Shown here: in pieces, positions 1-64,000 of the stretch | Layout of the letters: every line of letters starts with the position of its first letter | How positions within the stretch are numbered: the stretch's first letter is position 1 | Source: Mariprofundus sp. | Lineage (GTDB): Bacteria > Pseudomonadota > Zetaproteobacteria > Mariprofundales > Mariprofundaceae | DNA: 64,000 nucleotides | Assembly (NCBI GenBank): GCA_021772775.1 | Contig: JAJFLH010000035.1 | Location: forward strand, 124,001 to 188,000 | Reading direction: 5' to 3' | Program-made: the position numbers and the translations under genes | Notes under the pieces: generated by a model | Seen by the model: the letters and a program-made list of their open reading frames with translations, nothing else | Databases searched by the model: none | What the model was told of the DNA's origin: nothing

Positions 1-356
1 TTGAACAGACAGAAGGCACCGAAATCCCGGAAGCAGAAGATGAAAGTGATGCTCCCCCAGTGCTAATGGATATAGATAATATCACCGTGAATTTAGCCGA
101 TACTGACCAGAGTCGTTTTCTACGCACAAAAATTAAACTGGAAGTACGTAACGAAGAAGCTCAGGCCAAAGTGACTGAGAATATCGTCAAGGTCAATGAT
201 TTGATCATCACCATCCTCTCCAGTAAAAAGTTTTCTGAAATCCGAACGCCACAAGGTAAATATGAGCTTAAAGAGGATCTAATTTATCGCATGAATAGAG
301 CTGTTGGTGGAAAACCAATTAAGAATCTCTATTTCACTGATTTTGTATCCCAGTAA
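1..356 (+). CDS. fliL: Flagellar basal body-associated protein FliL (3' part)
   Basis: The reading frame is open from the left edge, so the start lies outside the window. The visible N-terminal part is an acidic linker, followed by a compact domain with the FliL pattern: a stretch ending in FLRTKIKLEV, an acidic helix, then the ILSSKKFSEIRTPQGK motif near the C-terminus. FliL is a single-pass inner-membrane protein that surrounds the stator at the motor; its transmembrane helix would lie before the window. A GTG at 60 could be mistaken for the start but lies inside the linker. fliM follows 52 bases later, as in the usual fliLMNOPQR order. The call rests on these motifs plus synteny. Confidence 0.88.
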   Translation, partial: EQTEGTEIPEAEDESDAPPVLMDIDNITVNLADTDQSRFLRTKIKLEVRNEEAQAKVTENIVKVNDLIITILSSKKFSEIRTPQGKYELKEDLIYRMNRAVGGKPIKNLYFTDFVSQ

Positions 357-408
357 ACGGGCCGACATCAGATGGTAGGTTCTAAGACAATGGTTATGGG
401 AGAAGCGT

Positions 409-1395
409 ATGAGTGAACCCATTCTTGCACCCGAAGAAATTGAAGCATTGATGGCTGAAGTAGCTCCGTCTGAAAAAACAGACGCAATGTTTGCTTCCCT
501 ACCACCGATGCAGCAACCCGAACAGGTCGATCTATTTCGTTTCGACAGCTTCGATGAGGATAGCCCTGAGCGTTACCCCATGTTTGTTAATCTGCAGGAA
601 AGATTAGTTGAGATGCTCGACGAACAATGGGATGAACTGTTCAGACGCGATATCAGCGTACAGTTAAACAAACTGGAAAGTACTGTTTATAAAGAACTTA
701 TCACAGTTGACCATCCACAAGTCTATTTTGTCTTCGAAGTAGAATCCTTTGGCCGTATGATGGCAACATTTGATACCGCACTCATTGTCGCTTTTGTCGA
801 TGCCATGCTTGGTGGTGATGGAGAAGCAGCAGATGATCCAGAATCCTTATCGCCTGTTGAACTGCGTTTAAGTGAACGTATTGCCGAAAAGATTGGTCAA
901 ACGCTCGGCAAACTTTGGAAACCGGTACACCCCCTGGAATTTACTCTCTTTAAAATTGATCATGATCCACAGTTTCTGGCCATGACAGGTGCAATGGAAA
1001 AATGCTTCAGCACCTATTTTGATGCCAAAATAAGCGAAGAATTAACCGGTCAATTTGGCCTGCATTATCCGCATCCTTTCCTTGAGCCTATGTTTGAAAT
1101 TCTGCGTGTCGCGGTAAGCGATGAACCGACGTCTGATGATACTGAGTGGTCCGATAGCTTAATGGACCGTATTTCCAAAACATCTTCTGATGTACGCTTT
1201 GAATTAGGCCGATGTCAGATTGATATTGGTACATTTCTGGATCTCAAACCCGGTGAATTTTTACCCCTTAACATCAGAACCAGTGACCCATGTTCGTTAT
1301 GGGTTGAAAATATCCCCCTATTTCAAGCCCGAGCTGGTGAAAGAGAGGGTATATTGGCAGCAGAAATCATAGAACCAATCCGCATGGAGGCATAA
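409..1395 (+). CDS. fliM: Flagellar motor switch protein FliM
   Basis: This is a C-ring component that binds phosphorylated CheY and sets rotation direction. The first residues carry the CheY-binding segment (LAPEEIEALM, compare the usual LSQEEIDALL). The middle domain contains the GGDGE turn of the CheC-like fold. The C-terminal part is the FliN-like (SpoA) domain, with IDIGTFLDLKPGEFLPL and the SLWVENIPLFQARAG strand. The length of 328 residues is normal. The gene begins after a GGGAGAAG ribosome site and is followed by fliN two bases after its stop, so the two are surely co-translated. Confidence 0.97.
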   Translation: MSEPILAPEEIEALMAEVAPSEKTDAMFASLPPMQQPEQVDLFRFDSFDEDSPERYPMFVNLQERLVEMLDEQWDELFRRDISVQLNKLESTVYKELITVDHPQVYFVFEVESFGRMMATFDTALIVAFVDAMLGGDGEAADDPESLSPVELRLSERIAEKIGQTLGKLWKPVHPLEFTLFKIDHDPQFLAMTGAMEKCFSTYFDAKISEELTGQFGLHYPHPFLEPMFEILRVAVSDEPTSDDTEWSDSLMDRISKTSSDVRFELGRCQIDIGTFLDLKPGEFLPLNIRTSDPCSLWVENIPLFQARAGEREGILAAEIIEPIRMEA

Positions 1396-1397
1396 TC

Positions 1398-1700
1398 ATG
1401 ACTGATGATGCGTTAGAAAACCAACAAGGAGGCGAACAAACAGCTAACCTTGAGACCATTATGCATGTTCCACTGGAAATCAGTGTCGAGCTTGGCCGAG
1501 TCAGAATGCCACTGCATGAAATAGCACGCATGAATAAAGGCATGGTGATTGAACTCAATAAAGAAGCCAATGCTGAAGTTCAGATATTGGCCAATGGTAG
1601 TATTTTTGCCAAAGGCGAGGTGGTCACCACAGGAAACAAACTCGGTGTACGTATCACTGAAGTCGTATCTACGTCCGCCCGCATCAACAGCTTGTCTTAA
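1398..1700 (+). CDS. fliN: Flagellar motor switch protein FliN
   Basis: FliN forms the lower rim of the C-ring with FliM and docks the export ATPase complex. The 100-residue protein has a short variable N-terminus (about 20 residues) and then the complete SpoA domain: VPLEISVELGRVRMPLHEI, the KGMVIELNK loop and the FAKGEVVTTGNKLGVRI strands. It starts two bases after fliM stops, between fliM and fliO. Nothing is unusual. Confidence 0.96.
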   Translation: MTDDALENQQGGEQTANLETIMHVPLEISVELGRVRMPLHEIARMNKGMVIELNKEANAEVQILANGSIFAKGEVVTTGNKLGVRITEVVSTSARINSLS

Positions 1701-1720
1701 AACCCTTCTGAGTTAATTAA

Positions 1721-2011
1721 ATGGAAACCAGCATGTTATCGATGTTATTTCAATCTATGTTGGCGTTGGCCTTTGTCCTAGCTCTATTCGCTCTACTGGT
1801 GTGGGGAATGCGGCGTTTGAACCTCCACAACGGGGGACCCGCTAAAGGTGATTTTAAAATCATTCAACGTATGCATATCGACAATAAAAACAGCATTGTC
1901 GAAATCCGCCACAAAGATCAGCACTACCTGCTTGGCCTATCTCCTGGCGGCATGGTGCAACTTCGAACGGATCAAACGACAAACGCATTAAAGGCTGATA
2001 AAAATGAATAA
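1721..2011 (+). CDS. fliO: Flagellar biosynthetic protein FliO
   Basis: FliO is a small bitopic membrane protein that assists assembly of the FliPQR export gate. The 96-residue product has one hydrophobic helix (about residues 6-28), the basic WGMRRLN junction, and a cytoplasmic tail with the FliO signature VEIRHKDQHYLLGLS. It lies between fliN and fliP and overlaps fliP by eight bases. The family is poorly conserved, so the call leans on position as well as on the tail motif. Confidence 0.93.
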   Translation: METSMLSMLFQSMLALAFVLALFALLVWGMRRLNLHNGGPAKGDFKIIQRMHIDNKNSIVEIRHKDQHYLLGLSPGGMVQLRTDQTTNALKADKNE

Positions 2012-2753
2012 ACAGCTCATTATCGGCATATTATACCTTATCGCTTTATGCCTACCTACATGGGCTAGCGCTGCCGATATACCGACTCTTTCATTCAGCT
2101 TAGGCGAAAGTGATGATCCAGATGCTTGGTTCACAGGCCTGAAAATCATCGCCATGATGACTATATTAACCTTGGCACCATCAATCCTGATCATGATGAC
2201 CTCATTCACCCGTATCCTCATCGTCTTCGCCTTTCTGCGTCAAGCTATGGGAACCCAGCAATCACCTCCCAATCAGGTTCTTGTTGGATTGGCCCTATTC
2301 CTGACGATATTTATCATGATGCCCGTATGGGAGAAAATTGATACGAATGCACTCACCCCCTACCTCAACGAAGAAATTAAGCAGTCTGTCGCCATAGATC
2401 GAGCCATTGAACCAATAAGTTCATTCATGTTGAAGCAAACCCGTGAAGATGATCTTATTTTGTTTCTCGGTGCTGCAAAAATAGACAAACCAGAGAAAGC
2501 CGAAGATATACCCCTACATGTATTAATCCCTTCATTTGTCATATCTGAACTGCGTACAGCCTTTGAAATTGGTTTTCTGATTTACATCCCGTTTGTCATC
2601 CTTGATATGGTCGTTGCCAGTGTATTGATGTCCATGGGTATGATGATGTTACCACCGGTCATGATCTCCTTACCGCTAAAAATCATTCTGTTTGTATTGG
2701 TTGATGGCTGGCATCTCATCACCGCCAATCTGCTCGCAAGCTTCAAGATGTAG
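2004..2753 (+). CDS. fliP: Flagellar export gate protein FliP
   Basis: FliP is the main subunit of the FliP5Q4R1 core of the flagellar type III export gate in the inner membrane. The 249-residue protein starts with a cleavable signal peptide ending in TWASAAD, as in most FliP. It has family segments LAPSILIMMTSFTRI, AMGTQQSPPNQVLVGLALFLT, FEIGFLIYIPFVILDMVVAS and the MGMMMLPPVMISLPLKI stretch. The start overlaps the end of fliO, indicating translational coupling. Confidence 0.97.
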   Translation: MNKQLIIGILYLIALCLPTWASAADIPTLSFSLGESDDPDAWFTGLKIIAMMTILTLAPSILIMMTSFTRILIVFAFLRQAMGTQQSPPNQVLVGLALFLTIFIMMPVWEKIDTNALTPYLNEEIKQSVAIDRAIEPISSFMLKQTREDDLILFLGAAKIDKPEKAEDIPLHVLIPSFVISELRTAFEIGFLIYIPFVILDMVVASVLMSMGMMMLPPVMISLPLKIILFVLVDGWHLITANLLASFKM

Positions 2754-2811
2754 TCCTGTGTTGATTCTTCATAATCTTCAACTATGGCCTACACTTTGCT
2801 CTTAACGCATT

Positions 2812-3081
2812 ATGGGACCTGATTCAGTCATTCAAATCGGCAGTGAAGCTGTCAAAATGGTATTGCTTTTATCAATGCCTATGCTGGTCGTTGCTTTGGT
2901 TGTAGGTATTGCGATTTCGCTGTTTCAGGCCGTCACCCAGATTCAGGAAATGACGCTGACATTTGTACCCAAGATTATTGCCGTTTTTGCTGCCATTATT
3001 ATTGCTGCCCCTTGGATGACAGAGCGCTTGATAAGCTTTACCCGTGATATTTTTAATATGATTCCAACTTTAACTAATTAG
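2812..3081 (+). CDS. fliQ: Flagellar export gate protein FliQ
   Basis: FliQ is a two-helix membrane subunit of the export gate that wraps around FliP/FliR. The product is 89 residues, the standard length. The first hydrophobic hairpin is followed by the family motif ISLFQAVTQIQEMTLTFVPKI, which has the glutamine-rich pore-facing segment. It is separated from fliP by 58 bases, the largest gap in this block. Confidence 0.96.
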   Translation: MGPDSVIQIGSEAVKMVLLLSMPMLVVALVVGIAISLFQAVTQIQEMTLTFVPKIIAVFAAIIIAAPWMTERLISFTRDIFNMIPTLTN

Positions 3082-3102
3082 TCGACAAAGGTGATCTAGC
3101 TA

Positions 3103-3885
3103 ATGGATTTCCCATGGTTTGATATCCAACATATCATCGTAGCCTCTTTGATCCTGCTCCGTGTTAGCACCCTGATCATCTTATTACCTGTGCTTGGGCA
3201 TCAGTTGGTTCCCGTACAGGTTAAAGTTGGTTTCATCGTTTTGCTTAGTCTGCTTATTTTCCCCATTGTTCAGGATCAAGTTCCAACCATCCCCATTAAC
3301 CCCATTGTTTTTGCCACTATAGCAGTACAGGAGATGTTAATCGCCGGAGCTCTGGCACTTTTTGCTCAGCTTATTTTTACCGCAGCCCAGTTTGCAGGCC
3401 AACTCATGAGCTTTCAAATGGGTATGACCGTGGCGAATGTCTTCGATCCTATCACCCGCAGCCAACAGTCTGTTCTTTCTCAAATGGTGATGACTCTGGC
3501 CATGTTGCTTTGGGTTGTCGTTGGTGCCCACCAGATATTTATTCATGCTTTGATTGATTCATTCACTCTTTTTCCGATTAACCATGAATGGAATTTTTCT
3601 GCTTTTTTAGACTTAACCGATGCCACCGGCAGCATGTTTATTCTATCGCTAAAGATTGCAGCACCAATCATGCTGCTACTGACATTTGTCTATATTGCAC
3701 TCGGCCTGTTGGCTCGAGCGGTACCGCAAATCCAGGTATTCTTTGTCAGCTTCCCACTCACCGTTGGGCTGGGTTTACTTACCTTTTCACTCGGTATGCC
3801 TGCTATGATTTATTTGATGGGTGATTCCTTCATCACGCTTTCCAACCAGGTTCCCCTATTTTTACGTCATCTAGCAGGCAATTAA
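3103..3885 (+). CDS. fliR: Flagellar export gate protein FliR
   Basis: FliR is the single-copy subunit at the tip of the export gate core. The 260-residue protein has six or so hydrophobic segments and characteristic FliR motifs: RVSTLIILLPVLGH near the N-terminus, GQLMSFQMGMTVANVFDP in the middle, and ARAVPQIQVFFVSFPLTVGLGL near the C-terminus. It is the last gene of the flagellar block. No flhB follows; instead a convergent gene begins 42 bases on. No clear intrinsic terminator is visible between them. Confidence 0.96.
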   Translation: MDFPWFDIQHIIVASLILLRVSTLIILLPVLGHQLVPVQVKVGFIVLLSLLIFPIVQDQVPTIPINPIVFATIAVQEMLIAGALALFAQLIFTAAQFAGQLMSFQMGMTVANVFDPITRSQQSVLSQMVMTLAMLLWVVVGAHQIFIHALIDSFTLFPINHEWNFSAFLDLTDATGSMFILSLKIAAPIMLLLTFVYIALGLLARAVPQIQVFFVSFPLTVGLGLLTFSLGMPAMIYLMGDSFITLSNQVPLFLRHLAGN

Positions 3886-3927
3886 GCCTGAATGTTTGAT
3901 CCCATAATATGAAACCTCTACTGATAT

Positions 3928-4395
3928 TTAATTAATAACAGGGGCATAGATGATAAAATAACCAGCATTATAAAAGCAGTGCAATAGTATACTGGGTAGT
4001 AACCAGCCATCATAACGATCTCTAAAATAACCAAAGATTAGAGATGGCAGCAAGACAAGGAGTGCCATCAACGGCGCATGATAAATAAAATGCATTGCGA
4101 CAAAGATCACGCTGGTCACCATATTGGCATATGTAATGCCAATAATACTTTGTTCACCCCACGCTTTACTGCTCAACCACCCCTGTAGCCCACCACGAAA
4201 AACAATCTCTTCTAACAGTGGCTGCACAAGAACCAGAGATAGAAATAACCATGGTGCCAGCATAATCCAGCTCAACGAAAACTGCGGTGAATCGATCAAG
4301 AACAGCAGCGTCCACAATACAGGTGCAGCAAGAATAGCTAGCCCATATTGCCAATCCATCTTGAGGTGCATACGAGTCATCACTGTTTTCATCAT
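3928..4395 (-). CDS. CPBP family intramembrane protease-like protein
   Basis: A 155-residue membrane protein carrying all three motifs of the CPBP (CAAX protease and bacteriocin-processing, Abi) family: EEIVFRG (EExxxR), FVAMH (FxxxH) and HCFYN (HxxxN). In family members these residues coordinate the metal or form the active site within the membrane. Several hydrophobic helices surround the motifs. It is short compared with many CPBP proteins. It lies downstream of a DUF3187 gene with an 11-base gap, suggesting one minus-strand operon with ispH upstream. The substrate cannot be inferred. Confidence 0.85.
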   Translation of the reverse strand: MMKTVMTRMHLKMDWQYGLAILAAPVLWTLLFLIDSPQFSLSWIMLAPWLFLSLVLVQPLLEEIVFRGGLQGWLSSKAWGEQSIIGITYANMVTSVIFVAMHFIYHAPLMALLVLLPSLIFGYFRDRYDGWLLPSILLHCFYNAGYFIIYAPVIN

Positions 4396-4405
4396 CCAAT
4401 GAGCG

Positions 4406-5389
4406 TTAATTTAGCTGCCAATTTATACCGGCAGTCACGGAAACATCCTGAGTGGTTACTTGGGTAATATTTTCAACAAAAGCCAGAGTCCAGCCCCAGC
4501 CATATGAAGTGACTCCACGTAATCCGAAAGAGACCAAAAAAGGAGGATGATCCAGATTTGAAATAGCAGTTCGATACGGCGAATTACCACCCTGCGCTTG
4601 TACGATGAGCCCCACGCTATCAAACACCCTGTAACCAACGGTGAACGATCCACGCGAATACGTTTTCTTATAGCGCAGACCCGGTTCATCCTTAACCAAG
4701 GGCACGATCAACCAGCCCTCAAGATGGGCCGACCAATCCCCCTGATGCAGTGAAGTGACAAAGCCTGCGGCAATATCAGCAGCCCCACTACCCCAACCGC
4801 GAGACTTTGACGCTGTGGGCAGCTTTGACGCCGCCAGTACATCCATAGCCCAATGTTCACTGCCTGCAAGATGATAACGAGCGGAGAGTTCAATATTACC
4901 AAACTCCCAGCGGTTTTGGCCTTGCCATTGAGCGCCACTATTATGATCCAGAGCATAAGCATAACTACTGTTAGGACGATACTGACGCCCACCATTGGGC
5001 AGTCCAAACCAGCGGTGAAAGTTCTGAATGGTATCATCAAAAACACCACTTGCAGGCACAATAACTGGTGTTCGAAGAGATAGCTCAAAACTGTCACTCA
5101 AAGCCAAACGCATAACAGGATCAAACAGATATAATTCCATATCCACAGATAGCTGACTGATCGGCAATTGATCAAATTGGTAAAGCGAGGCGTAATGATG
5201 ATTTAACTCAAATGACCATGATTGATCATACGAGCGTAATGCTGAATCCGGTGTTGGGTCAAAAAATCGCATCATAACCGGATCAAGATTACGCACTGGC
5301 AATGGCGTAATCATATCAGCTGCAGCACTCTGGCTGCTGAAAGAGATCAACAGCAGCACGAAAGCAGACAGCCTAGATATTGGCTTCAC
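4406..5389 (-). CDS. DUF3187 family exported protein
   Basis: A 327-residue protein with a signal peptide ending near QSAAAD. The mature start, TPLPVRNLDPVM, resembles the opening of DUF3187 proteins. The rest alternates aromatic and polar residues (SFELSLRTPVIV, RGVTSYGWGWTLAFVEN) and ends in a strand with a terminal aromatic-rich segment, consistent with an outer-membrane beta-barrel. Start is GTG at 5389, sharing one base with the ispH stop codon (TAGTG), so it is translationally coupled to ispH. The function of the family is unknown. Confidence 0.75.
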   Translation of the reverse strand: MKPISRLSAFVLLLISFSSQSAAADMITPLPVRNLDPVMMRFFDPTPDSALRSYDQSWSFELNHHYASLYQFDQLPISQLSVDMELYLFDPVMRLALSDSFELSLRTPVIVPASGVFDDTIQNFHRWFGLPNGGRQYRPNSSYAYALDHNSGAQWQGQNRWEFGNIELSARYHLAGSEHWAMDVLAASKLPTASKSRGWGSGAADIAAGFVTSLHQGDWSAHLEGWLIVPLVKDEPGLRYKKTYSRGSFTVGYRVFDSVGLIVQAQGGNSPYRTAISNLDHPPFLVSFGLRGVTSYGWGWTLAFVENITQVTTQDVSVTAGINWQLN

Positions 5390-6357
5390 TAGCGCAGTGC
5401 CGCAGGCAGACTAAACGTTACATTTTCCTCACGGACAGATAGCACTTCAGTCGTCCCAAAACCATGTTCATCCAACCAGCTTATGACGCCTTGAACCAAT
5501 ACTTCGGGGGCTGAAGCACCCGCACTGATACCAATACGATCATCCGATGAAAACCAGTTCACCTCAATATCTTCCGGCCCATCTATCAAATATGCAGACC
5601 GCCCTGTTCTTTCGGCTACTTCGCGCAAACGATTTGAATTGGAAGAGTTTTTCGAGCCTATCACCAGTACTACATCTGATTTTTCAGCCAATACTTTGAC
5701 TGCTTCCTGCCGGTTACTGGTGGCATAACAAATATCTTCGCGTTTAGGCCCTAAAAGCTTTGGAAAACGTGCTTTCAAAGCAGCAATCACATCAGCCGTA
5801 TCATCCACGCTCAAGGTAGTTTGAGTAACATAAGCCAGCTTCTCAGAATCATTCACAACCAGTTCAGCTACATCTTCCGGCTCTGAAATTAGCAACACAG
5901 CACCTGCTGGTGCCTGCCCCATGGTACCCTCAACTTCCGGGTGCCCTGCATGACCAATTAAAATCACCTGATCGCCATTCTGATAGTGACGCAACAACTC
6001 TAAATGTACTTTGGTAACCAGCGGACAGGTCGCATCAATGACACGCAAATCGCGTGCATCACCCGAGGCTCGCACCTCCTTACTAACACCATGGGCTGAA
6101 AAAATTAACACGGCACCATCTGGTGCATCAGCTACCTCTTCAATAAAGACAGCTCCTTTAGAACGTAGATCTTCAACAACAAAACGATTATGCACAATCT
6201 CATGACGCACATAAACCGGAGCACCATAGACATCCAGCGCACGCTCAACGATTTCGATAGCCCTATCCACACCGGCACAAAAACCACGTGGTTCAGCCAG
6301 CAAAACGGGTTTGGCTTGAAAAGTAATTACTTCTAAAATGGGTACTTCTTGCTGCAT
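5389..6357 (-). CDS. ispH: 4-hydroxy-3-methylbut-2-enyl diphosphate reductase IspH
   Basis: IspH is the last enzyme of the MEP isoprenoid pathway, reducing HMBPP to IPP and DMAPP with a 4Fe-4S cluster. The three cluster cysteines are in recognisable contexts: RGFCAGV (about Cys27), [11 protein letters not shown] and [11 protein letters not shown]. The substrate-binding [17 protein letters not shown] and [10 protein letters not shown] motifs are also present. The length of 322 residues is typical. It is the first gene of a likely three-gene minus-strand operon and is divergent from the peroxiredoxin gene. Confidence 0.97.
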
Positions 6358-6422
6358 TCAATCGCCCCTTGCGCTACGGTGTCGCGGCAAGACTAACAAT
6401 ATATTATCATGAGGTAACAGCA

Positions 6423-6905
6423 ATGGCAGATTATAGCATTAACCCCGGCGATGCAGCACCAGCCGACATCGAACTCAACACTTGGCCAGAAGGCACTTTA
6501 AAGCTCGCAGATCTGCAAGGGCAATGGGTTATTGTCTACTTCTACCCCAAAGATAATACATCAGGCTGCACCACTGAATCATGCGAATTTCGTGATGCCC
6601 TACCCGACTTCTCAGCCGCTAACGCAGCCATCGTCGGTGTTAGCCGTGACTCAGTGAAATCACATGCCGGCTTCATAGAAAAACAGAGTCTTAATTTCCC
6701 TCTGATTTCTGACCCTGATGAAACCCTCTGCAAAGCCTTTGATGTGATGCAGATGAAAATGAATTACGGTAAAGAGTATCTCGGCGTAGAGCGCTCAACT
6801 TTCATCATCAACCCTGAAGGTGATATCGCTTTTGCATGGCGCAAAGTACGTGTGAAAGAGCATGTTGAAACCGTACTAAGCACCCTTAAAGAACTACAGT
6901 CGTAA
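6423..6905 (+). CDS. bcp: Thiol peroxidase/peroxiredoxin, Bcp (PrxQ) type
   Basis: Reduces hydroperoxides using a peroxidatic cysteine. The motif FYPKDNTSGCTTESCEFRD contains the peroxidatic Cys and, five residues later, the resolving Cys of the 1-Cys/atypical 2-Cys PrxQ group. The GVSRDSVKSHAGFIEKQSLN segment and the ERSTFIINPEG strand are typical. I place the start at the ATG at 6423, preceded by GAGGTAA; this gives 160 residues beginning MADYSINPGD. An in-frame start at 6369 would add 18 residues unlike the family. It is divergent from ispH and probably monocistronic. Confidence 0.93.
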   Translation: MADYSINPGDAAPADIELNTWPEGTLKLADLQGQWVIVYFYPKDNTSGCTTESCEFRDALPDFSAANAAIVGVSRDSVKSHAGFIEKQSLNFPLISDPDETLCKAFDVMQMKMNYGKEYLGVERSTFIINPEGDIAFAWRKVRVKEHVETVLSTLKELQS

Positions 6906-6957
6906 GCCAATATATCAGGTGAATTTCGCTTGCAAAAGAGAAAAACCATTGGGGAAC

Positions 6958-7011
6958 AAAGGCACAACACAAACATTCACATTAAAGTGACTGATAAAAC
7001 GTTGTGCCTTT
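6958..7011. repeat. Intergenic inverted repeat before coaBC
   Basis: An 11-bp perfect inverted repeat, AAAGGCACAAC at 6958-6968 and GTTGTGCCTTT at 7001-7011, separated by 32 bases. The right arm continues into a second copy of GTGCCTTT, giving a short tandem GTGCCTTTGTGCCTTTG that ends 20 bases before the coaBC ATG. A related sequence occurs before the epimerase gene at 35,047. This looks like a dispersed intergenic repeat; a hairpin in the coaBC leader is possible. Confidence 0.6.
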
Positions 7012-7039
7012 GTGCCTTTGTCATTTAAGGTTCAATGCA

Positions 7040-8218
7040 ATGGTTAGCGGCAAAAAAATATTGATCGGTATTGGTGGCGGCATAGCTGTTTATCGTATTG
7101 CTGAACTCACGCGTCTACTTATCAAAGCAGGTGCCGATGTGCGTTGCGTGATGACAAAGTCCGCTTGTGAATTTGTGACCCCGTTAACCTTTGAAGCATT
7201 AACCGGTGAACCGGTACACACTGAACTCTTTGATCTCACTTCAGAAAGGGAGATGGGCCATATCAAACTTGCACGCTGGGCTGATGCGGTGATCCTTGCA
7301 CCAGCCACTGCTCATTTAGTAGCACGTTTGGCGCATGGCATTGCTGATGATCTATTAAGCACCATCATGCTAGTGTGTGATAAACCAATTCTAATGGCTC
7401 CTGCAATGAACACATCCATGTGGGACTCAAGCGCAACACAATGCAATATAGAAACCCTGAAGCAGCGTGGCATAACTATCATTGGCCCTGAATCGGGGCA
7501 GCTTGCCTGTGGTGAACAAGGTGCCGGGCGCTTGGCAAATCCAGCAGCTATTATGAGTGCTTTAACTCCACTTTTATCTGAGCAATCACTACAGGGAGAA
7601 CGCTGGATCATTAATGCAGGGCCCACACATGAAAGCTGGGATGGTGTTCGCATCCTGAGCAATCGTGCCAGTGGTAAGCTTGGTGTATTACTGGCTGAGC
7701 AAGCTGCTGCAAGAGGTGCTGAAGTCTCATTGATTGCAGGCCCTGGCACCCCCCTGACACAGAGCAATATCGAACGCCATAATGTTGAGTCGGCAGAGCA
7801 GATGTTAAACGCATGCCAACAAGAGGCAGCCGATTCTGATATGTTTATCGCTACTGCTGCGGTCAGTGATTTCCGTTTTGCAAAAACGCAAAAAGAAAAA
7901 CTTAAACGCGCTGATACGGCCTGCATGAGCGTTGAATTGATGGCCAATCCCGACATTGTTGCTCAGATCGCAGCGATGCCTAACAGACCAAAAAAAGTTA
8001 TCGCCTTTGCGGCAGAAAGCAGTAACCATATTGAATATGGCAAAAAAAAATTACAGCAAAAAGGCGTCGATGCCATTGTTGCCAATGACATAAGCAATAT
8101 GGGCAGTGATCAAGCTAATGGCTGGTGGATTAGCAACAGTACAACACTGTCAATACAGAGCAATACAAAAACTGAATTTGCAGAGCAGATTATCAATCAT
8201 ATTACGGAGCTTCAATGA
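7040..8218 (+). CDS. coaBC: Bifunctional phosphopantothenoylcysteine decarboxylase/phosphopantothenate-cysteine ligase CoaBC
   Basis: Carries out two consecutive steps of coenzyme A synthesis. The N-terminal flavoprotein (CoaC) half shows [14 protein letters not shown], the PAMNTSMWD motif and the active-site region around the cysteine in [13 protein letters not shown]. The C-terminal CoaB half has [22 protein letters not shown], the TAAVSDFRF motif and the KLKR segment. I use the ATG at 7040 ([10 protein letters not shown]), since the upstream GTG at 7004 lies inside a repeat. The stop overlaps the dut start by four bases (ATGA), the common coaBC-dut arrangement. Confidence 0.95.
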
Positions 8219-8679
8219 GTACTCAATCCAACAACCCCAACGTTCATATTCAGGCTCTGCCACATGGCCAAGGCATTGAACTCCCTTTTTATGCCACTAA
8301 CCACGCTGCTGGTGCCGATCTGCGTGCTGCTATTGATACAGACGTAAGCATTGAACCCGGCACACATGCGCTGATCAAAACAGGTTTTGCTATGGCTTTG
8401 CCAGATAATTTCGAAGCACAAATTCGTCCTCGTTCAGGTTTAGCCCTTAAACATGGCATTACCGTACTTAACTCTCCAGGCACCATTGATGCGGATTACC
8501 GTGGCGAGGTTGGCATCATTTTGATCAATCACGGCAAAGAAACATTTACTGTACAACGTGGTGATCGCATTGCCCAAATGGTTATCGCTCCTTTTGTGCA
8601 GGCTGATTTCATCGCCGTCGATTCACTCAATGAAACTGATCGTGGCGCCGGTGGATTTGGTTCATCTGGCAAACGATAA
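8215..8679 (+). CDS. dut: Deoxyuridine 5'-triphosphate nucleotidohydrolase (dUTPase)
   Basis: Trimeric dUTPase hydrolyses dUTP to dUMP, keeping uracil out of DNA and supplying dTMP synthesis. All five family motifs are visible in the 154-residue protein: [30 protein letters not shown] (with the catalytic Asp), [10 protein letters not shown], and the glycine-rich [11 protein letters not shown] tail. It is coupled to coaBC by an ATGA overlap. Confidence 0.97.
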
Positions 8680-8822
8680 AAGAAAGTTGCTGCAAATGGC
8701 CTGTAACTTGCTCATTAGTGGAATAAAGAGCTAATAACTAGCAATGCGGTTGCATATCACATCTATTCTGCTGTAATATGCTTTCTAAAGTTCGCGCATG
8801 AGAAAATGGGAGTGAGGTAGAT

Positions 8823-9338
8823 ATGAAGCACTTAATATGGCTAGTTTTGGGATTCACATTAATTATCCCACACGTCATGGCCACCTCCTATTCCAATGAA
8901 ACCGATATGCCAGATGCCATGCAGCATATGGTAAAAGCACCCGAAATTGATTTTATCAGTCTGCGTGACCCATTTGCTTCCTACCTTGTTCGTATAGCTC
9001 CTGTCGCTAAGACTCAATCAACTCAAGCGCCCCATATCGCCCTGAAAGCCCCTCAAATTCAGCCAAGCAACCGCGAACGTGAAAAGCTAGAATCTTATGA
9101 TCTTGAGTCCCTACGCCTGGTGGCTATTTTCAGCATGAGTGGAGAGCGTGTTGCCATGGTCGAAGACTCAACATCCAAAGGTTATATTATTCGTCGTGGT
9201 AGCTATCTGGGTAAAAACAATGGCCAAATTGAAAAAATCACCGACGACACCCTGTTTCTTGTTGAAGAAATGATCAATCCGGCCGGTGATGTCATTGACC
9301 GTCAAGTCAGCTTAACACTTAACGAAGTCAACGAATAA
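8823..9338 (+). CDS. PilP-like pilus assembly protein (isolated gene)
   Basis: A 171-residue protein with an N-terminal signal peptide or anchor (cut after about VMA), a proline/alanine-rich linker, and a C-terminal domain with PilP features: REREKLESYDLESLRLVAI and KGYIIRRGSYLGKNNGQI. In type IV pilus systems PilP sits in the periplasm, linking PilNO to the PilQ secretin. No lipobox cysteine is visible, unlike classical PilP lipoproteins. No pilM, N, O or Q is adjacent; it sits before nth with an 11-base gap. It starts after GAGGTAG at 8815. A divergent PilP-domain paralogue is also possible. Confidence 0.72.
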   Translation: MKHLIWLVLGFTLIIPHVMATSYSNETDMPDAMQHMVKAPEIDFISLRDPFASYLVRIAPVAKTQSTQAPHIALKAPQIQPSNREREKLESYDLESLRLVAIFSMSGERVAMVEDSTSKGYIIRRGSYLGKNNGQIEKITDDTLFLVEEMINPAGDVIDRQVSLTLNEVNE

Positions 9339-9348
9339 AGACCCCACA

Positions 9349-10002
9349 TTGTCCAAAAAAATGACCGCTGCCGAAGTTCGGCGATTTTTTGAATATCTGC
9401 AATCCATTGATCCGGAACCCGTTACTGAACTCAATTACAGTAATGGGTTTGAGCTTCTGGCTGCTGTTATACTTTCAGCGCAATCCACCGATGTCGGTGT
9501 GAATAAAGCCACGGCAAAACTTTATCCCGTCGCCAATACTCCCCAAGCTATACTTGATATCGGTGAAGATAAACTCAAACAACATATCTCCACCATCGGG
9601 CTCTATAACAGCAAAGCCAAACATTTGATGGCTACCTGTCGAATGTTGGTAGAGCTGCATCACGGTGAAGTGCCACGCACACGTAAGGAGCTAGAGGCTC
9701 TGCCAGGTGTAGGACGAAAAACCGCCAATGTTGTACTCAATGTACTGTTCGGCGAACCTACAATGGCCGTCGATACACATATTTTCAGAGTTGGAAATCG
9801 AACTGGTTTAGCCAAAGGAAAAACACCCCTGGACGTTGAGAAAGGTCTGCTAAAATCCATTCCCGCTGAATTCATGTTGCATGCTCACCACTGGCTCATT
9901 CTGCATGGTCGCTATACCTGCACCGCACGTAAACCCAAGTGTCTCGCATGTCCTGTAAATCAGGAGTGCCACTGGCCGGAAAAAACTATAGCTAATGTGT
10001 GA
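9349..10002 (+). CDS. nth: Endonuclease III
   Basis: Bifunctional DNA glycosylase/AP lyase removing oxidised pyrimidines. The helix-hairpin-helix LPGVGRKTANVVL contains the catalytic Lys, and the catalytic Asp is in VDTHIFRVGNR. The C-terminal 4Fe-4S loop has the exact C-x6-C-x2-C-x5-C spacing (CTARKPKCLACPVNQEC). The length is typical. The start is uncertain: a TTG at 9349 has AAAG at proper distance, while the first ATG at 9361 has no ribosome site. Confidence 0.96.
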   Translation: MSKKMTAAEVRRFFEYLQSIDPEPVTELNYSNGFELLAAVILSAQSTDVGVNKATAKLYPVANTPQAILDIGEDKLKQHISTIGLYNSKAKHLMATCRMLVELHHGEVPRTRKELEALPGVGRKTANVVLNVLFGEPTMAVDTHIFRVGNRTGLAKGKTPLDVEKGLLKSIPAEFMLHAHHWLILHGRYTCTARKPKCLACPVNQECHWPEKTIANV

Positions 10003-10028
10003 ATAAACGTCTTAATAAAACGTTTATT
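10002..10028. terminator. AT-rich hairpin after nth (weak terminator candidate)
   Basis: A 9-bp perfect inverted repeat (AATAAACGT / ACGTTTATT) with a 9-base loop starts at the nth stop codon. The stem is AT-rich and is followed by TAATTAAAG instead of a T run, so an intrinsic terminator is possible but not convincing. Confidence 0.35.
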
Positions 10029-10165
10029 TAATTAAAGAAATAGCTATGTCGATGTAGAATAATCGATCATATCATCTCGGGATTAATAGCAGATTTAAAA
10101 CAATTTCATTGCTTTTTCATGCCTTCCATGCCCTAGACTGATACTCTGACTTTTCCAGAATATCT

Positions 10166-10348
10166 TTAAGTAGAAGCCTCTTGGCTCTCATCTACTTCAG
10201 TTGAAACCTCATCTACAGCTTCTTCAGATAACTCTTCACCAGCTATTTCGTTCCGTTTCTCTAGTTTACGCAAGCGCTTCTCTTCATTCTTTTTCTGTTT
10301 AGCGAGTTCTTTTTGGCGCTTTTCATATTTAAAATTAGGTCTGGCCAA
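10166..10348 (-). CDS. Small lysine/glutamate-rich protein
   Basis: A 60-residue protein of strikingly uneven composition. The first 35 residues are basic, starting MARPNFKYEKRQKELAKQKK, and look like one charged helix. The last 25 are acidic and serine/threonine-rich. The start is TTG, supported by a strong GGAGG six bases upstream. Small proteins with a similar MARPNFK-plus-lysine opening occur in other proteobacteria as uncharacterised families, from memory and not searched here. No function can be given; nucleic-acid binding by the basic half is only a guess. Confidence 0.7.
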   Translation of the reverse strand: MARPNFKYEKRQKELAKQKKNEEKRLRKLEKRNEIAGEELSEEAVDEVSTEVDESQEAST

Positions 10349-10604
10349 GGGGCACCTCCAATCGTGATATGTCCGGTCAATGCAAATGAAGTGCTCTAGC
10401 TAATGCCTCAGAAACGAACAGTGGCGGATGCTGCCCATCTTTGACGCTGCTGTCTCAGAAACATTCAAATTTCGTAGGCCACCCCTGATCAAGTATCATG
10501 TTCAGATAATATTTCATAGAGAATAAACGTCTGTTCTTGTATGGATGTCGTCAGTTTAAAGCCTGCATGTTGTTGAATGCAGCTAAGCATCATAGGTTCC
10601 ATCA

Positions 10605-10988
10605 ATGTCTAAACAAACAGTACGTATCGATAAATGGCTGTGGGCAGCCCGCTTTTTTAAAACACGGGGCCTTGCTACCGAAATGGTTGCCGGTGGCCAT
10701 GTGCAATGCAATGGTGACCGCATCAAAGCATCCAAAGGGATTCAAGTTGGGGATGTTTTAAACATTGTCCGCAATCAGGAAACATACATCGTCACGGTGA
10801 CTGGCTTAGCTGAAAAAAGAGGTTCTGCCACTATTGCACAAAGCCTTTATCAAGAAGGTGAACAGAGCATTCAAGCTCGTCAGCAGCAACAACAGTTACG
10901 CAAGCTCAATGCATCCCCTGCTCCTGACAAACGACCGGATAAAAAAGCCCGCCGACAAATCATTCGTTTCAGTCGAAGAGAAGATTAA
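10605..10988 (+). CDS. hslR: S4-domain heat-shock RNA-binding protein Hsp15
   Basis: Hsp15 binds 50S subunits carrying stalled nascent peptidyl-tRNA after heat stress and helps recycle them. The S4 domain occupies about residues 5-65 (VRIDKWLWAARFFKTR, GHVQCNGDRIKASKGIQVGD). A positively charged C-terminal tail follows (RPDKKARRQIIRFSRRED), matching Hsp15 in order and length (127 residues). It is convergent with the glutaredoxin-like gene. Confidence 0.9.
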   Translation: MSKQTVRIDKWLWAARFFKTRGLATEMVAGGHVQCNGDRIKASKGIQVGDVLNIVRNQETYIVTVTGLAEKRGSATIAQSLYQEGEQSIQARQQQQQLRKLNASPAPDKRPDKKARRQIIRFSRRED

Positions 10989-11002
10989 CCCCAGGTTAGT
11001 AA

Positions 11003-11401
11003 TCAGACCTGCTTCAAAGCCGGATCAAACTGTTGATTCAGATATGCGATAATGTCATTGGATTCATACAACCAGGTGGTTTCTTCACCCTTATCAATGC
11101 GTAGACATGGCACTTTAATGTGGCCACCTTGCTGCTCCAAGGTATTACGATGTTCACCACCACGTACCTGAGCATCACGATATTCAAGTGGGATATTCAA
11201 ACGGTGAACGGTACGGCGCGTTTTAATGCAGAATGGGCAGGCAAAATATTGATACATCGACATCGATTCAACCTGTTTGTTCACTGCTAACTGAGCCTCC
11301 GGGTCACGTTTAATTTTGCGCGGGCTAGTTATATAGCTGACGAACGCCATCAATCCACCTACCCCTTCACGAAAAATTTTGAGTAGAATAGCTTTAATCA
11401 T
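11003..11401 (-). CDS. Glutaredoxin/GST N-terminal-domain protein
   Basis: A thioredoxin-fold protein of 132 residues. After a hydrophobic or basic N-terminal stretch (about 40 residues) comes YFACPFCIKTRR, a CPFC redox motif. The rest follows the GST-N/glutaredoxin pattern: HIKVPCLRID for the cis-proline region and WLYESNDIIAYLNQQF at the end. The start is the ATG at 11401, preceded by GGGGTG; the longer frame upstream overlaps the divergent exonuclease gene and is unlike the family. Likely role: thiol-disulfide exchange or glutathione-dependent reduction. Confidence 0.8.
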   Translation of the reverse strand: MIKAILLKIFREGVGGLMAFVSYITSPRKIKRDPEAQLAVNKQVESMSMYQYFACPFCIKTRRTVHRLNIPLEYRDAQVRGGEHRNTLEQQGGHIKVPCLRIDKGEETTWLYESNDIIAYLNQQFDPALKQV

Positions 11402-11499
11402 AATACACCCCGTTCTTATTATCGTCGCAATATAACAGTCGGTCTGGTTTAAGAAACCATTCAAAAAGTGCAGCATGCGAGTTTCTACGGGGTAATGAC

Positions 11500-12420
11500 A
11501 TGAACGATAACGACGCCATTGAGCATCTGCAAAAATCCGATCAATACAGAGTGATTCAGCGCTTGAATGCTCCAGACCGTTATTGGCAAGGTGAGCCCAA
11601 TACAGCACGCATTGGTATCGTGATTGATACCGAAACCACAGGACTGGATACCAGTAAAGACAAGATCATCGAACTGGGTTTCGTAGCTTTTGAATATGAT
11701 GCTGGATCCGGGCTGATTTATCGTATTCTACACACTTATGATGGTTTTGAAGATCCGGATGAACCGTTGGAAGATATCGTCAAACAGATCACAGGCATCA
11801 CCGATGAGATGGTGGCAGGCCAACATCTGGATGATGATGAGATTCAGCATTGGCTGAAAAAATCAGACTTGATTATTGCGCATAATGCTGGTTTTGACCG
11901 CCAAATGATTGAGCGTCGACTGCCCATGGTCGCGCAGACAAACTGGGCTTGCACATTCAACGACATTCCCTGGCAGGATGAAGATATTTCCAGTCTAAAG
12001 TTGGATTATATCGCCTACAAATTAGGTTTCTTCTTTGATGGTCACCGGGCAGTCAACGATGCGCAGGCCACACTACATCTATTAAGCAAAGCGCTGCCCT
12101 GCTCCGGTAAACTTGCTATGGCTACTCTGCTAATCAGCGCACGGGTAAAAAGTCAGCGACTATTTGCCACACAGGCCCCTTTTGATAATAAGGATGATTT
12201 AAAAGCACGCGGTTACCGCTGGCTGGCAGACTTTTCCTATAAAGACCAATTTGGCAAAAACAAAAAAGGTGTTTGGAGTATTTCAATCCCGGCCACTGAT
12301 ATAGATACTGAACATCTATGGCTGACTGAAAATATCTATACGGGTAAAAAAGCACTGTTTACTTTTATCAACCTCACGGCTCGGGATCGTTATTCGCTCA
12401 GAGAATTTCAGGCTGAATAA
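11500..12420 (+). CDS. DnaQ-type (DEDDh) 3'-5' exonuclease domain protein
   Basis: The exonuclease fold spans about residues 36-195: ExoI motif IVIDTETTGLDTSKDKIIELG with the DxE pair, ExoII in LIIAHNAGFDRQMIE, and ExoIII in HRAVNDAQATLHLL (H...D), i.e. a DEDDh exonuclease. About 110 further residues form an unidentified C-terminal region ending in an aromatic/basic stretch. This is longer than an epsilon subunit core and is not DnaQ itself by its flanks. Its stop shares a base with the arfB start (TAATG). Confidence 0.85.
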   Translation: MNDNDAIEHLQKSDQYRVIQRLNAPDRYWQGEPNTARIGIVIDTETTGLDTSKDKIIELGFVAFEYDAGSGLIYRILHTYDGFEDPDEPLEDIVKQITGITDEMVAGQHLDDDEIQHWLKKSDLIIAHNAGFDRQMIERRLPMVAQTNWACTFNDIPWQDEDISSLKLDYIAYKLGFFFDGHRAVNDAQATLHLLSKALPCSGKLAMATLLISARVKSQRLFATQAPFDNKDDLKARGYRWLADFSYKDQFGKNKKGVWSISIPATDIDTEHLWLTENIYTGKKALFTFINLTARDRYSLREFQAE

Positions 12421-12833
12421 TGTTATATATATCTGAGTCGCTCACCCTTTCTGATGATGAAATCGACATGTCAGCCATCCGTGCTCAAGGTGCCGGCGGC
12501 CAACATGTAAATAAAGTATCCAGTGCGATCCATTTGCGTTTTGATATTCATGCATCATCACTACCCTATGCATGCAAAGAACGGCTGTTACAAATCAGAG
12601 ACCATCGCATCAATAGCGATGGTATCATCATTATCAAAGCCCAGCAGTTTCGAAGCCAGGAGCAAAACAGAGCCGATGCACTGCAACGCCTGCAGGAGAT
12701 GATCAAAAGTTCGATGATCGTAGTCAAGAAACGACGTCCAACACGCAAGTCTTATGGTTCAATTAAAAGGCGTTTAGAGCATAAAAAGAAACGCGGCCAT
12801 ACCAAAGCACTCAGGAAAAAGGTCATCGAATAA
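12420..12833 (+). CDS. arfB: Peptidyl-tRNA hydrolase/alternative ribosome rescue factor ArfB
   Basis: ArfB releases nascent chains from ribosomes stalled on non-stop mRNA. The catalytic GGQ lies in IRAQGAGGQHVNKVSSAIHLRFD. The C-terminal tail is lysine/arginine-rich (KKRRPTRKSYGSIKRRLEHK), the part that enters the empty mRNA channel. The length of 137 residues fits ArfB (YaeJ), not full RF1/RF2. Translation is coupled to the upstream exonuclease gene. Confidence 0.95.
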   Translation: MLYISESLTLSDDEIDMSAIRAQGAGGQHVNKVSSAIHLRFDIHASSLPYACKERLLQIRDHRINSDGIIIIKAQQFRSQEQNRADALQRLQEMIKSSMIVVKKRRPTRKSYGSIKRRLEHKKKRGHTKALRKKVIE

Positions 12834-12875
12834 CAACGAAGTCACGCAACACGATGAGTTAAACGTGAGGTCATT

Positions 12876-13796
12876 ATGAACAAAGCTCGAACGCCATATC
12901 ATCATAAAAGAGTCTTATTCAAGATCTCCCTGTTTTTCTCAACTCTGCTTGTTTTCATGTCTCCATTACTAGCCTACAGCCAACACGACATTGAAATAGC
13001 TGACAGCATCAAAAACCGTGATCTCAACAATAACCTTCTGCTTATCCACGGCCTGACCAACAGACACCCATGGAGTGAAGAGTTCCTGGATAGAGCGCTC
13101 TCTCTCTGGGGCTCGAAACATGTTTTTGCTGTTTACACCAACAGCTCTGAAACTACCTATAAGAAGCTCATCCATTCAAAAATCATATTCTATTGCGGTG
13201 AAGATGATAGTGATGCCGGTGATGCCAGCATTGAAGAACAAGTTGAACTGCTACACAGGAAAGTTCAAATTTTACAAACCAACAAAACACTTGGCAAAAA
13301 GTTTTATATCATAGCTCATAGTTTAGGCGGGCTTGTCGCACGACGGTATATTTATAAATACCCTGATGTGGTTAAAGGGCTCGTTACTCTTGGTACGCCC
13401 CACCACGGATCAGCTCTGGCAGATAACTTTGAGTGGGCTGGTTTTTTTCTAGGTGCAACAGATGCTATCAACAATTTACGCCCCTCCTTCGTTGAATTAT
13501 TTAATGATAGATTCCCTATAAAATCCTCTCCGCTGGCAGACAATGGTAAGATCTACACCATCAGAGGCGATTGTGATGGCTACGACTGTTTTGGTTGGGC
13601 TGGCGAACTGTTATTCGGTTGGGCATTTATTAAACTCTCGACTGGCAGCGATAGTGACGGCCTGGTTCCTTTTGACTCTGCTGTGATTGAAGATGCAATC
13701 CACCTAGGAGATTTTCCAGATTTTAGTCATATTGATCTGGTGGAAAAACCTGCAGTCGTAGAAAAAGCTTCCGAGTATCTGCTTAATACCAAATAG
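12876..13796 (+). CDS. Secreted or membrane-anchored alpha/beta-hydrolase (lipase/PGAP1-like)
   Basis: A 306-residue protein with an N-terminal hydrophobic segment (about residues 13-35) that is probably a signal peptide. The alpha/beta-hydrolase features are LLLIHGLTNRHPW (oxyanion region), IIAHSLGGLVARRY (nucleophilic Ser in AHSLGG), LVTLGTPHHGSALAD, and a late acid/His pair in SDSDGLVPF and FSHIDLV. Such proteins are lipases or esterases; the substrate is unknown. A GTGAGG ribosome site precedes the start. It stands alone downstream of arfB. Confidence 0.82.
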   Translation: MNKARTPYHHKRVLFKISLFFSTLLVFMSPLLAYSQHDIEIADSIKNRDLNNNLLLIHGLTNRHPWSEEFLDRALSLWGSKHVFAVYTNSSETTYKKLIHSKIIFYCGEDDSDAGDASIEEQVELLHRKVQILQTNKTLGKKFYIIAHSLGGLVARRYIYKYPDVVKGLVTLGTPHHGSALADNFEWAGFFLGATDAINNLRPSFVELFNDRFPIKSSPLADNGKIYTIRGDCDGYDCFGWAGELLFGWAFIKLSTGSDSDGLVPFDSAVIEDAIHLGDFPDFSHIDLVEKPAVVEKASEYLLNTK

Positions 13797-13835
13797 CTCT
13801 CCCCCTTCGCTCCTCATGGAGTGATGCACAAGACA

Positions 13836-13864
13836 TTGACACTCTGAAATTCAGAGTATTTTAT
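13836..13864 (+). promoter_or_regulatory. Promoter with palindromic operator in the spacer
   Basis: A consensus TTGACA at 13836-13841 is followed, after 17 bases, by TTTTAT (or TATTTT at 15 bases). The spacer holds a perfect 17-bp palindrome with a one-base centre, ACTCTGAA-A-TTCAGAGT, at 13841-13857. It lies 130 bases upstream of the winged-helix regulator gene, so autoregulation is a natural inference. The boxes were read by eye; nothing measured. Confidence 0.55.
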
Positions 13865-13909
13865 TCCACCACCGACCTGAATTTTAAAGCAGTTGAGAGC
13901 GGAGGGGTC

Positions 13910-13960
13910 ATGGCCTTAAATATCAATAGCAAAGCAGAAGCGTTGAATGAAACAAAATAG
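13910..13960 (+). CDS. Possible 16-residue leader peptide
   Basis: A very short reading frame, MALNINSKAEALNETK, has a good ribosome site (GGAGGGG) a few bases before its ATG. It lies between the promoter above and the regulator gene. It could be a leader peptide or chance; nothing else supports it. Confidence 0.2.
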   Translation: MALNINSKAEALNETK

Positions 13961-13990
13961 CTACGAAAGTACTACTTGGTAAGGGCAGTG

Positions 13991-14308
13991 ATGACTGATC
14001 AGAAAAACACCACCTATGCGGCACTCGACTCAGTGCTGCACCAGCCTATTCGGACGAGAATAGCCGCAGTGCTTTCTGCACGTGAGGAGGCCACATTCAG
14101 TGAAGTGAAGCAGGCTTTGAAACTTATCGATGGAAATCTCGAAGCTCACATGAAAAAGCTAACCCAAACCGCTTATGTCGATGTGCGCAAAGAAGCCGAT
14201 GGTAAACGCCCATTAACCGTTTACAGGCTATCTGAACAAGGCAAAGAGGCACTCTCTTCCTATGTGCAAGCACTCACCGATCTTCTTCATCTTGAGGCTA
14301 GATCATGA
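13991..14308 (+). CDS. Winged-helix transcriptional regulator (HTH_34/ArsR-like)
   Basis: A 105-residue DNA-binding protein. Segments HQPIRTRIAAVLSAREEATFSEVKQ, KLIDGNLEAHMKKLTQTAYVDV and PLTVYRLSEQGKEALSSY are the recognition core and wing of the small winged-helix family that acts on single operons. The start is placed at ATG 13991 after AAGG; GTG and TTG codons just upstream are alternatives. Its end overlaps the TPR gene (ATGA), making a three-gene operon with the beta-propeller/barrel protein. The upstream palindrome at 13841 is its likely target. Confidence 0.8.
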   Translation: MTDQKNTTYAALDSVLHQPIRTRIAAVLSAREEATFSEVKQALKLIDGNLEAHMKKLTQTAYVDVRKEADGKRPLTVYRLSEQGKEALSSYVQALTDLLHLEARS

Positions 14309-15090
14309 ATACAGCTCATAAGGTTCTGCTCATAGCCGTTTGCATGCTTTTTTCTGGCCATAGCAATGCCGCCATCAATGAAACAAGCTTAGCCCGTCAG
14401 GGTATTGATCAATTGATGAATACCGATTTAGCAGCAGCCCAACAGAGCTTTCATCAGCTGGAAAAGCGTTATCCTGACTATCCGCTCAACGGCTTGATGC
14501 AGATCTCTATTGTCTGGGCACAAGCAGAGCTTGCCAGTGAAGAAAAACTACGTGATATATTTCTGGATCAAAGTGCTGACAAACTGAAAAAGCATATTCA
14601 GCTGGCCCGAGAAAAAAGCAGTTCAGACCCTGAAAACAGATTATGGAAACTCGCATTAGGCTCATCATTGGCCCAGTTCGGTTTAGTGAGTTTACGTCAA
14701 AATAATTTTCTACAAGCTTACTCATCAGGTCGCGAAGGTAGAGATATTCTACGCCAACTGATTCAAGAACATCCCGATATTGAAGACGCTTATACCGTAT
14801 TGGGACTGTATGAGTTGCAGGCTGGCTCAGTACCTACTTCCCTCTCATGGTTAACGAGCCTGCTTGATCTCTCCGGCGATCAGAAGCTGGGACTAGCTTA
14901 CGTCAACAGAGCCATCAAGCATGCCCCTCTGTTTGCGCCGGAAGCTGCTCGACTACTGCTGAAGTTTTATCATCCGCGACAGAAGGAATCTTGCATTCAA
15001 CGACCACTGGTCAAACAGATGCATCGCCGTTATCCGAAAAACCCGACTTTTGCATGGATGAATAGAGTGATGGAGATCACATGCCAGTAA
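14305..15090 (+). CDS. Periplasmic TPR-like protein
   Basis: A 261-residue exported protein: signal peptide ending near SNAA, then helical repeats typical of TPR proteins (GIDQLMNTDLAAAQQSFHQL, LAQFGLVSLRQNNFLQAY, DAYTVLGLYELQAGSVPT). TPR arrays act as protein-docking scaffolds. It is coupled to the regulator gene by a four-base overlap and lies 16 bases before the large propeller/barrel gene, so it may serve that protein. No enzymatic motif is seen. Confidence 0.75.
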   Translation: MNTAHKVLLIAVCMLFSGHSNAAINETSLARQGIDQLMNTDLAAAQQSFHQLEKRYPDYPLNGLMQISIVWAQAELASEEKLRDIFLDQSADKLKKHIQLAREKSSSDPENRLWKLALGSSLAQFGLVSLRQNNFLQAYSSGREGRDILRQLIQEHPDIEDAYTVLGLYELQAGSVPTSLSWLTSLLDLSGDQKLGLAYVNRAIKHAPLFAPEAARLLLKFYHPRQKESCIQRPLVKQMHRRYPKNPTFAWMNRVMEITCQ

Positions 15091-15106
15091 CAAAGGAATA
15101 CAACAG

Positions 15107-17953
15107 ATGAAAAAACAAATAGTTATCACAATGATCATTCTCATGTCTATGCTCGGATTTACCAGGGCAGATGCTGGCGTAGTACATGATTCAGCTCTGA
15201 ACTGGTACAGCATGGAGAGTGAACATTTTCGTATTCACTTTCATGATGGTGAACAGCAGTTGGCCAAAAAGTCTCTGAATATTGCCGAATCTGTACACAA
15301 CAAACTTAGCACCGAATTCGATTGGCAGCCTCTGGATAAAACGGAGATCATGCTGACTGACGAGCTTGATGTTTCAAACGGTATGGCCACGCCTTTGCCA
15401 TCGAATCGCATGTATCTCTTTACCACACCTCCGGATGGCGTCTTTGGCCTTGAAGATCATGCCGGTTGGTTGGAAATGCTCATCTTGCATGAATATGTAC
15501 ATATCCTGCATATTGATAAAGCAGCCGGTGGGCCTAAGTGGCTGCGCAAAGTGTTTGGCCGAAACATGCTTCTCTTCCCTAATATGTTACAGCCATCATG
15601 GCTTATCGAAGGGCTAGCTACTTATTACGAAACGGATAATGAGTTCGGTATTGGTCGTGGCCAGAGCAGCTATTTTGACATGATGATGCGTATAGAAGTG
15701 AAGTCTGGCGTCAAACCATTGAGTCAGGTAAATCAACACGTGGTGAGCTGGCCGGGAGGCACGATTGCATATTTGTACGGCGTTCACTTTTTCCAATTCA
15801 TCGAAGAGAGGTATGGTGCAGAAAGTATTGGCCAACTCGTTGAGAACTACTCAAGTAATTTGCTTCCTTTTCGAATCGATTCGAATGCAGCCGAAGTTAC
15901 CCGCAGAGACCTCTCCACGCTGTGGCAGGAGTTTAATGCCTATCTGAATCAAAAGTATCAGCCTCAGCTCTCAGCCATTCATCAACAGGGTGAAGTGCGT
16001 GGTACAGCTTTGACTCAAAATGGTTATTTTCATGGGCCTGTCGTTGTCCATCCCGATGGGCGTTTATTCTATCTCGCAAATGATGGACAAAGTGAAACGG
16101 CTCTAATGGTCAGAGATCCTGGTGGTAAAACAAAAGCGATCTCCGAAGTACACTCTCCCGCCCGTCTGGATATCCATCCTGAAGCAGGAATTTTATTGGC
16201 TCAACCCGAGATATGCCGCAATGCCCGTCTGCATTATGACCTCTTCAGAATTGATCCAGAGCACGGAGAACAACAACGCCTGACGCACTGTAGCCGTTAT
16301 ATCTCTGCCAGCTGGTCACCTGATGGCAAACAAATTATTGCAGTTCAAAATAGACTCGGTCGTCATGCCCTGCACCTGCTCACTGCTTTAGGCACGTTCA
16401 AAGAGCTCTTATGGCAGGGAGAAGAAGGCATTACTGTTTCTCAACCGGACTGGTCTCCAAATGGCGATGCCATTGCAGCCAGCGTCTGGCGAAAAGAGCA
16501 TGGTTGGGAGCTGGAGCTGTTTCAACTATCCAGCCGAAGCTGGCAACGCCTGAGCCATGACAAGGCAATTGAAGCTGATCCGCGTTATAGCAATGATGGC
16601 AAACAGCTGCTCTACAGCAGTGATGCCGGTGGTATCTATAACATCAAACGTCTGGATCTTTCATCGGGTAAAACGGTCAACATCAGCCGCGTTAATGGTG
16701 GAGCCTTTCAGCCATACCAGAACAGTGTTGATAGCCCAGTCTATTATGTCGGATATAATGCCAAAGGTTTCGATATTTATAAAATCGACCACATTGAGGG
16801 CAGTGTCGCGATACCGGAAAATCCAGGCACTAACGCTGTTGCATGGCCTAAGGCGGAAAATGTAACTGTTTCTAAAGCCACAGATTATTCGCCATGGTCT
16901 TCACTGGCACCAAGCTCCTGGTTCCCCTATCTCAATATCACTTCGCAACAGACAGAGTTTGGTGCTTCAATATGGGGCTCGGATATTCTGAAACGGCATA
17001 ATTATGCACTGCTGGCCGGTTACGATCTGAAACAGAAGTGGGCCAACTATACGGTGGCTTATAGCTATGCCCGCTTCGACCCACTGCTGAAGCTGTATGC
17101 GTCCACAAGCAGTCAGGCCCAATACGATGGCAATAACAAGCTCGGCCGCATTGCCCGTCAACAACGTTATGATGCTGAACTGGTATACCCGATTTTGGAT
17201 ATGGACTGGAGTTTGAACCTGCATCTCGGCAGCAGTTATGTGAAAGTAAAAGATGGTTGGCTGGCCAATAATATTAGACCGTTTAACGATTTGACCGACA
17301 CCTTGGCCGGAGTCGCCATCTCGTGGAACTCCACCTCCACCCACAACAGATCAATCAGCCCATCCGATGGCCGGGATATTCTTCTGGCTGCTGAAAACAG
17401 CAGTGTGATGGCTACTACTGATTATCGCGGTAATATCTTTTTAGGTGACTGGCGAGAGTACATCGGTTTGAGCGGTGAACACGTGTTAGCACTGCGCGCA
17501 GCCATGGGCTGGGGCACAAAATCACCAAGAGCATTTGTTTTGGGCGGTGCACACAGCACAACGGGTATAGCAGGCCTGAGTTCAGTCAGATCTGTATTCA
17601 ACAGACGCAGTTTCAGCCTGCGTGGTTACGGAACCTCAACCACATTAACTGGTCGCCGTATGCAGCTGGTATCGGCTGAATACAGATTCCCCATCAAACG
17701 TGTCGAGAGAGGTTTTATGTCCCCTCCTATCGGCCTGCATCAGCTATCCGGTTCTCTGTTTAGTGATACAGGTGCTGCATGGAATATCGGTAGCAGTCCC
17801 GCGAAATATTATGTCGGCCTGGGTGCAGAATTGGCAGCTGATACGGAGCTATTTTACAATATTCCACTCCGCCTTACATTAGGCTATGCCTACGGATTAG
17901 ACAAAACTCTCGGCGGTTCGCATCTCTATTTGAGATTGGGAAATTCATTTTGA
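15107..17953 (+). CDS. Secreted HEXXH/TolB-propeller/outer-membrane barrel protein
   Basis: A 948-residue protein with signal peptide (cut near TRADAG). The N-terminal region (about 25-290) has a zinc-peptidase signature, LHEYVHILHID, with a downstream glutamate in LIEGLATYYETDNE, as in gluzincin-type peptidases. The middle (about 310-560) has repeated TolB/WD40-like blades (SWSPDGKQIIAVQ, DWSPNGDAIAAS, RYSNDGKQLLYSSDAG). The C-terminal 330 residues look like a surface-antigen/Omp85-type beta-barrel, ending in LRLGNSF with terminal Phe. The architecture suggests an outer-membrane-anchored protease; its substrate is unknown. Confidence 0.8.
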   Translation: MKKQIVITMIILMSMLGFTRADAGVVHDSALNWYSMESEHFRIHFHDGEQQLAKKSLNIAESVHNKLSTEFDWQPLDKTEIMLTDELDVSNGMATPLPSNRMYLFTTPPDGVFGLEDHAGWLEMLILHEYVHILHIDKAAGGPKWLRKVFGRNMLLFPNMLQPSWLIEGLATYYETDNEFGIGRGQSSYFDMMMRIEVKSGVKPLSQVNQHVVSWPGGTIAYLYGVHFFQFIEERYGAESIGQLVENYSSNLLPFRIDSNAAEVTRRDLSTLWQEFNAYLNQKYQPQLSAIHQQGEVRGTALTQNGYFHGPVVVHPDGRLFYLANDGQSETALMVRDPGGKTKAISEVHSPARLDIHPEAGILLAQPEICRNARLHYDLFRIDPEHGEQQRLTHCSRYISASWSPDGKQIIAVQNRLGRHALHLLTALGTFKELLWQGEEGITVSQPDWSPNGDAIAASVWRKEHGWELELFQLSSRSWQRLSHDKAIEADPRYSNDGKQLLYSSDAGGIYNIKRLDLSSGKTVNISRVNGGAFQPYQNSVDSPVYYVGYNAKGFDIYKIDHIEGSVAIPENPGTNAVAWPKAENVTVSKATDYSPWSSLAPSSWFPYLNITSQQTEFGASIWGSDILKRHNYALLAGYDLKQKWANYTVAYSYARFDPLLKLYASTSSQAQYDGNNKLGRIARQQRYDAELVYPILDMDWSLNLHLGSSYVKVKDGWLANNIRPFNDLTDTLAGVAISWNSTSTHNRSISPSDGRDILLAAENSSVMATTDYRGNIFLGDWREYIGLSGEHVLALRAAMGWGTKSPRAFVLGGAHSTTGIAGLSSVRSVFNRRSFSLRGYGTSTTLTGRRMQLVSAEYRFPIKRVERGFMSPPIGLHQLSGSLFSDTGAAWNIGSSPAKYYVGLGAELAADTELFYNIPLRLTLGYAYGLDKTLGGSHLYLRLGNSF

Positions 17954-18688
17954 GCATATTTGACATGGACGGTGAGGAGCTGCTAAGAACCGTTACGCCA
18001 ATTTTTGAAAATACTCAAAAGCCTGGGTGAAGGTAATTATGAGAGTTTTATCCAAAACTGTTCCGATGCTTCCGTCAGTAGATTCAATAAAGAGCGATTT
18101 GATTCACAAAGAAAAAAGATCATCTCCTTTTTAGGAAAGCATGAAAAAAACAGACTCGCTCTAATCCACAGGAATCCAGATAATATTATTGTTCAGTGGG
18201 AAGTGCTTTTCTCTGATCTCGAAGAGTCATTAATGACCGTCGTCATATTCAAAGAGGCTGATAATGAAATTAAAATAGTTAACAACTTTTCTCTATGGTA
18301 TGAACCGCTGTGGAGTAATGACAGTCAGGCAACAAAATATTCGCAAAAAAACTCAACAGTTTTCCACGTTATTGATGATACATTGTTCCAGGAAGCCACA
18401 CGAATGACAGAACAAATGCATCGTGCATATGATACAGCCAACTATGATCATTTTGTAAAAGATTGGTCTGATTCATGTCGCCAGGACTTCCCAAAAGAAG
18501 AATTTAAACGTCAACATAGTGAACTGTTTTCTATACTTGGTAATCATCAAATAATAGTCCCATTAATCACGCATAAAAACCCAGCCGGGCTTGTCGATGA
18601 ATGGCATATGTATTGCGCCAAGCGGCAATAACCTGTTTTACTTATCTCTGAATTAGTAGAAATAAAAAGCAGTCTTTTATTTGAGTAA
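17950..18688 (+). pseudogene. Broken two-domain gene of an unknown family (copies 1 and 2)
   Basis: Two copies of a domain of about 110 residues are fused. The first copy begins at TTG 17950 (LSIFDMDGEELLRTVTPIF) but loses frame near 18018: a CT pair missing after AATACT ends the frame at a TGA, and the rest resumes from 18005 in the next frame (KSLGEGNYESFIQNCSD). The second copy (from about HVIDDTLFQEAT) is intact until a TAA at 18629-18631. Beyond this, PVLLISELVEIK continues the similarity to copy 3. It thus carries a frameshift and a nonsense codon. Shared pattern: NY-x2-F-x3-W/C-x-D, then a LG(R/N)H segment. Function unknown; an NTF2-like fold is a guess. Confidence 0.7.
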
Positions 18689-18731
18689 AAGGATATGGTT
18701 GAACACAACACCACAAAGCAGGGAGAAACAG

Positions 18732-19086
18732 ATGTCTATTTTCACAATGAATGATGAAGAGCTACTCAAAGTAGCTCACCCCAATAGCCAAAACGATGCA
18801 ACTTGCCGATGATGCAAACAATTACGACGAATTCGTGCAAGACTGGGCTGATTACGTTATTAAACGCTTCTCAAAAAAAGAGTTTAATCGTCAACGTAAT
18901 GAATATTACCCTCTATTAGGTCGACATACAAAACTTGAGCCTGCTTATATTCATAGAAACCCCACTAACATCGTTGTGCAATGGAAAATGCACTGTGAAA
19001 AAACAGTGGAGCCAGTGTTACTGGTCAATGTTTTCACTGAAATCAATGGCGAAATAAAAATTCATGCTTGCACATTCTTCAATTGA
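18732..19086 (+). pseudogene. Frameshifted single-domain paralogue (copy 3)
   Basis: Starts MSIFTMNDEELLKVA after an AGGGAGAAAC ribosome site, then a single extra C in the CACCCC run near 18,777 shifts the frame. The remainder reads TPIAKTMQLADDANNYDEFV and continues to 19086. When the extra C is removed, the first 40 residues align without a gap to copy 2 in the upstream gene, which identifies the lesion. A 96-residue fragment from ATG 18796 remains translatable. Confidence 0.7.
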
Positions 19087-19193
19087 ACATGTGTACAAAG
19101 ATGGGAAACTTGAATAAAAGAAAGAAGTGTTAAATTGCACGGTTCAATATAACTTCTTGAGATCGTCTCTTTGCATAAAAACATGGAGTTATA

Positions 19194-19655
19194 ATGAAAA
19201 GATTAAGATTAAAAATACCACCACCAATCATTGCCATTTTATCTGGTCTGATAATCTGGGGAGTAAGTGAAAGCTTACCCGCCTATATTTTGAACGGTGA
19301 CATCAGACAGATCATAGCTTTGATCATTTTAGCTATGGCAGGTGCCATTGATGCATGGGCACTGATCAGCTTCAGAATGGTAAAAACTACCATAGATCCC
19401 CGCTACCCTCATAAAACATCCGCTATTGTTTCACATGGTATTTACGCCTACACACGCAATCCAATGTATTTGGGGCTGGTTCTCATTCTGTCATCATTGA
19501 GTATATATCTTGGTACAGTTTTCGGCTTGATCGTTGTGGTTTTATTTATTCTCTATATGAACAGCTTTCAGATTGTGGCTGAAGAAGAAGCTCTGGAGCA
19601 ACAGTTTGGGGATGCTTATTTGAATTATAAAAACAGCGTTCGGCGCTGGCTCTGA
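19194..19655 (+). CDS. Isoprenylcysteine carboxyl methyltransferase (ICMT/PEMT)-family membrane methyltransferase
   Basis: A 153-residue membrane protein with about four hydrophobic helices. The family signature is complete: HGIYAYTRNPMYLG (the RNPxY motif) and the C-terminal EEEALEQQFGDAYLNYKNSVRRWL region that binds S-adenosylmethionine in ICMT and phospholipid methyltransferases. Bacterial homologues methylate lipids or other small hydrophobic substrates; the substrate here is not known. GGAG precedes the ATG. Confidence 0.85.
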   Translation: MKRLRLKIPPPIIAILSGLIIWGVSESLPAYILNGDIRQIIALIILAMAGAIDAWALISFRMVKTTIDPRYPHKTSAIVSHGIYAYTRNPMYLGLVLILSSLSIYLGTVFGLIVVVLFILYMNSFQIVAEEEALEQQFGDAYLNYKNSVRRWL

Positions 19656-19702
19656 ACTCTTCAACCGGTTCGTCTGCAGTTTAGATTACAAACTAAAAAC
19701 CG

Positions 19703-20491
19703 TTAACCCGGAATACGGGCCTGTGACATCCGGTGAAGAATAACCTCTGATTTTTGATACATCCGATCAGTGCGGTTACCATCATAAAAACGCGGGTTAG
19801 GTAGAATTGCAGCCAGACGCGCAGCCTGCCAGGCAGTGAGTTTTGAAGCAGGTACACCGAAATGGTGACGAGCTGCAGCTTCCGCACCATAGATACCATT
19901 GCCCCACTCAGCATAATTAAGATAAAGTTCAAGGATACGCTGCTTCGGAAGCATTAACTCAAGCATAACCGTAATAATAGCTTCCTCTGCTTTACGCAAA
20001 AGAGAGCGTTCACCGGAAAGAAAAAGGTTCTTGGCCAACTGCTGTGAAATGGTCGATCCACCAGCCTTGACTCGTCTCGCTTCAAAGTTCTTCTCCAGCG
20101 CAATTTTAATACCGTTCCAATCAAACCCATTGTGTTGAATAAATCTGGCATCCTCTGATGCAATCACTGCCCTCTTCAGATGGGTAGAGATACGATTATA
20201 GTCGATGGGTAAGTGGTCCAGTACTGCTTTGGGATTCTGAATTCGCTGTTCATCAAGGGCCAGCTGCATGAACGCACTCATTTCTGGATTATCAATGCGC
20301 AATACAAACAGCTGTACCAACATCCAGCCATGCCAGCCTATAATTAGAGCCAGCATCACAAGCAAGAGTTGCTTGGTTCGATGAGGTTTTTGTTTATGTT
20401 TCATAACAGGGTAAGCATCCAGAGCTGCTCTGGCTGGTGTCAATTGATCCTGCATGGTGGGGCTTATGGTCATAGTCATCATGGCGCCCAA
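19703..20491 (-). CDS. mtgA: Monofunctional peptidoglycan glycosyltransferase MtgA
   Basis: Polymerises lipid II into glycan strands at the outer face of the inner membrane. One TM helix (about 41-60) precedes a GT51 domain. Motif 1, SEDARFIQHNGFDW, holds the catalytic Glu (about residue 113). Motif 2 is KAGGSTISQQLAKNLFL, motif 3 RKAEEAI, motif 4 ILELYLNYAEWGNGIYGAEAAA. No transpeptidase domain follows, hence monofunctional. The N-terminus is about 30 residues longer than usual; the Met at residue 30 (MKHKQKPHRT) may be the true start. Confidence 0.93.
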   Translation of the reverse strand: MGAMMTMTISPTMQDQLTPARAALDAYPVMKHKQKPHRTKQLLLVMLALIIGWHGWMLVQLFVLRIDNPEMSAFMQLALDEQRIQNPKAVLDHLPIDYNRISTHLKRAVIASEDARFIQHNGFDWNGIKIALEKNFEARRVKAGGSTISQQLAKNLFLSGERSLLRKAEEAIITVMLELMLPKQRILELYLNYAEWGNGIYGAEAAARHHFGVPASKLTAWQAARLAAILPNPRFYDGNRTDRMYQKSEVILHRMSQARIPG

Positions 20492-20551
20492 CTTTCAAAG
20501 TTTTCTGCCACTTTTCTATGAGGTATATCACAGTTTTACTGCCTCCAATGC

Positions 20552-20580
20552 AAAAGAGAGTACCCGAGGATACTCTCTTT
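20552..20580 (-). terminator. Intrinsic terminator downstream of icd
   Basis: A 10-bp perfect stem (AAAGAGAGTA / TACTCTCTTT) with an 8-base loop lies 27 bases beyond the icd stop on the minus strand and ends in a short T run (CTCTTTTG). Confidence 0.7.
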
Positions 20581-20607
20581 AGAACAGTCACTGACTTGAA
20601 AGCTAGC

Positions 20608-22860
<2,253 letters not shown>

Positions 22861-23091
22861 TTAGTGAATGCAATATTGAGATGTGGCCGAGTTTAACAGC
22901 AGAAGCGCTGTTGAGTAGTCATAGATTCTGCAGGCGATCTATATTCCCCTCTGCTTTTATAGACATAAAACATGGCCACTATACATTATTCTAGATTCGG
23001 CATGAACAAGTCCATCATTTAAATTCTCGATATCATGACACATTCGCACTTACCCCTACTTTTGGCAAGTTTATTGCTTATCACTGGGGAC

Positions 23092-24894
23092 ATGAAAACT
23101 AACCGACAAAAAAGCCAGCCACAGCCACAAAATGTTGGCCTCTGGATCAGATGGATCAAGCGAGGTTCAGTTGCTCGAAAAGTTAATGCAGCCATCTTTC
23201 TACTGATTTTGCCGCTGTTATTACTGAATTTCTATAGCATTTATCAGGATGAAAAAAGTGATATTTTGAATCATTTCATTGAAAAGGCGAATATTCTCAA
23301 TGAAGCATATTTTGATTCACTCAATTCGTTAATGCTGACAGAAGAAATGGATGCTCGACAAACTCATCCGAAAAAAGTGTTACTTAATCCAAATGTGCTT
23401 GAGGCACGGGTCATACGCGGAGACGCGGTAAAAGCACAATTCGGTGAAGGACTCGCATCAGAGCAGCCTGTAGATGATATTGATCGTTTAGCACTTTCTG
23501 GAGAAAAGGTGGTCCGCTTTATTAATACGGATGATCAACATGAGCTGATAGTGGCCACCCCATATCGACTCAGTACTTCAACACGCGGTGTGAACTGTCT
23601 GGCCTGTCATAAAGCCCCCAGTGATAGCATCGCCGGTGTTGTGCGTATTAGCTTTTCAACAGCCAATGCGAACAAAGAAATCAACAACCATCTGTGGAAA
23701 CTTGTTAGTTCGAATGCGGCAATATTAATTATTGCCCTGTTTTTCCTAGCCTTTTACCTGAATCGAGTAGTGACAAGTGGACTTAAGGAGAGTGCTGAAG
23801 TCGCTGCTGAAATTGCATCAGGCAACTTCGCTGTCGAGTTCCCTGAAATTCGTAAAGATGATATGGGCCGTTTAATGTGGTCATTGCGTGATATGCGCGA
23901 TTCTCTGCAGCAGATGTTTGCAGAGCGAAAAGAGCGGGAAGAAAGAGAAATTCAGCAGCTTGAAGAAGAACTGGCAGAGAAAGAGAGAGCATTGCATCAG
24001 TTTACCATGCTGGAAAACGGCCTCGTCCATGTCATGCATGGGCTGAACAACGCCTCGGTGAGCATTCAGGGTGTAACGGAAAAACTATCTTCCACCACCT
24101 CCTGTATGAAACAGAATTCCGATGCCGCAGAAGATGAAGCCAGAAGAGTCGTGGATCAGGTTACGGGCACCACAGATAGCACTCAGCAGATTGCACAGGC
24201 ATTTGATGAGATTAACCAGAACAGTCAGGGAGTCATTGAAATTGCCGGGCATGCCGCTACTGATGCTAAAAAAACTACGGTTCGCATGCATGCACTGAGC
24301 AAAGCTTCCGATGATATCAGTTCGGTCATTGCGACGATCACAGCCATTGCTGATAAAACAAATATGCTCGCTTTGAATGCGAGCATAGAAGCATCCAGAG
24401 CGGGAGATGCTGGGCGAGGATTCGCCGTGGTTGCCAACGAAGTCAAAGCATTGGCACTGCAGACAGCTCAGGCTACTCAGGCAGTGACAGCCCAGATTGA
24501 TGAAATGCAGGCAGAGTGTCGTGATGCTGTTGAAGCAACAAATAATATTAGCCTAATCATTGAAAATATGAATAAACAGACTCATGAGGTAGAAAAAATA
24601 TTGGAGCATCACAATGCTGCAGTTCATGGCATTGCCAGCAATGCAGGAGAAGTGAATCGAAGCATGCAGCAAGTTGGCCGTACCGTATCAGAGGTCAATC
24701 AATCCGCTCGTGAGACGGACATGATTGCCGGCGACATGAGCTCTTACTCCATGCAACTCAATAATATTTCCGAAGAACAATCACAGTTAATTACCCAAAT
24801 ATTAAGAATATTGAAAACCGATTTAGAGAAGGATGGGGATAATCTGAATACTCAAGAGCTATCTCAATCTGAAGATAATATTGAGCTGTTTTGA
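23092..24894 (+). CDS. Methyl-accepting chemotaxis protein with a periplasmic c-type heme motif
   Basis: From ATG 23092 (GGGGAC upstream) the protein has 600 residues. Order: basic N-terminus, TM1 ([18 protein letters not shown]), a periplasmic domain of about 145 residues ending in NCLACHKAP (a CXXCH heme c attachment motif, about residues 169-173), TM2 ([15 protein letters not shown]), HAMP, then a cytoplasmic signalling hairpin with the conserved tip [36 protein letters not shown]. Heme-c PAS chemoreceptors are known in Geobacter (GSU0582, GSU0935) and probably sense redox state or ligands. An ATG at 23035 would add 19 hydrophobic residues but lacks a ribosome site. Confidence 0.88.
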
Positions 24895-25060
24895 ATAGCT
24901 AGATAAACCGTATGCCGTTACCCAAAGCGGCACCCTTCAAAGCTTATAGAAAACGGAATAGGCCGTGAGTAAATATAGCTCAATCAGCATTAAACGCCTT
25001 GAATTAAACAGATACACCACTGATCAAGTCATCACCCTTTAAGCTAGCTCCAACTCTCTC

Positions 25061-25387
25061 TTATTTCGTACCAGTGGCCATACTAGCCGGTGCCAGATAG
25101 CTGTGATGAATCCAACCAATATGCCCTGTTTTTTTCATCCGTACCTGAACCCATACATCCTTCTTATCCAACCAAATACAGACCGCATTCTTCATGACAA
25201 TTTCTGACACTTTGGATGGACCTGAAGCCGCAACATGTAACTTAGCGGGCTTTTTCAATTTAAAAGCAGGCCCCTCAACTTCAGCATTAGCTACAGAAAC
25301 CAGCCCAAATGCAGGATGTGTGCCTCCTGCCAGTGCACAAAAAGTAAAAAGACTTACTGTTATGGTTAATAATCTCATTGTTTTCAT
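25061..25387 (-). CDS. Small exported SH3-like domain protein
   Basis: A 108-residue protein with a signal peptide (cut near SVANAE). The mature part has the bacterial SH3 (SH3b) pattern: strand KPAKLHVAASG, then WLDKKDVWVQVRMKKTGHIGWIHHSYL, with the closing GWIHHSYL characteristic of SH3 repeats. Such domains often bind cell-wall peptides. It is followed by ilvD upstream on the same strand but 77 bases away, so is not clearly in an operon. Confidence 0.7.
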   Translation of the reverse strand: MKTMRLLTITVSLFTFCALAGGTHPAFGLVSVANAEVEGPAFKLKKPAKLHVAASGPSKVSEIVMKNAVCIWLDKKDVWVQVRMKKTGHIGWIHHSYLAPASMATGTK

Positions 25388-25464
25388 ATCTTCATCTCCA
25401 ACACAGGCTTTGCTTTCTCAAATTAAAATGGAACCATAGAGGCTCAGTCTACAGTTACAATGCT

Positions 25465-27312
25465 TTACTTAAGCTGATCCAGATTACGAACTGCACCTTT
25501 ATCTGCTGATGTTGTCAAAGCTGCATAAGCCAGCAGTGCTTTGGAGACTACACGTTCACGATCTACAGGTTTCCATGCATCAACACCCTTGGCCTCCATG
25601 GCAGCGCGACGGGTAGATAATTCAGTATCTGAAATAGCCAAATGAACCGAGCGATTCGGGATATCGATTTCAATCGTGTCGCCCTCTTCCACCAGGCCAA
25701 TCGCGCCACCCTCAGCGGCTTCTGGAGATGCATGTCCAATAGAGAGACCGGATGTACCACCAGAAAAACGACCATCGGTTAGCAAAGCACATGCCTTGCC
25801 CATGCCTTTGGATTTCAAATATGAGGTTGGATAGAGCATCTCCTGCATGCCCGGACCGCCTTTAGGTCCTTCGTAACGGATAATCACAATATCACCTGCA
25901 ACAATTTTATCGTTGAGGATCGCAGTCACTGAATCATCCTGTGATTCGAACACACGTGCACGACCGCTAAACTTCCAGATTGATTCGTCCACACCAGCCG
26001 TTTTTACGATGCAGCCATTCTCTGCAATATTACCGTAGAGCACAGCAATGCCGCCCTCTTTTGAATAGGCATTTTCAAGATTACGAATACAGCCTGTTTC
26101 ACGATCTGTATCGAGTGTTCTCCAGCGCTCGGATTGTGAAAATGCTGTTTGCGTAGGAATACCACCCGGTGCTGCACGATACATTTCACGTGGACCAGCA
26201 TTGCTTTCATTCATCACATCCCAGCTATCAAGACCTTCACCTAAAGTAGCGGCATGAACCGTTGGTGTATCACGATGAATCAGCCCTGCGCGATCAAGCT
26301 CAGCAAGAATACCCACAACACCGCCAGCGCGATGTACATCTTCCATATGATAGTGCTGAACTGCTGGTGCAACTTTGCACAGATTCGGAACCTTTCGACT
26401 CATGCGATCAATATCAGCCATGGTAAAATCAACTCCGGCTTCCTGGGCACAGGCCAACAGATGCAATACAGTGTTCGTGCTACCACCCATGGCGATATCC
26501 AATGCCATAGCATTTTCAAAGGCATCAAAGGTAGCTATTGAGCGCGGCAATGCCGACAGATCTTCCTTCTTATAATAACGTTCACACAATGCGACAGCGG
26601 TGCGCCCTGCCTCCAAAAACAGCTCTTTACGATCTGCATGTGTTGCCAACAATGAACCATTGCCAGGCAGTGCTAAACCAAGTGCTTCAGCCAGACAGTT
26701 CATGGAATTGGCAGTAAACATACCGGAACATGAACCACAGGTAGGACAAGCTGAACGTTCAACCGCAGCCACATCTTCATCCGATTCATTCGGATCAGCA
26801 GCCATCACCATAGCATCGACCAGATCCAGATGTTTTTCACGATTATTGATTGTCACTTTACCCGCTTCCATCGGGCCACCGGAAACAAATACGGCGGGAA
26901 TATTTAGCCGCAACGCTGCCATAAGCATGCCCGGCGTAATCTTATCGCAATTGGAGATGCAGACCATGGCATCGGCGGTATGTGCATTACACATATACTC
27001 AACGGAGTCGGCAATCAGATCACGACTGGGCAGAGAATAGAGCATGCCACCATGGCCCATGGCGATACCATCATCAATCGCGATGGTATTAAACTCTTTA
27101 GCAACACCACCGGCAGCTTCAATTTCACGCGCCACCAGCTGGCCCATATCTTTCAGGTGCACATGGCCCGGCACAAACTGGGTAAAAGAGTTTACTACCG
27201 CGATGATCGGCTTGCTGAAGTCTTCATCTTTCATACCCGTAGCACGCCACAATGAGCGGGCACCGGCCATATTGCGGCCTTGAGTGGATGTACTGGAACG
27301 GTAAGCTGGCAT
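25465..27312 (-). CDS. ilvD: Dihydroxy-acid dehydratase
   Basis: Fourth step of branched-chain amino acid and pantothenate-precursor synthesis; an iron-sulfur and Mg-dependent enzyme. The cluster cysteines appear in [12 protein letters not shown] and [18 protein letters not shown]. Other family blocks are [26 protein letters not shown] and [27 protein letters not shown]. The length of 615 residues from the ATG at 27312 (GGAG upstream) matches family. The longer open frame adds 24 residues unrelated to IlvD. Confidence 0.97.
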
Positions 27313-27334
27313 ATTAAATCTCCAATTCATAAAA

Positions 27335-27349
27335 CTACGCGAAGCGTAG
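27335..27349. repeat. Small hairpin in the ilvD leader
   Basis: CTACGC-GAA-GCGTAG, a 6-bp perfect stem with a three-base loop, 23 bases upstream of the ilvD start. It could affect the leader RNA; nothing shows an attenuator peptide or T run. The remaining ilvD-nadA gap (27,313-27,594) holds nothing else I can identify. Confidence 0.4.
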
Positions 27350-27594
27350 CGACAGTCGGACTCCGATGCACGCGCAGACAACAAGCGCTATATACAATAC
27401 GGATAAGACAAGGCTCGCATAAAGACAAACAATTCACGGCATCAAGTTGCCCTTTTGATTCTCCCTATGCACATCCATAACGACCAGCACTGCTAATCGA
27501 CTTACAACATTTTTCACTCTACCCGCCCCCTCTTCGGCAGTGAATAAAGGCTGGATATTTGACAAGCAGATGGTCGCGCCGGAAACTTTGCCTT

Positions 27595-28698
27595 ATGAAT
27601 GCACAGGCTTTGCTCACCCAACTATACGATACTCCCGAAACAGATATCCTTGAACAAATTAGCTCCTTGAAAACCGAACTTGGTGATCAGGTACTAATTC
27701 TCGGTCATCACTATCAACGTGAAGAGGTCTTCGCTTTTGCCGATGTAAGCGGCGACTCGCTAAAACTCTCTCAACAAGCGGCTGAAACAACTGCCCCGTA
27801 TGTCATTTTTTGTGGTGTACATTTCATGGCTGAAACTGCTGATATTTTAACATCGGATGAACAGACAGTGATTTTGCCCGATTTGGCAGCAGGCTGTTCG
27901 ATGGCAGACATGGCTGATGATGAGCAGGTAGAGCGCTGCTGGGCAGAACTGAGTGACGTCATCAGCCCTGATTTATGCGTAACACCTGTTACATATATCA
28001 ATTCAACGGCTTCTCTCAAATCATTCTGTGGTGAACATGGTGGCATCGTTTGCACTTCCGGTAACGCACAAAAGGTGCTGGAGTGGAGCTGGAATAACCG
28101 TGAAAAGATCCTCTTTTTCCCCGATCAATATTTGGGAGAGAATACAGCTGTTGCCATGGGAATAGCCGACGAAGATATGATCATCTGGGATCCCTTTTTA
28201 CCACTTGGTGGTAATACGCCCGAAGCCATTCAACAAGCCCGCCTGATTCTATGGAAAGGTTTTTGCTCTGTGCACCAGTTTTTCAAGCCTGAACATGCCG
28301 CAACCATGCGCAACAATCACGCCGACATTGAAATATTGGCGCATCCCGAATGCTCACGTGATGTCTGTGAAGTATCCGACTTCATCGGCTCAACAGAAAT
28401 GATCATCAAACATGTGAGCCAAGCGCCAGCGGGCAGTAAATTCGCCATCGCGACAGAATTGAATCTGGTGAATCGTCTGCGCATCCAGTTTCCAGATAAA
28501 CCAATCTGGTTTCTCTCTCCAATGATCTGCATGTGTTCAACCATGTTTCGTACTGACCCACAGCATTTATGCCTTGCTCTCACCTCTGTTCGTGATGCCA
28601 TCAAACACAATCACAGCGTCAGCAATCAAATTACGGTACCACATGAACAACAACGCTGGGCTAAACTATCGCTGGAAAGGATGCTCAATCTTGTTTAA
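27595..28698 (+). CDS. nadA: Quinolinate synthase A
   Basis: Condenses iminoaspartate with dihydroxyacetone phosphate to quinolinate in NAD synthesis, using a 4Fe-4S cluster. Family features are LILGHHYQREEVFAFADVSGDSL, the GCSMADMA block (first cluster Cys region), YINSTASLKSFCGEHGGIVCTS, HPECSRDVCEVSDFIGSTEM and a third Cys block, CMCSTMF. From ATG 27595 the protein has 367 residues. Its end overlaps the OmpA-like gene by eight bases. Confidence 0.96.
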   Translation: MNAQALLTQLYDTPETDILEQISSLKTELGDQVLILGHHYQREEVFAFADVSGDSLKLSQQAAETTAPYVIFCGVHFMAETADILTSDEQTVILPDLAAGCSMADMADDEQVERCWAELSDVISPDLCVTPVTYINSTASLKSFCGEHGGIVCTSGNAQKVLEWSWNNREKILFFPDQYLGENTAVAMGIADEDMIIWDPFLPLGGNTPEAIQQARLILWKGFCSVHQFFKPEHAATMRNNHADIEILAHPECSRDVCEVSDFIGSTEMIIKHVSQAPAGSKFAIATELNLVNRLRIQFPDKPIWFLSPMICMCSTMFRTDPQHLCLALTSVRDAIKHNHSVSNQITVPHEQQRWAKLSLERMLNLV

Positions 28699-30205
28699 AC
28701 CTCTGCTCACCGCCTTAACAATGGCACTGCTACTCATGAGCCCATCGCTCAATGCAGCAGAAAATGAAATAACAAAGATTCAAAAACAAATTGATGCATT
28801 TAAGCAAAGTGAACTCTCCCCCTATGCACCTCAAACCATTAGCCGTGCCAATGCCTATTTAGGTGCAGCCATTCTGGCAAACGAACAGGAAAAGACTGCA
28901 GATGCCAATATTGCGATGACACAGGCCAAAGAAAAACTGGCCGAAGCCAATCAGACTGCCACTGGTTTCATGACTCGCTTCGCCTCCCTAATTAACCTGC
29001 GTAAAGATGCCCTCAAAGTCGTACAGGTTGTCAACTCAGCAGGACTATCTTCAGGTTATACGGCGCCGAAACGCACTAGCGCACCTGCACAAACTGAATT
29101 TGATCAAACCATAAGCAGCCATGAACAAGGACAGTTAAACCAAACCCAGGCACATGCCAATAAAGCGCAAGCACGCTTCCAACAACTCATCAATGAGGCC
29201 ATACCTCAATTGACTGAATTAACCGCATCCGCAGTTGGTAAAGCAGCTAATGGTGGTGCTAAACAGTATGCTCCACAGCTCTATCAAGCCGCCAAAGATA
29301 AAATGGCTGAATTACGTAACTACAATGATGGACTAAGTCGCATCATGCCTTCTTACCCTGAGCAGGGTATATATCTGGCACGTGAATCCAAACACATATC
29401 GAATCAGGTAAAACTCTGGCGCAAAAAAACCGGTAGTCATGAAAAAATCGTCCTCGATCAGCGGGCCTTGAAGTTGCAACTGGCCAATGCGCTGAAAATC
29501 AGCAACGAGAGCACCCCGATGCTTACAGATATAGCTGGCAAAGATTTATTGGCAGCAATTCAAGATATATACAAAGCTCAGGCAGATGAACGTGAAGCTC
29601 ACCGCCAAGAGATCGCCCAGCTGAAACAGCAGTCGGATAAAGACCTCAAACACCAACTTGAAAGCCAAACCAATACGATGATGCAAGCGCAACAAAATCG
29701 CATGTCTACTATCAAAGAGGCTTTCCGTGCTAAGCTGGAACAAGGAAAAGCTAAGCTGGAAAGAGAAACTTTTGAGACAAAAAGACAGACAAAATTGCGC
29801 AAATTATTTAAAAAAGGTGAAGTAAAAACCTTCGTTAATCTTGATGGTTCATTGCTAATCCGGCTTTCTGGCCTGAAGTTCGCCCCCGCCAAAAGTAAAA
29901 TCGGCCCGGAATATGCTGATATGCTGGGACGGCTCAATGAAGCGATGTCTATTTATCATGACCGCAGCTTTAGTATTGAGGGGCACACAGACAATCTTGG
30001 TGATGTAAAGCCGAACCAACAGTTATCGCTAAAACGAGCCGAATCTGTACGTGATTTTTTGGTTGCATCAGGAGCCGATAGCACACGTCTGAAAGCACTC
30101 GGTTACGGCGAAGTCCGCCCTATTGCGAGTAATGATTTCCCGCAGGGACGCACTATGAACAGGCGCATTGATGTTGTAATCAATGCAGGGGTCGCAGCAA
30201 AATAA
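28691..30205 (+). CDS. OmpA-family peptidoglycan-binding protein with helical N-terminal domain
   Basis: I start it at TTG 28691, which has GGAAAGG upstream and gives a proper signal peptide (cut near SLNAAEN); the longer open frame is only the shadow of nadA. Residues about 25-350 are helical, Ala/Gln-rich (PYAPQTISRANAYLGAAILA resembles DUF4398), with a coiled coil near AHRQEIAQLKQQSDKDLKHQ. The C-terminal 110 residues are an OmpA-like domain (FSIEGHTDNLGDVKPNQQLS, RAESVRDFL, GYGEVRPIASN, NRRIDVVI) that binds diaminopimelate in the wall. It is a probable envelope tether. Confidence 0.82.
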   Translation: MFKPLLTALTMALLLMSPSLNAAENEITKIQKQIDAFKQSELSPYAPQTISRANAYLGAAILANEQEKTADANIAMTQAKEKLAEANQTATGFMTRFASLINLRKDALKVVQVVNSAGLSSGYTAPKRTSAPAQTEFDQTISSHEQGQLNQTQAHANKAQARFQQLINEAIPQLTELTASAVGKAANGGAKQYAPQLYQAAKDKMAELRNYNDGLSRIMPSYPEQGIYLARESKHISNQVKLWRKKTGSHEKIVLDQRALKLQLANALKISNESTPMLTDIAGKDLLAAIQDIYKAQADEREAHRQEIAQLKQQSDKDLKHQLESQTNTMMQAQQNRMSTIKEAFRAKLEQGKAKLERETFETKRQTKLRKLFKKGEVKTFVNLDGSLLIRLSGLKFAPAKSKIGPEYADMLGRLNEAMSIYHDRSFSIEGHTDNLGDVKPNQQLSLKRAESVRDFLVASGADSTRLKALGYGEVRPIASNDFPQGRTMNRRIDVVINAGVAAK

Positions 30206-30208
30206 ACT

Positions 30209-31249
30209 ATGAGTGAGTCGAGAGCTATTGAAGACTTACCAGATAATATTCGTATCCCCCTGCAGCAGATCCTAAAATCTTTCCCTATAGGCTCAGACTT
30301 TAAGACACAGTTCATCATTGAAGCCACACGGTTAGCGTGTGGTGATTATGCAATAGCAGACATCAAAATGTTGAGCAGTATGTTAACAGAATTACGGGTT
30401 GGCCTTGATGTCTTTAAGCCTTATCAATTACGACGTAAAGTAAGCCTGTTTGGTTCAGCAAGAACCACCGATCATGACCCCAGATACCTACAGGCACACA
30501 GATGTGCCAAAACACTGACCGAAGCAGGTTTTATGATTATAACTGGCGGCGGTGGTGGTATGATGAAAGCAGCCAATGAAGGTGCGACTGAAGCGGAATC
30601 CTTTGCCATTAATATCAATCTACCGATGGAGCAAAAACCCAATCCCATCATGATTGGTAGCCCGCGCCACTTTTATTGCCAATATTTTTTCACCCGCAAA
30701 CTATTCTTTCTCAAAGAGAGTGACGCAGTGGTTTTAACACCGGGTGGTTTTGGCACCCTGGATGAAGCTTTTGAAACGCTCACCCTGCTTCAAACAGGGC
30801 GTAATCCACCAGTTCCGGTTGTATTGCTGGAAGCACCGGGGGATGATTATTGGGGACCTTTTGTGCTCTCCTGGGTGCGCAGACTAGTGAACGACAAACT
30901 CATCAATGCAGAAGATCAACAGCTACTTTATCACACCGACAATATCGATTCTGCGGTCAGTTACATTGCTGACTTTTATGTTAACTATCACAGTTTCCGT
31001 TATGTAGCCTCATGTATCCTGCTAAGAATATTGAATCCAATGTCGGCCGATGCGATGCACCGCCTGAATGCTGAGTTTAGTGATGTACTCAGTGAAGGGG
31101 AGATCGAACAGGTCTTCAATTGGCCAAAATCAGATGATGCACGTTATACACAGCTACCCCGCCTGCGCATGCATCTGGATCGCACCCGCATCAATGTATT
31201 ATCACAGTTCATTCGACGTATGAATGCACTCTATCTACTGGATCAATAA
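30209..31249 (+). CDS. LOG-family (Rossmann, lysine decarboxylase-like) protein
   Basis: A 346-residue protein with the LOG signature: VSLFGSARTTDHDP at the start of the fold, ITGGGGGMMKAANEGA, and PGGFGTLDEAFETLTLLQTG (the PGGxGTxxE motif). LOG proteins release free bases from nucleoside 5'-monophosphates (PpnN, cytokinin LOG). Extra helical regions at both ends make it longer than simple LOG enzymes. Its stop directly abuts the stop of the convergent channel gene without any spacer. Confidence 0.88.
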   Translation: MSESRAIEDLPDNIRIPLQQILKSFPIGSDFKTQFIIEATRLACGDYAIADIKMLSSMLTELRVGLDVFKPYQLRRKVSLFGSARTTDHDPRYLQAHRCAKTLTEAGFMIITGGGGGMMKAANEGATEAESFAININLPMEQKPNPIMIGSPRHFYCQYFFTRKLFFLKESDAVVLTPGGFGTLDEAFETLTLLQTGRNPPVPVVLLEAPGDDYWGPFVLSWVRRLVNDKLINAEDQQLLYHTDNIDSAVSYIADFYVNYHSFRYVASCILLRILNPMSADAMHRLNAEFSDVLSEGEIEQVFNWPKSDDARYTQLPRLRMHLDRTRINVLSQFIRRMNALYLLDQ

Positions 31250-32074
31250 TCAAACTTTCTTTTTACTGTTTTGTGGCTCCACATCACCCAATTGATTGCG
31301 CAGCTGTGCCAATGCCTGCTGTGTCTGATCCAACTCTTTCATCAGCTGATCGTGTGTCACAGGCATGCGCATCTCTCTTAAACGCTCCTGCTTCGCTTCT
31401 TCAAGGTTATTGATCACCACAGCTATAAATAGGTTGATAATGACAAAGGTTCCCATGATCACAAACGATACAAAAAAGATCCAACTTGCAGGATGCATCT
31501 CCATGGCGGTATACATCAAATCGGTCCAATCTTCTAAGGTTACGATACGAAACAGTGTTAACAAAGAAAGGCCAAGATTGCCCCAATGCTCTGGATCATG
31601 AGCATGAAACAGCTGTTGTCCGGCCACGGCATAAATATAAAAGATCACACTCATCAGCAGCATTACATTGGCCATACTAGGGATCGAACGCATCAATGTT
31701 GCAACAATCAAGCGCAATTCGGGGATAGCAGAGATCAAACGTAGTACCCGCAACAGTCGGGCCAATCGCGCCAACATAGCCAGCTCACCTGTGCTTGGAA
31801 TCAATGCCAATAATATGATGGTGAAATCAAACACATTCCAACCTTCACGAAAGTAATCCCCTACCCTAGGCGAAACAGCATAGATCTTCAGAGCCGCCTC
31901 AACAATAAAGATCAGCAACACCAAACGGTTACCCCACTCAAGCCAGCTGCCATATTGATCAAGTATATCGCTCGATGTCTCCAGACCAATCAGCACTGCG
32001 CTTATTAAGATAACCGCAATAATAAATCGCTCAAAAGCAATATGGGCAACTATGTTCTGAGCCATTTGTTTCAT
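31250..32074 (-). CDS. Voltage-gated-type cation channel (single 6-TM domain)
   Basis: A 274-residue, one-domain ion_trans protein. S1-S3 lie in the first 90 residues; S4 has arginines at regular spacing (LARLARLLRVLRLI). S5 is followed by a pore helix and filter RIVTLEDWTDLMY, then S6 ending in FIAVVINNLEE and a C-terminal coiled coil. In NavBac channels the filter is TLESW, so this channel has the same layout with Asp for Ser. Start is the second of two tandem ATGs, after GGAGAAAG. The ion preference is inferred, not known. Confidence 0.87.
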   Translation of the reverse strand: MKQMAQNIVAHIAFERFIIAVILISAVLIGLETSSDILDQYGSWLEWGNRLVLLIFIVEAALKIYAVSPRVGDYFREGWNVFDFTIILLALIPSTGELAMLARLARLLRVLRLISAIPELRLIVATLMRSIPSMANVMLLMSVIFYIYAVAGQQLFHAHDPEHWGNLGLSLLTLFRIVTLEDWTDLMYTAMEMHPASWIFFVSFVIMGTFVIINLFIAVVINNLEEAKQERLREMRMPVTHDQLMKELDQTQQALAQLRNQLGDVEPQNSKKKV

Positions 32075-32401
32075 CATCTTTCTCCAAAACCTCATATATT
32101 TCATGTTGATAGAGCACAAATACATGTAATCCTATCCAAAAATGAAGGCGAATTATCACGAATGCCATAGCCGATACAAGTTTGGTCATAATTGTCACCT
32201 CCTGCACAGTAACCCTCTACCCAGGCAAGATCATTCTTCATGATTGATGCCACTCAATATCTAGCTATTCATGTTATTGATGTAATATGCAAAGTTTTTG
32301 ATAAGCTTGGCCGCTATGATATTCCGTTTGCTACCCCGACCAAAACCAGCACCTTATGATCTGCTCGACCAAAGTTTAATAAAAATTAACCGACGCATTA
32401 A
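32075..32401. other. Intergenic gap before the envelope-sugar cluster
   Basis: 327 bases without a convincing reading frame between divergent genes. I see no terminator, tRNA or operator; it presumably contains promoters for both flanking genes. Confidence 0.4.
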
Positions 32402-33376
32402 ATGAAAACACCTATTTCAAACATCTACGTCTCAGTTGTAATCCCCGTCTATCGAAGTCAATCTATTCTACCTCAGCTAGTTGGGAAGATTCTGATTGAA
32501 ATGACAAAAGAAAACCTTACCGATCAATTTGAAATCTTATTGGTTAATGACTGCAGCCCGGATAAAAGCTGGTCAATTATCAGCACATTAGCAGAACAGC
32601 ATCCTTTCGTTCGAGGTATTAATCTGAGACGAAATACTGGGCAGCACAATGCTATTATGGCCGGGCTCAATCATATCCGCGGCGAGTTTGTGGTGATGAT
32701 GGATGACGACCTGCAGCACCCACCAGATGCCCTCGGGGAGTTGCTGCGCGCCCTACAGACTGGCTACGACGTGTGCTATACCCGTTATGTAAACCGCCAG
32801 CATGCGATATGGAAACAATGGGGAAGCAACTTCAATGACTGGGTTGCTACACGCCTGCTCGATAAACCCAAAGGACTGTATCTTTCTTCGTTTAAGGCAA
32901 TGCGCTGCGAGATTGCGAAAGAAGTCACAAAATACGATGGGCCCTATTCGTATGTAGATGGTCTGATTTTAGATGTAACTCGCTCCATTACCGTTATTGA
33001 TATCGCCCATCAGGCACGCGATAAGGGAGAGAGCAACTACACATTCACTCGTTTATTATCACTATGGATGAAAATGGCCACTAGCTTTTCAGTCACGCCA
33101 CTGCGCCTAGCCACCTACCTTGGCTTCACACTAGCTGCCTTGAGTATGCTGATGATTGTATTCATTATTATACAAAAGATGATGCACCCTGAAATGGCAG
33201 CTGGCTGGGCATCTCTGACCGCCACAGTTCTCTTTATTGGCGGCGTGCAAACATTGTGTATAGGGATGATTGGTGAGTACCTTGGGCGAACTTACCTTAA
33301 GCTCAATGGTAAACCACAATATACAGTTGGTGCATTAACCTGGAAAAATGATAAACAACAGCACGATGCAAAATAG
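32402..33376 (+). CDS. Family 2 glycosyltransferase (polyprenyl-phosphate sugar transferase type)
   Basis: The GT-A domain shows VSVVIPVYRSQ, ILLVNDCSPDKSW, RNTGQHNAIMAGL and VVMMDDDLQHPPDAL (the DxD metal site), ending with two transmembrane helices (about 235-300). This is the DPM1/ArnC/GtrB layout, transferring a sugar from a nucleotide donor to undecaprenyl phosphate. It opens a plus-strand cluster with methyltransferases, an epimerase and a GT39 protein, so it likely makes the lipid-linked donor for the GT39-like transferase at 36,021. Confidence 0.88.
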   Translation: MKTPISNIYVSVVIPVYRSQSILPQLVGKILIEMTKENLTDQFEILLVNDCSPDKSWSIISTLAEQHPFVRGINLRRNTGQHNAIMAGLNHIRGEFVVMMDDDLQHPPDALGELLRALQTGYDVCYTRYVNRQHAIWKQWGSNFNDWVATRLLDKPKGLYLSSFKAMRCEIAKEVTKYDGPYSYVDGLILDVTRSITVIDIAHQARDKGESNYTFTRLLSLWMKMATSFSVTPLRLATYLGFTLAALSMLMIVFIIIQKMMHPEMAAGWASLTATVLFIGGVQTLCIGMIGEYLGRTYLKLNGKPQYTVGALTWKNDKQQHDAK

Positions 33377-33456
33377 AGATGGTTCATCTGACTCATGCAT
33401 CATGCTAGCGTCCCTGCATCTTATTAAATGGCAAAGGATCTTCACCTGACACATTC

Positions 33457-34350
33457 ATGAACTCAGATACTATGACTTTAAAACCCAAACTAGTTGAGTT
33501 TTTGGATCAGATCCCATTTGATGCAATTGCATCGAAAGTGGCTTCGTGCGCTGACAAACCCGCTGCTGAAATTTCAACACTGCTAAACACTTATGCGAAT
33601 GAAAGTCTTGTATCGCTTGATCTGGTTGCAGGACACCTTGCTGGCACACAGCGTATATTAGAGGTGGGCGCAGGGCTCTGCCTCCTAAGCCTCTTTCTGA
33701 AAAAAGAAGGGTACCCTATCATCGCTCTGGAACCAGCACTGGGTGGTTATGGGATTTTCGAACAGACAAAAGATGCCCTTAGAGAACATTTTTCCAGCCT
33801 TCGCTTGGAGGTAATGACAGTTCCAGCGCAGCAACTAACGGTAGTTGGACACGGTTCATTCGATCTAATCTTCAGCAATAATGTCATGGAACATATTCCA
33901 GACTGGCGAACTGCAATAACTGCTATGGCAGCGGTGTTGAATGAAAATGGCAAAATGGTGCATGCTTGCCCCAATTATACCATCCCATATGAACCACATT
34001 ACGGCATCCCAGTCTTCCGCCATTTTAGAACACTCAGCCAACACTTCTTCCTGCCAAAAAATACTAATAAGGACATCTGGAATTCGTTAAACTTTATCAC
34101 CTGTTACAATATCAAAAACTACTGCAGACAGGAAAGTCTCTATTGTTACTTTGAAAAAGGATTGCTTTACAATGCATTCAAACGCATTGATGATGATCCT
34201 GTGTTTAAGCAGAGGCATCAGGGGATTATTGTTCATGTGGCGCATATAATGATGAAAACACCATTCAAACAGATCATTCGACATATACCCGCCTGCCTGT
34301 CTACTCCCATGATATTTGAAATCACACACTCTGCATCCAAGGAAAATTGA
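33457..34350 (+). CDS. Class I SAM-dependent methyltransferase
   Basis: A 297-residue protein with a Rossmann core: motif I ILEVGAGLCLLSLFL, acidic motif II IIALEPALGG, motif IV FDLIFSNNVMEHIPDW, and post-motif VLNENGKMVHACPNY. The C-terminal third is variable and rich in aromatic residues. It stands two genes into the envelope-sugar cluster and ends one base before the next methyltransferase. Probable role: methylating a sugar or lipid-linked glycan; the target is inference. Confidence 0.8.
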   Translation: MNSDTMTLKPKLVEFLDQIPFDAIASKVASCADKPAAEISTLLNTYANESLVSLDLVAGHLAGTQRILEVGAGLCLLSLFLKKEGYPIIALEPALGGYGIFEQTKDALREHFSSLRLEVMTVPAQQLTVVGHGSFDLIFSNNVMEHIPDWRTAITAMAAVLNENGKMVHACPNYTIPYEPHYGIPVFRHFRTLSQHFFLPKNTNKDIWNSLNFITCYNIKNYCRQESLYCYFEKGLLYNAFKRIDDDPVFKQRHQGIIVHVAHIMMKTPFKQIIRHIPACLSTPMIFEITHSASKEN

Positions 34351-34351
34351 T

Positions 34352-35002
34352 ATGGCCCAGATCACCACTGGAATTCGCAGCATCCTTTCGCACCCTTTCA
34401 TGTACAATTTCACCCAGAACTTCCTTGGTGTTAAGAAAGCACGCAAGACATTAGTCAACGAGTATTTTCCCAAACGCAGTGATTTGAGAGTTCTCGACAT
34501 TGGTTGTGGCACTGCTGAAATTCTTGAGTTCCTTCCTGAAAACATTCAATACGTCGGTTTCGATGCATCCAGCGAATATATCGAACAAGCGAAACAACGT
34601 TTTGGCAACAGAGGTGAATTTTTTGCCGATCTGGTAAAAAGTGCACATTTAGAAAATCTTGGCACATTCGATGTCGTCCTCGCCTTTGGCGTTTTACATC
34701 ATTTGGATGACTCTGAAGCTACAACACTCTTTGATCTGGCCTCCCAAGCTTTGAATAAAGACGGTTGCATTATCACGATTGACCCGTGTTTCACCCCAAA
34801 TCAATCAGCTATTGCAAACTGGCTCATTGAGCATGACAGAGGACAAGATGTTCGAAAGCAAACTGGTTATCAACAACTAGCAACCCCATTTTTCTCATCC
34901 ATTTCCAGCACTCCCAGGCATGATATGCTTCGTGTGCCTTACACATATTTATTCATGGTTTGTAGCAAAAATGATATCCCAATCAATAACTCAAGAGAAT
35001 AA
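34352..35002 (+). CDS. Class I SAM-dependent methyltransferase
   Basis: From ATG 34352 (MAQITTGIRS) this gives 216 residues. Motif I is VLDIGCGTAEILEFL, followed by VGFDASSEYIEQAKQRF and DVVLAFGVLHHLDDSEA, then INPC-like segment ITIDPCFTPNQS. It is a different subfamily from the preceding methyltransferase. The one-base spacing suggests coupling. The substrate is unknown, but the operon points to envelope polysaccharide. Confidence 0.82.
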   Translation: MAQITTGIRSILSHPFMYNFTQNFLGVKKARKTLVNEYFPKRSDLRVLDIGCGTAEILEFLPENIQYVGFDASSEYIEQAKQRFGNRGEFFADLVKSAHLENLGTFDVVLAFGVLHHLDDSEATTLFDLASQALNKDGCIITIDPCFTPNQSAIANWLIEHDRGQDVRKQTGYQQLATPFFSSISSTPRHDMLRVPYTYLFMVCSKNDIPINNSRE

Positions 35003-35046
35003 AAGATGATAAATCATAAAAATACACCTGTCCCTATAACTCATGC

Positions 35047-35088
35047 TCTGTGCCCACTGTGCCTATCATTTGGTTCAATTTAATGCAT
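35047..35088. repeat. Dispersed intergenic repeat copy before the epimerase gene
   Basis: CTGTGCCCACTGTGCCTATCATTTGG-type sequence closely resembles the region before coaBC at 7,001-7,044 (shared GTGCC...GTGCCT...TCATTT...GGTTCAAT...AATG order). In both cases the repeat runs into the start codon of the next gene. Confidence 0.5.
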
Positions 35089-36024
35089 ATTCTTGTCCTT
35101 GGTGGCTGTGGTTTTATTGGCTCACATATTGTCGATGAATTAATTATTTCTGGCTATGACGTAAGTGTCATTGACCATTCCGAAGAAAAGTTTCGTGCTC
35201 CCCTACCGGCGGTTAAATATTATTATGAAGATATTTTATCCATAGCCAAACTTAGTGAGGTAATAAGCGCAGCCGATGTAATTATTCATTCTGTCAGCTC
35301 TACAAACCCGGCAAGCTCCAACGCAAATCCACAGGCTGATATAGCAACGAACCTGACAGGCATGGTTCAACTACTGGAATGCATGCGTCAGTATCATAAA
35401 AGCCGTATTATATTTCTCTCTTCTGGCGGAACTGTATATGGCGTACCTAAGGTGTTGCCCATTCCAGAAGATCATCCCATGGATCCTCAATGTTCGTATG
35501 CCGTTGTAAAACTAGCCATGGAACATTATTTAAATGTCTTTTCCAACCTCTATGGCTTTCAAACAACCATTATAAGGCCAGCCAACCCTTATGGCCCTCG
35601 ACAATGGTATTTAGGTTCACAAGGCGTCATTGCAAACTTTACAGCCAAGGCGATCCAGAATCAGCCCTTAACTTTATGGGGAACAGGGCAAGAGATCCGC
35701 GATTTTTTCCATGTCACAGATTTAGCTAAGGTTTGTCTAAGATTTATCGAATCCAATCAAACGGGCATATATAATATTGGCAGTGGTCAAGGGCACGCCA
35801 TTCATGAAATCATTGATACTCTCGAGCATCTACACGGATCCAAATTACAAATTAATCAATTAGAAAAAAGGGATTTTGATATTCCTAAAGTTGTACTTGA
35901 TACTCAAAAAATACAGCATGTCTTAAATTGGAGTCCTGAGATTCCTCTTCTCGAGGGAATGAATGATTACTACAAATGGCTAAATAACACTTTAGCGAGC
36001 AATAAGGGTCACATCTCATCATGA
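35083..36024 (+). CDS. NAD-dependent sugar epimerase/dehydratase
   Basis: An extended SDR protein of 313 residues from ATG 35083. The cofactor loop is LVLGGCGFIGSHIVDEL, the active site has SSGGTVYG and the YAVVK motif (YxxxK), and substrate-side features are RPANPYGPRQ and IYNIGSGQG. It resembles UDP-glucose 4-epimerase-type enzymes that supply modified nucleotide sugars. Its end overlaps the GT39 gene (ATGA), and it belongs to the envelope-sugar cluster. Confidence 0.88.
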   Translation: MHILVLGGCGFIGSHIVDELIISGYDVSVIDHSEEKFRAPLPAVKYYYEDILSIAKLSEVISAADVIIHSVSSTNPASSNANPQADIATNLTGMVQLLECMRQYHKSRIIFLSSGGTVYGVPKVLPIPEDHPMDPQCSYAVVKLAMEHYLNVFSNLYGFQTTIIRPANPYGPRQWYLGSQGVIANFTAKAIQNQPLTLWGTGQEIRDFFHVTDLAKVCLRFIESNQTGIYNIGSGQGHAIHEIIDTLEHLHGSKLQINQLEKRDFDIPKVVLDTQKIQHVLNWSPEIPLLEGMNDYYKWLNNTLASNKGHISS

Positions 36025-37385
36025 CTAAGCCATCCATCAAAATACTTACATTACTGGCAGCCTTAGCCATGCTTCTCCCCCTTCCTGTCATGCAGTATGT
36101 CGCTGAAGAAAGTTATTATGCATTAGGCGCATATGAAATTTTTGTTGATGAACATTGGTGGCATCAGTCTGTATTTGGATTGACTTGGCCCAAAACACCC
36201 TTGTATAATTGGTTGGTTATCGGAGTTGCACAAGTAATTGGCTGGCAACATCTTGAAATAGCCACGCGAATCGTATCTGTATCAGCATCATGGGGCTCTG
36301 CTGCTGTTGTTTTTTTTATGGCACGACGATTCTTTCCAATGCACTCGAATGCTTCATGGTTAGGGGCACTGATTTATCTCAGCATGGGCGAAATATCATT
36401 CTGGTATGGCTGGCTGGGTTATGCTGATGCAACATTTGGATTCTTTATATTTTCAGCCATAGCTAGCCTCTGGGTTGCCATTGAAGATAAACAGATCAAA
36501 TGGCTATTGATATCCTTATTTCTTATTACTCTGGCTTTCTTCACTAAAAATATCAGCTGTTATGTCATGTACTTTTCCGCCGCTCTGATTCTTCTGTGGA
36601 GGTGCAATCGTTGGCAGCTGTTAATCAATCCAATTTATATAATTCCAGTGTTTATAAGTCTAACCATGCCTTGGATATATCAACAATTCCTATTAAATGG
36701 TGGCACTAATTCGAGGGTGGCCATTGGTGATGCTCTACGCAATTTTCTTGGTTATGGTCTGTTTGATTATATCTTTCACTGGATCAGTTATCCTGTTCTA
36801 TTCTTAGCACGTGCATTCCCATTAACTTTGATTCTGATCTGGTTATATGTGAAAGAACATCAGCGCTATGAGTTTGATAAAACCCTGCTCTCCTTGACTT
36901 ATATTTTAGTTTTATGCCTGCTTCCTTTCTGGCTTTCAGCCACAGGGACGCCTCGTTATTTGATCCCCTTTTACGGTTTGCTCGCACTGCTTCTTACCGG
37001 CCTGGCCTTGCAACTCAACATCAAACAAACATCTTTGATCCTCAAAGTTATGCTCTTTGTTATCCTTATAAAAATCCCATACAGCTTTGCTATCCTTCCC
37101 TACATCAAAGACTGGAGACCAGAACGTAGCATAGTTGCTGTAGTTGATGACATTATGCAGCACAGCTCAGGAACTAATCTGCGTACACTCCATGATGTAT
37201 CCACAGGCTTAAGTATTGGCGCTTATATCAATGTGCGAACACCGCATGATCACTATGTACGCTGGTATGATGGCAAAGAAAAACAGGTCTATATATTGAG
37301 TGAAGTAGAAGATAACAAACTTGGAAAGTTGGTGAAATATTATCATATTCAAGGTCAGCATGCTTACTTGTATTGGAGGCCTTAA
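36021..37385 (+). CDS. GT39/ArnT-like integral membrane glycosyltransferase
   Basis: A 454-residue protein with around ten hydrophobic helices. The first periplasmic loop has EESYYALGAYEIF and a downstream HQSVFGLTWPKTPLYNW (ArnT/PMT-type acidic loop and a P-x-Y-W motif). Such enzymes transfer a sugar from a polyprenyl phosphate to lipid A or a glycan on the periplasmic side. This matches the GT2 gene at 32,402 as the donor maker. The start overlaps the epimerase stop. Confidence 0.8.
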   Translation: MTKPSIKILTLLAALAMLLPLPVMQYVAEESYYALGAYEIFVDEHWWHQSVFGLTWPKTPLYNWLVIGVAQVIGWQHLEIATRIVSVSASWGSAAVVFFMARRFFPMHSNASWLGALIYLSMGEISFWYGWLGYADATFGFFIFSAIASLWVAIEDKQIKWLLISLFLITLAFFTKNISCYVMYFSAALILLWRCNRWQLLINPIYIIPVFISLTMPWIYQQFLLNGGTNSRVAIGDALRNFLGYGLFDYIFHWISYPVLFLARAFPLTLILIWLYVKEHQRYEFDKTLLSLTYILVLCLLPFWLSATGTPRYLIPFYGLLALLLTGLALQLNIKQTSLILKVMLFVILIKIPYSFAILPYIKDWRPERSIVAVVDDIMQHSSGTNLRTLHDVSTGLSIGAYINVRTPHDHYVRWYDGKEKQVYILSEVEDNKLGKLVKYYHIQGQHAYLYWRP

Positions 37386-37388
37386 CAC

Positions 37389-38336
37389 ATGAATTGCGAA
37401 GATAAAAATAGCAATGCAATGATTCTTGTCATTGGTGACATCATTGTAGATGAATTTATTTTTGGTGATGTTTCACGCATTTCACCTGAAGCGCCCGTAC
37501 CTGTGGTTTCGGTCAATGAGGTTGACCGCAGGCTTGGCGGTTCAGCCAATGTGGTTCGAAACCTGCATGCGCTGAATACCTCATCGGCCATGCTTGGCAT
37601 TGTTGGTGATGATGAACCCGGCCAATGGGTTAACATCCGTCTTGGAGAGCTTGATTCAGATAATCGTGGTGTCATCACCAAGAAAAACAACCGCCCCACT
37701 GCCATTAAAACACGCGTTATTGCCCGCCATCAACAGGTTGTGCGTTATGATCGCGAATGGACACAGGCTGCACAGCCTGAAAGTCATCAACACCTTCTGG
37801 CCAGCATGCAAGAGTTATTGCCAAGCGCTACAGCTGTGATTCTGTCTGATTATGGTAAAGGTGTTTTAACAGCTGATTTTATTCGACAACTCATTGCAGA
37901 GCTGCACGATAGTATTATCGCAGTTGATCCAAAACCTGAAAACACTGATGCCTATTATGGTGCAACAGTCATCACCCCTAACCTCTCTGAAGCAGCTGCT
38001 ATGGTTGGCATGCAAGCGATCAACACAGATGAACAGGCAGAGGCTATCGCGTCTGATTTGCATGAGAAACTCAATCTAAAATATGTACTGCTAACCCGTT
38101 CAGAGCGTGGTATGACCCTGTTTGATGGCAATGTGAACCATCATATCCCAACTGCGGCCCATGACGTGTTCGATGTAACCGGTGCCGGTGATACTGTCAT
38201 TGCTGTCTTCACCGCCTGTCTGGCGCGTGGTGATGACCCACTTAGCGCTGCCCAAACAGCCAATCGTGCTGCCGGTGTTGTAGTTGGCAAAGTGGGCACT
38301 GCCACTGCCGACTGGTCCGAGATCGAGGCGCATTGA
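37389..38336 (+). CDS. rfaE1: D-glycero-beta-D-manno-heptose-7-phosphate kinase (RfaE domain I)
   Basis: Phosphorylates heptose 7-phosphate at C1 in ADP-heptose synthesis for the LPS inner core. PfkB-family features are ILVIGDIIVDEFIFGDVSRISPEAP, RRLGGSANVVRNL, SDYGKGVLT, ITPNLSEA and the nucleotide-binding DVTGAGDTVIAVF with the catalytic Asp. Only the kinase domain is present (315 residues); the nucleotidyltransferase half of HldE is absent and must be encoded elsewhere. GGAGG precedes the start; kdsB follows one base after the stop. Confidence 0.93.
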   Translation: MNCEDKNSNAMILVIGDIIVDEFIFGDVSRISPEAPVPVVSVNEVDRRLGGSANVVRNLHALNTSSAMLGIVGDDEPGQWVNIRLGELDSDNRGVITKKNNRPTAIKTRVIARHQQVVRYDREWTQAAQPESHQHLLASMQELLPSATAVILSDYGKGVLTADFIRQLIAELHDSIIAVDPKPENTDAYYGATVITPNLSEAAAMVGMQAINTDEQAEAIASDLHEKLNLKYVLLTRSERGMTLFDGNVNHHIPTAAHDVFDVTGAGDTVIAVFTACLARGDDPLSAAQTANRAAGVVVGKVGTATADWSEIEAH

Positions 38337-38337
38337 T

Positions 38338-39057
38338 ATGAAAATTGCTATTGGTATTCCTGCCCGCATGGGCTCCACGCGATTTCCGGGTAAACCATTA
38401 GCCATGCTGGCTGGTAAGCCGATGATCGTACATGTCATTGAAAAAGCCTTAGCTGCTGACTTAGGGCCTGTTTTTGTTGCAACCGATGATGGCCGCATTG
38501 CAGCCATTGCCCGCAATGCAGGAGCTGAAGCATTCATGACCCGGTCTGATCATCCCAGTGGTAGTGACCGCCTTGCTGAAGCTGTGCGGGAGCTTGATTG
38601 TGATGTTGTAATCAATGTACAGGGAGATGAGCCTCTGATTGATCCTGAGGCTATTCGCGCTGTTGTAAAACCATTTGAAGGTGATGGTTATCTGCCTATG
38701 GCTACATTGGCGCATCCGCTGCGTGACAATGATGATCTTACAGATCCAAACGTGGTAAAAGTGATCTGTAATGCCAAAGGTCGCGCAATGTACTTTAGCC
38801 GCGCCCCTATCCCGTTCCCTCGCAGTGCTGCTGCACCGGCCCTTCAACATATTGGTCTCTACGCCTATCGCAAAGAGTTCCTGCTCATTTATCCATCTCT
38901 GGAAGCTTGTGAAAGCGAAGAGATCGAGCAGCTAGAACAGCTGCGTGTATTGCATCATGGATATGATATTGCCGTCACTGTTGGCGATTTCCACTGTATC
39001 GGCGTGGATACACCAAATGATCTTATTCGAGCTGAGACTTTAATTAACAACAGTTAA
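38338..39057 (+). CDS. kdsB: 3-deoxy-manno-octulosonate cytidylyltransferase
   Basis: Activates Kdo as CMP-Kdo for lipid A/inner-core assembly. From ATG 38338 the 239-residue protein shows GIPARMGSTRFPGKPL, VFVATDDGRI, SDHPSGSDRLAE, NVQGDEPLIDPEAI, YFSRAPIPFPR, HIGLYAYR and the CESEEIEQLEQLR and GVDTPNDL blocks, all KdsB hallmarks. It is translationally linked to rfaE1, confirming the LPS-core role of this cluster. Confidence 0.96.
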   Translation: MKIAIGIPARMGSTRFPGKPLAMLAGKPMIVHVIEKALAADLGPVFVATDDGRIAAIARNAGAEAFMTRSDHPSGSDRLAEAVRELDCDVVINVQGDEPLIDPEAIRAVVKPFEGDGYLPMATLAHPLRDNDDLTDPNVVKVICNAKGRAMYFSRAPIPFPRSAAAPALQHIGLYAYRKEFLLIYPSLEACESEEIEQLEQLRVLHHGYDIAVTVGDFHCIGVDTPNDLIRAETLINNS

Positions 39058-39104
39058 TCATCATAAGAAAATTGGTTGTAAGAGCGCAGTGTAGGAGAAC
39101 ATAT

Positions 39105-39725
39105 ATGTTTCGATTCAACCGACTGACAATCATTACCATCTTTTTCGCAGCGCTCTTTGCTTCAGGCTGCGCTACGATGATGCAAGCCACTGACCTCTCT
39201 AAAGTAAAGTTCTCACTCGAACGCATATCAGACATTCGTTTAGCCGGCATTGATCTGCTAGGAATCAGTTCACCGGAAGATTTGAACATGTTTCAAATGG
39301 CCCGTGCTACATTAGCAATATCGCGTGAAAAACTTCCACTCAATCTCACACTACACCTCAAATCAGAAAACCCTTTGGCCAACAAGGTCGCTGCCAAACT
39401 CATCCGTTTAGACTGGACCCTGATTCTTGATGGCCGGGAGACAATCCATGGTTCAATGGAGAAAAGCATCAAACTCGCAGCAGGTAAAGCTGAAGATATT
39501 CCGCTGCAACTAAACCTGAACATGTTCGAATTCTTTAACGAGAAATCACTCATGGACATGTTTGAACTGGCGCTCGCATTTGCTGGAGAAGATGGAGCTA
39601 TTCCTCAGGGAGTAGCCCTGAAAATACGCCCAACCATTGATACTATCTTCGGCCCAATCACTTACGACAAAGGCATTTTGGTTGAAGCAAAACCAAAAGA
39701 GAAAACATACGAACAGGCAATTTAG
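39105..39725 (+). CDS. LEA14-like lipoprotein
   Basis: From ATG 39105 (GGAG upstream) a 206-residue protein with a lipoprotein signal: hydrophobic core then LFASGCATM, with Cys as the lipidation site. The mature part resembles a water-stress/LEA14 (WHy) beta-sandwich: LAISREKLPLNLTLHLKSENP followed by alternating strands. WHy-domain lipoproteins occur in the envelope and are thought to be protective. The function here is inference. Confidence 0.65.
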   Translation: MFRFNRLTIITIFFAALFASGCATMMQATDLSKVKFSLERISDIRLAGIDLLGISSPEDLNMFQMARATLAISREKLPLNLTLHLKSENPLANKVAAKLIRLDWTLILDGRETIHGSMEKSIKLAAGKAEDIPLQLNLNMFEFFNEKSLMDMFELALAFAGEDGAIPQGVALKIRPTIDTIFGPITYDKGILVEAKPKEKTYEQAI

Positions 39726-39817
39726 CTATAAAGCTCCGTGAGCTGAAGTGACGATGTATCACAGCTCTACATATGAGACTATGTATGTTGTAGTGGGTAG
39801 TCGTTATGATTGGCCAC

Positions 39818-40753
39818 ATGTCTGTCTATACTGAACTTTCACACGCTGATATCAGCACTATTTTGAACGATTATAATATCGGTGAGCTAGCCTCTTATGA
39901 GGGCATTGCTGCCGGTATTGAGAACAGTAATTTCTTTATCGATACTGATCATGGTGTACGTTATGTACTAACCATCTTTGAACGACTCGATGCGGATGAA
40001 CTGCCCTACTTCATGCATTTGATGAAACATCTGGCTGCTCATGAGCTGGCTTGTCCTGATGTGATGCAGCGCAAAGATGATTCGTTACTGTTTGAAAGCC
40101 ATGGTAAACAGGGATGCATCGTATCGTGCTTGAGTGGTCGCACACTTGATGAACTTAACCTTGCTCAGCTTCGCTCTTCCGGTCAGGCCATGGCGCAGCT
40201 GCATCTTGCAGGCTCTGATTTTGCTACTTCGCGCGATAACCCGACAGGCTCCGATTGGTTAAAAGAACATATCGATGCTGTATTAGCAGAGACCAAAACA
40301 CGTTACGATGATGATGCCGGTGAACTGCTTACCAGTGAGCTAAACTTTCAATCATCATGTGCCTGGGAATCTCTACCTACCGGTGTAATTCACGGTGACC
40401 TCTTTGTCGATAACATCCTCTTTGAAGGCGATAACGTATCCGGTGTTATTGATTTCTATTATGCTCACAGTGCTGCATTTGTGATGGATATTGCGATTTC
40501 GTTGAATGCCCAGGCAGTGTTACTTTCTGATGCAGATGATGAGCGTATCCAGGCTTTCATGGATGGTTATCAATCACTGCGCCCACTAAATGAAGACGAA
40601 GTTGAAGCGCTTCCTCTGTTGTTACGATTGGCTGCTTTGCGTTTCTGGGTATCACGTCTCTATGATGCTATTTTCCCGCGTGGTGGTGCAATGGTTCAAA
40701 CAAAAGATCCGGAAGAGTATCGCCTGAAACTGCAGTTCCACCGTAAAACATAA
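39818..40753 (+). CDS. thrB: Homoserine kinase (ThrB2, aminoglycoside-phosphotransferase fold)
   Basis: Phosphorylates homoserine in threonine synthesis. The protein (311 residues from ATG 39818, MSVYTELSHADI) has the APH-type catalytic site GVIHGDLFVDNILFEGDNVSGVIDFYYA, with HGDxxxxN and the DF metal site, and a SNFFIDTDHGVRYVLTIFE N-lobe. This is the ThrB2 form found in many proteobacteria, not the GHMP kinase. A start four codons upstream at 39806 is also possible. Confidence 0.93.
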   Translation: MSVYTELSHADISTILNDYNIGELASYEGIAAGIENSNFFIDTDHGVRYVLTIFERLDADELPYFMHLMKHLAAHELACPDVMQRKDDSLLFESHGKQGCIVSCLSGRTLDELNLAQLRSSGQAMAQLHLAGSDFATSRDNPTGSDWLKEHIDAVLAETKTRYDDDAGELLTSELNFQSSCAWESLPTGVIHGDLFVDNILFEGDNVSGVIDFYYAHSAAFVMDIAISLNAQAVLLSDADDERIQAFMDGYQSLRPLNEDEVEALPLLLRLAALRFWVSRLYDAIFPRGGAMVQTKDPEEYRLKLQFHRKT

Positions 40754-40758
40754 AAACC

Positions 40759-40874
40759 TTTAGCCACAGATAGACACGGATTAATGCAGATAAGGCAATA
40801 AGCAAAGAGGTCGGTTTATAATGTGAGAAGCAGTTCAGTTTTTGCATTAATATCTGTGTGCATCTGTGGCTAAA
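40759..40874. repeat. Large imperfect inverted repeat between thrB and the next gene
   Basis: The left arm (40759-40787) reads TTAGCCACAGATAGACACGG onward, and the right arm (40844-40874) is its imperfect complement ending ATCTGTGGCTAAA. The 56-base middle is not palindromic. The whole could fold into one long hairpin and separates two convergent genes. Sequences with this GCCACAGAT...ATCTGTGGC pattern recur in many bacterial genomes as dispersed intergenic repeats. Confidence 0.75.
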
Positions 40875-40912
40875 AAAGTTTTTTAGTCAAAAGTATTTAA
40901 AAGACTTAAGGT

Positions 40913-41449
40913 CTACTTCTTATTGCCTTCATCTTCGCCAAAACCGATGGCTTTAGATGGCGCACTTATAATTTTAGCGGGTATACCGGGGTTCTGAGAA
41001 ACCGTTCCAGCTGGCACCAGAGTAGAACTCTTAAGCCTTTTGCTGGCATCGTCAGATTCGATCTCTTCAATCTCAACACCAGGCAGACTGATAAGTTTAA
41101 ATTTAGGTGAAAGAAGGAAATAGTAGTGTTTTTTGGCCTCAAACTTTGTCTCTAGTTCATCACGCCACCAGGTATCTAAACCAATGATAGGGAACATTAA
41201 ACCAATCGAATATTTTCCTGCAGCCAATTGAAACGAAGTGTGCTCTTTGGTGTATAAGCCGGCGACCTTTTTTCCATTCACGGTAGGGTAATAACGAACA
41301 GTAGAACCAATAGGATTGTAATTTCTTATGATGGTAATTTGAGCCGATGTAGCTTGCGGAAGTTCAACCAAAGCATGGATTACCCCTCTTTTAGGAGCAC
41401 ATCCGGAAAACATTGTAAGTGCTAAAAACAGAAGCAATACTTTTTTCAT
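40913..41449 (-). CDS. DUF2846-like lipoprotein
   Basis: A 178-residue protein with a lipobox (MFSGCAP). The domain pattern, a strand with ITIIRNYN, a small conserved VNGKKVAGL and a FQLAAGKYSIGL strand, resembles DUF2846 proteins. The C-terminal tail is extended. There is no recognisable enzymatic residue. It stands between a repeat and the DEAD helicase on the same strand, with 167 bases to that gene. Function unknown. Confidence 0.6.
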   Translation of the reverse strand: MKKVLLLFLALTMFSGCAPKRGVIHALVELPQATSAQITIIRNYNPIGSTVRYYPTVNGKKVAGLYTKEHTSFQLAAGKYSIGLMFPIIGLDTWWRDELETKFEAKKHYYFLLSPKFKLISLPGVEIEEIESDDASKRLKSSTLVPAGTVSQNPGIPAKIISAPSKAIGFGEDEGNKK

Positions 41450-41616
41450 TGATCTTCCTCCTCTAACTCAAAAATATTGAGTAAAAGGGCTATAAATACA
41501 GACCCTTCATGCACCACAGGAGATGAAACCATCTCCCGAATGAACACCATCATAACATGCATGTTAATCTATAGGTGTCCATTCGAGAATGGGTGAATTC
41601 TATTAGATATTTTTGA

Positions 41617-43533
41617 TTACTTTTTATTACGACGAGGTGGCTTTCTTCCACCTGCATTTGATGGACGAGCACGGTCAGGATTCGCTTTACCACCACGATT
41701 GCCAGATCTATCACCACGGCCGGGGCGACGGTCACCATCGCGCTGTTTGAACTGCTTACGAGGTGCGCGTTCGGGTATTGCAGCACTATCGAGCAAAGAA
41801 GCATTCAGACGCTGCCCACAAACCTGAATATTTTTCAGATCATTGAAAATTGCTTTTGGCATACCATCCGGCAAATCCACAACACTATAATCATCCAAAA
41901 TCTGCACACGACCGATGAATTCACTCTCTAAGCCGATTTCGTTGGCAATCGCACCCACGATATTACCCGGTTTTACACCATGCATTTCACCAACGTCCAA
42001 GCGGAAGCGTTCCATGCCCTGCTCCACTTTTGGACCACGATCACGGTTTTTTGGTTTGATATCTTCATCTTCATACTGATTACGACCAGGATCACGTGAG
42101 CTTTTGCGTTTATCTTCAGGTGCATCAAAACGTGGATTACGCTCTGAACGTTCACGCCTCGGACGCTCTTCACGTTCCTGGCGTTGCGGCACATCCTTAA
42201 GCAACAAAGGTTTATCACCCTGTGCCATCTTAGCTAAAGCGGCAGCAATCTCATTGGCTGGAACATCATGTTCCTTACGATACTGCTCAACGATCTCAGT
42301 ATACAAAGCCAGGCTCTCACCTGATTCCAAAGTTTCAGTGATACGATCTTTATACTCTTCAATACGCTTGTCGTTAATGCTTTCAGTGGTTGGCATTTCA
42401 AACTTTTCAATCGGTTTCTTGGTTGCCTTTTCAATAGCATACAAGAGACGCTTTTCACGTGGTGAAACAAACAGAATCGCATCGCCTTCACGCCCAGCAC
42501 GACCGGTACGGCCAATACGATGTACATAGGATTCTGTATCCTGTGGGATATCATAGTTAATCACATGCGAAATACGTTGCACATCCAAACCACGTGCAGC
42601 GACATCGGTTGCAACCAGAATATCGATCTTGCCCTGTTTCAAACGGTTAACAGTATTTTCACGTGTCTTTTGAGCAATATCACCATTCAATGCTGTAGCT
42701 GCATAACCGCGTGCTGAAAGCTTTTCTGCCAGCTCTTCGGTAGCAATTTTTGTACGCACAAAAATAATCACCGCATCAAATGCTTCAGCTTCTAAGACAC
42801 GGGTTAACGCATCAATCTTATTTCGACCACTCACCATCCAGTAGCGCTGACGAATGGTTTCAGCCGTTGTCTGTCTCATCTTGATGGTAATTTGTGTGGG
42901 CTTATTCAAATGCTGTTCAGCAATCTTGCGAATGATGGATGGCATGGTGGCAGAGAATAAGGCGATCTGACGCTCTTTCGGGGTCTGCTCAAGAATCCAT
43001 TTCACATCATCAATAAAACCCATACGCAGCATTTCATCTGCTTCATCAAGTACCAGAGTTTTCAAATTGGTCAGATTCAATGTCTTGCGACGCATATGAT
43101 CCATCACGCGTCCCGGTGTTCCCACTACGACATGCACACCGCGCCTAAGTTGACGCAGCTGAATTTCGTAACTCTGACCACCATAAATAGGTAGTACATT
43201 GAAACCCTTCATATGGCGTGCATAAGTCTGAAATGCTTCTGAAACCTGAATGGCCAACTCACGTGTTGGAGCCAAAACCAAAACCTGTGGCGCTGTCTGG
43301 CTTAAATCAATGTTGTTTAAGAGTGGCAGTGCAAACGCACCTGTTTTACCTGTCCCTGTCTGAGCCTGACCTATCACATCCTTGCCTTCTAGCAGTAGTG
43401 GGATGGTCTGAGCCTGGATTGGAGATGGTGTTTCATAACCCAATGCTTCCACGCTTTGAATTAGCGGAGCGATCAGATTTAGATCAGAAAACTTAATTTG
43501 TACTTCTTCTTGCGATGTTTCATTTGTTGTCAT
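41617..43533 (-). CDS. DEAD-box RNA helicase, CsdA/DeaD type
   Basis: A 638-residue ATP-dependent RNA helicase from ATG 43533 (AGGTG upstream). Motifs in order: IQAQTIPLLL (Q motif), [11 protein letters not shown] (I), PTRELA (Ia), TPGRVMDHM (Ib), VLDEADEMLRMG (II), FSATMP (III), VIIFVRT (IV), VATDVAARGLD (V) and [11 protein letters not shown] (VI). A DbpA-like RNA-binding domain (GVKPGNIVGAIANEIGLE) and a long basic RG-rich tail follow, as in CsdA. Typical role: ribosome assembly and RNA unwinding, often at low temperature. Confidence 0.94.
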   Translation of the reverse strand: MTTNETSQEEVQIKFSDLNLIAPLIQSVEALGYETPSPIQAQTIPLLLEGKDVIGQAQTGTGKTGAFALPLLNNIDLSQTAPQVLVLAPTRELAIQVSEAFQTYARHMKGFNVLPIYGGQSYEIQLRQLRRGVHVVVGTPGRVMDHMRRKTLNLTNLKTLVLDEADEMLRMGFIDDVKWILEQTPKERQIALFSATMPSIIRKIAEQHLNKPTQITIKMRQTTAETIRQRYWMVSGRNKIDALTRVLEAEAFDAVIIFVRTKIATEELAEKLSARGYAATALNGDIAQKTRENTVNRLKQGKIDILVATDVAARGLDVQRISHVINYDIPQDTESYVHRIGRTGRAGREGDAILFVSPREKRLLYAIEKATKKPIEKFEMPTTESINDKRIEEYKDRITETLESGESLALYTEIVEQYRKEHDVPANEIAAALAKMAQGDKPLLLKDVPQRQEREERPRRERSERNPRFDAPEDKRKSSRDPGRNQYEDEDIKPKNRDRGPKVEQGMERFRLDVGEMHGVKPGNIVGAIANEIGLESEFIGRVQILDDYSVVDLPDGMPKAIFNDLKNIQVCGQRLNASLLDSAAIPERAPRKQFKQRDGDRRPGRGDRSGNRGGKANPDRARPSNAGGRKPPRRNKK

Positions 43534-43800
43534 TATATGCACCTGCGGAAATTACCGAAGGCGAAGGATGCCTGTATCATCATTAAGAAACCATTAGTAA
43601 GTGCAGTTGCCCCAGCAGCTCCGATTATAAAAGAGTGTTTCTCGAAGCATTTCAGTCAGACCTTATCCTGCTACAGGTTTTAATCATAAGCGTTTGAGCG
43701 CCCTTCACCATCTCTATCTAAGCGCGCCCATATCTCAATCCTTCAGCCTGAGATCAGATCAAAGCTTATAACACATCAAACGACAGAACCCATACGCCAG

Positions 43801-45162
43801 TTATTTAATCAGTGTATAATAAACCCAAGCTCGTTTTTGTTTATGCAAACGAATCTGATACCAATCGCCTTCTTGTTTCAAAACAATAACTTTTGTCTCC
43901 TTTTTGAGCTTGGCGACTATCTCGGAACTTGGGTCTGGTTTGTTACGAATATTGGCAATTGCCACTGCCACTTTGTAGATGTAAAACTTTTTCCCACCAA
44001 ATGGAATGAAAGGACGACTCTCTTCTGCCGTCATCGGCACACTGTTTTTCTGTGCTAGCTCTATGACCTTGCCACTCTTCTGAAGCTGTGTCGCTTCTTT
44101 AGCCGTCGCTTGGTTCAACTTTTCCGCTGCTGCTTTTTTCTGAGCTAACTTCGCAGTTTTGGAATTCTCTTGCGCGATTTTTTCAGCCGCTGCTTTCTTC
44201 TGAGCCAGTTTCGTCGCATTTTCTTTCTCTTGCGCCAGCTTCTCAGCCTTAGCTTTCTTCTGAGCCAACTTCGCTGCTTTAGCTTTCTCTTGCGTCAGCT
44301 TTTCAGCTTTTGCTTTCTCCTGAGCTAACTTCGCTGCTTTAGCTTTCTCTTGCGCCAGCTTTTCAACCGCCGCTTTTTCCTGAGCTAACTTCGCTGCTTT
44401 AGCTTTCTCTTGCGCCAGCTTTTCAGCCGCCGCTTTTTCCTGAGCTAACTTCGCCTCTTTTGCTCTCTCTTGCGCCATTTTTTCAGCCGCCGCTTTTGCT
44501 CTCACTTGAGCCAGCTTTTCAGCCTCTGCTTTTTCCTGAGCTAATCTCACTGCTTTGGCTTTCTCTTGGGTCTGCTTATCAGCCGCTGCTTTTATCTGGG
44601 CTAGCCTTGCCAGTTCAGCTTTCTCTTGCGCCAGCTTCTCAGCTTTAAATGCATTTTGCTGAGCTAATATTGCCGCTTCAGCTTTTTGCAGAGCTAACTT
44701 GGCCACTTGATCCGCTTGTCTCTCAAGCAGCTTCGCCTCTTCTGCTTTGCCCTGGGCTAACTTTGCCGCATCGTCAGCCATTTTCAGGGTCAGTCTCAAC
44801 TGCTCAGCTTGTAGCTGTTCAATCTCTTGCTGTAATGCATCATTTCCAATGACTCTCTCTTGAGCTGAGCGGTTCTGCTGCCCAAGTTCTGAACTCTTTT
44901 GGGAAACTTTTATCTCTTTATAAAGTTCCACATCAGGCCAGATCAGCCACATCACCAGTGAAATCAGTGCGACAGTCAGCACAGACACCTTCGCAATCAA
45001 AAGGCCTATTGATGAATTCTTCGCGGCAGCATGCATCTCACTGGCAGCCTCATCGCTACCACTTTCAGCAGGTATATCATCACTAACTTCTACCTTATCA
45101 AGAAATCCTTCTAAACCATCCGGCTTCTTTAATCGTTGACGCTTTTTATTTCTACCAGCCAT
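43801..45162 (-). CDS. Decapeptide-repeat coiled-coil membrane protein with SH3 domain
   Basis: A 453-residue protein. After a charged cytoplasmic head (1-52) there is one TM (LLIAKVSVLTVALISLVMWL). Next comes a long coiled coil of near-identical 10-residue units of the type AKLAQEKAKA/EKLAQEKAAA, present some 20 times in about residues 145-360. The C-terminal 60 residues are an SH3b-like domain (YKVAVAIANIRNKPDPSSEI, WYQIRLHKQKRAWVYYTL). The layout resembles TolA-like periplasm-spanning proteins or cell-wall binding proteins; neither is shown. Confidence 0.75.
   Translation of the reverse strand: MAGRNKKRQRLKKPDGLEGFLDKVEVSDDIPAESGSDEAASEMHAAAKNSSIGLLIAKVSVLTVALISLVMWLIWPDVELYKEIKVSQKSSELGQQNRSAQERVIGNDALQQEIEQLQAEQLRLTLKMADDAAKLAQGKAEEAKLLERQADQVAKLALQKAEAAILAQQNAFKAEKLAQEKAELARLAQIKAAADKQTQEKAKAVRLAQEKAEAEKLAQVRAKAAAEKMAQERAKEAKLAQEKAAAEKLAQEKAKAAKLAQEKAAVEKLAQEKAKAAKLAQEKAKAEKLTQEKAKAAKLAQKKAKAEKLAQEKENATKLAQKKAAAEKIAQENSKTAKLAQKKAAAEKLNQATAKEATQLQKSGKVIELAQKNSVPMTAEESRPFIPFGGKKFYIYKVAVAIANIRNKPDPSSEIVAKLKKETKVIVLKQEGDWYQIRLHKQKRAWVYYTLIK
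44100..44660. repeat. Intragenic imperfect tandem repeats, 30/60-bp period
   Basis: The coiled-coil part of the gene is made of imperfect 30-bp units (paired as 60 bp), visible as recurring TTTCTCTTGCGCCAGCTTTT on the plus strand. Many units are nearly identical at the DNA level, so the array is a candidate for length variation by recombination or slippage. Confidence 0.75.
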
Positions 45163-45209
45163 TAAAGCCTTCCTCTCATATATCCTGTCGAATCATGCAT
45201 CTTTATGTT

Positions 45210-46103
45210 TCACTGTTCATCTATCAATTTATCAATAGCACTACGTAGGCCAAGCCTGAAGTCAGCATATTTAAGCTCTGGCAGCAGGTCTTCATGTAAC
45301 ATTCGATTGGATACTCGCTTATTATCCCGGAAAAAATCCAGTACAGCAGCAGACAACTGATTATTGCCCTCATACTCTGATAAAATAACTGGATCCGGTG
45401 CCCCAATCATCGTTGCTAATGCACAAACATATTCCGAATGAGGCAGTGGCATGTCATCGGCCAGATTAACAAGCCGCCCTACTTTTGCTTGTTGCATCGC
45501 AGCGATCAAAGCTGCAACAATATCATCGACATGAATTCGACTGGAATAGTGTGGAGGATTCCACGCGACAGCTTTATATCCACCAGCTTTCAAGCGGCCA
45601 AGAACATTACGTTCAGCCCCATAAATCCCTGCCAATCGAAATACTTCCGCAGGTAAACCGGAGTTCAACCAGGCTTGTTCTGCCAGCAAGCGCTCAGTAC
45701 CACGTGCACTTGTCGGCTTGCATGGCCATGATTCATCCACCCAAGCCCCATCTGCATCGCCATATACACCGGTAGTCGAAAGATAAGCAGCCCATTTGAG
45801 TTTTGAACATTTCGCTGTGATCTGAGGCAACCACTGCAGTTGTGATGCAAACATTCCGTTTGCATCACGGCTAAGAGGAATTGAATCCAATACGGCATCA
45901 CATCTTGCCAACACGGCATCAGATAACTCAGCAGGAGAAGAGATAACAAAGGCCTCAATACCCAGCTTTTTCAACTCCAGCGCACGTGCTTGATGACGCG
46001 TCGTCCCAATCACCTGCACGCCTTGAGCTAAACAGGCCAAAGCCAGTTTCTCTCCGACATAGCCACAACCCAAGATCAACAAACATCTTATAGATTGAGC
46101 CAT
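45210..46103 (-). CDS. NAD(P)-binding epimerase-like protein (YeeZ-like SDR)
   Basis: A 297-residue protein with an N-terminal Rossmann motif LLILGCGYVGEKLAL and a second block STTGVYGDADGAWVDESWP. This matches the YeeZ/SDR group (a divergent extended-SDR family that includes atypical short-chain reductases). The YxxxK catalytic motif of canonical SDRs is not evident, as in some family members. The gene's stop region overlaps the DUF971 gene (1-base overlap at 46103), so they are coupled. The function is unknown. Confidence 0.78.
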   Translation of the reverse strand: MAQSIRCLLILGCGYVGEKLALACLAQGVQVIGTTRHQARALELKKLGIEAFVISSPAELSDAVLARCDAVLDSIPLSRDANGMFASQLQWLPQITAKCSKLKWAAYLSTTGVYGDADGAWVDESWPCKPTSARGTERLLAEQAWLNSGLPAEVFRLAGIYGAERNVLGRLKAGGYKAVAWNPPHYSSRIHVDDIVAALIAAMQQAKVGRLVNLADDMPLPHSEYVCALATMIGAPDPVILSEYEGNNQLSAAVLDFFRDNKRVSNRMLHEDLLPELKYADFRLGLRSAIDKLIDEQ

Positions 46104-46387
46104 TAGACTATTTCATTACGAAGTTGAGTAAATGTATAGAGGCCGGTATTGTGACCATCATCAAATTCAATGCGCACAGCATAGTTGCCAACCAACTCAA
46201 TATGGGTCACCCGCACATGCTCTTTGCCACGAATCACTTTGGCCTGATCCGGTGTATGACCACGGCAATCAGCGCATGGGCACTGCACTCGTAAACCTTC
46301 ATGGGAATAACGACTATGATGCCCATCATCCCAATCGATCTCTAAACAAGCATCTGCATTAAAATTACGTATTGCGGTAGGTGTCAT
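46103..46387 (-). CDS. DUF971 (GBBH-like N-terminal) protein
   Basis: A 94-residue protein of the DUF971 family: IDWDDGHHSRYSHEGLRVQCPCADCRGHT contains the conserved CPCADCRG cysteines, and the C-terminal part is VTHIELVGNYAVRIEFDDGHNTGLYTF. The domain is shared with the N-terminus of gamma-butyrobetaine hydroxylase and may bind zinc or iron. In some bacteria DUF971 proteins are linked to iron-sulfur cluster handling (Mrp). It lies directly before the epimerase-like gene. Confidence 0.92.
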   Translation of the reverse strand: MTPTAIRNFNADACLEIDWDDGHHSRYSHEGLRVQCPCADCRGHTPDQAKVIRGKEHVRVTHIELVGNYAVRIEFDDGHNTGLYTFTQLRNEIV

Positions 46388-46481
46388 CTCTAGCTAAATC
46401 TCCTCATCAATGTAAAACCGTAGATGCAGCGATTACACATTGAAGTTACAGAAAAAGCTAAACATAAATCTGCCAAAAGAA

Positions 46482-46694
46482 TCAAACCACTTTATCTATC
46501 AGCTTGTCGAAGTTAGCCCGATGCAACACCTCACCGTCCACACGCACAATCGGACCATGTGGGCATAAGCTCTGGCAAGGCAGTTGATCGACAGTGATCC
46601 CCTTAGCTATACACTCTGCACCCAAGGCTTTACCCCCATAGTCCCCACATCGGGGGCCATGGCAGATACCAACAATGGAGTGATCAAAGCTCAA
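46482..46694 (-). CDS. Small thioredoxin-like 2Fe-2S ferredoxin
   Basis: A domain with CHGPRC (C-x4-C) and CQSLC (C-x3-C), the four-cysteine pattern of NuoE-type/thioredoxin-like 2Fe-2S ferredoxins. It also has VRVDGEVLHRANFDKLIDKV, the usual end of this domain. The likely start is TTG at 46694, right after the rhlE stop codon at 46699, giving 70 residues. An ATG further upstream lies inside rhlE and would add residues with no family pattern. It is small compared with NuoE. Confidence 0.7.
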   Translation of the reverse strand: MSFDHSIVGICHGPRCGDYGGKALGAECIAKGITVDQLPCQSLCPHGPIVRVDGEVLHRANFDKLIDKVV

Positions 46695-46698
46695 CGGC

Positions 46699-47976
46699 CT
46701 AGGAAGCCTTATTTGCTTGCCCTTCCCGTTTACCGGGACGACGGTTACGACTGCTCGGACGGCGCGGAGACTTGGGGTCATGGCGACGATGATCAGGTTT
46801 TCTTTTCTGTGCTTCCGGTCTTGCTGACTCTTCGGCAAACGAAGGTTCAAAACCTTCCACCACTACTTTCGGGATACTGGTTTTAATCAAACGCTCAATA
46901 TCAGTCAATAGCTTCTTCTCTTCACCACAAACCAGAGATAGTGCCTCACCGAAATTACCTGCGCGGCCAGTACGGCCAATACGATGCACATAATCTTCCG
47001 GCACATTCGGCAATTCATAATTCACCACATGCGGCAGCTGATCGATATCCAGACCACGGGCTGCAATGTCTGTTGCAACGAGCACACGAATTCTTCCATC
47101 TTTAAACGCTGCTAAAGCCTTGGTACGCGCTGTCTGGCTTTTATTGCCATGGATGGCTGCGGCTTGAATACCATCTTCTTCAAGCTGCTTAGTAAGTCTA
47201 TTGGCACCATGTTTGGTCTTGGTAAAGACCAATACCTGCTTCCATTCACCCTCAGAAATCAACTTCGACAACAGAGCACGCTTTTTCAATTTTCCAACAG
47301 GATGAATCACTTGCGTGACCTGATGGGTGGTTTCATTACGGGCAACTTCAACAAATACCGGTGATTTTAGGAACCCACTGGCCAGTTGTTTGATCTCTTT
47401 AGAGAATGTGGCTGAGAAGAGCAAGTTCTGACGTTTCTGTGGCAACAGCTTCAGTACACGACGAATATCATGGATAAAACCCATATCGAGCATGCGGTCT
47501 GCTTCATCAAGTACAAAGAACTCAACCTTGGAGAGATCAACTTTGCGCTGATTGGCCAGATCCAACAGTCGACCCGGTGTCGCTACTAGAATATCTACAC
47601 CGCGCTGCAGCTTTTGAATCTGTGGATTAATACCCACACCGCCAAATACAACGGTCGAACGCAGTGGCAGATATTTACCATACGTTGAAATGCTTTCAGC
47701 AACTTGTGCAGCCAATTCACGTGTTGGCGTTAATACTAGCGCCCTTACAGGGCGGTTATGGCTTTTACGTTCCGGATGTGTTTTCTGCATCAAATGTAGC
47801 ATGGGCAGAGTAAAACCGGCTGTTTTTCCTGTGCCGGTCTGAGCACCAGCCAATACATCGTGGCCATCGATAATCACCGGAATAGATTTTTCCTGTACCG
47901 GAGTTGCGTCCGTATAGCCTTGATCGTTCACGGCGCGAAGTAGTTCGGCCGATAAACCTAGTTGTTCAAATTTCAT
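46699..47976 (-). CDS. rhlE: DEAD-box RNA helicase, RhlE type
   Basis: A 425-residue RNA helicase: Q motif [91 protein letters not shown] and [15 protein letters not shown]. The tail is short, basic and serine/arginine-rich, as in RhlE. It precedes the ferredoxin gene. In Enterobacteria RhlE acts in ribosome maturation. Confidence 0.93.
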
Positions 47977-48296
47977 ATTTTAATTATGTCCATCGCATCC
48001 GCCATAACTACTGTCGTTATGATTACGTTATAAATAGTCTCACTGAATGTGTTGGATGCTGAATTATTTTCCTGAATCGCCGGACATCAGTGATTGGCCG
48101 GGAAGACGATAAAAGGATGAACCTCTCATCTGGATGCGGCGCACACTGGTGATTATTTACTAAAGCGCAAGTAAAGCCCTACATATTTCATCGACATCAA
48201 CTCAAGCAGAGCAAGAAATCAGAGGGCAAACCAAGTGCTAAAGGTAATCATGTAATTTTTTTATTGCTAACAAAAGCTGCATTCTAATCTGCATCA
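47977..48296. other. Gap upstream of rhlE
   Basis: 320 bases between the rhlE start and the S4-domain gene, containing only short frames. I see no hairpin, repeat or tRNA. It presumably carries the rhlE promoter and a long leader. Confidence 0.4.
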
Positions 48297-48506
48297 TTAG
48301 AGCTGTATGCGAATTTTCTCTTCACCAAATTCAACAACATCACCAGCAACAATCTTTTTCCTTTTTTGTGTCTCCACCTTGCCATTGACGATTACCAGCC
48401 CTTCAGTGATGACATATTTTGCTTCACCACCACTGGAAACCATGCTTTCAAATTTCAGTAATTTATAGAGCTCAATCGGTTCTTTTAAAATTGAAACATC
48501 TCTCAT
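48297..48506 (-). CDS. S4-like RNA-binding domain protein (YbcJ-like)
   Basis: A 69-residue protein that is a single S4 domain: IELYKLLKFESMVSSGGEAKYVI, GLVIVNGKVETQKRKKI and AGDVVEF. Small S4 proteins of this type (YbcJ and the YaaA group) bind RNA, possibly rRNA; the target is unknown. The gene stands alone between rhlE and a lipoprotein gene on the same strand. Confidence 0.85.
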   Translation of the reverse strand: MRDVSILKEPIELYKLLKFESMVSSGGEAKYVITEGLVIVNGKVETQKRKKIVAGDVVEFGEEKIRIQL

Positions 48507-48544
48507 TTAACGCGCACCATATTCACATCTCTCCATTGTTATTT

Positions 48545-49141
48545 TCATGATCTTTTACCCGGCCGCTTAGCCTTCAAAAAAGCCTGCTTGCCTGAAGGCA
48601 TTTTAATCATCAACCACCCCTTCTGTGGAGATGGTGACAGCTCGAGATTGGCCGCGCGCCTGTAACGCCCTAACTTTTCACTGGAAAGAGTAGGTTTAGA
48701 ACGAATATAGTTATAACCGGCAAAATTAAACAGGGCTCTTTTACTTACCCGTTTTGCTTGTTTGGCAATAACCTCAAGCACTGTGCGCTCAATCGCTTCC
48801 TCACGAACAACGCCACCTGAGCTTTTCACTTTGATATAGAGCGTCGTTAACTTTTTAGTCTGCGAAGACAAATGAATGATTCCTTCCAACTGTCCATTTT
48901 TAAACTCGACCAGATAACCACCATCAACAAATTCAATGACATCAGCTGTAAAATCCGTCTTTTTCAAACCTTGCTGCACAGCAGCCATAGCAGTATCAAC
49001 TTTAACGGGCATACTATTCTCTATGCCTTTGAAATTATCCACCACATAGTCAGAAACCGCACCTCCAACCGCTACAACTCCAGCACAACCTGAAAGCAAG
49101 CACGTTAACATCGTAAATGTCACAATTAGCCGGCTCAACAT
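48545..49141 (-). CDS. DUF3568-type lipoprotein
   Basis: A 198-residue lipoprotein: hydrophobic signal followed by the lipobox LLSGCAG, then the DUF3568-like domain (KVDTAMAAVQQGLKKTDF, DGGYLVEFKNGQLEGIIHL). A positively charged C-terminal extension follows (about 60 residues, with an SH3-like pattern: YNYIRSKPTLSSEKLGRY). No partner gene is adjacent except the S4 gene 38 bases downstream. Function unknown. Confidence 0.68.
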   Translation of the reverse strand: MLSRLIVTFTMLTCLLSGCAGVVAVGGAVSDYVVDNFKGIENSMPVKVDTAMAAVQQGLKKTDFTADVIEFVDGGYLVEFKNGQLEGIIHLSSQTKKLTTLYIKVKSSGGVVREEAIERTVLEVIAKQAKRVSKRALFNFAGYNYIRSKPTLSSEKLGRYRRAANLELSPSPQKGWLMIKMPSGKQAFLKAKRPGKRS

Positions 49142-49335
49142 TTCACCTCTCTAGATATTCTGGTCTGACCACTACTTGATCAATCACAAACTCAATGATG
49201 AGCTTCAACGCTCTGAGCAACATCGGGTTCATTTCATAACACCAGTGTGATTGCCCTGCACTGAATGATGACAATGCTAAAGCGGTTTAGAGCAGCTTGC
49301 CAATCTCAATGCTCAAATAAGAAAGTCGCTTTCCC

Positions 49336-50253
49336 TCACCAGACCGAAGTCGCCGATCTGTCCCCTTCCACTGAAGTCGACGTTTCAGCTCTTTCCAACG
49401 GAAATGCCGGTTGACTCCCTTCCATCGTAGCTGGCCCTTCGACGCCTTCTAACGCTGCCTCCCTGTCGAAATTATCCATCGGATCTTCAATTTCTTTTTC
49501 CATATATACTAGGCGAAGTCCGAAACTGTCATCTCGAGCTCTAGCTGGACTCCTGTAACGATCCGAAGCACGCATACCTGCCGGAAAGTAATACCAGGAA
49601 CCGCCACGCAGTACTCGTTTAGTACAATCTCCTGATGTCCAGGCACTACCATCAGTTGGAGCACCTTCGTAATTATCATTTGAACAATCCTCAGTCCATT
49701 CAGTGACGTTGCCACTCATATCGTGCAGCCCCCACTCATTAGGTTTTTTACCACCTATCTCATGCGTGGTTTTGCCGCTATTTCCATCATACCAACCCAA
49801 ACGAGATGCCAAATCACCAGCTCCACAATAGATGCTTTCACGCCCTGCTTTGCAGGCATATTCCCACTCCGCCTCACTTGGCAGACGATAACTTCCTTCT
49901 GCTACATAACTCATCTCAGCACTCATAAAACGCGCATCACTCCAATTCACCTTTTCCACCGGCTTATTGGGATCACTTTTAAATTCACTTGGATTCTCTT
50001 CCATAACACGCTGATATTGCGCCTGAGTTACTTCATACTTCCCCATCCAGAAGCCTTGGTTGAAGCAAACCTCGTGCACTGGTTTCTCATCAGCAGCACC
50101 TGAATCACTCCCCATCTTAAAACACCCCGATGGCACCCAGACAAACTCCATACCGGTCTTCGGCTCAGTCTTGATTGTGCCCGCAATCGGCTCAGCCTGC
50201 ACAGTTGAATGCATGCACAATAGTGCCACAGCTATTACAAGTACCCCTTTCAT
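49336..50253 (-). CDS. Formylglycine-generating enzyme-like (SUMF1/EgtB-type) exported protein
   Basis: From ATG 50253 a signal peptide (cut near TVQAEP) precedes an FGE-sulfatase domain: MEFVWVPSGCFKMGSDSGAADEKP, VTQAQYQRVM, YRLPSEAEWEYACKAGR, MSGNVTEWTED and RVLRGGSWYYFPAGMRAS. This fold is shared by the sulfatase-activating enzyme, EgtB and PvdO-type proteins, and also by non-catalytic exported proteins. The last 45 residues are a Ser/Thr/Glu-rich tail outside the domain. The open frame extends 39 residues further upstream, so the start is uncertain. The substrate is unknown. Confidence 0.8.
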   Translation of the reverse strand: MKGVLVIAVALLCMHSTVQAEPIAGTIKTEPKTGMEFVWVPSGCFKMGSDSGAADEKPVHEVCFNQGFWMGKYEVTQAQYQRVMEENPSEFKSDPNKPVEKVNWSDARFMSAEMSYVAEGSYRLPSEAEWEYACKAGRESIYCGAGDLASRLGWYDGNSGKTTHEIGGKKPNEWGLHDMSGNVTEWTEDCSNDNYEGAPTDGSAWTSGDCTKRVLRGGSWYYFPAGMRASDRYRSPARARDDSFGLRLVYMEKEIEDPMDNFDREAALEGVEGPATMEGSQPAFPLERAETSTSVEGDRSATSVW

Positions 50254-50758
50254 GCCTCTATTCACACCCCAGCCCCCCTTAAACTCAAGATCTGTTTTGT
50301 TCACATTCATGCCCATCGTTCCAGCTATTAAACTCTGATATCTCTTATGCTGTAAACTTTCATCAGTCAAAACAGAGAACTCCAGGCAATATTCTCATAA
50401 CCTTTCACATCATCTGGAGGAGCCATATCAACTCATGAGATATTCCTTTCTCATCATGCAATGAATATACACTATCTGCAAACAGATATTAAGAACAGTG
50501 AGCATATGGTCAATTGAGAAAATATATATCAGCAACTACTAGGCATAAAACCAACTTTCACTCCATATAAATCCATCTACATTTAAGTTGGAGATAATGA
50601 TTTTCTAAGCCACGTAATCGACAATCAATCATTGTCTAAATGAAGTTTCGAAATAAGCACCATAGCCAAAGCCCCCCAACTTCTATACAGTGGCCTTCTC
50701 GCGTAGTGAATCAGTTGACTCACGCATGCTGCGTAAAACTGGATCCAATAGGTGTTTT
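50254..50758. other. AT-rich gap before the methyltransferase
   Basis: About 500 bases between divergent genes, the first 117 of which could be the 5' end of the FGE-like gene. The rest is AT-rich with short frames only and no hairpin or repeat that I can identify. It should contain promoters for both flanking genes. Confidence 0.35.
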
Positions 50759-51412
50759 ATGGCTGCTTTGCGCGTTTGTTATCAAACCATGGAATTTGAT
50801 AATGTGGATATTCATGTTCGAACTTTACGAGACAATCAAGAGTTTTCTGATGATGACGGTATTGCCGAAAGTTTGGGGATTTCATCTGCCACCTGGCCTC
50901 TGTTCGGCATTATCTGGCCTTCGGGGCAAGTACTAGCCCACCTTATGTTCGATTATAAAATTGCTGGTAAACGTATTCTGGAAGTGGGCTGTGGCATCGC
51001 ACTCTCATCCCTGGTTCTTAATCATCGCCATGCAGATATAACAGCTACTGATTACCATCCAGAAGCCGGCGCATTTCTTCAAAAAAACTCTGATCTGAAT
51101 GGTGGTAAAAACATTCCTTTTGTTCGCACTGGTTGGGAAGATAAAAATAGCGGTTTAGGTAAATTTGACCTTATTATCGGCAGCGACCTGCTCTATGAAC
51201 GTGGTCACTCAATAATGCTCTCCGAGTTTATAGATAAGCATGCAAACCCACATTGTGAAATAATCATTATTGATCCGGGGCGTAGCCATCATGCCAGTTT
51301 CAGCAAACAGATGGTGAGTCGAGGTTACTCGCATCAACAAAGCAGGCCTGAACACATCGAATACCTGAAAGCCCCCCTTCCAAAGGGACAGATCCTTCGT
51401 TACCAACGTTAA
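50759..51412 (+). CDS. Class I SAM-dependent methyltransferase (protein/small-molecule type)
   Basis: A 217-residue methyltransferase from ATG 50759 (AGGTG upstream). Motif I is ILEVGCGIALSSLVLNH, motif II ITATDYHPEAGAF, motif IV FDLIIGSDLLYERGHS, then CEIIIIDPGRSHHA. The GSDLLYE motif and the N-terminal WPLFGIIWPSG segment resemble the METTL/nicotinamide N-methyltransferase-like group that includes protein lysine methyltransferases. GTG at 50690 is an earlier start. It stands alone. Confidence 0.8.
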   Translation: MAALRVCYQTMEFDNVDIHVRTLRDNQEFSDDDGIAESLGISSATWPLFGIIWPSGQVLAHLMFDYKIAGKRILEVGCGIALSSLVLNHRHADITATDYHPEAGAFLQKNSDLNGGKNIPFVRTGWEDKNSGLGKFDLIIGSDLLYERGHSIMLSEFIDKHANPHCEIIIIDPGRSHHASFSKQMVSRGYSHQQSRPEHIEYLKAPLPKGQILRYQR

Positions 51413-51524
51413 TCAACGTCTACGCCTAAATCCAGCGATTCAAGAGTAAGCAGTATAACTGCTTAACAACAATGTCGTAGCCTGAGACCCTCAACCGTTA
51501 TTTCAACATTGGCTAATGCTGCAT

Positions 51525-52625
51525 TCATAAAGCAAACCTCGATTCCAATTTTCCCTGCACCTGCTGGTCGGACTGTAAATTGTCATCACGAACAATCACG
51601 AACACAGCCACAGTATTCACCTCCTGCTTTGGGTGAGCGTTCGCAATAACTTCGCCTCTCCTGTTTTCATAGCCTAGAGGCGTACCGATATCCTCATCAA
51701 CCATCGCCTTTATGATATCACCCCACGATACGCTAAAGCGGACGTTATAACGTACACACTCTTCACCAAGGCTATCAAACAGATCTTCGACAATTTGTTC
51801 AGAACCCGGAGAGACGATGGTTCTAATTAGCAGTTCTGGGTAACTACGAATTGGTCGCAGTACATTCGATGCGCCGGCCTTGCGCAGCCTGTGCCGGTTA
51901 CTGTCTCGAACTGCTTCACAAATAATGCGACCTTTAACGCCCCTCTCACGCAGACGACTGGTGATATCAAAACTCAGGCTGTCACTTTCAGGATCATGGC
52001 AATCACGAGCCAGTACAACAACAGTGTTAGCAGTCAGCACCGAAGCTGTTTGCAGTGCGCTATCATCGGTTGCTTTCCTGGATGAATGCACCACATCCAA
52101 TTTTCTTAATCGCTCTGGCAGTCCGTCAGAAAATTCGTCACACAGAAGAATCACTGGAGCGGTTGAAATCTCCAGATGGCTACTTCTCAACTGGGTGATG
52201 GCTTGGAAGTAATACTCCTCCCCCGCTTCACTCGGGCAGTTGATAAACACAACGTGATTTTCCATTTCCCAACTCCATTCACCTTTATATTTTCTTGTCC
52301 TTATCTCACTACGACGCTCAAAATAAAGTGCCACGCACTTAGCCAAAATTGCGATACCAGCCAGATAAATCAGGATAAAGGTGGCTAGCCGCCCTTCCAC
52401 GCTTCGTGCCGACAGATCACCATAACCCACCGTGGTTGCAGATGTGATCGTTAACCAAAGCGAATCGTTCAGGGATAAACCCTCAAAATAGATCATCATC
52501 CAGGTATGGAGTCCAAGAACCAGAATCAGAGTTGCTATCAGTTTAATCAACTGCGTCTGGATTGAATGAACACGAATCACTGGATTATGTCGTTTGGTAA
52601 GTAATAGGCTGAATAGATAATTCAT
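51525..52625 (-). CDS. Two-TM potassium channel with RCK/TrkA-N domain
   Basis: A 366-residue K+ channel. TM1 is around residues 22-48, then the pore loop SLWLTITSATTVGYGDL (filter TVGYGD) and TM2. The remainder is a cytoplasmic RCK-like region with a weak Rossmann start (HVVFINCPSEAGEEYYFQAI) and LTANTVVVLARDCHDPESDS. The glycine pattern of the nucleotide site is degenerate, so ligand gating is uncertain. It lies 177 bases from an FHA-protein/protease pair on the same strand, but not clearly in one operon. Confidence 0.87.
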   Translation of the reverse strand: MNYLFSLLLTKRHNPVIRVHSIQTQLIKLIATLILVLGLHTWMMIYFEGLSLNDSLWLTITSATTVGYGDLSARSVEGRLATFILIYLAGIAILAKCVALYFERRSEIRTRKYKGEWSWEMENHVVFINCPSEAGEEYYFQAITQLRSSHLEISTAPVILLCDEFSDGLPERLRKLDVVHSSRKATDDSALQTASVLTANTVVVLARDCHDPESDSLSFDITSRLRERGVKGRIICEAVRDSNRHRLRKAGASNVLRPIRSYPELLIRTIVSPGSEQIVEDLFDSLGEECVRYNVRFSVSWGDIIKAMVDEDIGTPLGYENRRGEVIANAHPKQEVNTVAVFVIVRDDNLQSDQQVQGKLESRFAL

Positions 52626-52802
52626 AATCGATGGAACATACCGTAATAATAAGTGATATATTATGCCAATAGAAATTGTATCAAGCCGAACTATTGAATA
52701 ACAGACACTGGACCGGGCCTATCATTATTTCACCCTGCGATATTAACCTCCTGCAGATCGAACCACTCTGTCGCATCGATTCAGAAGTTTATCCGACCAC
52801 TC

Positions 52803-53750
52803 TTATTCTTTTACTAAACGCATATTTTCCTTCCAAAACAGCTCAGGATCTGTGGCCGGAAGAAAGGCTGCTGAAACTGATTTAATCACACTGGAAAACT
52901 CTGGATTAGCATTGTCCGCCGCACCCTTTTGAGCCATCTGGCCTGCAACTACCATGATTAAGAAGAGAGTGGAGACGACAGCCGCAGCAACAGCTCGCCG
53001 TTGTTTAATCATATTGGTCGCTATACTGAGACTATAATAGAGGGTCACCGCTAACATGACCGTGCTTAGACTGAAAGTGACGGCCAACCCCACCATTCGG
53101 CTTGATGTGAAGAACTCCATATAAGTTGCTATGAGTGTGCCAAGCTCTGATAACAGCATGGCCAACAACAAAATTGCCAGTTGCCGATGAAAGCCTGGAG
53201 AATGGGTCACTACTTTACCAACCAGCGACCAAATACCTGCCCAGAGCAAAACGATAAACAGAACGCCAATGACTGCCATGGCCATCTTCGACATCTGAAA
53301 CTCTTCAAAACTATTAAAATACTCGCTTGCTGAGACAGCCACGACGAGCAACAGAAAAACACTCCAGGCGATCAATGGCTGACCGACTTTTTTTATCCAT
53401 AAGGGTACTGGATGCCATTTCAGTGGCGCTTCAACAGGATGATCCGCTGTATAGAAATGAAAACTGCTATCCCCCATACATATGCTATCGCCTGAAGAGA
53501 GCAGGGTTTCGCCAGTTATTTGCGAGCCATCCGGCAGAAAACAACCATTCTCACTTTCACAGTCTCTGATCAGCCACTGCTCTTCATCATCACCCTTCTC
53601 AATGTGCAGATGAACTTCGGACACATAAGGATCATCACTGATAAGCGTATTATTAAAGCTGCGACCAATCGTTACAGGGAACTCATCAATTTTATGATAG
53701 ACCTTTACTTTGCTGGTCTGATTGCACTCCTCAATAATTAGTTTTGCCAT
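52803..53750 (-). CDS. FHA-domain multi-spanning membrane protein
   Basis: A 315-residue protein. The N-terminal 95 residues form an FHA phosphothreonine-binding domain: VTIGRSFNNTLISDD, SEVHLHIEKG (conserved Ser and His), LIRDCESENGCFLPDGSQI. A linker leads to six hydrophobic helices (about 125-285). Its start overlaps the end of the protease gene by 13 bases, so both come from one transcript. The FHA part is expected in the cytoplasm, where it could bind a phosphorylated partner; no kinase or phosphatase gene is nearby. Confidence 0.82.
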   Translation of the reverse strand: MAKLIIEECNQTSKVKVYHKIDEFPVTIGRSFNNTLISDDPYVSEVHLHIEKGDDEEQWLIRDCESENGCFLPDGSQITGETLLSSGDSICMGDSSFHFYTADHPVEAPLKWHPVPLWIKKVGQPLIAWSVFLLLVVAVSASEYFNSFEEFQMSKMAMAVIGVLFIVLLWAGIWSLVGKVVTHSPGFHRQLAILLLAMLLSELGTLIATYMEFFTSSRMVGLAVTFSLSTVMLAVTLYYSLSIATNMIKQRRAVAAAVVSTLFLIMVVAGQMAQKGAADNANPEFSSVIKSVSAAFLPATDPELFWKENMRLVKE

Positions 53751-55003
53751 TGAAATGACTCCGAAAATTTCTTCAACAACTGCATCCCTGCATTCTGTTC
53801 CACGCCTGAAATCCCCATACTAAATAACACGCCATGGTCGGTCTGACCCAGTTGAGCCATAATTAACATCATATCATGTAAGCCTGAATATTTTTTATAC
53901 TTGCGGCTACAGAACGATGCTTTCCATTGGCTACTTTTTTGCGTAATAATGGATGAGTTGCATTGATATGGCGTTAGTTCTTGCTCATTAGCCGCGGATA
54001 AATTTGGAAAGTTATTCCCATACATCTGCTGGTATAAGGATTCAAACTGAAAGCGGTTCAAATCCTTAGCCTGCAATAGATTGTAGCGATATTTCATCGT
54101 ACCTGTACGCAAACTGGATGAGAGGTAAATATTATCTTCAGTGGAACAGGTTCGGTAGGTTTGGGTATAACGATGCTTAGGGTTCTGAGGTGAATCACCC
54201 CAGCATTTAACAAAATTTGAGATACGCTCCGGAACTCGAATATCTTTCCCGAATGGTACCAAAGCCCAATCCGACGAAAGTAGTGTTGAAAGCAGCTTTT
54301 CCTGATTATGAAATAGCTGTTCCTTAATATCTAGATGAAAACCGGTTGTTTGCGACTTAATTTTTTCCTGCAGCTTTTGCAGATATTTAACCGGCACTAA
54401 AAAGCTTACGTCTCCCCCCATCGTGGAGACATTGATACCCACAACCTGCCCTGCTGCATCAAAAGCAGGACCTCCGCTCATGCCCGGATTCAAAGAGGCT
54501 GAAAAAAGAACTCTCTCATGCATGGAGTATTCCAAACGGCCATTGTAATTGCCTTCAATAATCGTCATGCCGAGATCAAACGGATTACCCATAGAAAATG
54601 TTCGGCTGCCCTGAGATGGCTCTACCGATGAGAGCTTAAAATAGGCAGCGGTTTTCTCTCGCCTCTGTACCAGTGCCAGATCATGTACGACATCAATAGC
54701 ATGAATTGAAAGCGTACCCTGATCACCCTGATAATCCCGGTACTCCAAGCGATATCGATCTGGATGCTGCACCACTTCAGATACCACATGATAGTTTGTT
54801 GCAATCATACCGGCATCATTGATGCTGAAACCTGAACCAATCGAAGATTTGTCACCGGATAGAACATTAATCACGCGAATCTGATAAATTTTACTATTAT
54901 TTTCCTTAAACAAGAGATCTGCAGTCGTTGCATCAGCCGTCAGCGGCAGCAATGACATAATCAACAGTAACAATATTTTATTCAAAATAGTTTTCTCCCA
55001 CAA
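53738..55003 (-). CDS. Secreted trypsin-like (S1C/DegP-type) serine protease without PDZ
   Basis: A 421-residue protein with a signal peptide (cut near ADATTAD). The catalytic triad is complete: His in MIATNYHVVSE, Asp in VVHDLALVQ, Ser in NPGMSGGPAFD, with GINVSTMGGDVSFLVPV after it. No PDZ domain follows; instead about 200 residues of unknown fold contain four cysteines (FVKCWGD, YRTCST, YQCNSS, SFCSRK) that could form disulfides. It lies upstream of the FHA protein in an overlapping operon. Confidence 0.85.
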   Translation of the reverse strand: MWEKTILNKILLLLIMSLLPLTADATTADLLFKENNSKIYQIRVINVLSGDKSSIGSGFSINDAGMIATNYHVVSEVVQHPDRYRLEYRDYQGDQGTLSIHAIDVVHDLALVQRREKTAAYFKLSSVEPSQGSRTFSMGNPFDLGMTIIEGNYNGRLEYSMHERVLFSASLNPGMSGGPAFDAAGQVVGINVSTMGGDVSFLVPVKYLQKLQEKIKSQTTGFHLDIKEQLFHNQEKLLSTLLSSDWALVPFGKDIRVPERISNFVKCWGDSPQNPKHRYTQTYRTCSTEDNIYLSSSLRTGTMKYRYNLLQAKDLNRFQFESLYQQMYGNNFPNLSAANEQELTPYQCNSSIITQKSSQWKASFCSRKYKKYSGLHDMMLIMAQLGQTDHGVLFSMGISGVEQNAGMQLLKKFSESFQWQN

Positions 55004-55078
55004 TATTCAAAAACATAGGTGATTGATTCCCTAGCTAGCCATCATCTGCGCGGGGTACTTTACCGCTAACAAACAATG

Positions 55079-55104
55079 TTTCATCATCAATATTGATGAT
55101 GAAA
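55079..55104. repeat. 26-bp perfect palindrome
   Basis: TTTCATCATCAAT followed directly by its exact reverse complement. It lies 76 bases upstream of the protease start on the minus strand, so could be an operator for that gene or a cruciform-forming site. Confidence 0.7.
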
Positions 55105-55187
55105 TGCACTGTTATTGAAGAAATCAGCCATTAATCTGATTGCATAGTTTTGGCTTGTGAGATTCATAACCCTAGTCAGCCAACAAA

Positions 55188-55216
55188 AAAAGGGCGGCCC
55201 TTTCGGAACCGCCCTC
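55188..55216 (-). terminator. Intrinsic terminator
   Basis: On the minus strand a 7-bp GC-rich stem (AGGGCGG / CCGCCCT) is followed by a run of seven T. It is the clearest terminator in the window. It would end transcripts coming from the S24/antirepressor genes across the tRNA fragment, since no other minus-strand gene lies between. Confidence 0.8.
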
Positions 55217-55342
55217 TTTATCCATACCTGACAATAAAACCATTATATATCAACATCATAAGAAATATAGAATATTCAACTAACAAGAAAGAACCAGCAA
55301 ATCATACTAACTTTGTTAAAAGAACTGAAATCATTCCATTAT

Positions 55343-55399
55343 TAGAGCAACCGCCTCCTAAGGGGTAGGCCACAGGTTCGACTCCTGTCGAGGGCACCA
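55343..55399 (+). other. 3' fragment of a tRNA-Arg(CCU) gene, probable phage attachment core
   Basis: TAGAGCAACC through GGGCACCA includes the end of the D arm, an anticodon arm with loop CTCCTAA (anticodon CCU), a perfect T arm (ACAGG-TTCGACT-CCTGT) and the acceptor 3' strand CGAGGGC plus ACCA. The complementary 5' strand (GCCCTCG) and 5' half are absent upstream. The anticodon stem has one G-G mismatch. It is thus a broken tRNA, the typical result of integration into a tRNA 3' end. Confidence 0.8.
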
Positions 55400-55479
55400 T
55401 TTAAAAGGTTATTTTACAACGAAAAACACCACTTGTAATAACCATATGGAAAGGTCGGATTCTACAATTTCAGAAGCCG

Positions 55480-55803
55480 CTACTCCACAGCCACAAACAC
55501 GCCGCTCACCACGCCAACTATATTGCACTTATTATCTAGCGGAATTGATTGATATGCGCTGTTTAGTGGCTTCAGAAATGCACGCCCAGCAACATAAATA
55601 AGCAGTCTAAATACAGACGCGCCTGTACTACTGACCATGGCAATTACTCCATCACCTTCCTTTGGTTTTCTGCTTGCGTCTGTGAAAATGATCGTGCCGT
55701 CTGGATAGCTCCTGCCTGACTCACTTGTCATTGAATCACCAATGACCTTTAAGACCGTCGTCGCACGGCTTGATTCTTTCTTTGATTCTCGGGTAGTATT
55801 CAT
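55480..55803 (-). CDS. Stand-alone S24 (LexA/CI-type) peptidase domain protein
   Basis: A 107-residue protein with VIGDSMTSESGRSYPDGTIIF, the nucleophilic Ser motif of the S24 family, and GRAFLKPLN, as in phage CI repressors. The N-terminal DNA-binding domain is missing; the protein begins with a short charged leader. Where CI-type proteins have a catalytic Lys (TFKKL-like), this protein reads SVFRLL, so the general base may be Arg and self-cleavage doubtful. It lies downstream of the antirepressor, across a hairpin. Confidence 0.7.
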   Translation of the reverse strand: MNTTRESKKESSRATTVLKVIGDSMTSESGRSYPDGTIIFTDASRKPKEGDGVIAMVSSTGASVFRLLIYVAGRAFLKPLNSAYQSIPLDNKCNIVGVVSGVFVAVE

Positions 55804-55839
55804 CTTGTCAAAACTCCTTGTTGGGTGTGTTTGATATTT

Positions 55840-55864
55840 GCCCCGGTGTTACGAGCACCGGGGC
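55840..55864. terminator. GC-rich hairpin between antirepressor and S24 genes
   Basis: A 9-bp perfect stem (GCCCCGGTG / CACCGGGGC) with a 7-base loop. A T-rich tract (TTCTTTCTTATT) follows on the plus strand, whereas the minus side has AAATAT, so it may stop plus-strand readthrough or only attenuate the minus-strand operon. Confidence 0.55.
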
Positions 55865-55871
55865 TTCTTTC

Positions 55872-56600
55872 TTATTGAGGGCAAGCATCTGACTCAAAGA
55901 TGTTCGCCAGCTTCGCCAGGCCCTTTGGTGTAATAAGCACCTGCTCACGCACCTTCTCAGTTCCATCAGGCTGCAACATCATTGTTACCTTATGTTCAAG
56001 CAGACCTTGCTGCACTTTGTCCTGATAACCAAGCCAAGATGAGCCACCAGCGCGACGATAAATCCACTTCTTAAGCTTAAGCCAGGGGAATAGCGTTTTT
56101 TGTGGTTGGATCTGCAAAGCTTTAGCTGTATTGGTTATGTTCAAACTGCCATCCGCTGTAGCAATTCGATCAAGTGCCCCAGCCTTTGGCTTAAGCTCTT
56201 CCACCTGATGCTCAAGCGCCTGAACTTTCTTGGTTTGGATCGTTAATGCTTGCATCACGATCTCTTCATCGGTTAATGCAGATTGAGGGGCCAATGCCTT
56301 CTTCTCGCACTCGATGAAATAACGACGAACCTCTTTTCCTTTTTCCGACTGACTCATCATTGAAATGTTTTTAGCTGATTCAATTGAGAGAGCGTAATCA
56401 GTGCGAGTCTGTCCTGTTCTTGAAAGCTCCCCCTTTTGGGTGAGCTCTTCGAAATCTGCATATTTAACCAAATCAGCTCTTTTTATCTGCGCTTTTATCC
56501 AGCTGGAAAAGTCCTTTCCTATTTCAAGGAAAGAATGCAGCTCCCTTGCATCAACTGACTGCTTCAGTGTTTCGTGGTTTTGTATTGCTGGGTAACTCAT
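55872..56600 (-). CDS. ant: Phage antirepressor Ant (AntA/AntB domain plus KilAC domain)
   Basis: A 242-residue protein. The N-terminal AntA/AntB domain (VDARELHSFLEIGKDFSSWI and FEELTQKGEL) is followed by a coiled coil and a C-terminal KilAC domain (IATADGSLNITNTAKALQIQPQKTLFPWLKLKKWIYRR, LITPKGLAKLANIF). Antirepressors bind the phage main repressor and release lytic genes. Its start overlaps the Arc-like gene by four bases (ATGA), so it is translationally coupled to it as ant is to arc in P22. Confidence 0.92.
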   Translation of the reverse strand: MSYPAIQNHETLKQSVDARELHSFLEIGKDFSSWIKAQIKRADLVKYADFEELTQKGELSRTGQTRTDYALSIESAKNISMMSQSEKGKEVRRYFIECEKKALAPQSALTDEEIVMQALTIQTKKVQALEHQVEELKPKAGALDRIATADGSLNITNTAKALQIQPQKTLFPWLKLKKWIYRRAGGSSWLGYQDKVQQGLLEHKVTMMLQPDGTEKVREQVLITPKGLAKLANIFESDACPQ

Positions 56601-56776
56601 CGATTACCTCCGATTGCCTGGTTTACTTGCTCAATCCTCATCACCTTCTCAATGCAGTCGTTAACGACAAAATTTTGACTCCGGTTTGTTTCACCGGCTT
56701 TCTTTACCACCCAGTCCTTCAATGGCTGCAAAAGCCTTAACTGAACCCTTGCCGAGTAATCTTCCTTCTTTCGCAT
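56597..56776 (-). CDS. Arc-like ribbon-helix-helix repressor (59 aa)
   Basis: Too short for usual length cut-offs but well supported. It starts ATG 56776 after AAGGAGG (MRKKEDYSARVQLRLLQPLK) and ends VMRIEQVNQAIGGNR. The N-terminal strand VQLRL and following two helices match the Arc/Mnt ribbon-helix-helix fold. It lies immediately upstream of and overlaps ant, as arc does in P22 immI, where Arc represses the ant promoter. Its DNA sites are likely among the palindromes just upstream. Confidence 0.8.
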   Translation of the reverse strand: MRKKEDYSARVQLRLLQPLKDWVVKKAGETNRSQNFVVNDCIEKVMRIEQVNQAIGGNR

Positions 56777-56799
56777 GTAGTGCCTCCTTGCTGGGATGG

Positions 56800-56864
56800 C
56801 ACTATTTTAGTGTCAAGGGCCAATACACTATTTTAGTGCTATTCCATTGCACACTGTGTTAGTG
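56800..56864. promoter_or_regulatory. Array of three 13-bp operators at 26-bp spacing
   Basis: CACTATTTTAGTG at 56800-56812 and again at 56826-56838, and a variant CACTGTGTTAGTG at 56852-56864. Each is a CACTA/TAGTG inverted repeat with a three-base centre, and the starts are exactly 26 bp apart. A half site TAGTGC is near 56778. The array fills the 101-bp gap between the divergent ribbon-helix-helix genes and must overlap their promoters. A good TTGACA at 56810-56815 on the minus strand overlaps the first site. Confidence 0.8.
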
Positions 56865-56877
56865 CTATCTTTCGACC

Positions 56878-57111
56878 ATGGCCAAACAAGAGGATTACAC
56901 ACGCACTCAATTGCGGATTCCTGCCGATCTATATAACGCACTCCGAGAGGCTACAGATAAATCTGGCCGCTCTATGAATGCCGAGATGATCGCCCGGCTT
57001 GAAGGCAGTTTTGCAGATCAGGATAAGATTGATCGTTTGATGGATTATGCGGAAAGAACACTGAAACAGGTTGAGGCCATGAAGTCGAAACCGATTAAGG
57101 GCGATCAATGA
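56878..57111 (+). CDS. Mnt-like ribbon-helix-helix repressor
   Basis: A 77-residue Arc/Mnt family protein: YTRTQLRIPADLYNALREATDKSGRSMNAEMIARLEGSF. The TQLRIP strand would insert into the major groove, and the two helices dimerise. The C-terminal helix (about 55-72) may mediate tetramerisation, as in Mnt. It is divergent from the Arc-like gene, with the operator array between them, and overlaps the lipoprotein gene by four bases (ATGA). It is the likely lysogeny-side repressor of the antirepressor operon. Confidence 0.85.
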   Translation: MAKQEDYTRTQLRIPADLYNALREATDKSGRSMNAEMIARLEGSFADQDKIDRLMDYAERTLKQVEAMKSKPIKGDQ

Positions 57112-57347
57112 GGCTGCATGTCCATATAGCCGCATCACTCTTTATATTAACAGCCTGTTCATCTGAACCTGACAATTATGATGATTGTATATTAAAGTAC
57201 ATGCAGGGCACTGGAGGCACTCATGCTGCTACCTTAATTAGAGGAATCTGTGAAAAGAAATTTCCACGAGATCCACTAAAAAAACAAGCATCGCGCAGTG
57301 AGGGTGATGCTCCTTGGTTAGGCGACCCTATTGTTGATGATGAGTAA
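57108..57347 (+). CDS. Small phage-type lipoprotein
   Basis: A 79-residue protein with a lipoprotein signal (LFILTACSS, Cys as the lipidation site). The mature part has YDDCILKYMQGTGGTHAATLIRGICEKKF, i.e. a CIL...C pair that could form a disulfide; similar short C-x-L...C-KKF proteins occur in phages. It is coupled to the Mnt-like gene by an ATGA overlap, so is expressed with the lysogeny repressor. Phage lipoproteins of this kind can block superinfection; not shown here. Confidence 0.72.
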   Translation: MRLHVHIAASLFILTACSSEPDNYDDCILKYMQGTGGTHAATLIRGICEKKFPRDPLKKQASRSEGDAPWLGDPIVDDE

Positions 57348-57361
57348 GATGTTGATTTGGT

Positions 57362-57829
57362 GTGAGTAGGCTATTTTTCACGGCACTGTTTGCCTTTATG
57401 CTTCCAGAAGCATTGTCCGCTGGGCCTTACACTGCTGATCTTGAGCCGGCGGGCGCACTTATACCGTATGAAGATTTCTTTTTTCCATACCTCCCTTCCT
57501 TGGCCGCTGCTGCTGCATTGACTTTTTACCTTGGGCTGAAGGGATTTCTAAATATCCCAAGAAGACTGATCAGGGCTTATTCCACAAGAATACTGAAAGC
57601 TATCGAGACGCAAGGTTATACTTTTTGGATTATTGATAAGGTGGTTGAGTCACTGCTCTTTATCTTGCTACTGCTTCCTTACTTCGCGCTCATGCTGGCT
57701 CTTGTTTCTTTAGATAAGGTAGATAACCTTGCTATTGGCGCAGCCCTTGAGGGTATTCTTCTCGCGTTCGCTACCATTGCAGTGATGAGTGACAGAAGCC
57801 TTAAAAGCATTAGAGCAAAGTACACCTGA
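57362..57829 (+). CDS. Multi-spanning membrane protein of the Mnt-like operon (SieA-position)
   Basis: A 155-residue protein starting at GTG 57362. Hydrophobic stretches: N-terminal segment (about 4-20), LPSLAAAAALTFYLGLKGF, VVESLLFILLLLPYFALMLALVSL and AIGAALEGILLAFATIAVM, making three or four TM helices, with a basic loop IPRRLIRAYSTRIL between. In P22 the gene between the ejection protein gene and mnt is sieA, an inner-membrane superinfection-exclusion protein of about this size. Position and topology fit; sequence homology was not tested. Confidence 0.65.
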   Translation: MSRLFFTALFAFMLPEALSAGPYTADLEPAGALIPYEDFFFPYLPSLAAAAALTFYLGLKGFLNIPRRLIRAYSTRILKAIETQGYTFWIIDKVVESLLFILLLLPYFALMLALVSLDKVDNLAIGAALEGILLAFATIAVMSDRSLKSIRAKYT

Positions 57830-57863
57830 TGAGTAATAATAACTTTTCGAAGCGTGCTTAACC

Positions 57864-58082
57864 ATGGAGGCTGAAGTTGCCGGTTTTAGTTGGGTAGCTT
57901 TCTGGGTTGTGTGCATTCCGCTTTCAGCGTGTCTTTTTCTCGATCTTGATTTAGATAGAGATGAACATGAAAATCATGGTGAGTACCTATGGAGAATGTT
58001 CCCTACGGTATTCATTGCCACTGCTGGATCTATTATGTGGGCCTCTATATCGGGCACCGTTATTGGCTACTTGCTCGCTTAA
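57864..58082 (+). CDS. Small two-TM membrane protein
   Basis: A 72-residue protein with two hydrophobic helices (VAFWVVCIPLSACLFLDL and FIATAGSIMWASISGTVIGYLL) separated by a charged loop (DLDRDEHENHGEYLWRM). It follows the preceding membrane gene by 34 bases and its stop overlaps the end of the convergent polyvalent gene by four bases. Holins have two-TM topology too, but the association with the Mnt-like operon favours a lysogenic function. No family is recognised. Confidence 0.6.
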   Translation: MEAEVAGFSWVAFWVVCIPLSACLFLDLDLDRDEHENHGEYLWRMFPTVFIATAGSIMWASISGTVIGYLLA

Positions 58083-61000
58083 TAAAGAACATCCTCCAAG
58101 GCTTCTTTCGCTGAAACACGCACATGTGGAGTAACGTTAAGGACCGGGGTTAATCCAACAACTGTCTTGGCAATCTTCTTAGGCTTATCTTCCGCTGTTA
58201 AGGCTCCTGCAATTCTGGTTGCGTCACCTGCCAATGGGCCTGCTAAGTTATAGAAACGCCTCGCCCAATCACCATAACCATAGCGGTAAGGCATCATCAT
58301 GTTCATGTAGGCTGTTCCGTCACCTGTCATGCCTGAGCGATCTATGGCCGCCACCACACGTTTCCAGTGATCCTCCTCCATCAAGTACACGTCTTCCCTG
58401 TCGTCATATTTCCATGCTTCACGCAGGAACTGAACGGCATACGCCACAGAGACCATGATAAGAATAGGAATGATTGGCCGCACCTTATCGCGCATGCGTG
58501 GGTATCGCGCCATATCTACAAGAAGCTTTTTCAAGAATGTGTTGGAGTGAACGCTCGTAAATGATTTAAACTGAAACATCACTTGGCCAATTGGGTTTGA
58601 CATAATCCGAGGTAGCGTTGCGCCTATTGGCGTGGTGATAACCTGCTGTGCAAACCTCTGTGCTCCCATGTTGACGTTTTCATAGAACGGGTCTGATTTA
58701 CTAAATCCATCAGCCGCCCATTTTGCAGCAGCAGCCGGATCAAGCCCGAAGTCCTTTAGCTCCATGACAAATTGAGCGCGATCTTTCCCTTTGGAGTTGC
58801 CGACCTTTTTAGCCAGTTGGGAAATATGGTCTTGAGCCATGCCGAATGAAATCATACGCTGAACGTTGGTTAACTGCTCAAGCATAGTCATCTTCATGAA
58901 TGCGTTGGTCATCTTGGATGAAACGCCACCAAAGCGTTGCTGAAAGGCTTGTTCCATGCCGCTCTGTGAGGCTACCCCTAAACGCTCTGTTAATTCACGC
59001 ATCTGTGACTTAGGAATCATCCTATTGCCTGTCGTGGCCTTCAATACTGTAGCCGTGCCTTCACGCATCGCTTCAGCGAAGCCTTTAAACAGGTGTTTGG
59101 TGAAATTCGCGCCATTACCAAGCTTCACATAAGGCATCATGGTTTCAGGGATCGAGGCCAAAAGAACCATGCCAAGGTGAGCCATCACGCTAAAATTCCT
59201 TGCTGTCTGGCTTAGTCTTCTGACGCCTGGATGCATAGCCTCTTGCTTACCCTGCATCCGGTCTGAAAGGAAGTTTATCGATTCAATCAGGTCGTTCATG
59301 TCAGCGAACTTTTCTGAACGTGGAAGCTTATCGTATTGCTTCACAGCTTCGACAGCCAACGCCTCCAGTTTGCTATTATTTACCCCCGCAACCCGCGCAT
59401 ATTCAGAGCGCTTTACAACACTGCTAATATGACGACCTAGCACCGGCTCAATTTCACGTACAAGGAACTGCTTCAGATCAGCATAAGGGACGTCAATAAC
59501 ACGACCTTTTTCAAACGATCCTTTTCGCGCATTACCAACACGCTTGTTGTATCTCTTACCAGCCTTCTTAATCACCTTGCCGTCTTCATTTAGTTCAATG
59601 TGGTGATCGGAAAAGTTCTGGAACATGCCGTCATTCTCGACGATGTTCATATATACCTGTTCGCCGTTCATGCCCTGCTTGTCCACCAGATCAATAAATA
59701 CCTCCTTGTTCTTGCGCAGCTCCTTCACATCATAAACACGCGGGAAATAGTCTTTTAATCGATTAACTTCTATGCCTGCCTCGGCCATGTAATCGCCAAG
59801 CTCATCAAGTAGTTTTTTGAATGGTTTCGCGTCCTCAAGAACAGACAGTGCAACATTGTCGCCGTTCAAGGCATCAACAAGTATCTTCTGGAAACCCTTG
59901 CTCTTATACCTCTTCGGCAAGCCCTCCATTAGCCCTTCAATGCGTTTAAAGAAATGTCCTTTCCGCTCCTGCTCGCGTTGAACCATATCAAGCCCATCCA
60001 GCACGCGGTTCTCATGGGACGCATCTTTATAAAACATATCAGAAATTTGCTTCGTCGCTGGGACGCCAAAGTCTCGAACAATCTGCGTAGGACTGAAGTA
60101 CATCCACTTGGCAAAGCTCATAGCAACGTCAGCCGTGCCGCTATGCTTGATCGTGTTCGCTATGCTTTTGGATTCTTTTTTGATTGCTTTAGCTTCTTCT
60201 TTAACGGTTGCTTCACTGGTCTTTCTAAATAAAGCATCATCACCTTCAGGGAAGTTTTGCTGTGTCCTGCTGCCGTTTTTTATGCCTTTGGAGATACTAA
60301 TTACAAGGCGGCGCAGCTCGCTCCGGCTGGTTGGGCCTTTACTTAACCCTACACTTCTCAGTGCCTTGTTTATGAGTGCAAGAATACTATCGAAAAAGTC
60401 TTTTACTCCTGAAGGTTGCTTCGTTGCAATATCTGCAAATACCTCTTCCGCCTTCACGTCTTCTGACTTGTCGCTGTAGTCCTTTTCAATCTTTTCCCAG
60501 ATCACCTTCAGTGAAGGCTCATTTCTGGACGCTAAGATCTTGTCGAGAATAGTCCTTTTGTCAGCCGGATTAAAAGTGTTGAGGCCGTAGTGACCAAGGA
60601 TTTCATGGCGGAGGGTTTCTCTGGCATCTCGGACTGACGATTGACTAGAAGCGGCAATGAGAAGAACTCCGGCTCTTGGGAGGTAGGCTCCTTTAATGAC
60701 TCCTTCTTTTTCGATACTTCCTTTTGGCCCATACAAGTCCTCCTGAGTCTGCCTTACAATAACTCTTAGCGGTATATTACCATTATAGGAAGATACAAAC
60801 TCATCTGCAACTTTTTGAACGGACTGCACAGACATTCCTGATTCATTTCCATCGCCATAAACTACTGAACCATCGCTAAATAATGGTGCGTTATTCTTGT
60901 TCTTTTTCTTTTTCGCCACTGTTCTTTTGTTGCTCTCAAATGAAGCGTAAGCCTTGCTGATTGCTAACAGGTCTTGCGGTTTCAGCTTACCAATTAGAAC

Positions 61001-64000
61001 ACCCGTGTGTCGGTACAGTGCGATTTTAACAGCTGCGATAAACTCACGAACCCATTTTGCAACAGACTGTGGGGCTGATTGCGCATCGTTCACGTACCCT
61101 TCAACAGCATAACCGGCTAATTCATCAAGAAGGTGCTCTTCTCTGGTGTCTGCCGGGATTCGATCAAATGCGGCTTGGAAGAACTTGTTTACACTACCTG
61201 ACGTTTTGGATGCTGTACGATAGATATTCGAGAGCTGCTTCATTAACTTGGCATGTTTTTTCTTACCTAAGAAATCAGGTGCAAAGCCATCTATATCCAT
61301 GGAAGCATGTGTTAGCTCATGCCAGGCTGTGGCGCTTATACCCTTACGCGTGTTCTCTTTTGCAATCACATATGCTTTGTCGAGATGGTACACGCCTTTG
61401 AACTTTTTACCTACGGAGTGCAGCTTACCTTTACTGTCTCCTTCATCAGACATGATCTGCAACTTACCTTTATCAAGCATCTTAGCCAGGTGCCTATCCT
61501 TGCGTAATTCCGCTTCGGCTTCTGCGGTAGTTAATGCACCGACCTGGTCGAATTTACTTAAATCCGCTTCTGTGCTATAATTCGCCTCGGAGTCGCTTTG
61601 GTTCAAAGCCCTCGGCAATTGGAGCCGAGCAAACTGGAACCATTTGCGACTCTTTTTCATGTTTGCATAAAGTAATCGACCATCTTCAACCTGACGTTTA
61701 AAAAAGTTATTCCTATCTTTTGAATAAACGCTCCCAATTGCATTAACTTGAACACCGCCGTTCTCAACATTTAAATGCAATGTTGCAATCACAGTTTTTC
61801 CATCATGTTTCAATTCAGTCATTACGACCATTGAGTTCTTCTGTGTTGCAGAACTAAACACCATGATTGGATCGGCAATTGCCTTGGGGATCTGCTTCAG
61901 GGTGTCTGCTGGTAAAATGTGCTTATCGTTTATAACTTTATTAGCCACCTTCTGGCTCATAGTAACAGGCAGGTCTTCCGCTCCCACCATCTGTAACACA
62001 CCAGGAGTTTTCCCTACATTTAAAAGCTTATAGCGCCCAAGGCTCCCCGACACAAAGGCATCTACATCATCAGAGAACTTGGCGGCATCTTCTTTAGAGT
62101 AAAGATGTGTTCCGCCCCCCTCAGGTTTGCTTGCATCATTTTTTTCATTAGAGTTCACCGATGGGTCACTTTGGTTCAGCATCCCCGGCAATTGTAGCCG
62201 GGCTTTCCTGTTCTTCTGTGACTTATTGGGGTGCTCCGGCAGCGATTCGTCACCCTTATCCGGAAGGGCCGTTTTCTTAGCGGCCTTTTCTGGTGTACTT
62301 GCTTCTATAGTGGGAACTTTCACCACCTTCTTATCTTTGAGATAAACAGGTGTAATGGTAGTTGCTCCATCCACCATCATCATCATGGATCGATATCTAT
62401 ATTTACCATCGTCAGAAACCAAAATTGATTTATAATCTTTTGAAGCCTTGCGCCACAACTCTGCGGCAACCTCATACCCATTATCCGGATCATTCACTAT
62501 TGGCAGTTTCAGTGCAGCTTGCTTGCTGACCTTTTCAGCTTCTTTGTATGCAGCTTTTGATGGAGAATTAGCCTTTGGCTGTCCATTCTCATGCGTTTCA
62601 CCTGATTTATAGGAAGCCAACAGCTGCTTGGCTTGCTTCAAGTCTTTTTCAGCAGCGACCACTTTGTTGTACTGGTCGGAAAGTTTGTTATTCATCGCAT
62701 CGCGTTGCTTGCCCATCTTGTAATTAGAGCGGCCAGCAACAAAAGAACCGGGGATGTTGTCAGACTCGTTTAAGCGATCCATCTCCTTCTGCTGTTGATT
62801 AACTTCGCTTTCAGCAGCGGAGACATTTATTTCAAGATTGCGCACGACTTGGGGCGATACGCCTTCAGGTAGTGGCTTGGTTTCTTTTTTGGGTGAAGCT
62901 GGCTGTTTGGCTGTTTTTTCTGACTGTGCTATACTTGCGGCATCATGGGCTGGTTGTGAAGATAGTTTGCCACCTTCACTGGTAACGCTAGACGTGTCCA
63001 TACTGTGTCTAACGCCAGCCCTTTTTTCATAGCTTGTCAGAAGCCATGTTTTACCTTTCCCGAACCACTCTAAGCTGATTGTTCCTTTATGTTCCCCTGA
63101 TTCAATTTGGATTCTATTATTTGTCTTGCTAACTACAGTCATTGATTCAATAACACTTTGCAGATCATCAACAACTTCGGGATGAAACTTAATCAACTTG
63201 GACAAGCCGAAACCATCGCCTTTTCCTGTGCCTTCCTTGCCCCATACCAAATCAATATCACCTATTTCAGGGTGCGACAATGCGGCTACGGCTTCGCCGC
63301 CTTTGTTTTCTCTCAGCTTTGCAATAGCTCCCTTGGCATCATGCTTGAACTCGGCATGAATTGTTCCGAAATCTCCAACCTTTTTGTTGGCTTCAACAAT
63401 ATGGTCGTTATTGCTGACTGAATCGGTTTCAGGCTCCGCTACAGGTTTTGTGGAGCGCTCAGAATCTTCAATACTCGTCTGCTTCTTCGCTGACTCGCGG
63501 CCAGCAACATCAAGAAGAGATCCGCCTTTAATCGATTGATCACCACCACTGATAAGATCGTCCGATACTTTCGGCTTATCCAGTTCAAAGAGATTGTCTT
63601 GTGGAGTTGGTTTCTTCTTGGCTTTGCCTGCTTTGGATGGTTCAGCAGTGAGTGTTAGGCTTTCTTCTTGCCTCGGTAAATTTCCCCGGTTTTCAGCACT
63701 GTTGTTTTGCCCATCCGATCCGCCAGACGCTTCGCTTGCTCGTCCGTCAGTTCTTTGCCCTTCTTCGGTAGAACCATTAACTGTTTCATTCGTCGCATCC
63801 TCTTTCTGTAAATCATCAAGGCTTCGCGCCTGCGATGGCAACATATCACCATCGATGAAGATATAACCACCATGCTCTGCGGCCTCTTCTATGTTGTCCA
63901 AATAAGCATCAGACAATGAAGCCGCATGTTTAATGTACGCCTCTCCACCTAATTCTTCAATAGCGATAGCGTCATTGTGCTTTTGTGTGTCTTCCGCTTC
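58079..64000 (-). CDS. Giant polyvalent phage protein (partial, runs off the right edge)
   Basis: At least 1,973 codons; the frame is open through 64,000, so the TTG at 63916 is not the true start. From the N-side: a nuclease-like domain (about 63,400-63,030; GEAVAALSHPEIGDIDLVWG, FGLSKLIKFHPEVV, of PBECR type), a coiled-coil region, a MuF-C-like domain (about 62,060-61,640; ADPIMVFSSATQKNSMVVMTEL), a zincin-like HELTH near 61,320, a second one (HEILGH) near 60,600, long helical regions and a hydrophobic stretch (IPILIMVSVAYAVQFL). The motif RLQLPxxLNQSD occurs twice (near 62,185 and 61,610). Such proteins are often injected with phage DNA. Confidence 0.82.
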   Translation of the reverse strand, partial: EAEDTQKHNDAIAIEELGGEAYIKHAASLSDAYLDNIEEAAEHGGYIFIDGDMLPSQARSLDDLQKEDATNETVNGSTEEGQRTDGRASEASGGSDGQNNSAENRGNLPRQEESLTLTAEPSKAGKAKKKPTPQDNLFELDKPKVSDDLISGGDQSIKGGSLLDVAGRESAKKQTSIEDSERSTKPVAEPETDSVSNNDHIVEANKKVGDFGTIHAEFKHDAKGAIAKLRENKGGEAVAALSHPEIGDIDLVWGKEGTGKGDGFGLSKLIKFHPEVVDDLQSVIESMTVVSKTNNRIQIESGEHKGTISLEWFGKGKTWLLTSYEKRAGVRHSMDTSSVTSEGGKLSSQPAHDAASIAQSEKTAKQPASPKKETKPLPEGVSPQVVRNLEINVSAAESEVNQQQKEMDRLNESDNIPGSFVAGRSNYKMGKQRDAMNNKLSDQYNKVVAAEKDLKQAKQLLASYKSGETHENGQPKANSPSKAAYKEAEKVSKQAALKLPIVNDPDNGYEVAAELWRKASKDYKSILVSDDGKYRYRSMMMMVDGATTITPVYLKDKKVVKVPTIEASTPEKAAKKTALPDKGDESLPEHPNKSQKNRKARLQLPGMLNQSDPSVNSNEKNDASKPEGGGTHLYSKEDAAKFSDDVDAFVSGSLGRYKLLNVGKTPGVLQMVGAEDLPVTMSQKVANKVINDKHILPADTLKQIPKAIADPIMVFSSATQKNSMVVMTELKHDGKTVIATLHLNVENGGVQVNAIGSVYSKDRNNFFKRQVEDGRLLYANMKKSRKWFQFARLQLPRALNQSDSEANYSTEADLSKFDQVGALTTAEAEAELRKDRHLAKMLDKGKLQIMSDEGDSKGKLHSVGKKFKGVYHLDKAYVIAKENTRKGISATAWHELTHASMDIDGFAPDFLGKKKHAKLMKQLSNIYRTASKTSGSVNKFFQAAFDRIPADTREEHLLDELAGYAVEGYVNDAQSAPQSVAKWVREFIAAVKIALYRHTGVLIGKLKPQDLLAISKAYASFESNKRTVAKKKKNKNNAPLFSDGSVVYGDGNESGMSVQSVQKVADEFVSSYNGNIPLRVIVRQTQEDLYGPKGSIEKEGVIKGAYLPRAGVLLIAASSQSSVRDARETLRHEILGHYGLNTFNPADKRTILDKILASRNEPSLKVIWEKIEKDYSDKSEDVKAEEVFADIATKQPSGVKDFFDSILALINKALRSVGLSKGPTSRSELRRLVISISKGIKNGSRTQQNFPEGDDALFRKTSEATVKEEAKAIKKESKSIANTIKHSGTADVAMSFAKWMYFSPTQIVRDFGVPATKQISDMFYKDASHENRVLDGLDMVQREQERKGHFFKRIEGLMEGLPKRYKSKGFQKILVDALNGDNVALSVLEDAKPFKKLLDELGDYMAEAGIEVNRLKDYFPRVYDVKELRKNKEVFIDLVDKQGMNGEQVYMNIVENDGMFQNFSDHHIELNEDGKVIKKAGKRYNKRVGNARKGSFEKGRVIDVPYADLKQFLVREIEPVLGRHISSVVKRSEYARVAGVNNSKLEALAVEAVKQYDKLPRSEKFADMNDLIESINFLSDRMQGKQEAMHPGVRRLSQTARNFSVMAHLGMVLLASIPETMMPYVKLGNGANFTKHLFKGFAEAMREGTATVLKATTGNRMIPKSQMRELTERLGVASQSGMEQAFQQRFGGVSSKMTNAFMKMTMLEQLTNVQRMISFGMAQDHISQLAKKVGNSKGKDRAQFVMELKDFGLDPAAAAKWAADGFSKSDPFYENVNMGAQRFAQQVITTPIGATLPRIMSNPIGQVMFQFKSFTSVHSNTFLKKLLVDMARYPRMRDKVRPIIPILIMVSVAYAVQFLREAWKYDDREDVYLMEEDHWKRVVAAIDRSGMTGDGTAYMNMMMPYRYGYGDWARRFYNLAGPLAGDATRIAGALTAEDKPKKIAKTVVGLTPVLNVTPHVRVSAKEALEDVLY

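Follow-up and report, generated by a model that had tools for sequence, protein, structure and literature searches.

We analyzed a 64,000-nt stretch of Mariprofundus sp. DNA (the window, whose numbering is used below unless a contig is named) and find three genes of a putative phage switch near its right end (Table 1). Two lie on the minus strand, encoding an Arc-like ribbon-helix-helix (RHH) protein and an antirepressor (Ant), and the stop codon of arc overlaps the start codon of ant by 4 nt (ATGA). The third, encoding a Mnt-like RHH protein, diverges from them on the plus strand. The first-pass annotation had read the locus in this way, as an Arc-like gene coupled to an AntA/KilAC antirepressor, with a second RHH gene divergent from it and operators between the two. 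The coordinates, the gene overlap and the Pfam assignments bear out both gene claims, and three palindromes in the gap agree, at the level of sequence, with the claim of operators.

Table 1. Features of the switch locus and its surroundings, in window coordinates.
Feature	Position	Strand	Remarks
Left attachment repeat	55182-55219		38-bp copy of the groEL terminator; its counterpart beside groEL (C29:229198-229235) is 97% identical
Headless S24 protein, 107 aa	55480-55803	-	Copy of CI C-terminal domain; own ribosome-binding site (RBS)
Hairpin, GC-rich	55840-55864		Between ant and S24 gene; no T run after it on the ant strand
Antirepressor Ant, 242 aa	55872-56600	-	AntA (about 56349-56555) and KilAC (about 55893-56213)
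Arc-like RHH repressor, 59 aa (predicted)	56597-56776	-	By profile, AF2 and Foldseek; strand R-x-Q-x-R; Shine-Dalgarno AAGGAGG
Operator 1 (predicted)	56800-56812		CACTATTTTAGTG; nearest arc-ant
TTGACA	56811-56816	- (arc-ant strand)	Touches operator 1
Operator 2 (predicted)	56826-56838		CACTATTTTAGTG
Operator 3 (predicted)	56852-56864		CACTGTGTTAGTG; ends 13 bp before the mnt-like start
Mnt-like RHH repressor, 77 aa (predicted)	56878-57111	+	Pfam Arc; PHROG Arc-like; AF2; strand R-x-Q-x-R
Small lipoprotein	57108-57347	+	LTAC lipobox; shares ATGA with the end of mnt
155-aa membrane-type protein	57362-57829	+	Downstream of mnt
72-aa membrane-type protein	57864-58082	+	Downstream of mnt

Two RHH proteins and an antirepressor

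The Mnt-like protein scores 32.1 bits against Pfam Arc (cut-off, 20.4), and its nearest solved structures in a phmmer search are those of Arc. Its AF2 model (pLDDT 86.6) has helices at residues 16-29 and 33-70. Mnt tetramerizes through its C-terminal helix; the long C-terminal helix of the window protein is predicted in a model of the monomer. The Arc-like protein gives no Pfam match above cut-off in a single-sequence search, and its match to the PHROG Arc-like repressor (E = 1e-3) is weak alone. Its profile, which includes 26 relatives, aligns with the Mnt-like profile (98% in hhalign; E = 3e-14). AlphaFold predicts a pair of helices with confidence (mean pLDDT 87), and the best Foldseek matches of this model are all RHH proteins (CopASO, MazE6, Arc, AmrZ, and CopG; probability about 0.9), with E values of only 0.1-0.4 because the chain is very short. 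The predicted fold is strand-helix-helix, and R-S occupies the loop ahead of helix B; RHH proteins form their strand in the dimer alone, and the monomer model does not show it. The protein is unconvincing as RHH by single-sequence search and convincing by profile, model and fold search, so that structure prediction and profile searches place both short proteins in the RHH family.

Ant matches Pfam AntA (72 bits, E = 6e-20), KilAC/ANT (101 bits, E = 5e-29) and the PHROG anti-repressor Ant (E = 1e-47). Judged by its domains, it is without doubt an AntA+KilAC antirepressor. The hairpin that follows ant is very stable (z about -4) and resembles a terminator on the opposite strand only.

The locus is situated at the left-hand, late-operon end of a ~50-kb prophage on contig C29 of a 3.12-Mb genome. 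The second copy of the attachment repeat (C29:229198-229235) adjoins an integrase gene (C29:227570-228958) and groEL. The prophage is apparently inserted at the groEL transcription terminator, of which each end has a copy. A partial tRNA-Arg(CCT) gene, consisting of the 3' half, lies within the prophage close to the left end (55343-55402); its 60 bp are 97% identical to the complete gene on contig C19, and it may be what is left of an earlier attachment site. The prophage gene set includes a terminase, a portal protein, a major head protein (capsid), the integrase and a CI repressor whose S24 domain is complete.

The switch module follows a late gene a short distance downstream, with the three small plus-strand genes between. 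The product of that late gene, a 2885-aa polyvalent protein of the ejected type, has a MuF_C and a PBECR1 (nuclease-like) domain. P22 immI likewise has a late-operon location after an ejection gene. The 2885-aa gene spans 58079-63916 and runs on to C29:190736, and its product has weak similarity to a virion RNA polymerase family. The three small genes encode a lipoprotein with very weak similarity to the Cor superinfection-exclusion family (E = 0.06) and two membrane-type proteins, the longer of which has no significant family in Pfam or PHROG. They are apparently co-transcribed with mnt and are likely expressed in the lysogen, where they could possibly act in superinfection exclusion, in parallel to sieA beside P22 mnt.

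Predicted operators and promoter signals between the divergent genes

The 101-bp gap between the divergent genes holds three 13-nt palindromes spaced 26 bp apart. When the gap was shuffled 20,000 times with dinucleotides preserved, a set of three matched-arm palindromes appeared only 3 times, and the exact 13-mer of operators 1 and 2 occurs nowhere else in the 3.12-Mb genome. A lone TAGTG half-site (56778-56782) directly precedes the start of arc. As read from the DNA, the operator set is one sequence type in three copies, with no separate Oarc and Omnt.

The arc-ant strand carries a TTGACA hexamer that no good -10 element follows in this window, and a sigma-70 promoter search of this window's gap returned nothing convincing. 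Across related modules (described below), TTGAC is present on the arc-ant strand in 33 of 43, and 23 of 43 have a good sigma-70 match on the ant strand, against 13% in shuffles. There is no sar-like RNA between arc and ant and no Rfam match at the site; the 4-nt gene overlap leaves no room for sar.

Related modules exchange their antirepressors

A divergent RHH pair with an antirepressor is also present in Pseudomonas phage PS-1, Paracoccus phage Pkon1, Acinetobacter phage Acba_1 and phage WC36-2. Direct searches of viral contigs with either small protein alone, and of phage records with the Arc-like protein, found nothing, so that profiles were needed. A scan of viral contigs that used only the Mnt-like profile gave 80 loci, 65 of them with a divergent RHH partner next door, which upholds the linkage that the first-pass annotation expected in other phages. 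When the scan was repeated with QKR-type proteins as seeds (named, as are the classes below, by their three contact residues), the partner was present in only 30 of 79 loci, and the 13 new pairs were too uniform for a separate matching test. One viral contig (L227, 3280-4342) carries two divergent RHH pairs in tandem.

The gene that follows the Arc-like gene matches PHROG antirepressor families in most of 40 modules. Its domain family varies widely: Bro-N (8), P22_AR_N (7), Rha (6), AntA (6), KilAC (5), KilA-N (4), and ORF6C (3), counts that overlap. The RHH pair thus serves as a constant platform for exchangeable antirepressors. Variability of the region is known in P22-like phages, where it has been called the "ant moron" (PMC2629481). 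The AntA/KilAC antirepressor had been taken as a sign of a mosaic module; it does sit in a P22-like layout, but antirepressors are swapped freely across these modules, and swapping is the rule, so that the mosaic is an ordinary one.

The two repressor genes differ in their translation signals. Most Arc-like genes (41 of 51 modules) are preceded by a Shine-Dalgarno sequence; among Mnt-like genes this holds for 1 of 56. The window fits this rule, with a strong AAGGAGG before the Arc-like gene and no Shine-Dalgarno sequence before the Mnt-like gene. The lambda cI gene is translated from a leaderless message, which the Shine-Dalgarno–less gene of the presumed maintenance repressor recalls.

Matched DNA-contact residues in paired repressors

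Arc contacts DNA through the strand residues Gln9, Asn11 and Arg13 (PMC12645479). At these positions both window proteins have R-Q-R, and the Mnt-like and Arc-like partners of four other modules also carry matched triples: RQR/RQR in PS-1 and WC36-2, RTR/RTR in Pkon1 and QNR/QNR in Acba_1. Among 43 non-redundant pairs, the residues at the Q9 and N11 positions are identical within the pair in 30 and 22 cases, compared with 12.4 and 6.3 after shuffling, and none of the other columns (39 columns) exceeds z = 3.4. In 56 non-redundant phage modules the counts are 41 and 31, against 17.2 and 9.2 when shuffled, with the next best column at z = 3.1. The signal persists when modules at least 60% identical in either protein are dropped: in the 21 that are left, 15 and 11 pairs are identical at the two positions, against 4.3 and 2.5 (p about 1e-4 for each contact position). 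Stricter clustering leaves six modules, and power is lost. A chromosomal replicate of the test has five pairs only and little power; several more chromosomal matches are likely AmrZ-type regulators, judged by size.

Away from the contacts, identity rises only a little (0.327 versus 0.293), and the window pair is 17% identical there. Matching is not universal, and roughly a third to a half of the pairs are incompletely matched (e.g., those with PGR partners).

The intergenic gaps follow the same classes. RQR modules have TAGTGAC/CACTA, and RTR modules have CAC(T/C)A..T(A/G)GTG. The QKR class has GGACC/GGTCC or ACCACGGTGGT, the HRR class TGACGCA, and the RAR class CTTCA. Gaps of one class share a motif and motifs differ between classes; operator sequence thus follows residue class. 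Half-sites are repeated at p < 0.05 in 18 of 43 gaps. The simplest reading of the matched contact residues and the class-specific motifs is that both proteins of a module use the same operators. A search of the literature outside subscription journals found no paper on matched specificity of paired Arc/Mnt-like repressors. What this covariation adds to present knowledge is evidence that points to shared sites for paired repressors and, with them, to a CI/Cro-like switch built from RHH proteins.

The alternative is a strict P22 scheme, in which each RHH protein has an operator of its own, so that the three CACTATTTTAGTG sites serve one protein and the site of the other went unrecognized. P22 itself is annotated with separate Oarc and Omnt, and the low identity of the window pair outside the strand shows how far Arc- and Mnt-like proteins differ. 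However, both window proteins present R-x-Q-x-R at the contacts, a single motif accounts for the entire gap, and it is the contact residues, not other columns, that are matched generally. We therefore consider separate operators unlikely here.

A headless S24 gene downstream of ant

The gene that follows ant encodes an S24 protein (Pfam S24, 50 bits) that shares 45% identity across 95 aa with the C-terminal domain of this prophage's CI. It aligns with the C-terminal domain of lambda CI (E = 1e-12) from just after the linker. The protein has neither the helix-turn-helix nor the linker and cleavage region, and it does not have the makeup of a self-cleaving repressor. The catalytic serine is kept (GDSM), and the lysine of the dyad is replaced by arginine (VFRLL). 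S24 relatives in viral contigs are all full-length CI proteins, and phrog_8558 in 398 genomes consists nearly only of full-length repressors; headless forms appear to be rare among relatives. Two unrelated chromosomes carry short S24 proteins without a DNA-binding domain and with the same Lys-to-Arg change (FRQL; L301, 5022-5339, and L303, 5159-5554), and no phage context was seen around either.

The headless protein is a possible candidate for a second antirepressor that would act through mixed oligomers with CI. There is an even chance, in our estimate, that this gene has another nature and is no partner of Ant, encoding instead a UmuD'-like polymerase subunit or persisting as the relic of a lost repressor. 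UmuD' likewise has no DNA-binding domain, a UmuD-like PHROG is matched (E = 1e-6), and the two chromosomal proteins with arginine at the same place are of uncertain role. Yet the protein is much nearer to CI C-terminal domains than to UmuD (E = 2e-3), no umuC lies beside the gene, and its reading frame is intact with an RBS present.

A proposed secondary immunity switch

We propose that the locus is probably a secondary immunity (antirepressor) switch of the P22 immI kind, in which two RHH repressors share three operators and, given that shared specificity, compete as CI and Cro do. Divergent promoters within the one gap would come under the control of both RHH proteins, acting on the same three palindromes. 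We infer that the Mnt-like protein serves lysogeny and the Arc-like protein lytic growth. In the lysogen, the Mnt-like protein, with its long C-terminal helix and its presumably weakly translated gene, would keep the arc-ant promoter off; no antirepressor would be made, and the main CI repressor would stand. When a naive cell is infected, arc-ant would be transcribed, and the well-translated Arc-like protein would build up together with Ant, bind the same operators and shut both promoters. Ant would thereby be limited to a burst, in which it might antagonize CI (or a heteroimmune repressor) and favor lysis, perhaps assisted by the headless CI domain.

It is also improbable that the module is a decayed remnant at the prophage end, whose switch no longer functions. 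It lies beside the attachment repeat, its ant-strand promoter is poor by consensus, and the headless S24 gene could be debris. In addition, no close relative of the whole module is present among 78 genomes of the same order, so that its activity cannot be judged by conservation. Against decay, however, no reading frame is broken, the genes overlap, a good RBS is present, and the predicted operators are perfect or nearly so. Elsewhere in the prophage, the genes for integrase, CI, terminase, portal and capsid look intact, and there is one for a 2885-aa ejected protein.

That the RHH genes are a toxin-antitoxin or partition system beside ant by accident is very improbable and was rejected: RHH folds are common among antitoxins and some homologues are labeled "partition protein ATPase" in PHROG, but the neighboring genes include no toxin or ParA gene, the label cannot fit a 77-aa RHH protein, arc overlaps ant, and the same RHH pair recurs beside many unrelated antirepressor families.

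Until now, P22 immI has been seen as an accessory feature particular to a single group of phages. Our results indicate that its two-repressor box recurs in many phages, with antirepressors freely exchanged, and covariation at just two variable DNA-reading positions predicts that the paired proteins compete for the same sites. A wider generalization, which we regard as possible rather than probable, is that immI-type modules form a general class of RHH double-repressor switches. Both repressors would be co-selected for the same, usually tandem multi-copy, operators, and the maintenance gene would be one without a Shine-Dalgarno sequence. The split operators of P22 would then be the exception, and pairs of operators and contact residues would make up a natural RHH recognition code. 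Here, the switch might also drive a non-cleavable headless CI domain as a dominant-negative second antirepressor. If the paired proteins do compete for the same sites, the CI/Cro design would have evolved a second time, independently, and the modules would provide a natural example set for reading how RHH strands recognize DNA.

Comparison with known systems

P22 was the right relative for the first-pass annotation to name, and the layout, the orientation of the genes and the late-operon place after the ejection-protein gene do agree: both loci have divergent mnt and arc-ant, RHH repressors with operators between, and an antirepressor. The claim that the layout is exactly that of P22 is too strong. 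Unlike the single operator type in three copies found here, P22 has Oarc and Omnt, and its contact residues are only partly matched (Arc, QNR; Mnt, HNR). P22 has sar between arc and ant, where the window has overlapping genes, and its Ant is of the P22_AR type. Shine-Dalgarno–like sequences, as read from the P22 sequence, precede both arc and mnt, in contrast to the window's mnt. The headless CI domain is an addition that P22 immI does not have.

Two other phages have pairs with matched recognition residues. In PS-1 (gp66 / gp67-gp68-gp69), a divergent RHH pair, both R-Q-R, is accompanied by TAGTG half-sites, and an AntA-type Ant adjoins the Arc-like gene. In contrast to the window, this Ant apparently lacks KilAC (read from the sequence), a Rha-like antirepressor comes next, and there is no S24 gene; the PS-1 annotation does not name the locus as an immI switch. 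Pkon1 (p51 / p52-p53) has a divergent Arc-like pair, both R-T-R, with similar CACYA..TRGTG operators, but its antirepressor is of the KilA-N type. The window Ant is a clear member of the AntA/AntB-KilAC family, with 43% identity to AntB of Aaphi23, although that gene follows cI-cro and does not lie beside an RHH pair.

The proposed mechanism resembles that of lambda CI and Cro on OR1-3, where two repressors also act on three shared operators between divergent promoters. The lambda proteins are unrelated helix-turn-helix proteins and control early genes rather than an antirepressor, and the RHH switch may be their convergent counterpart.
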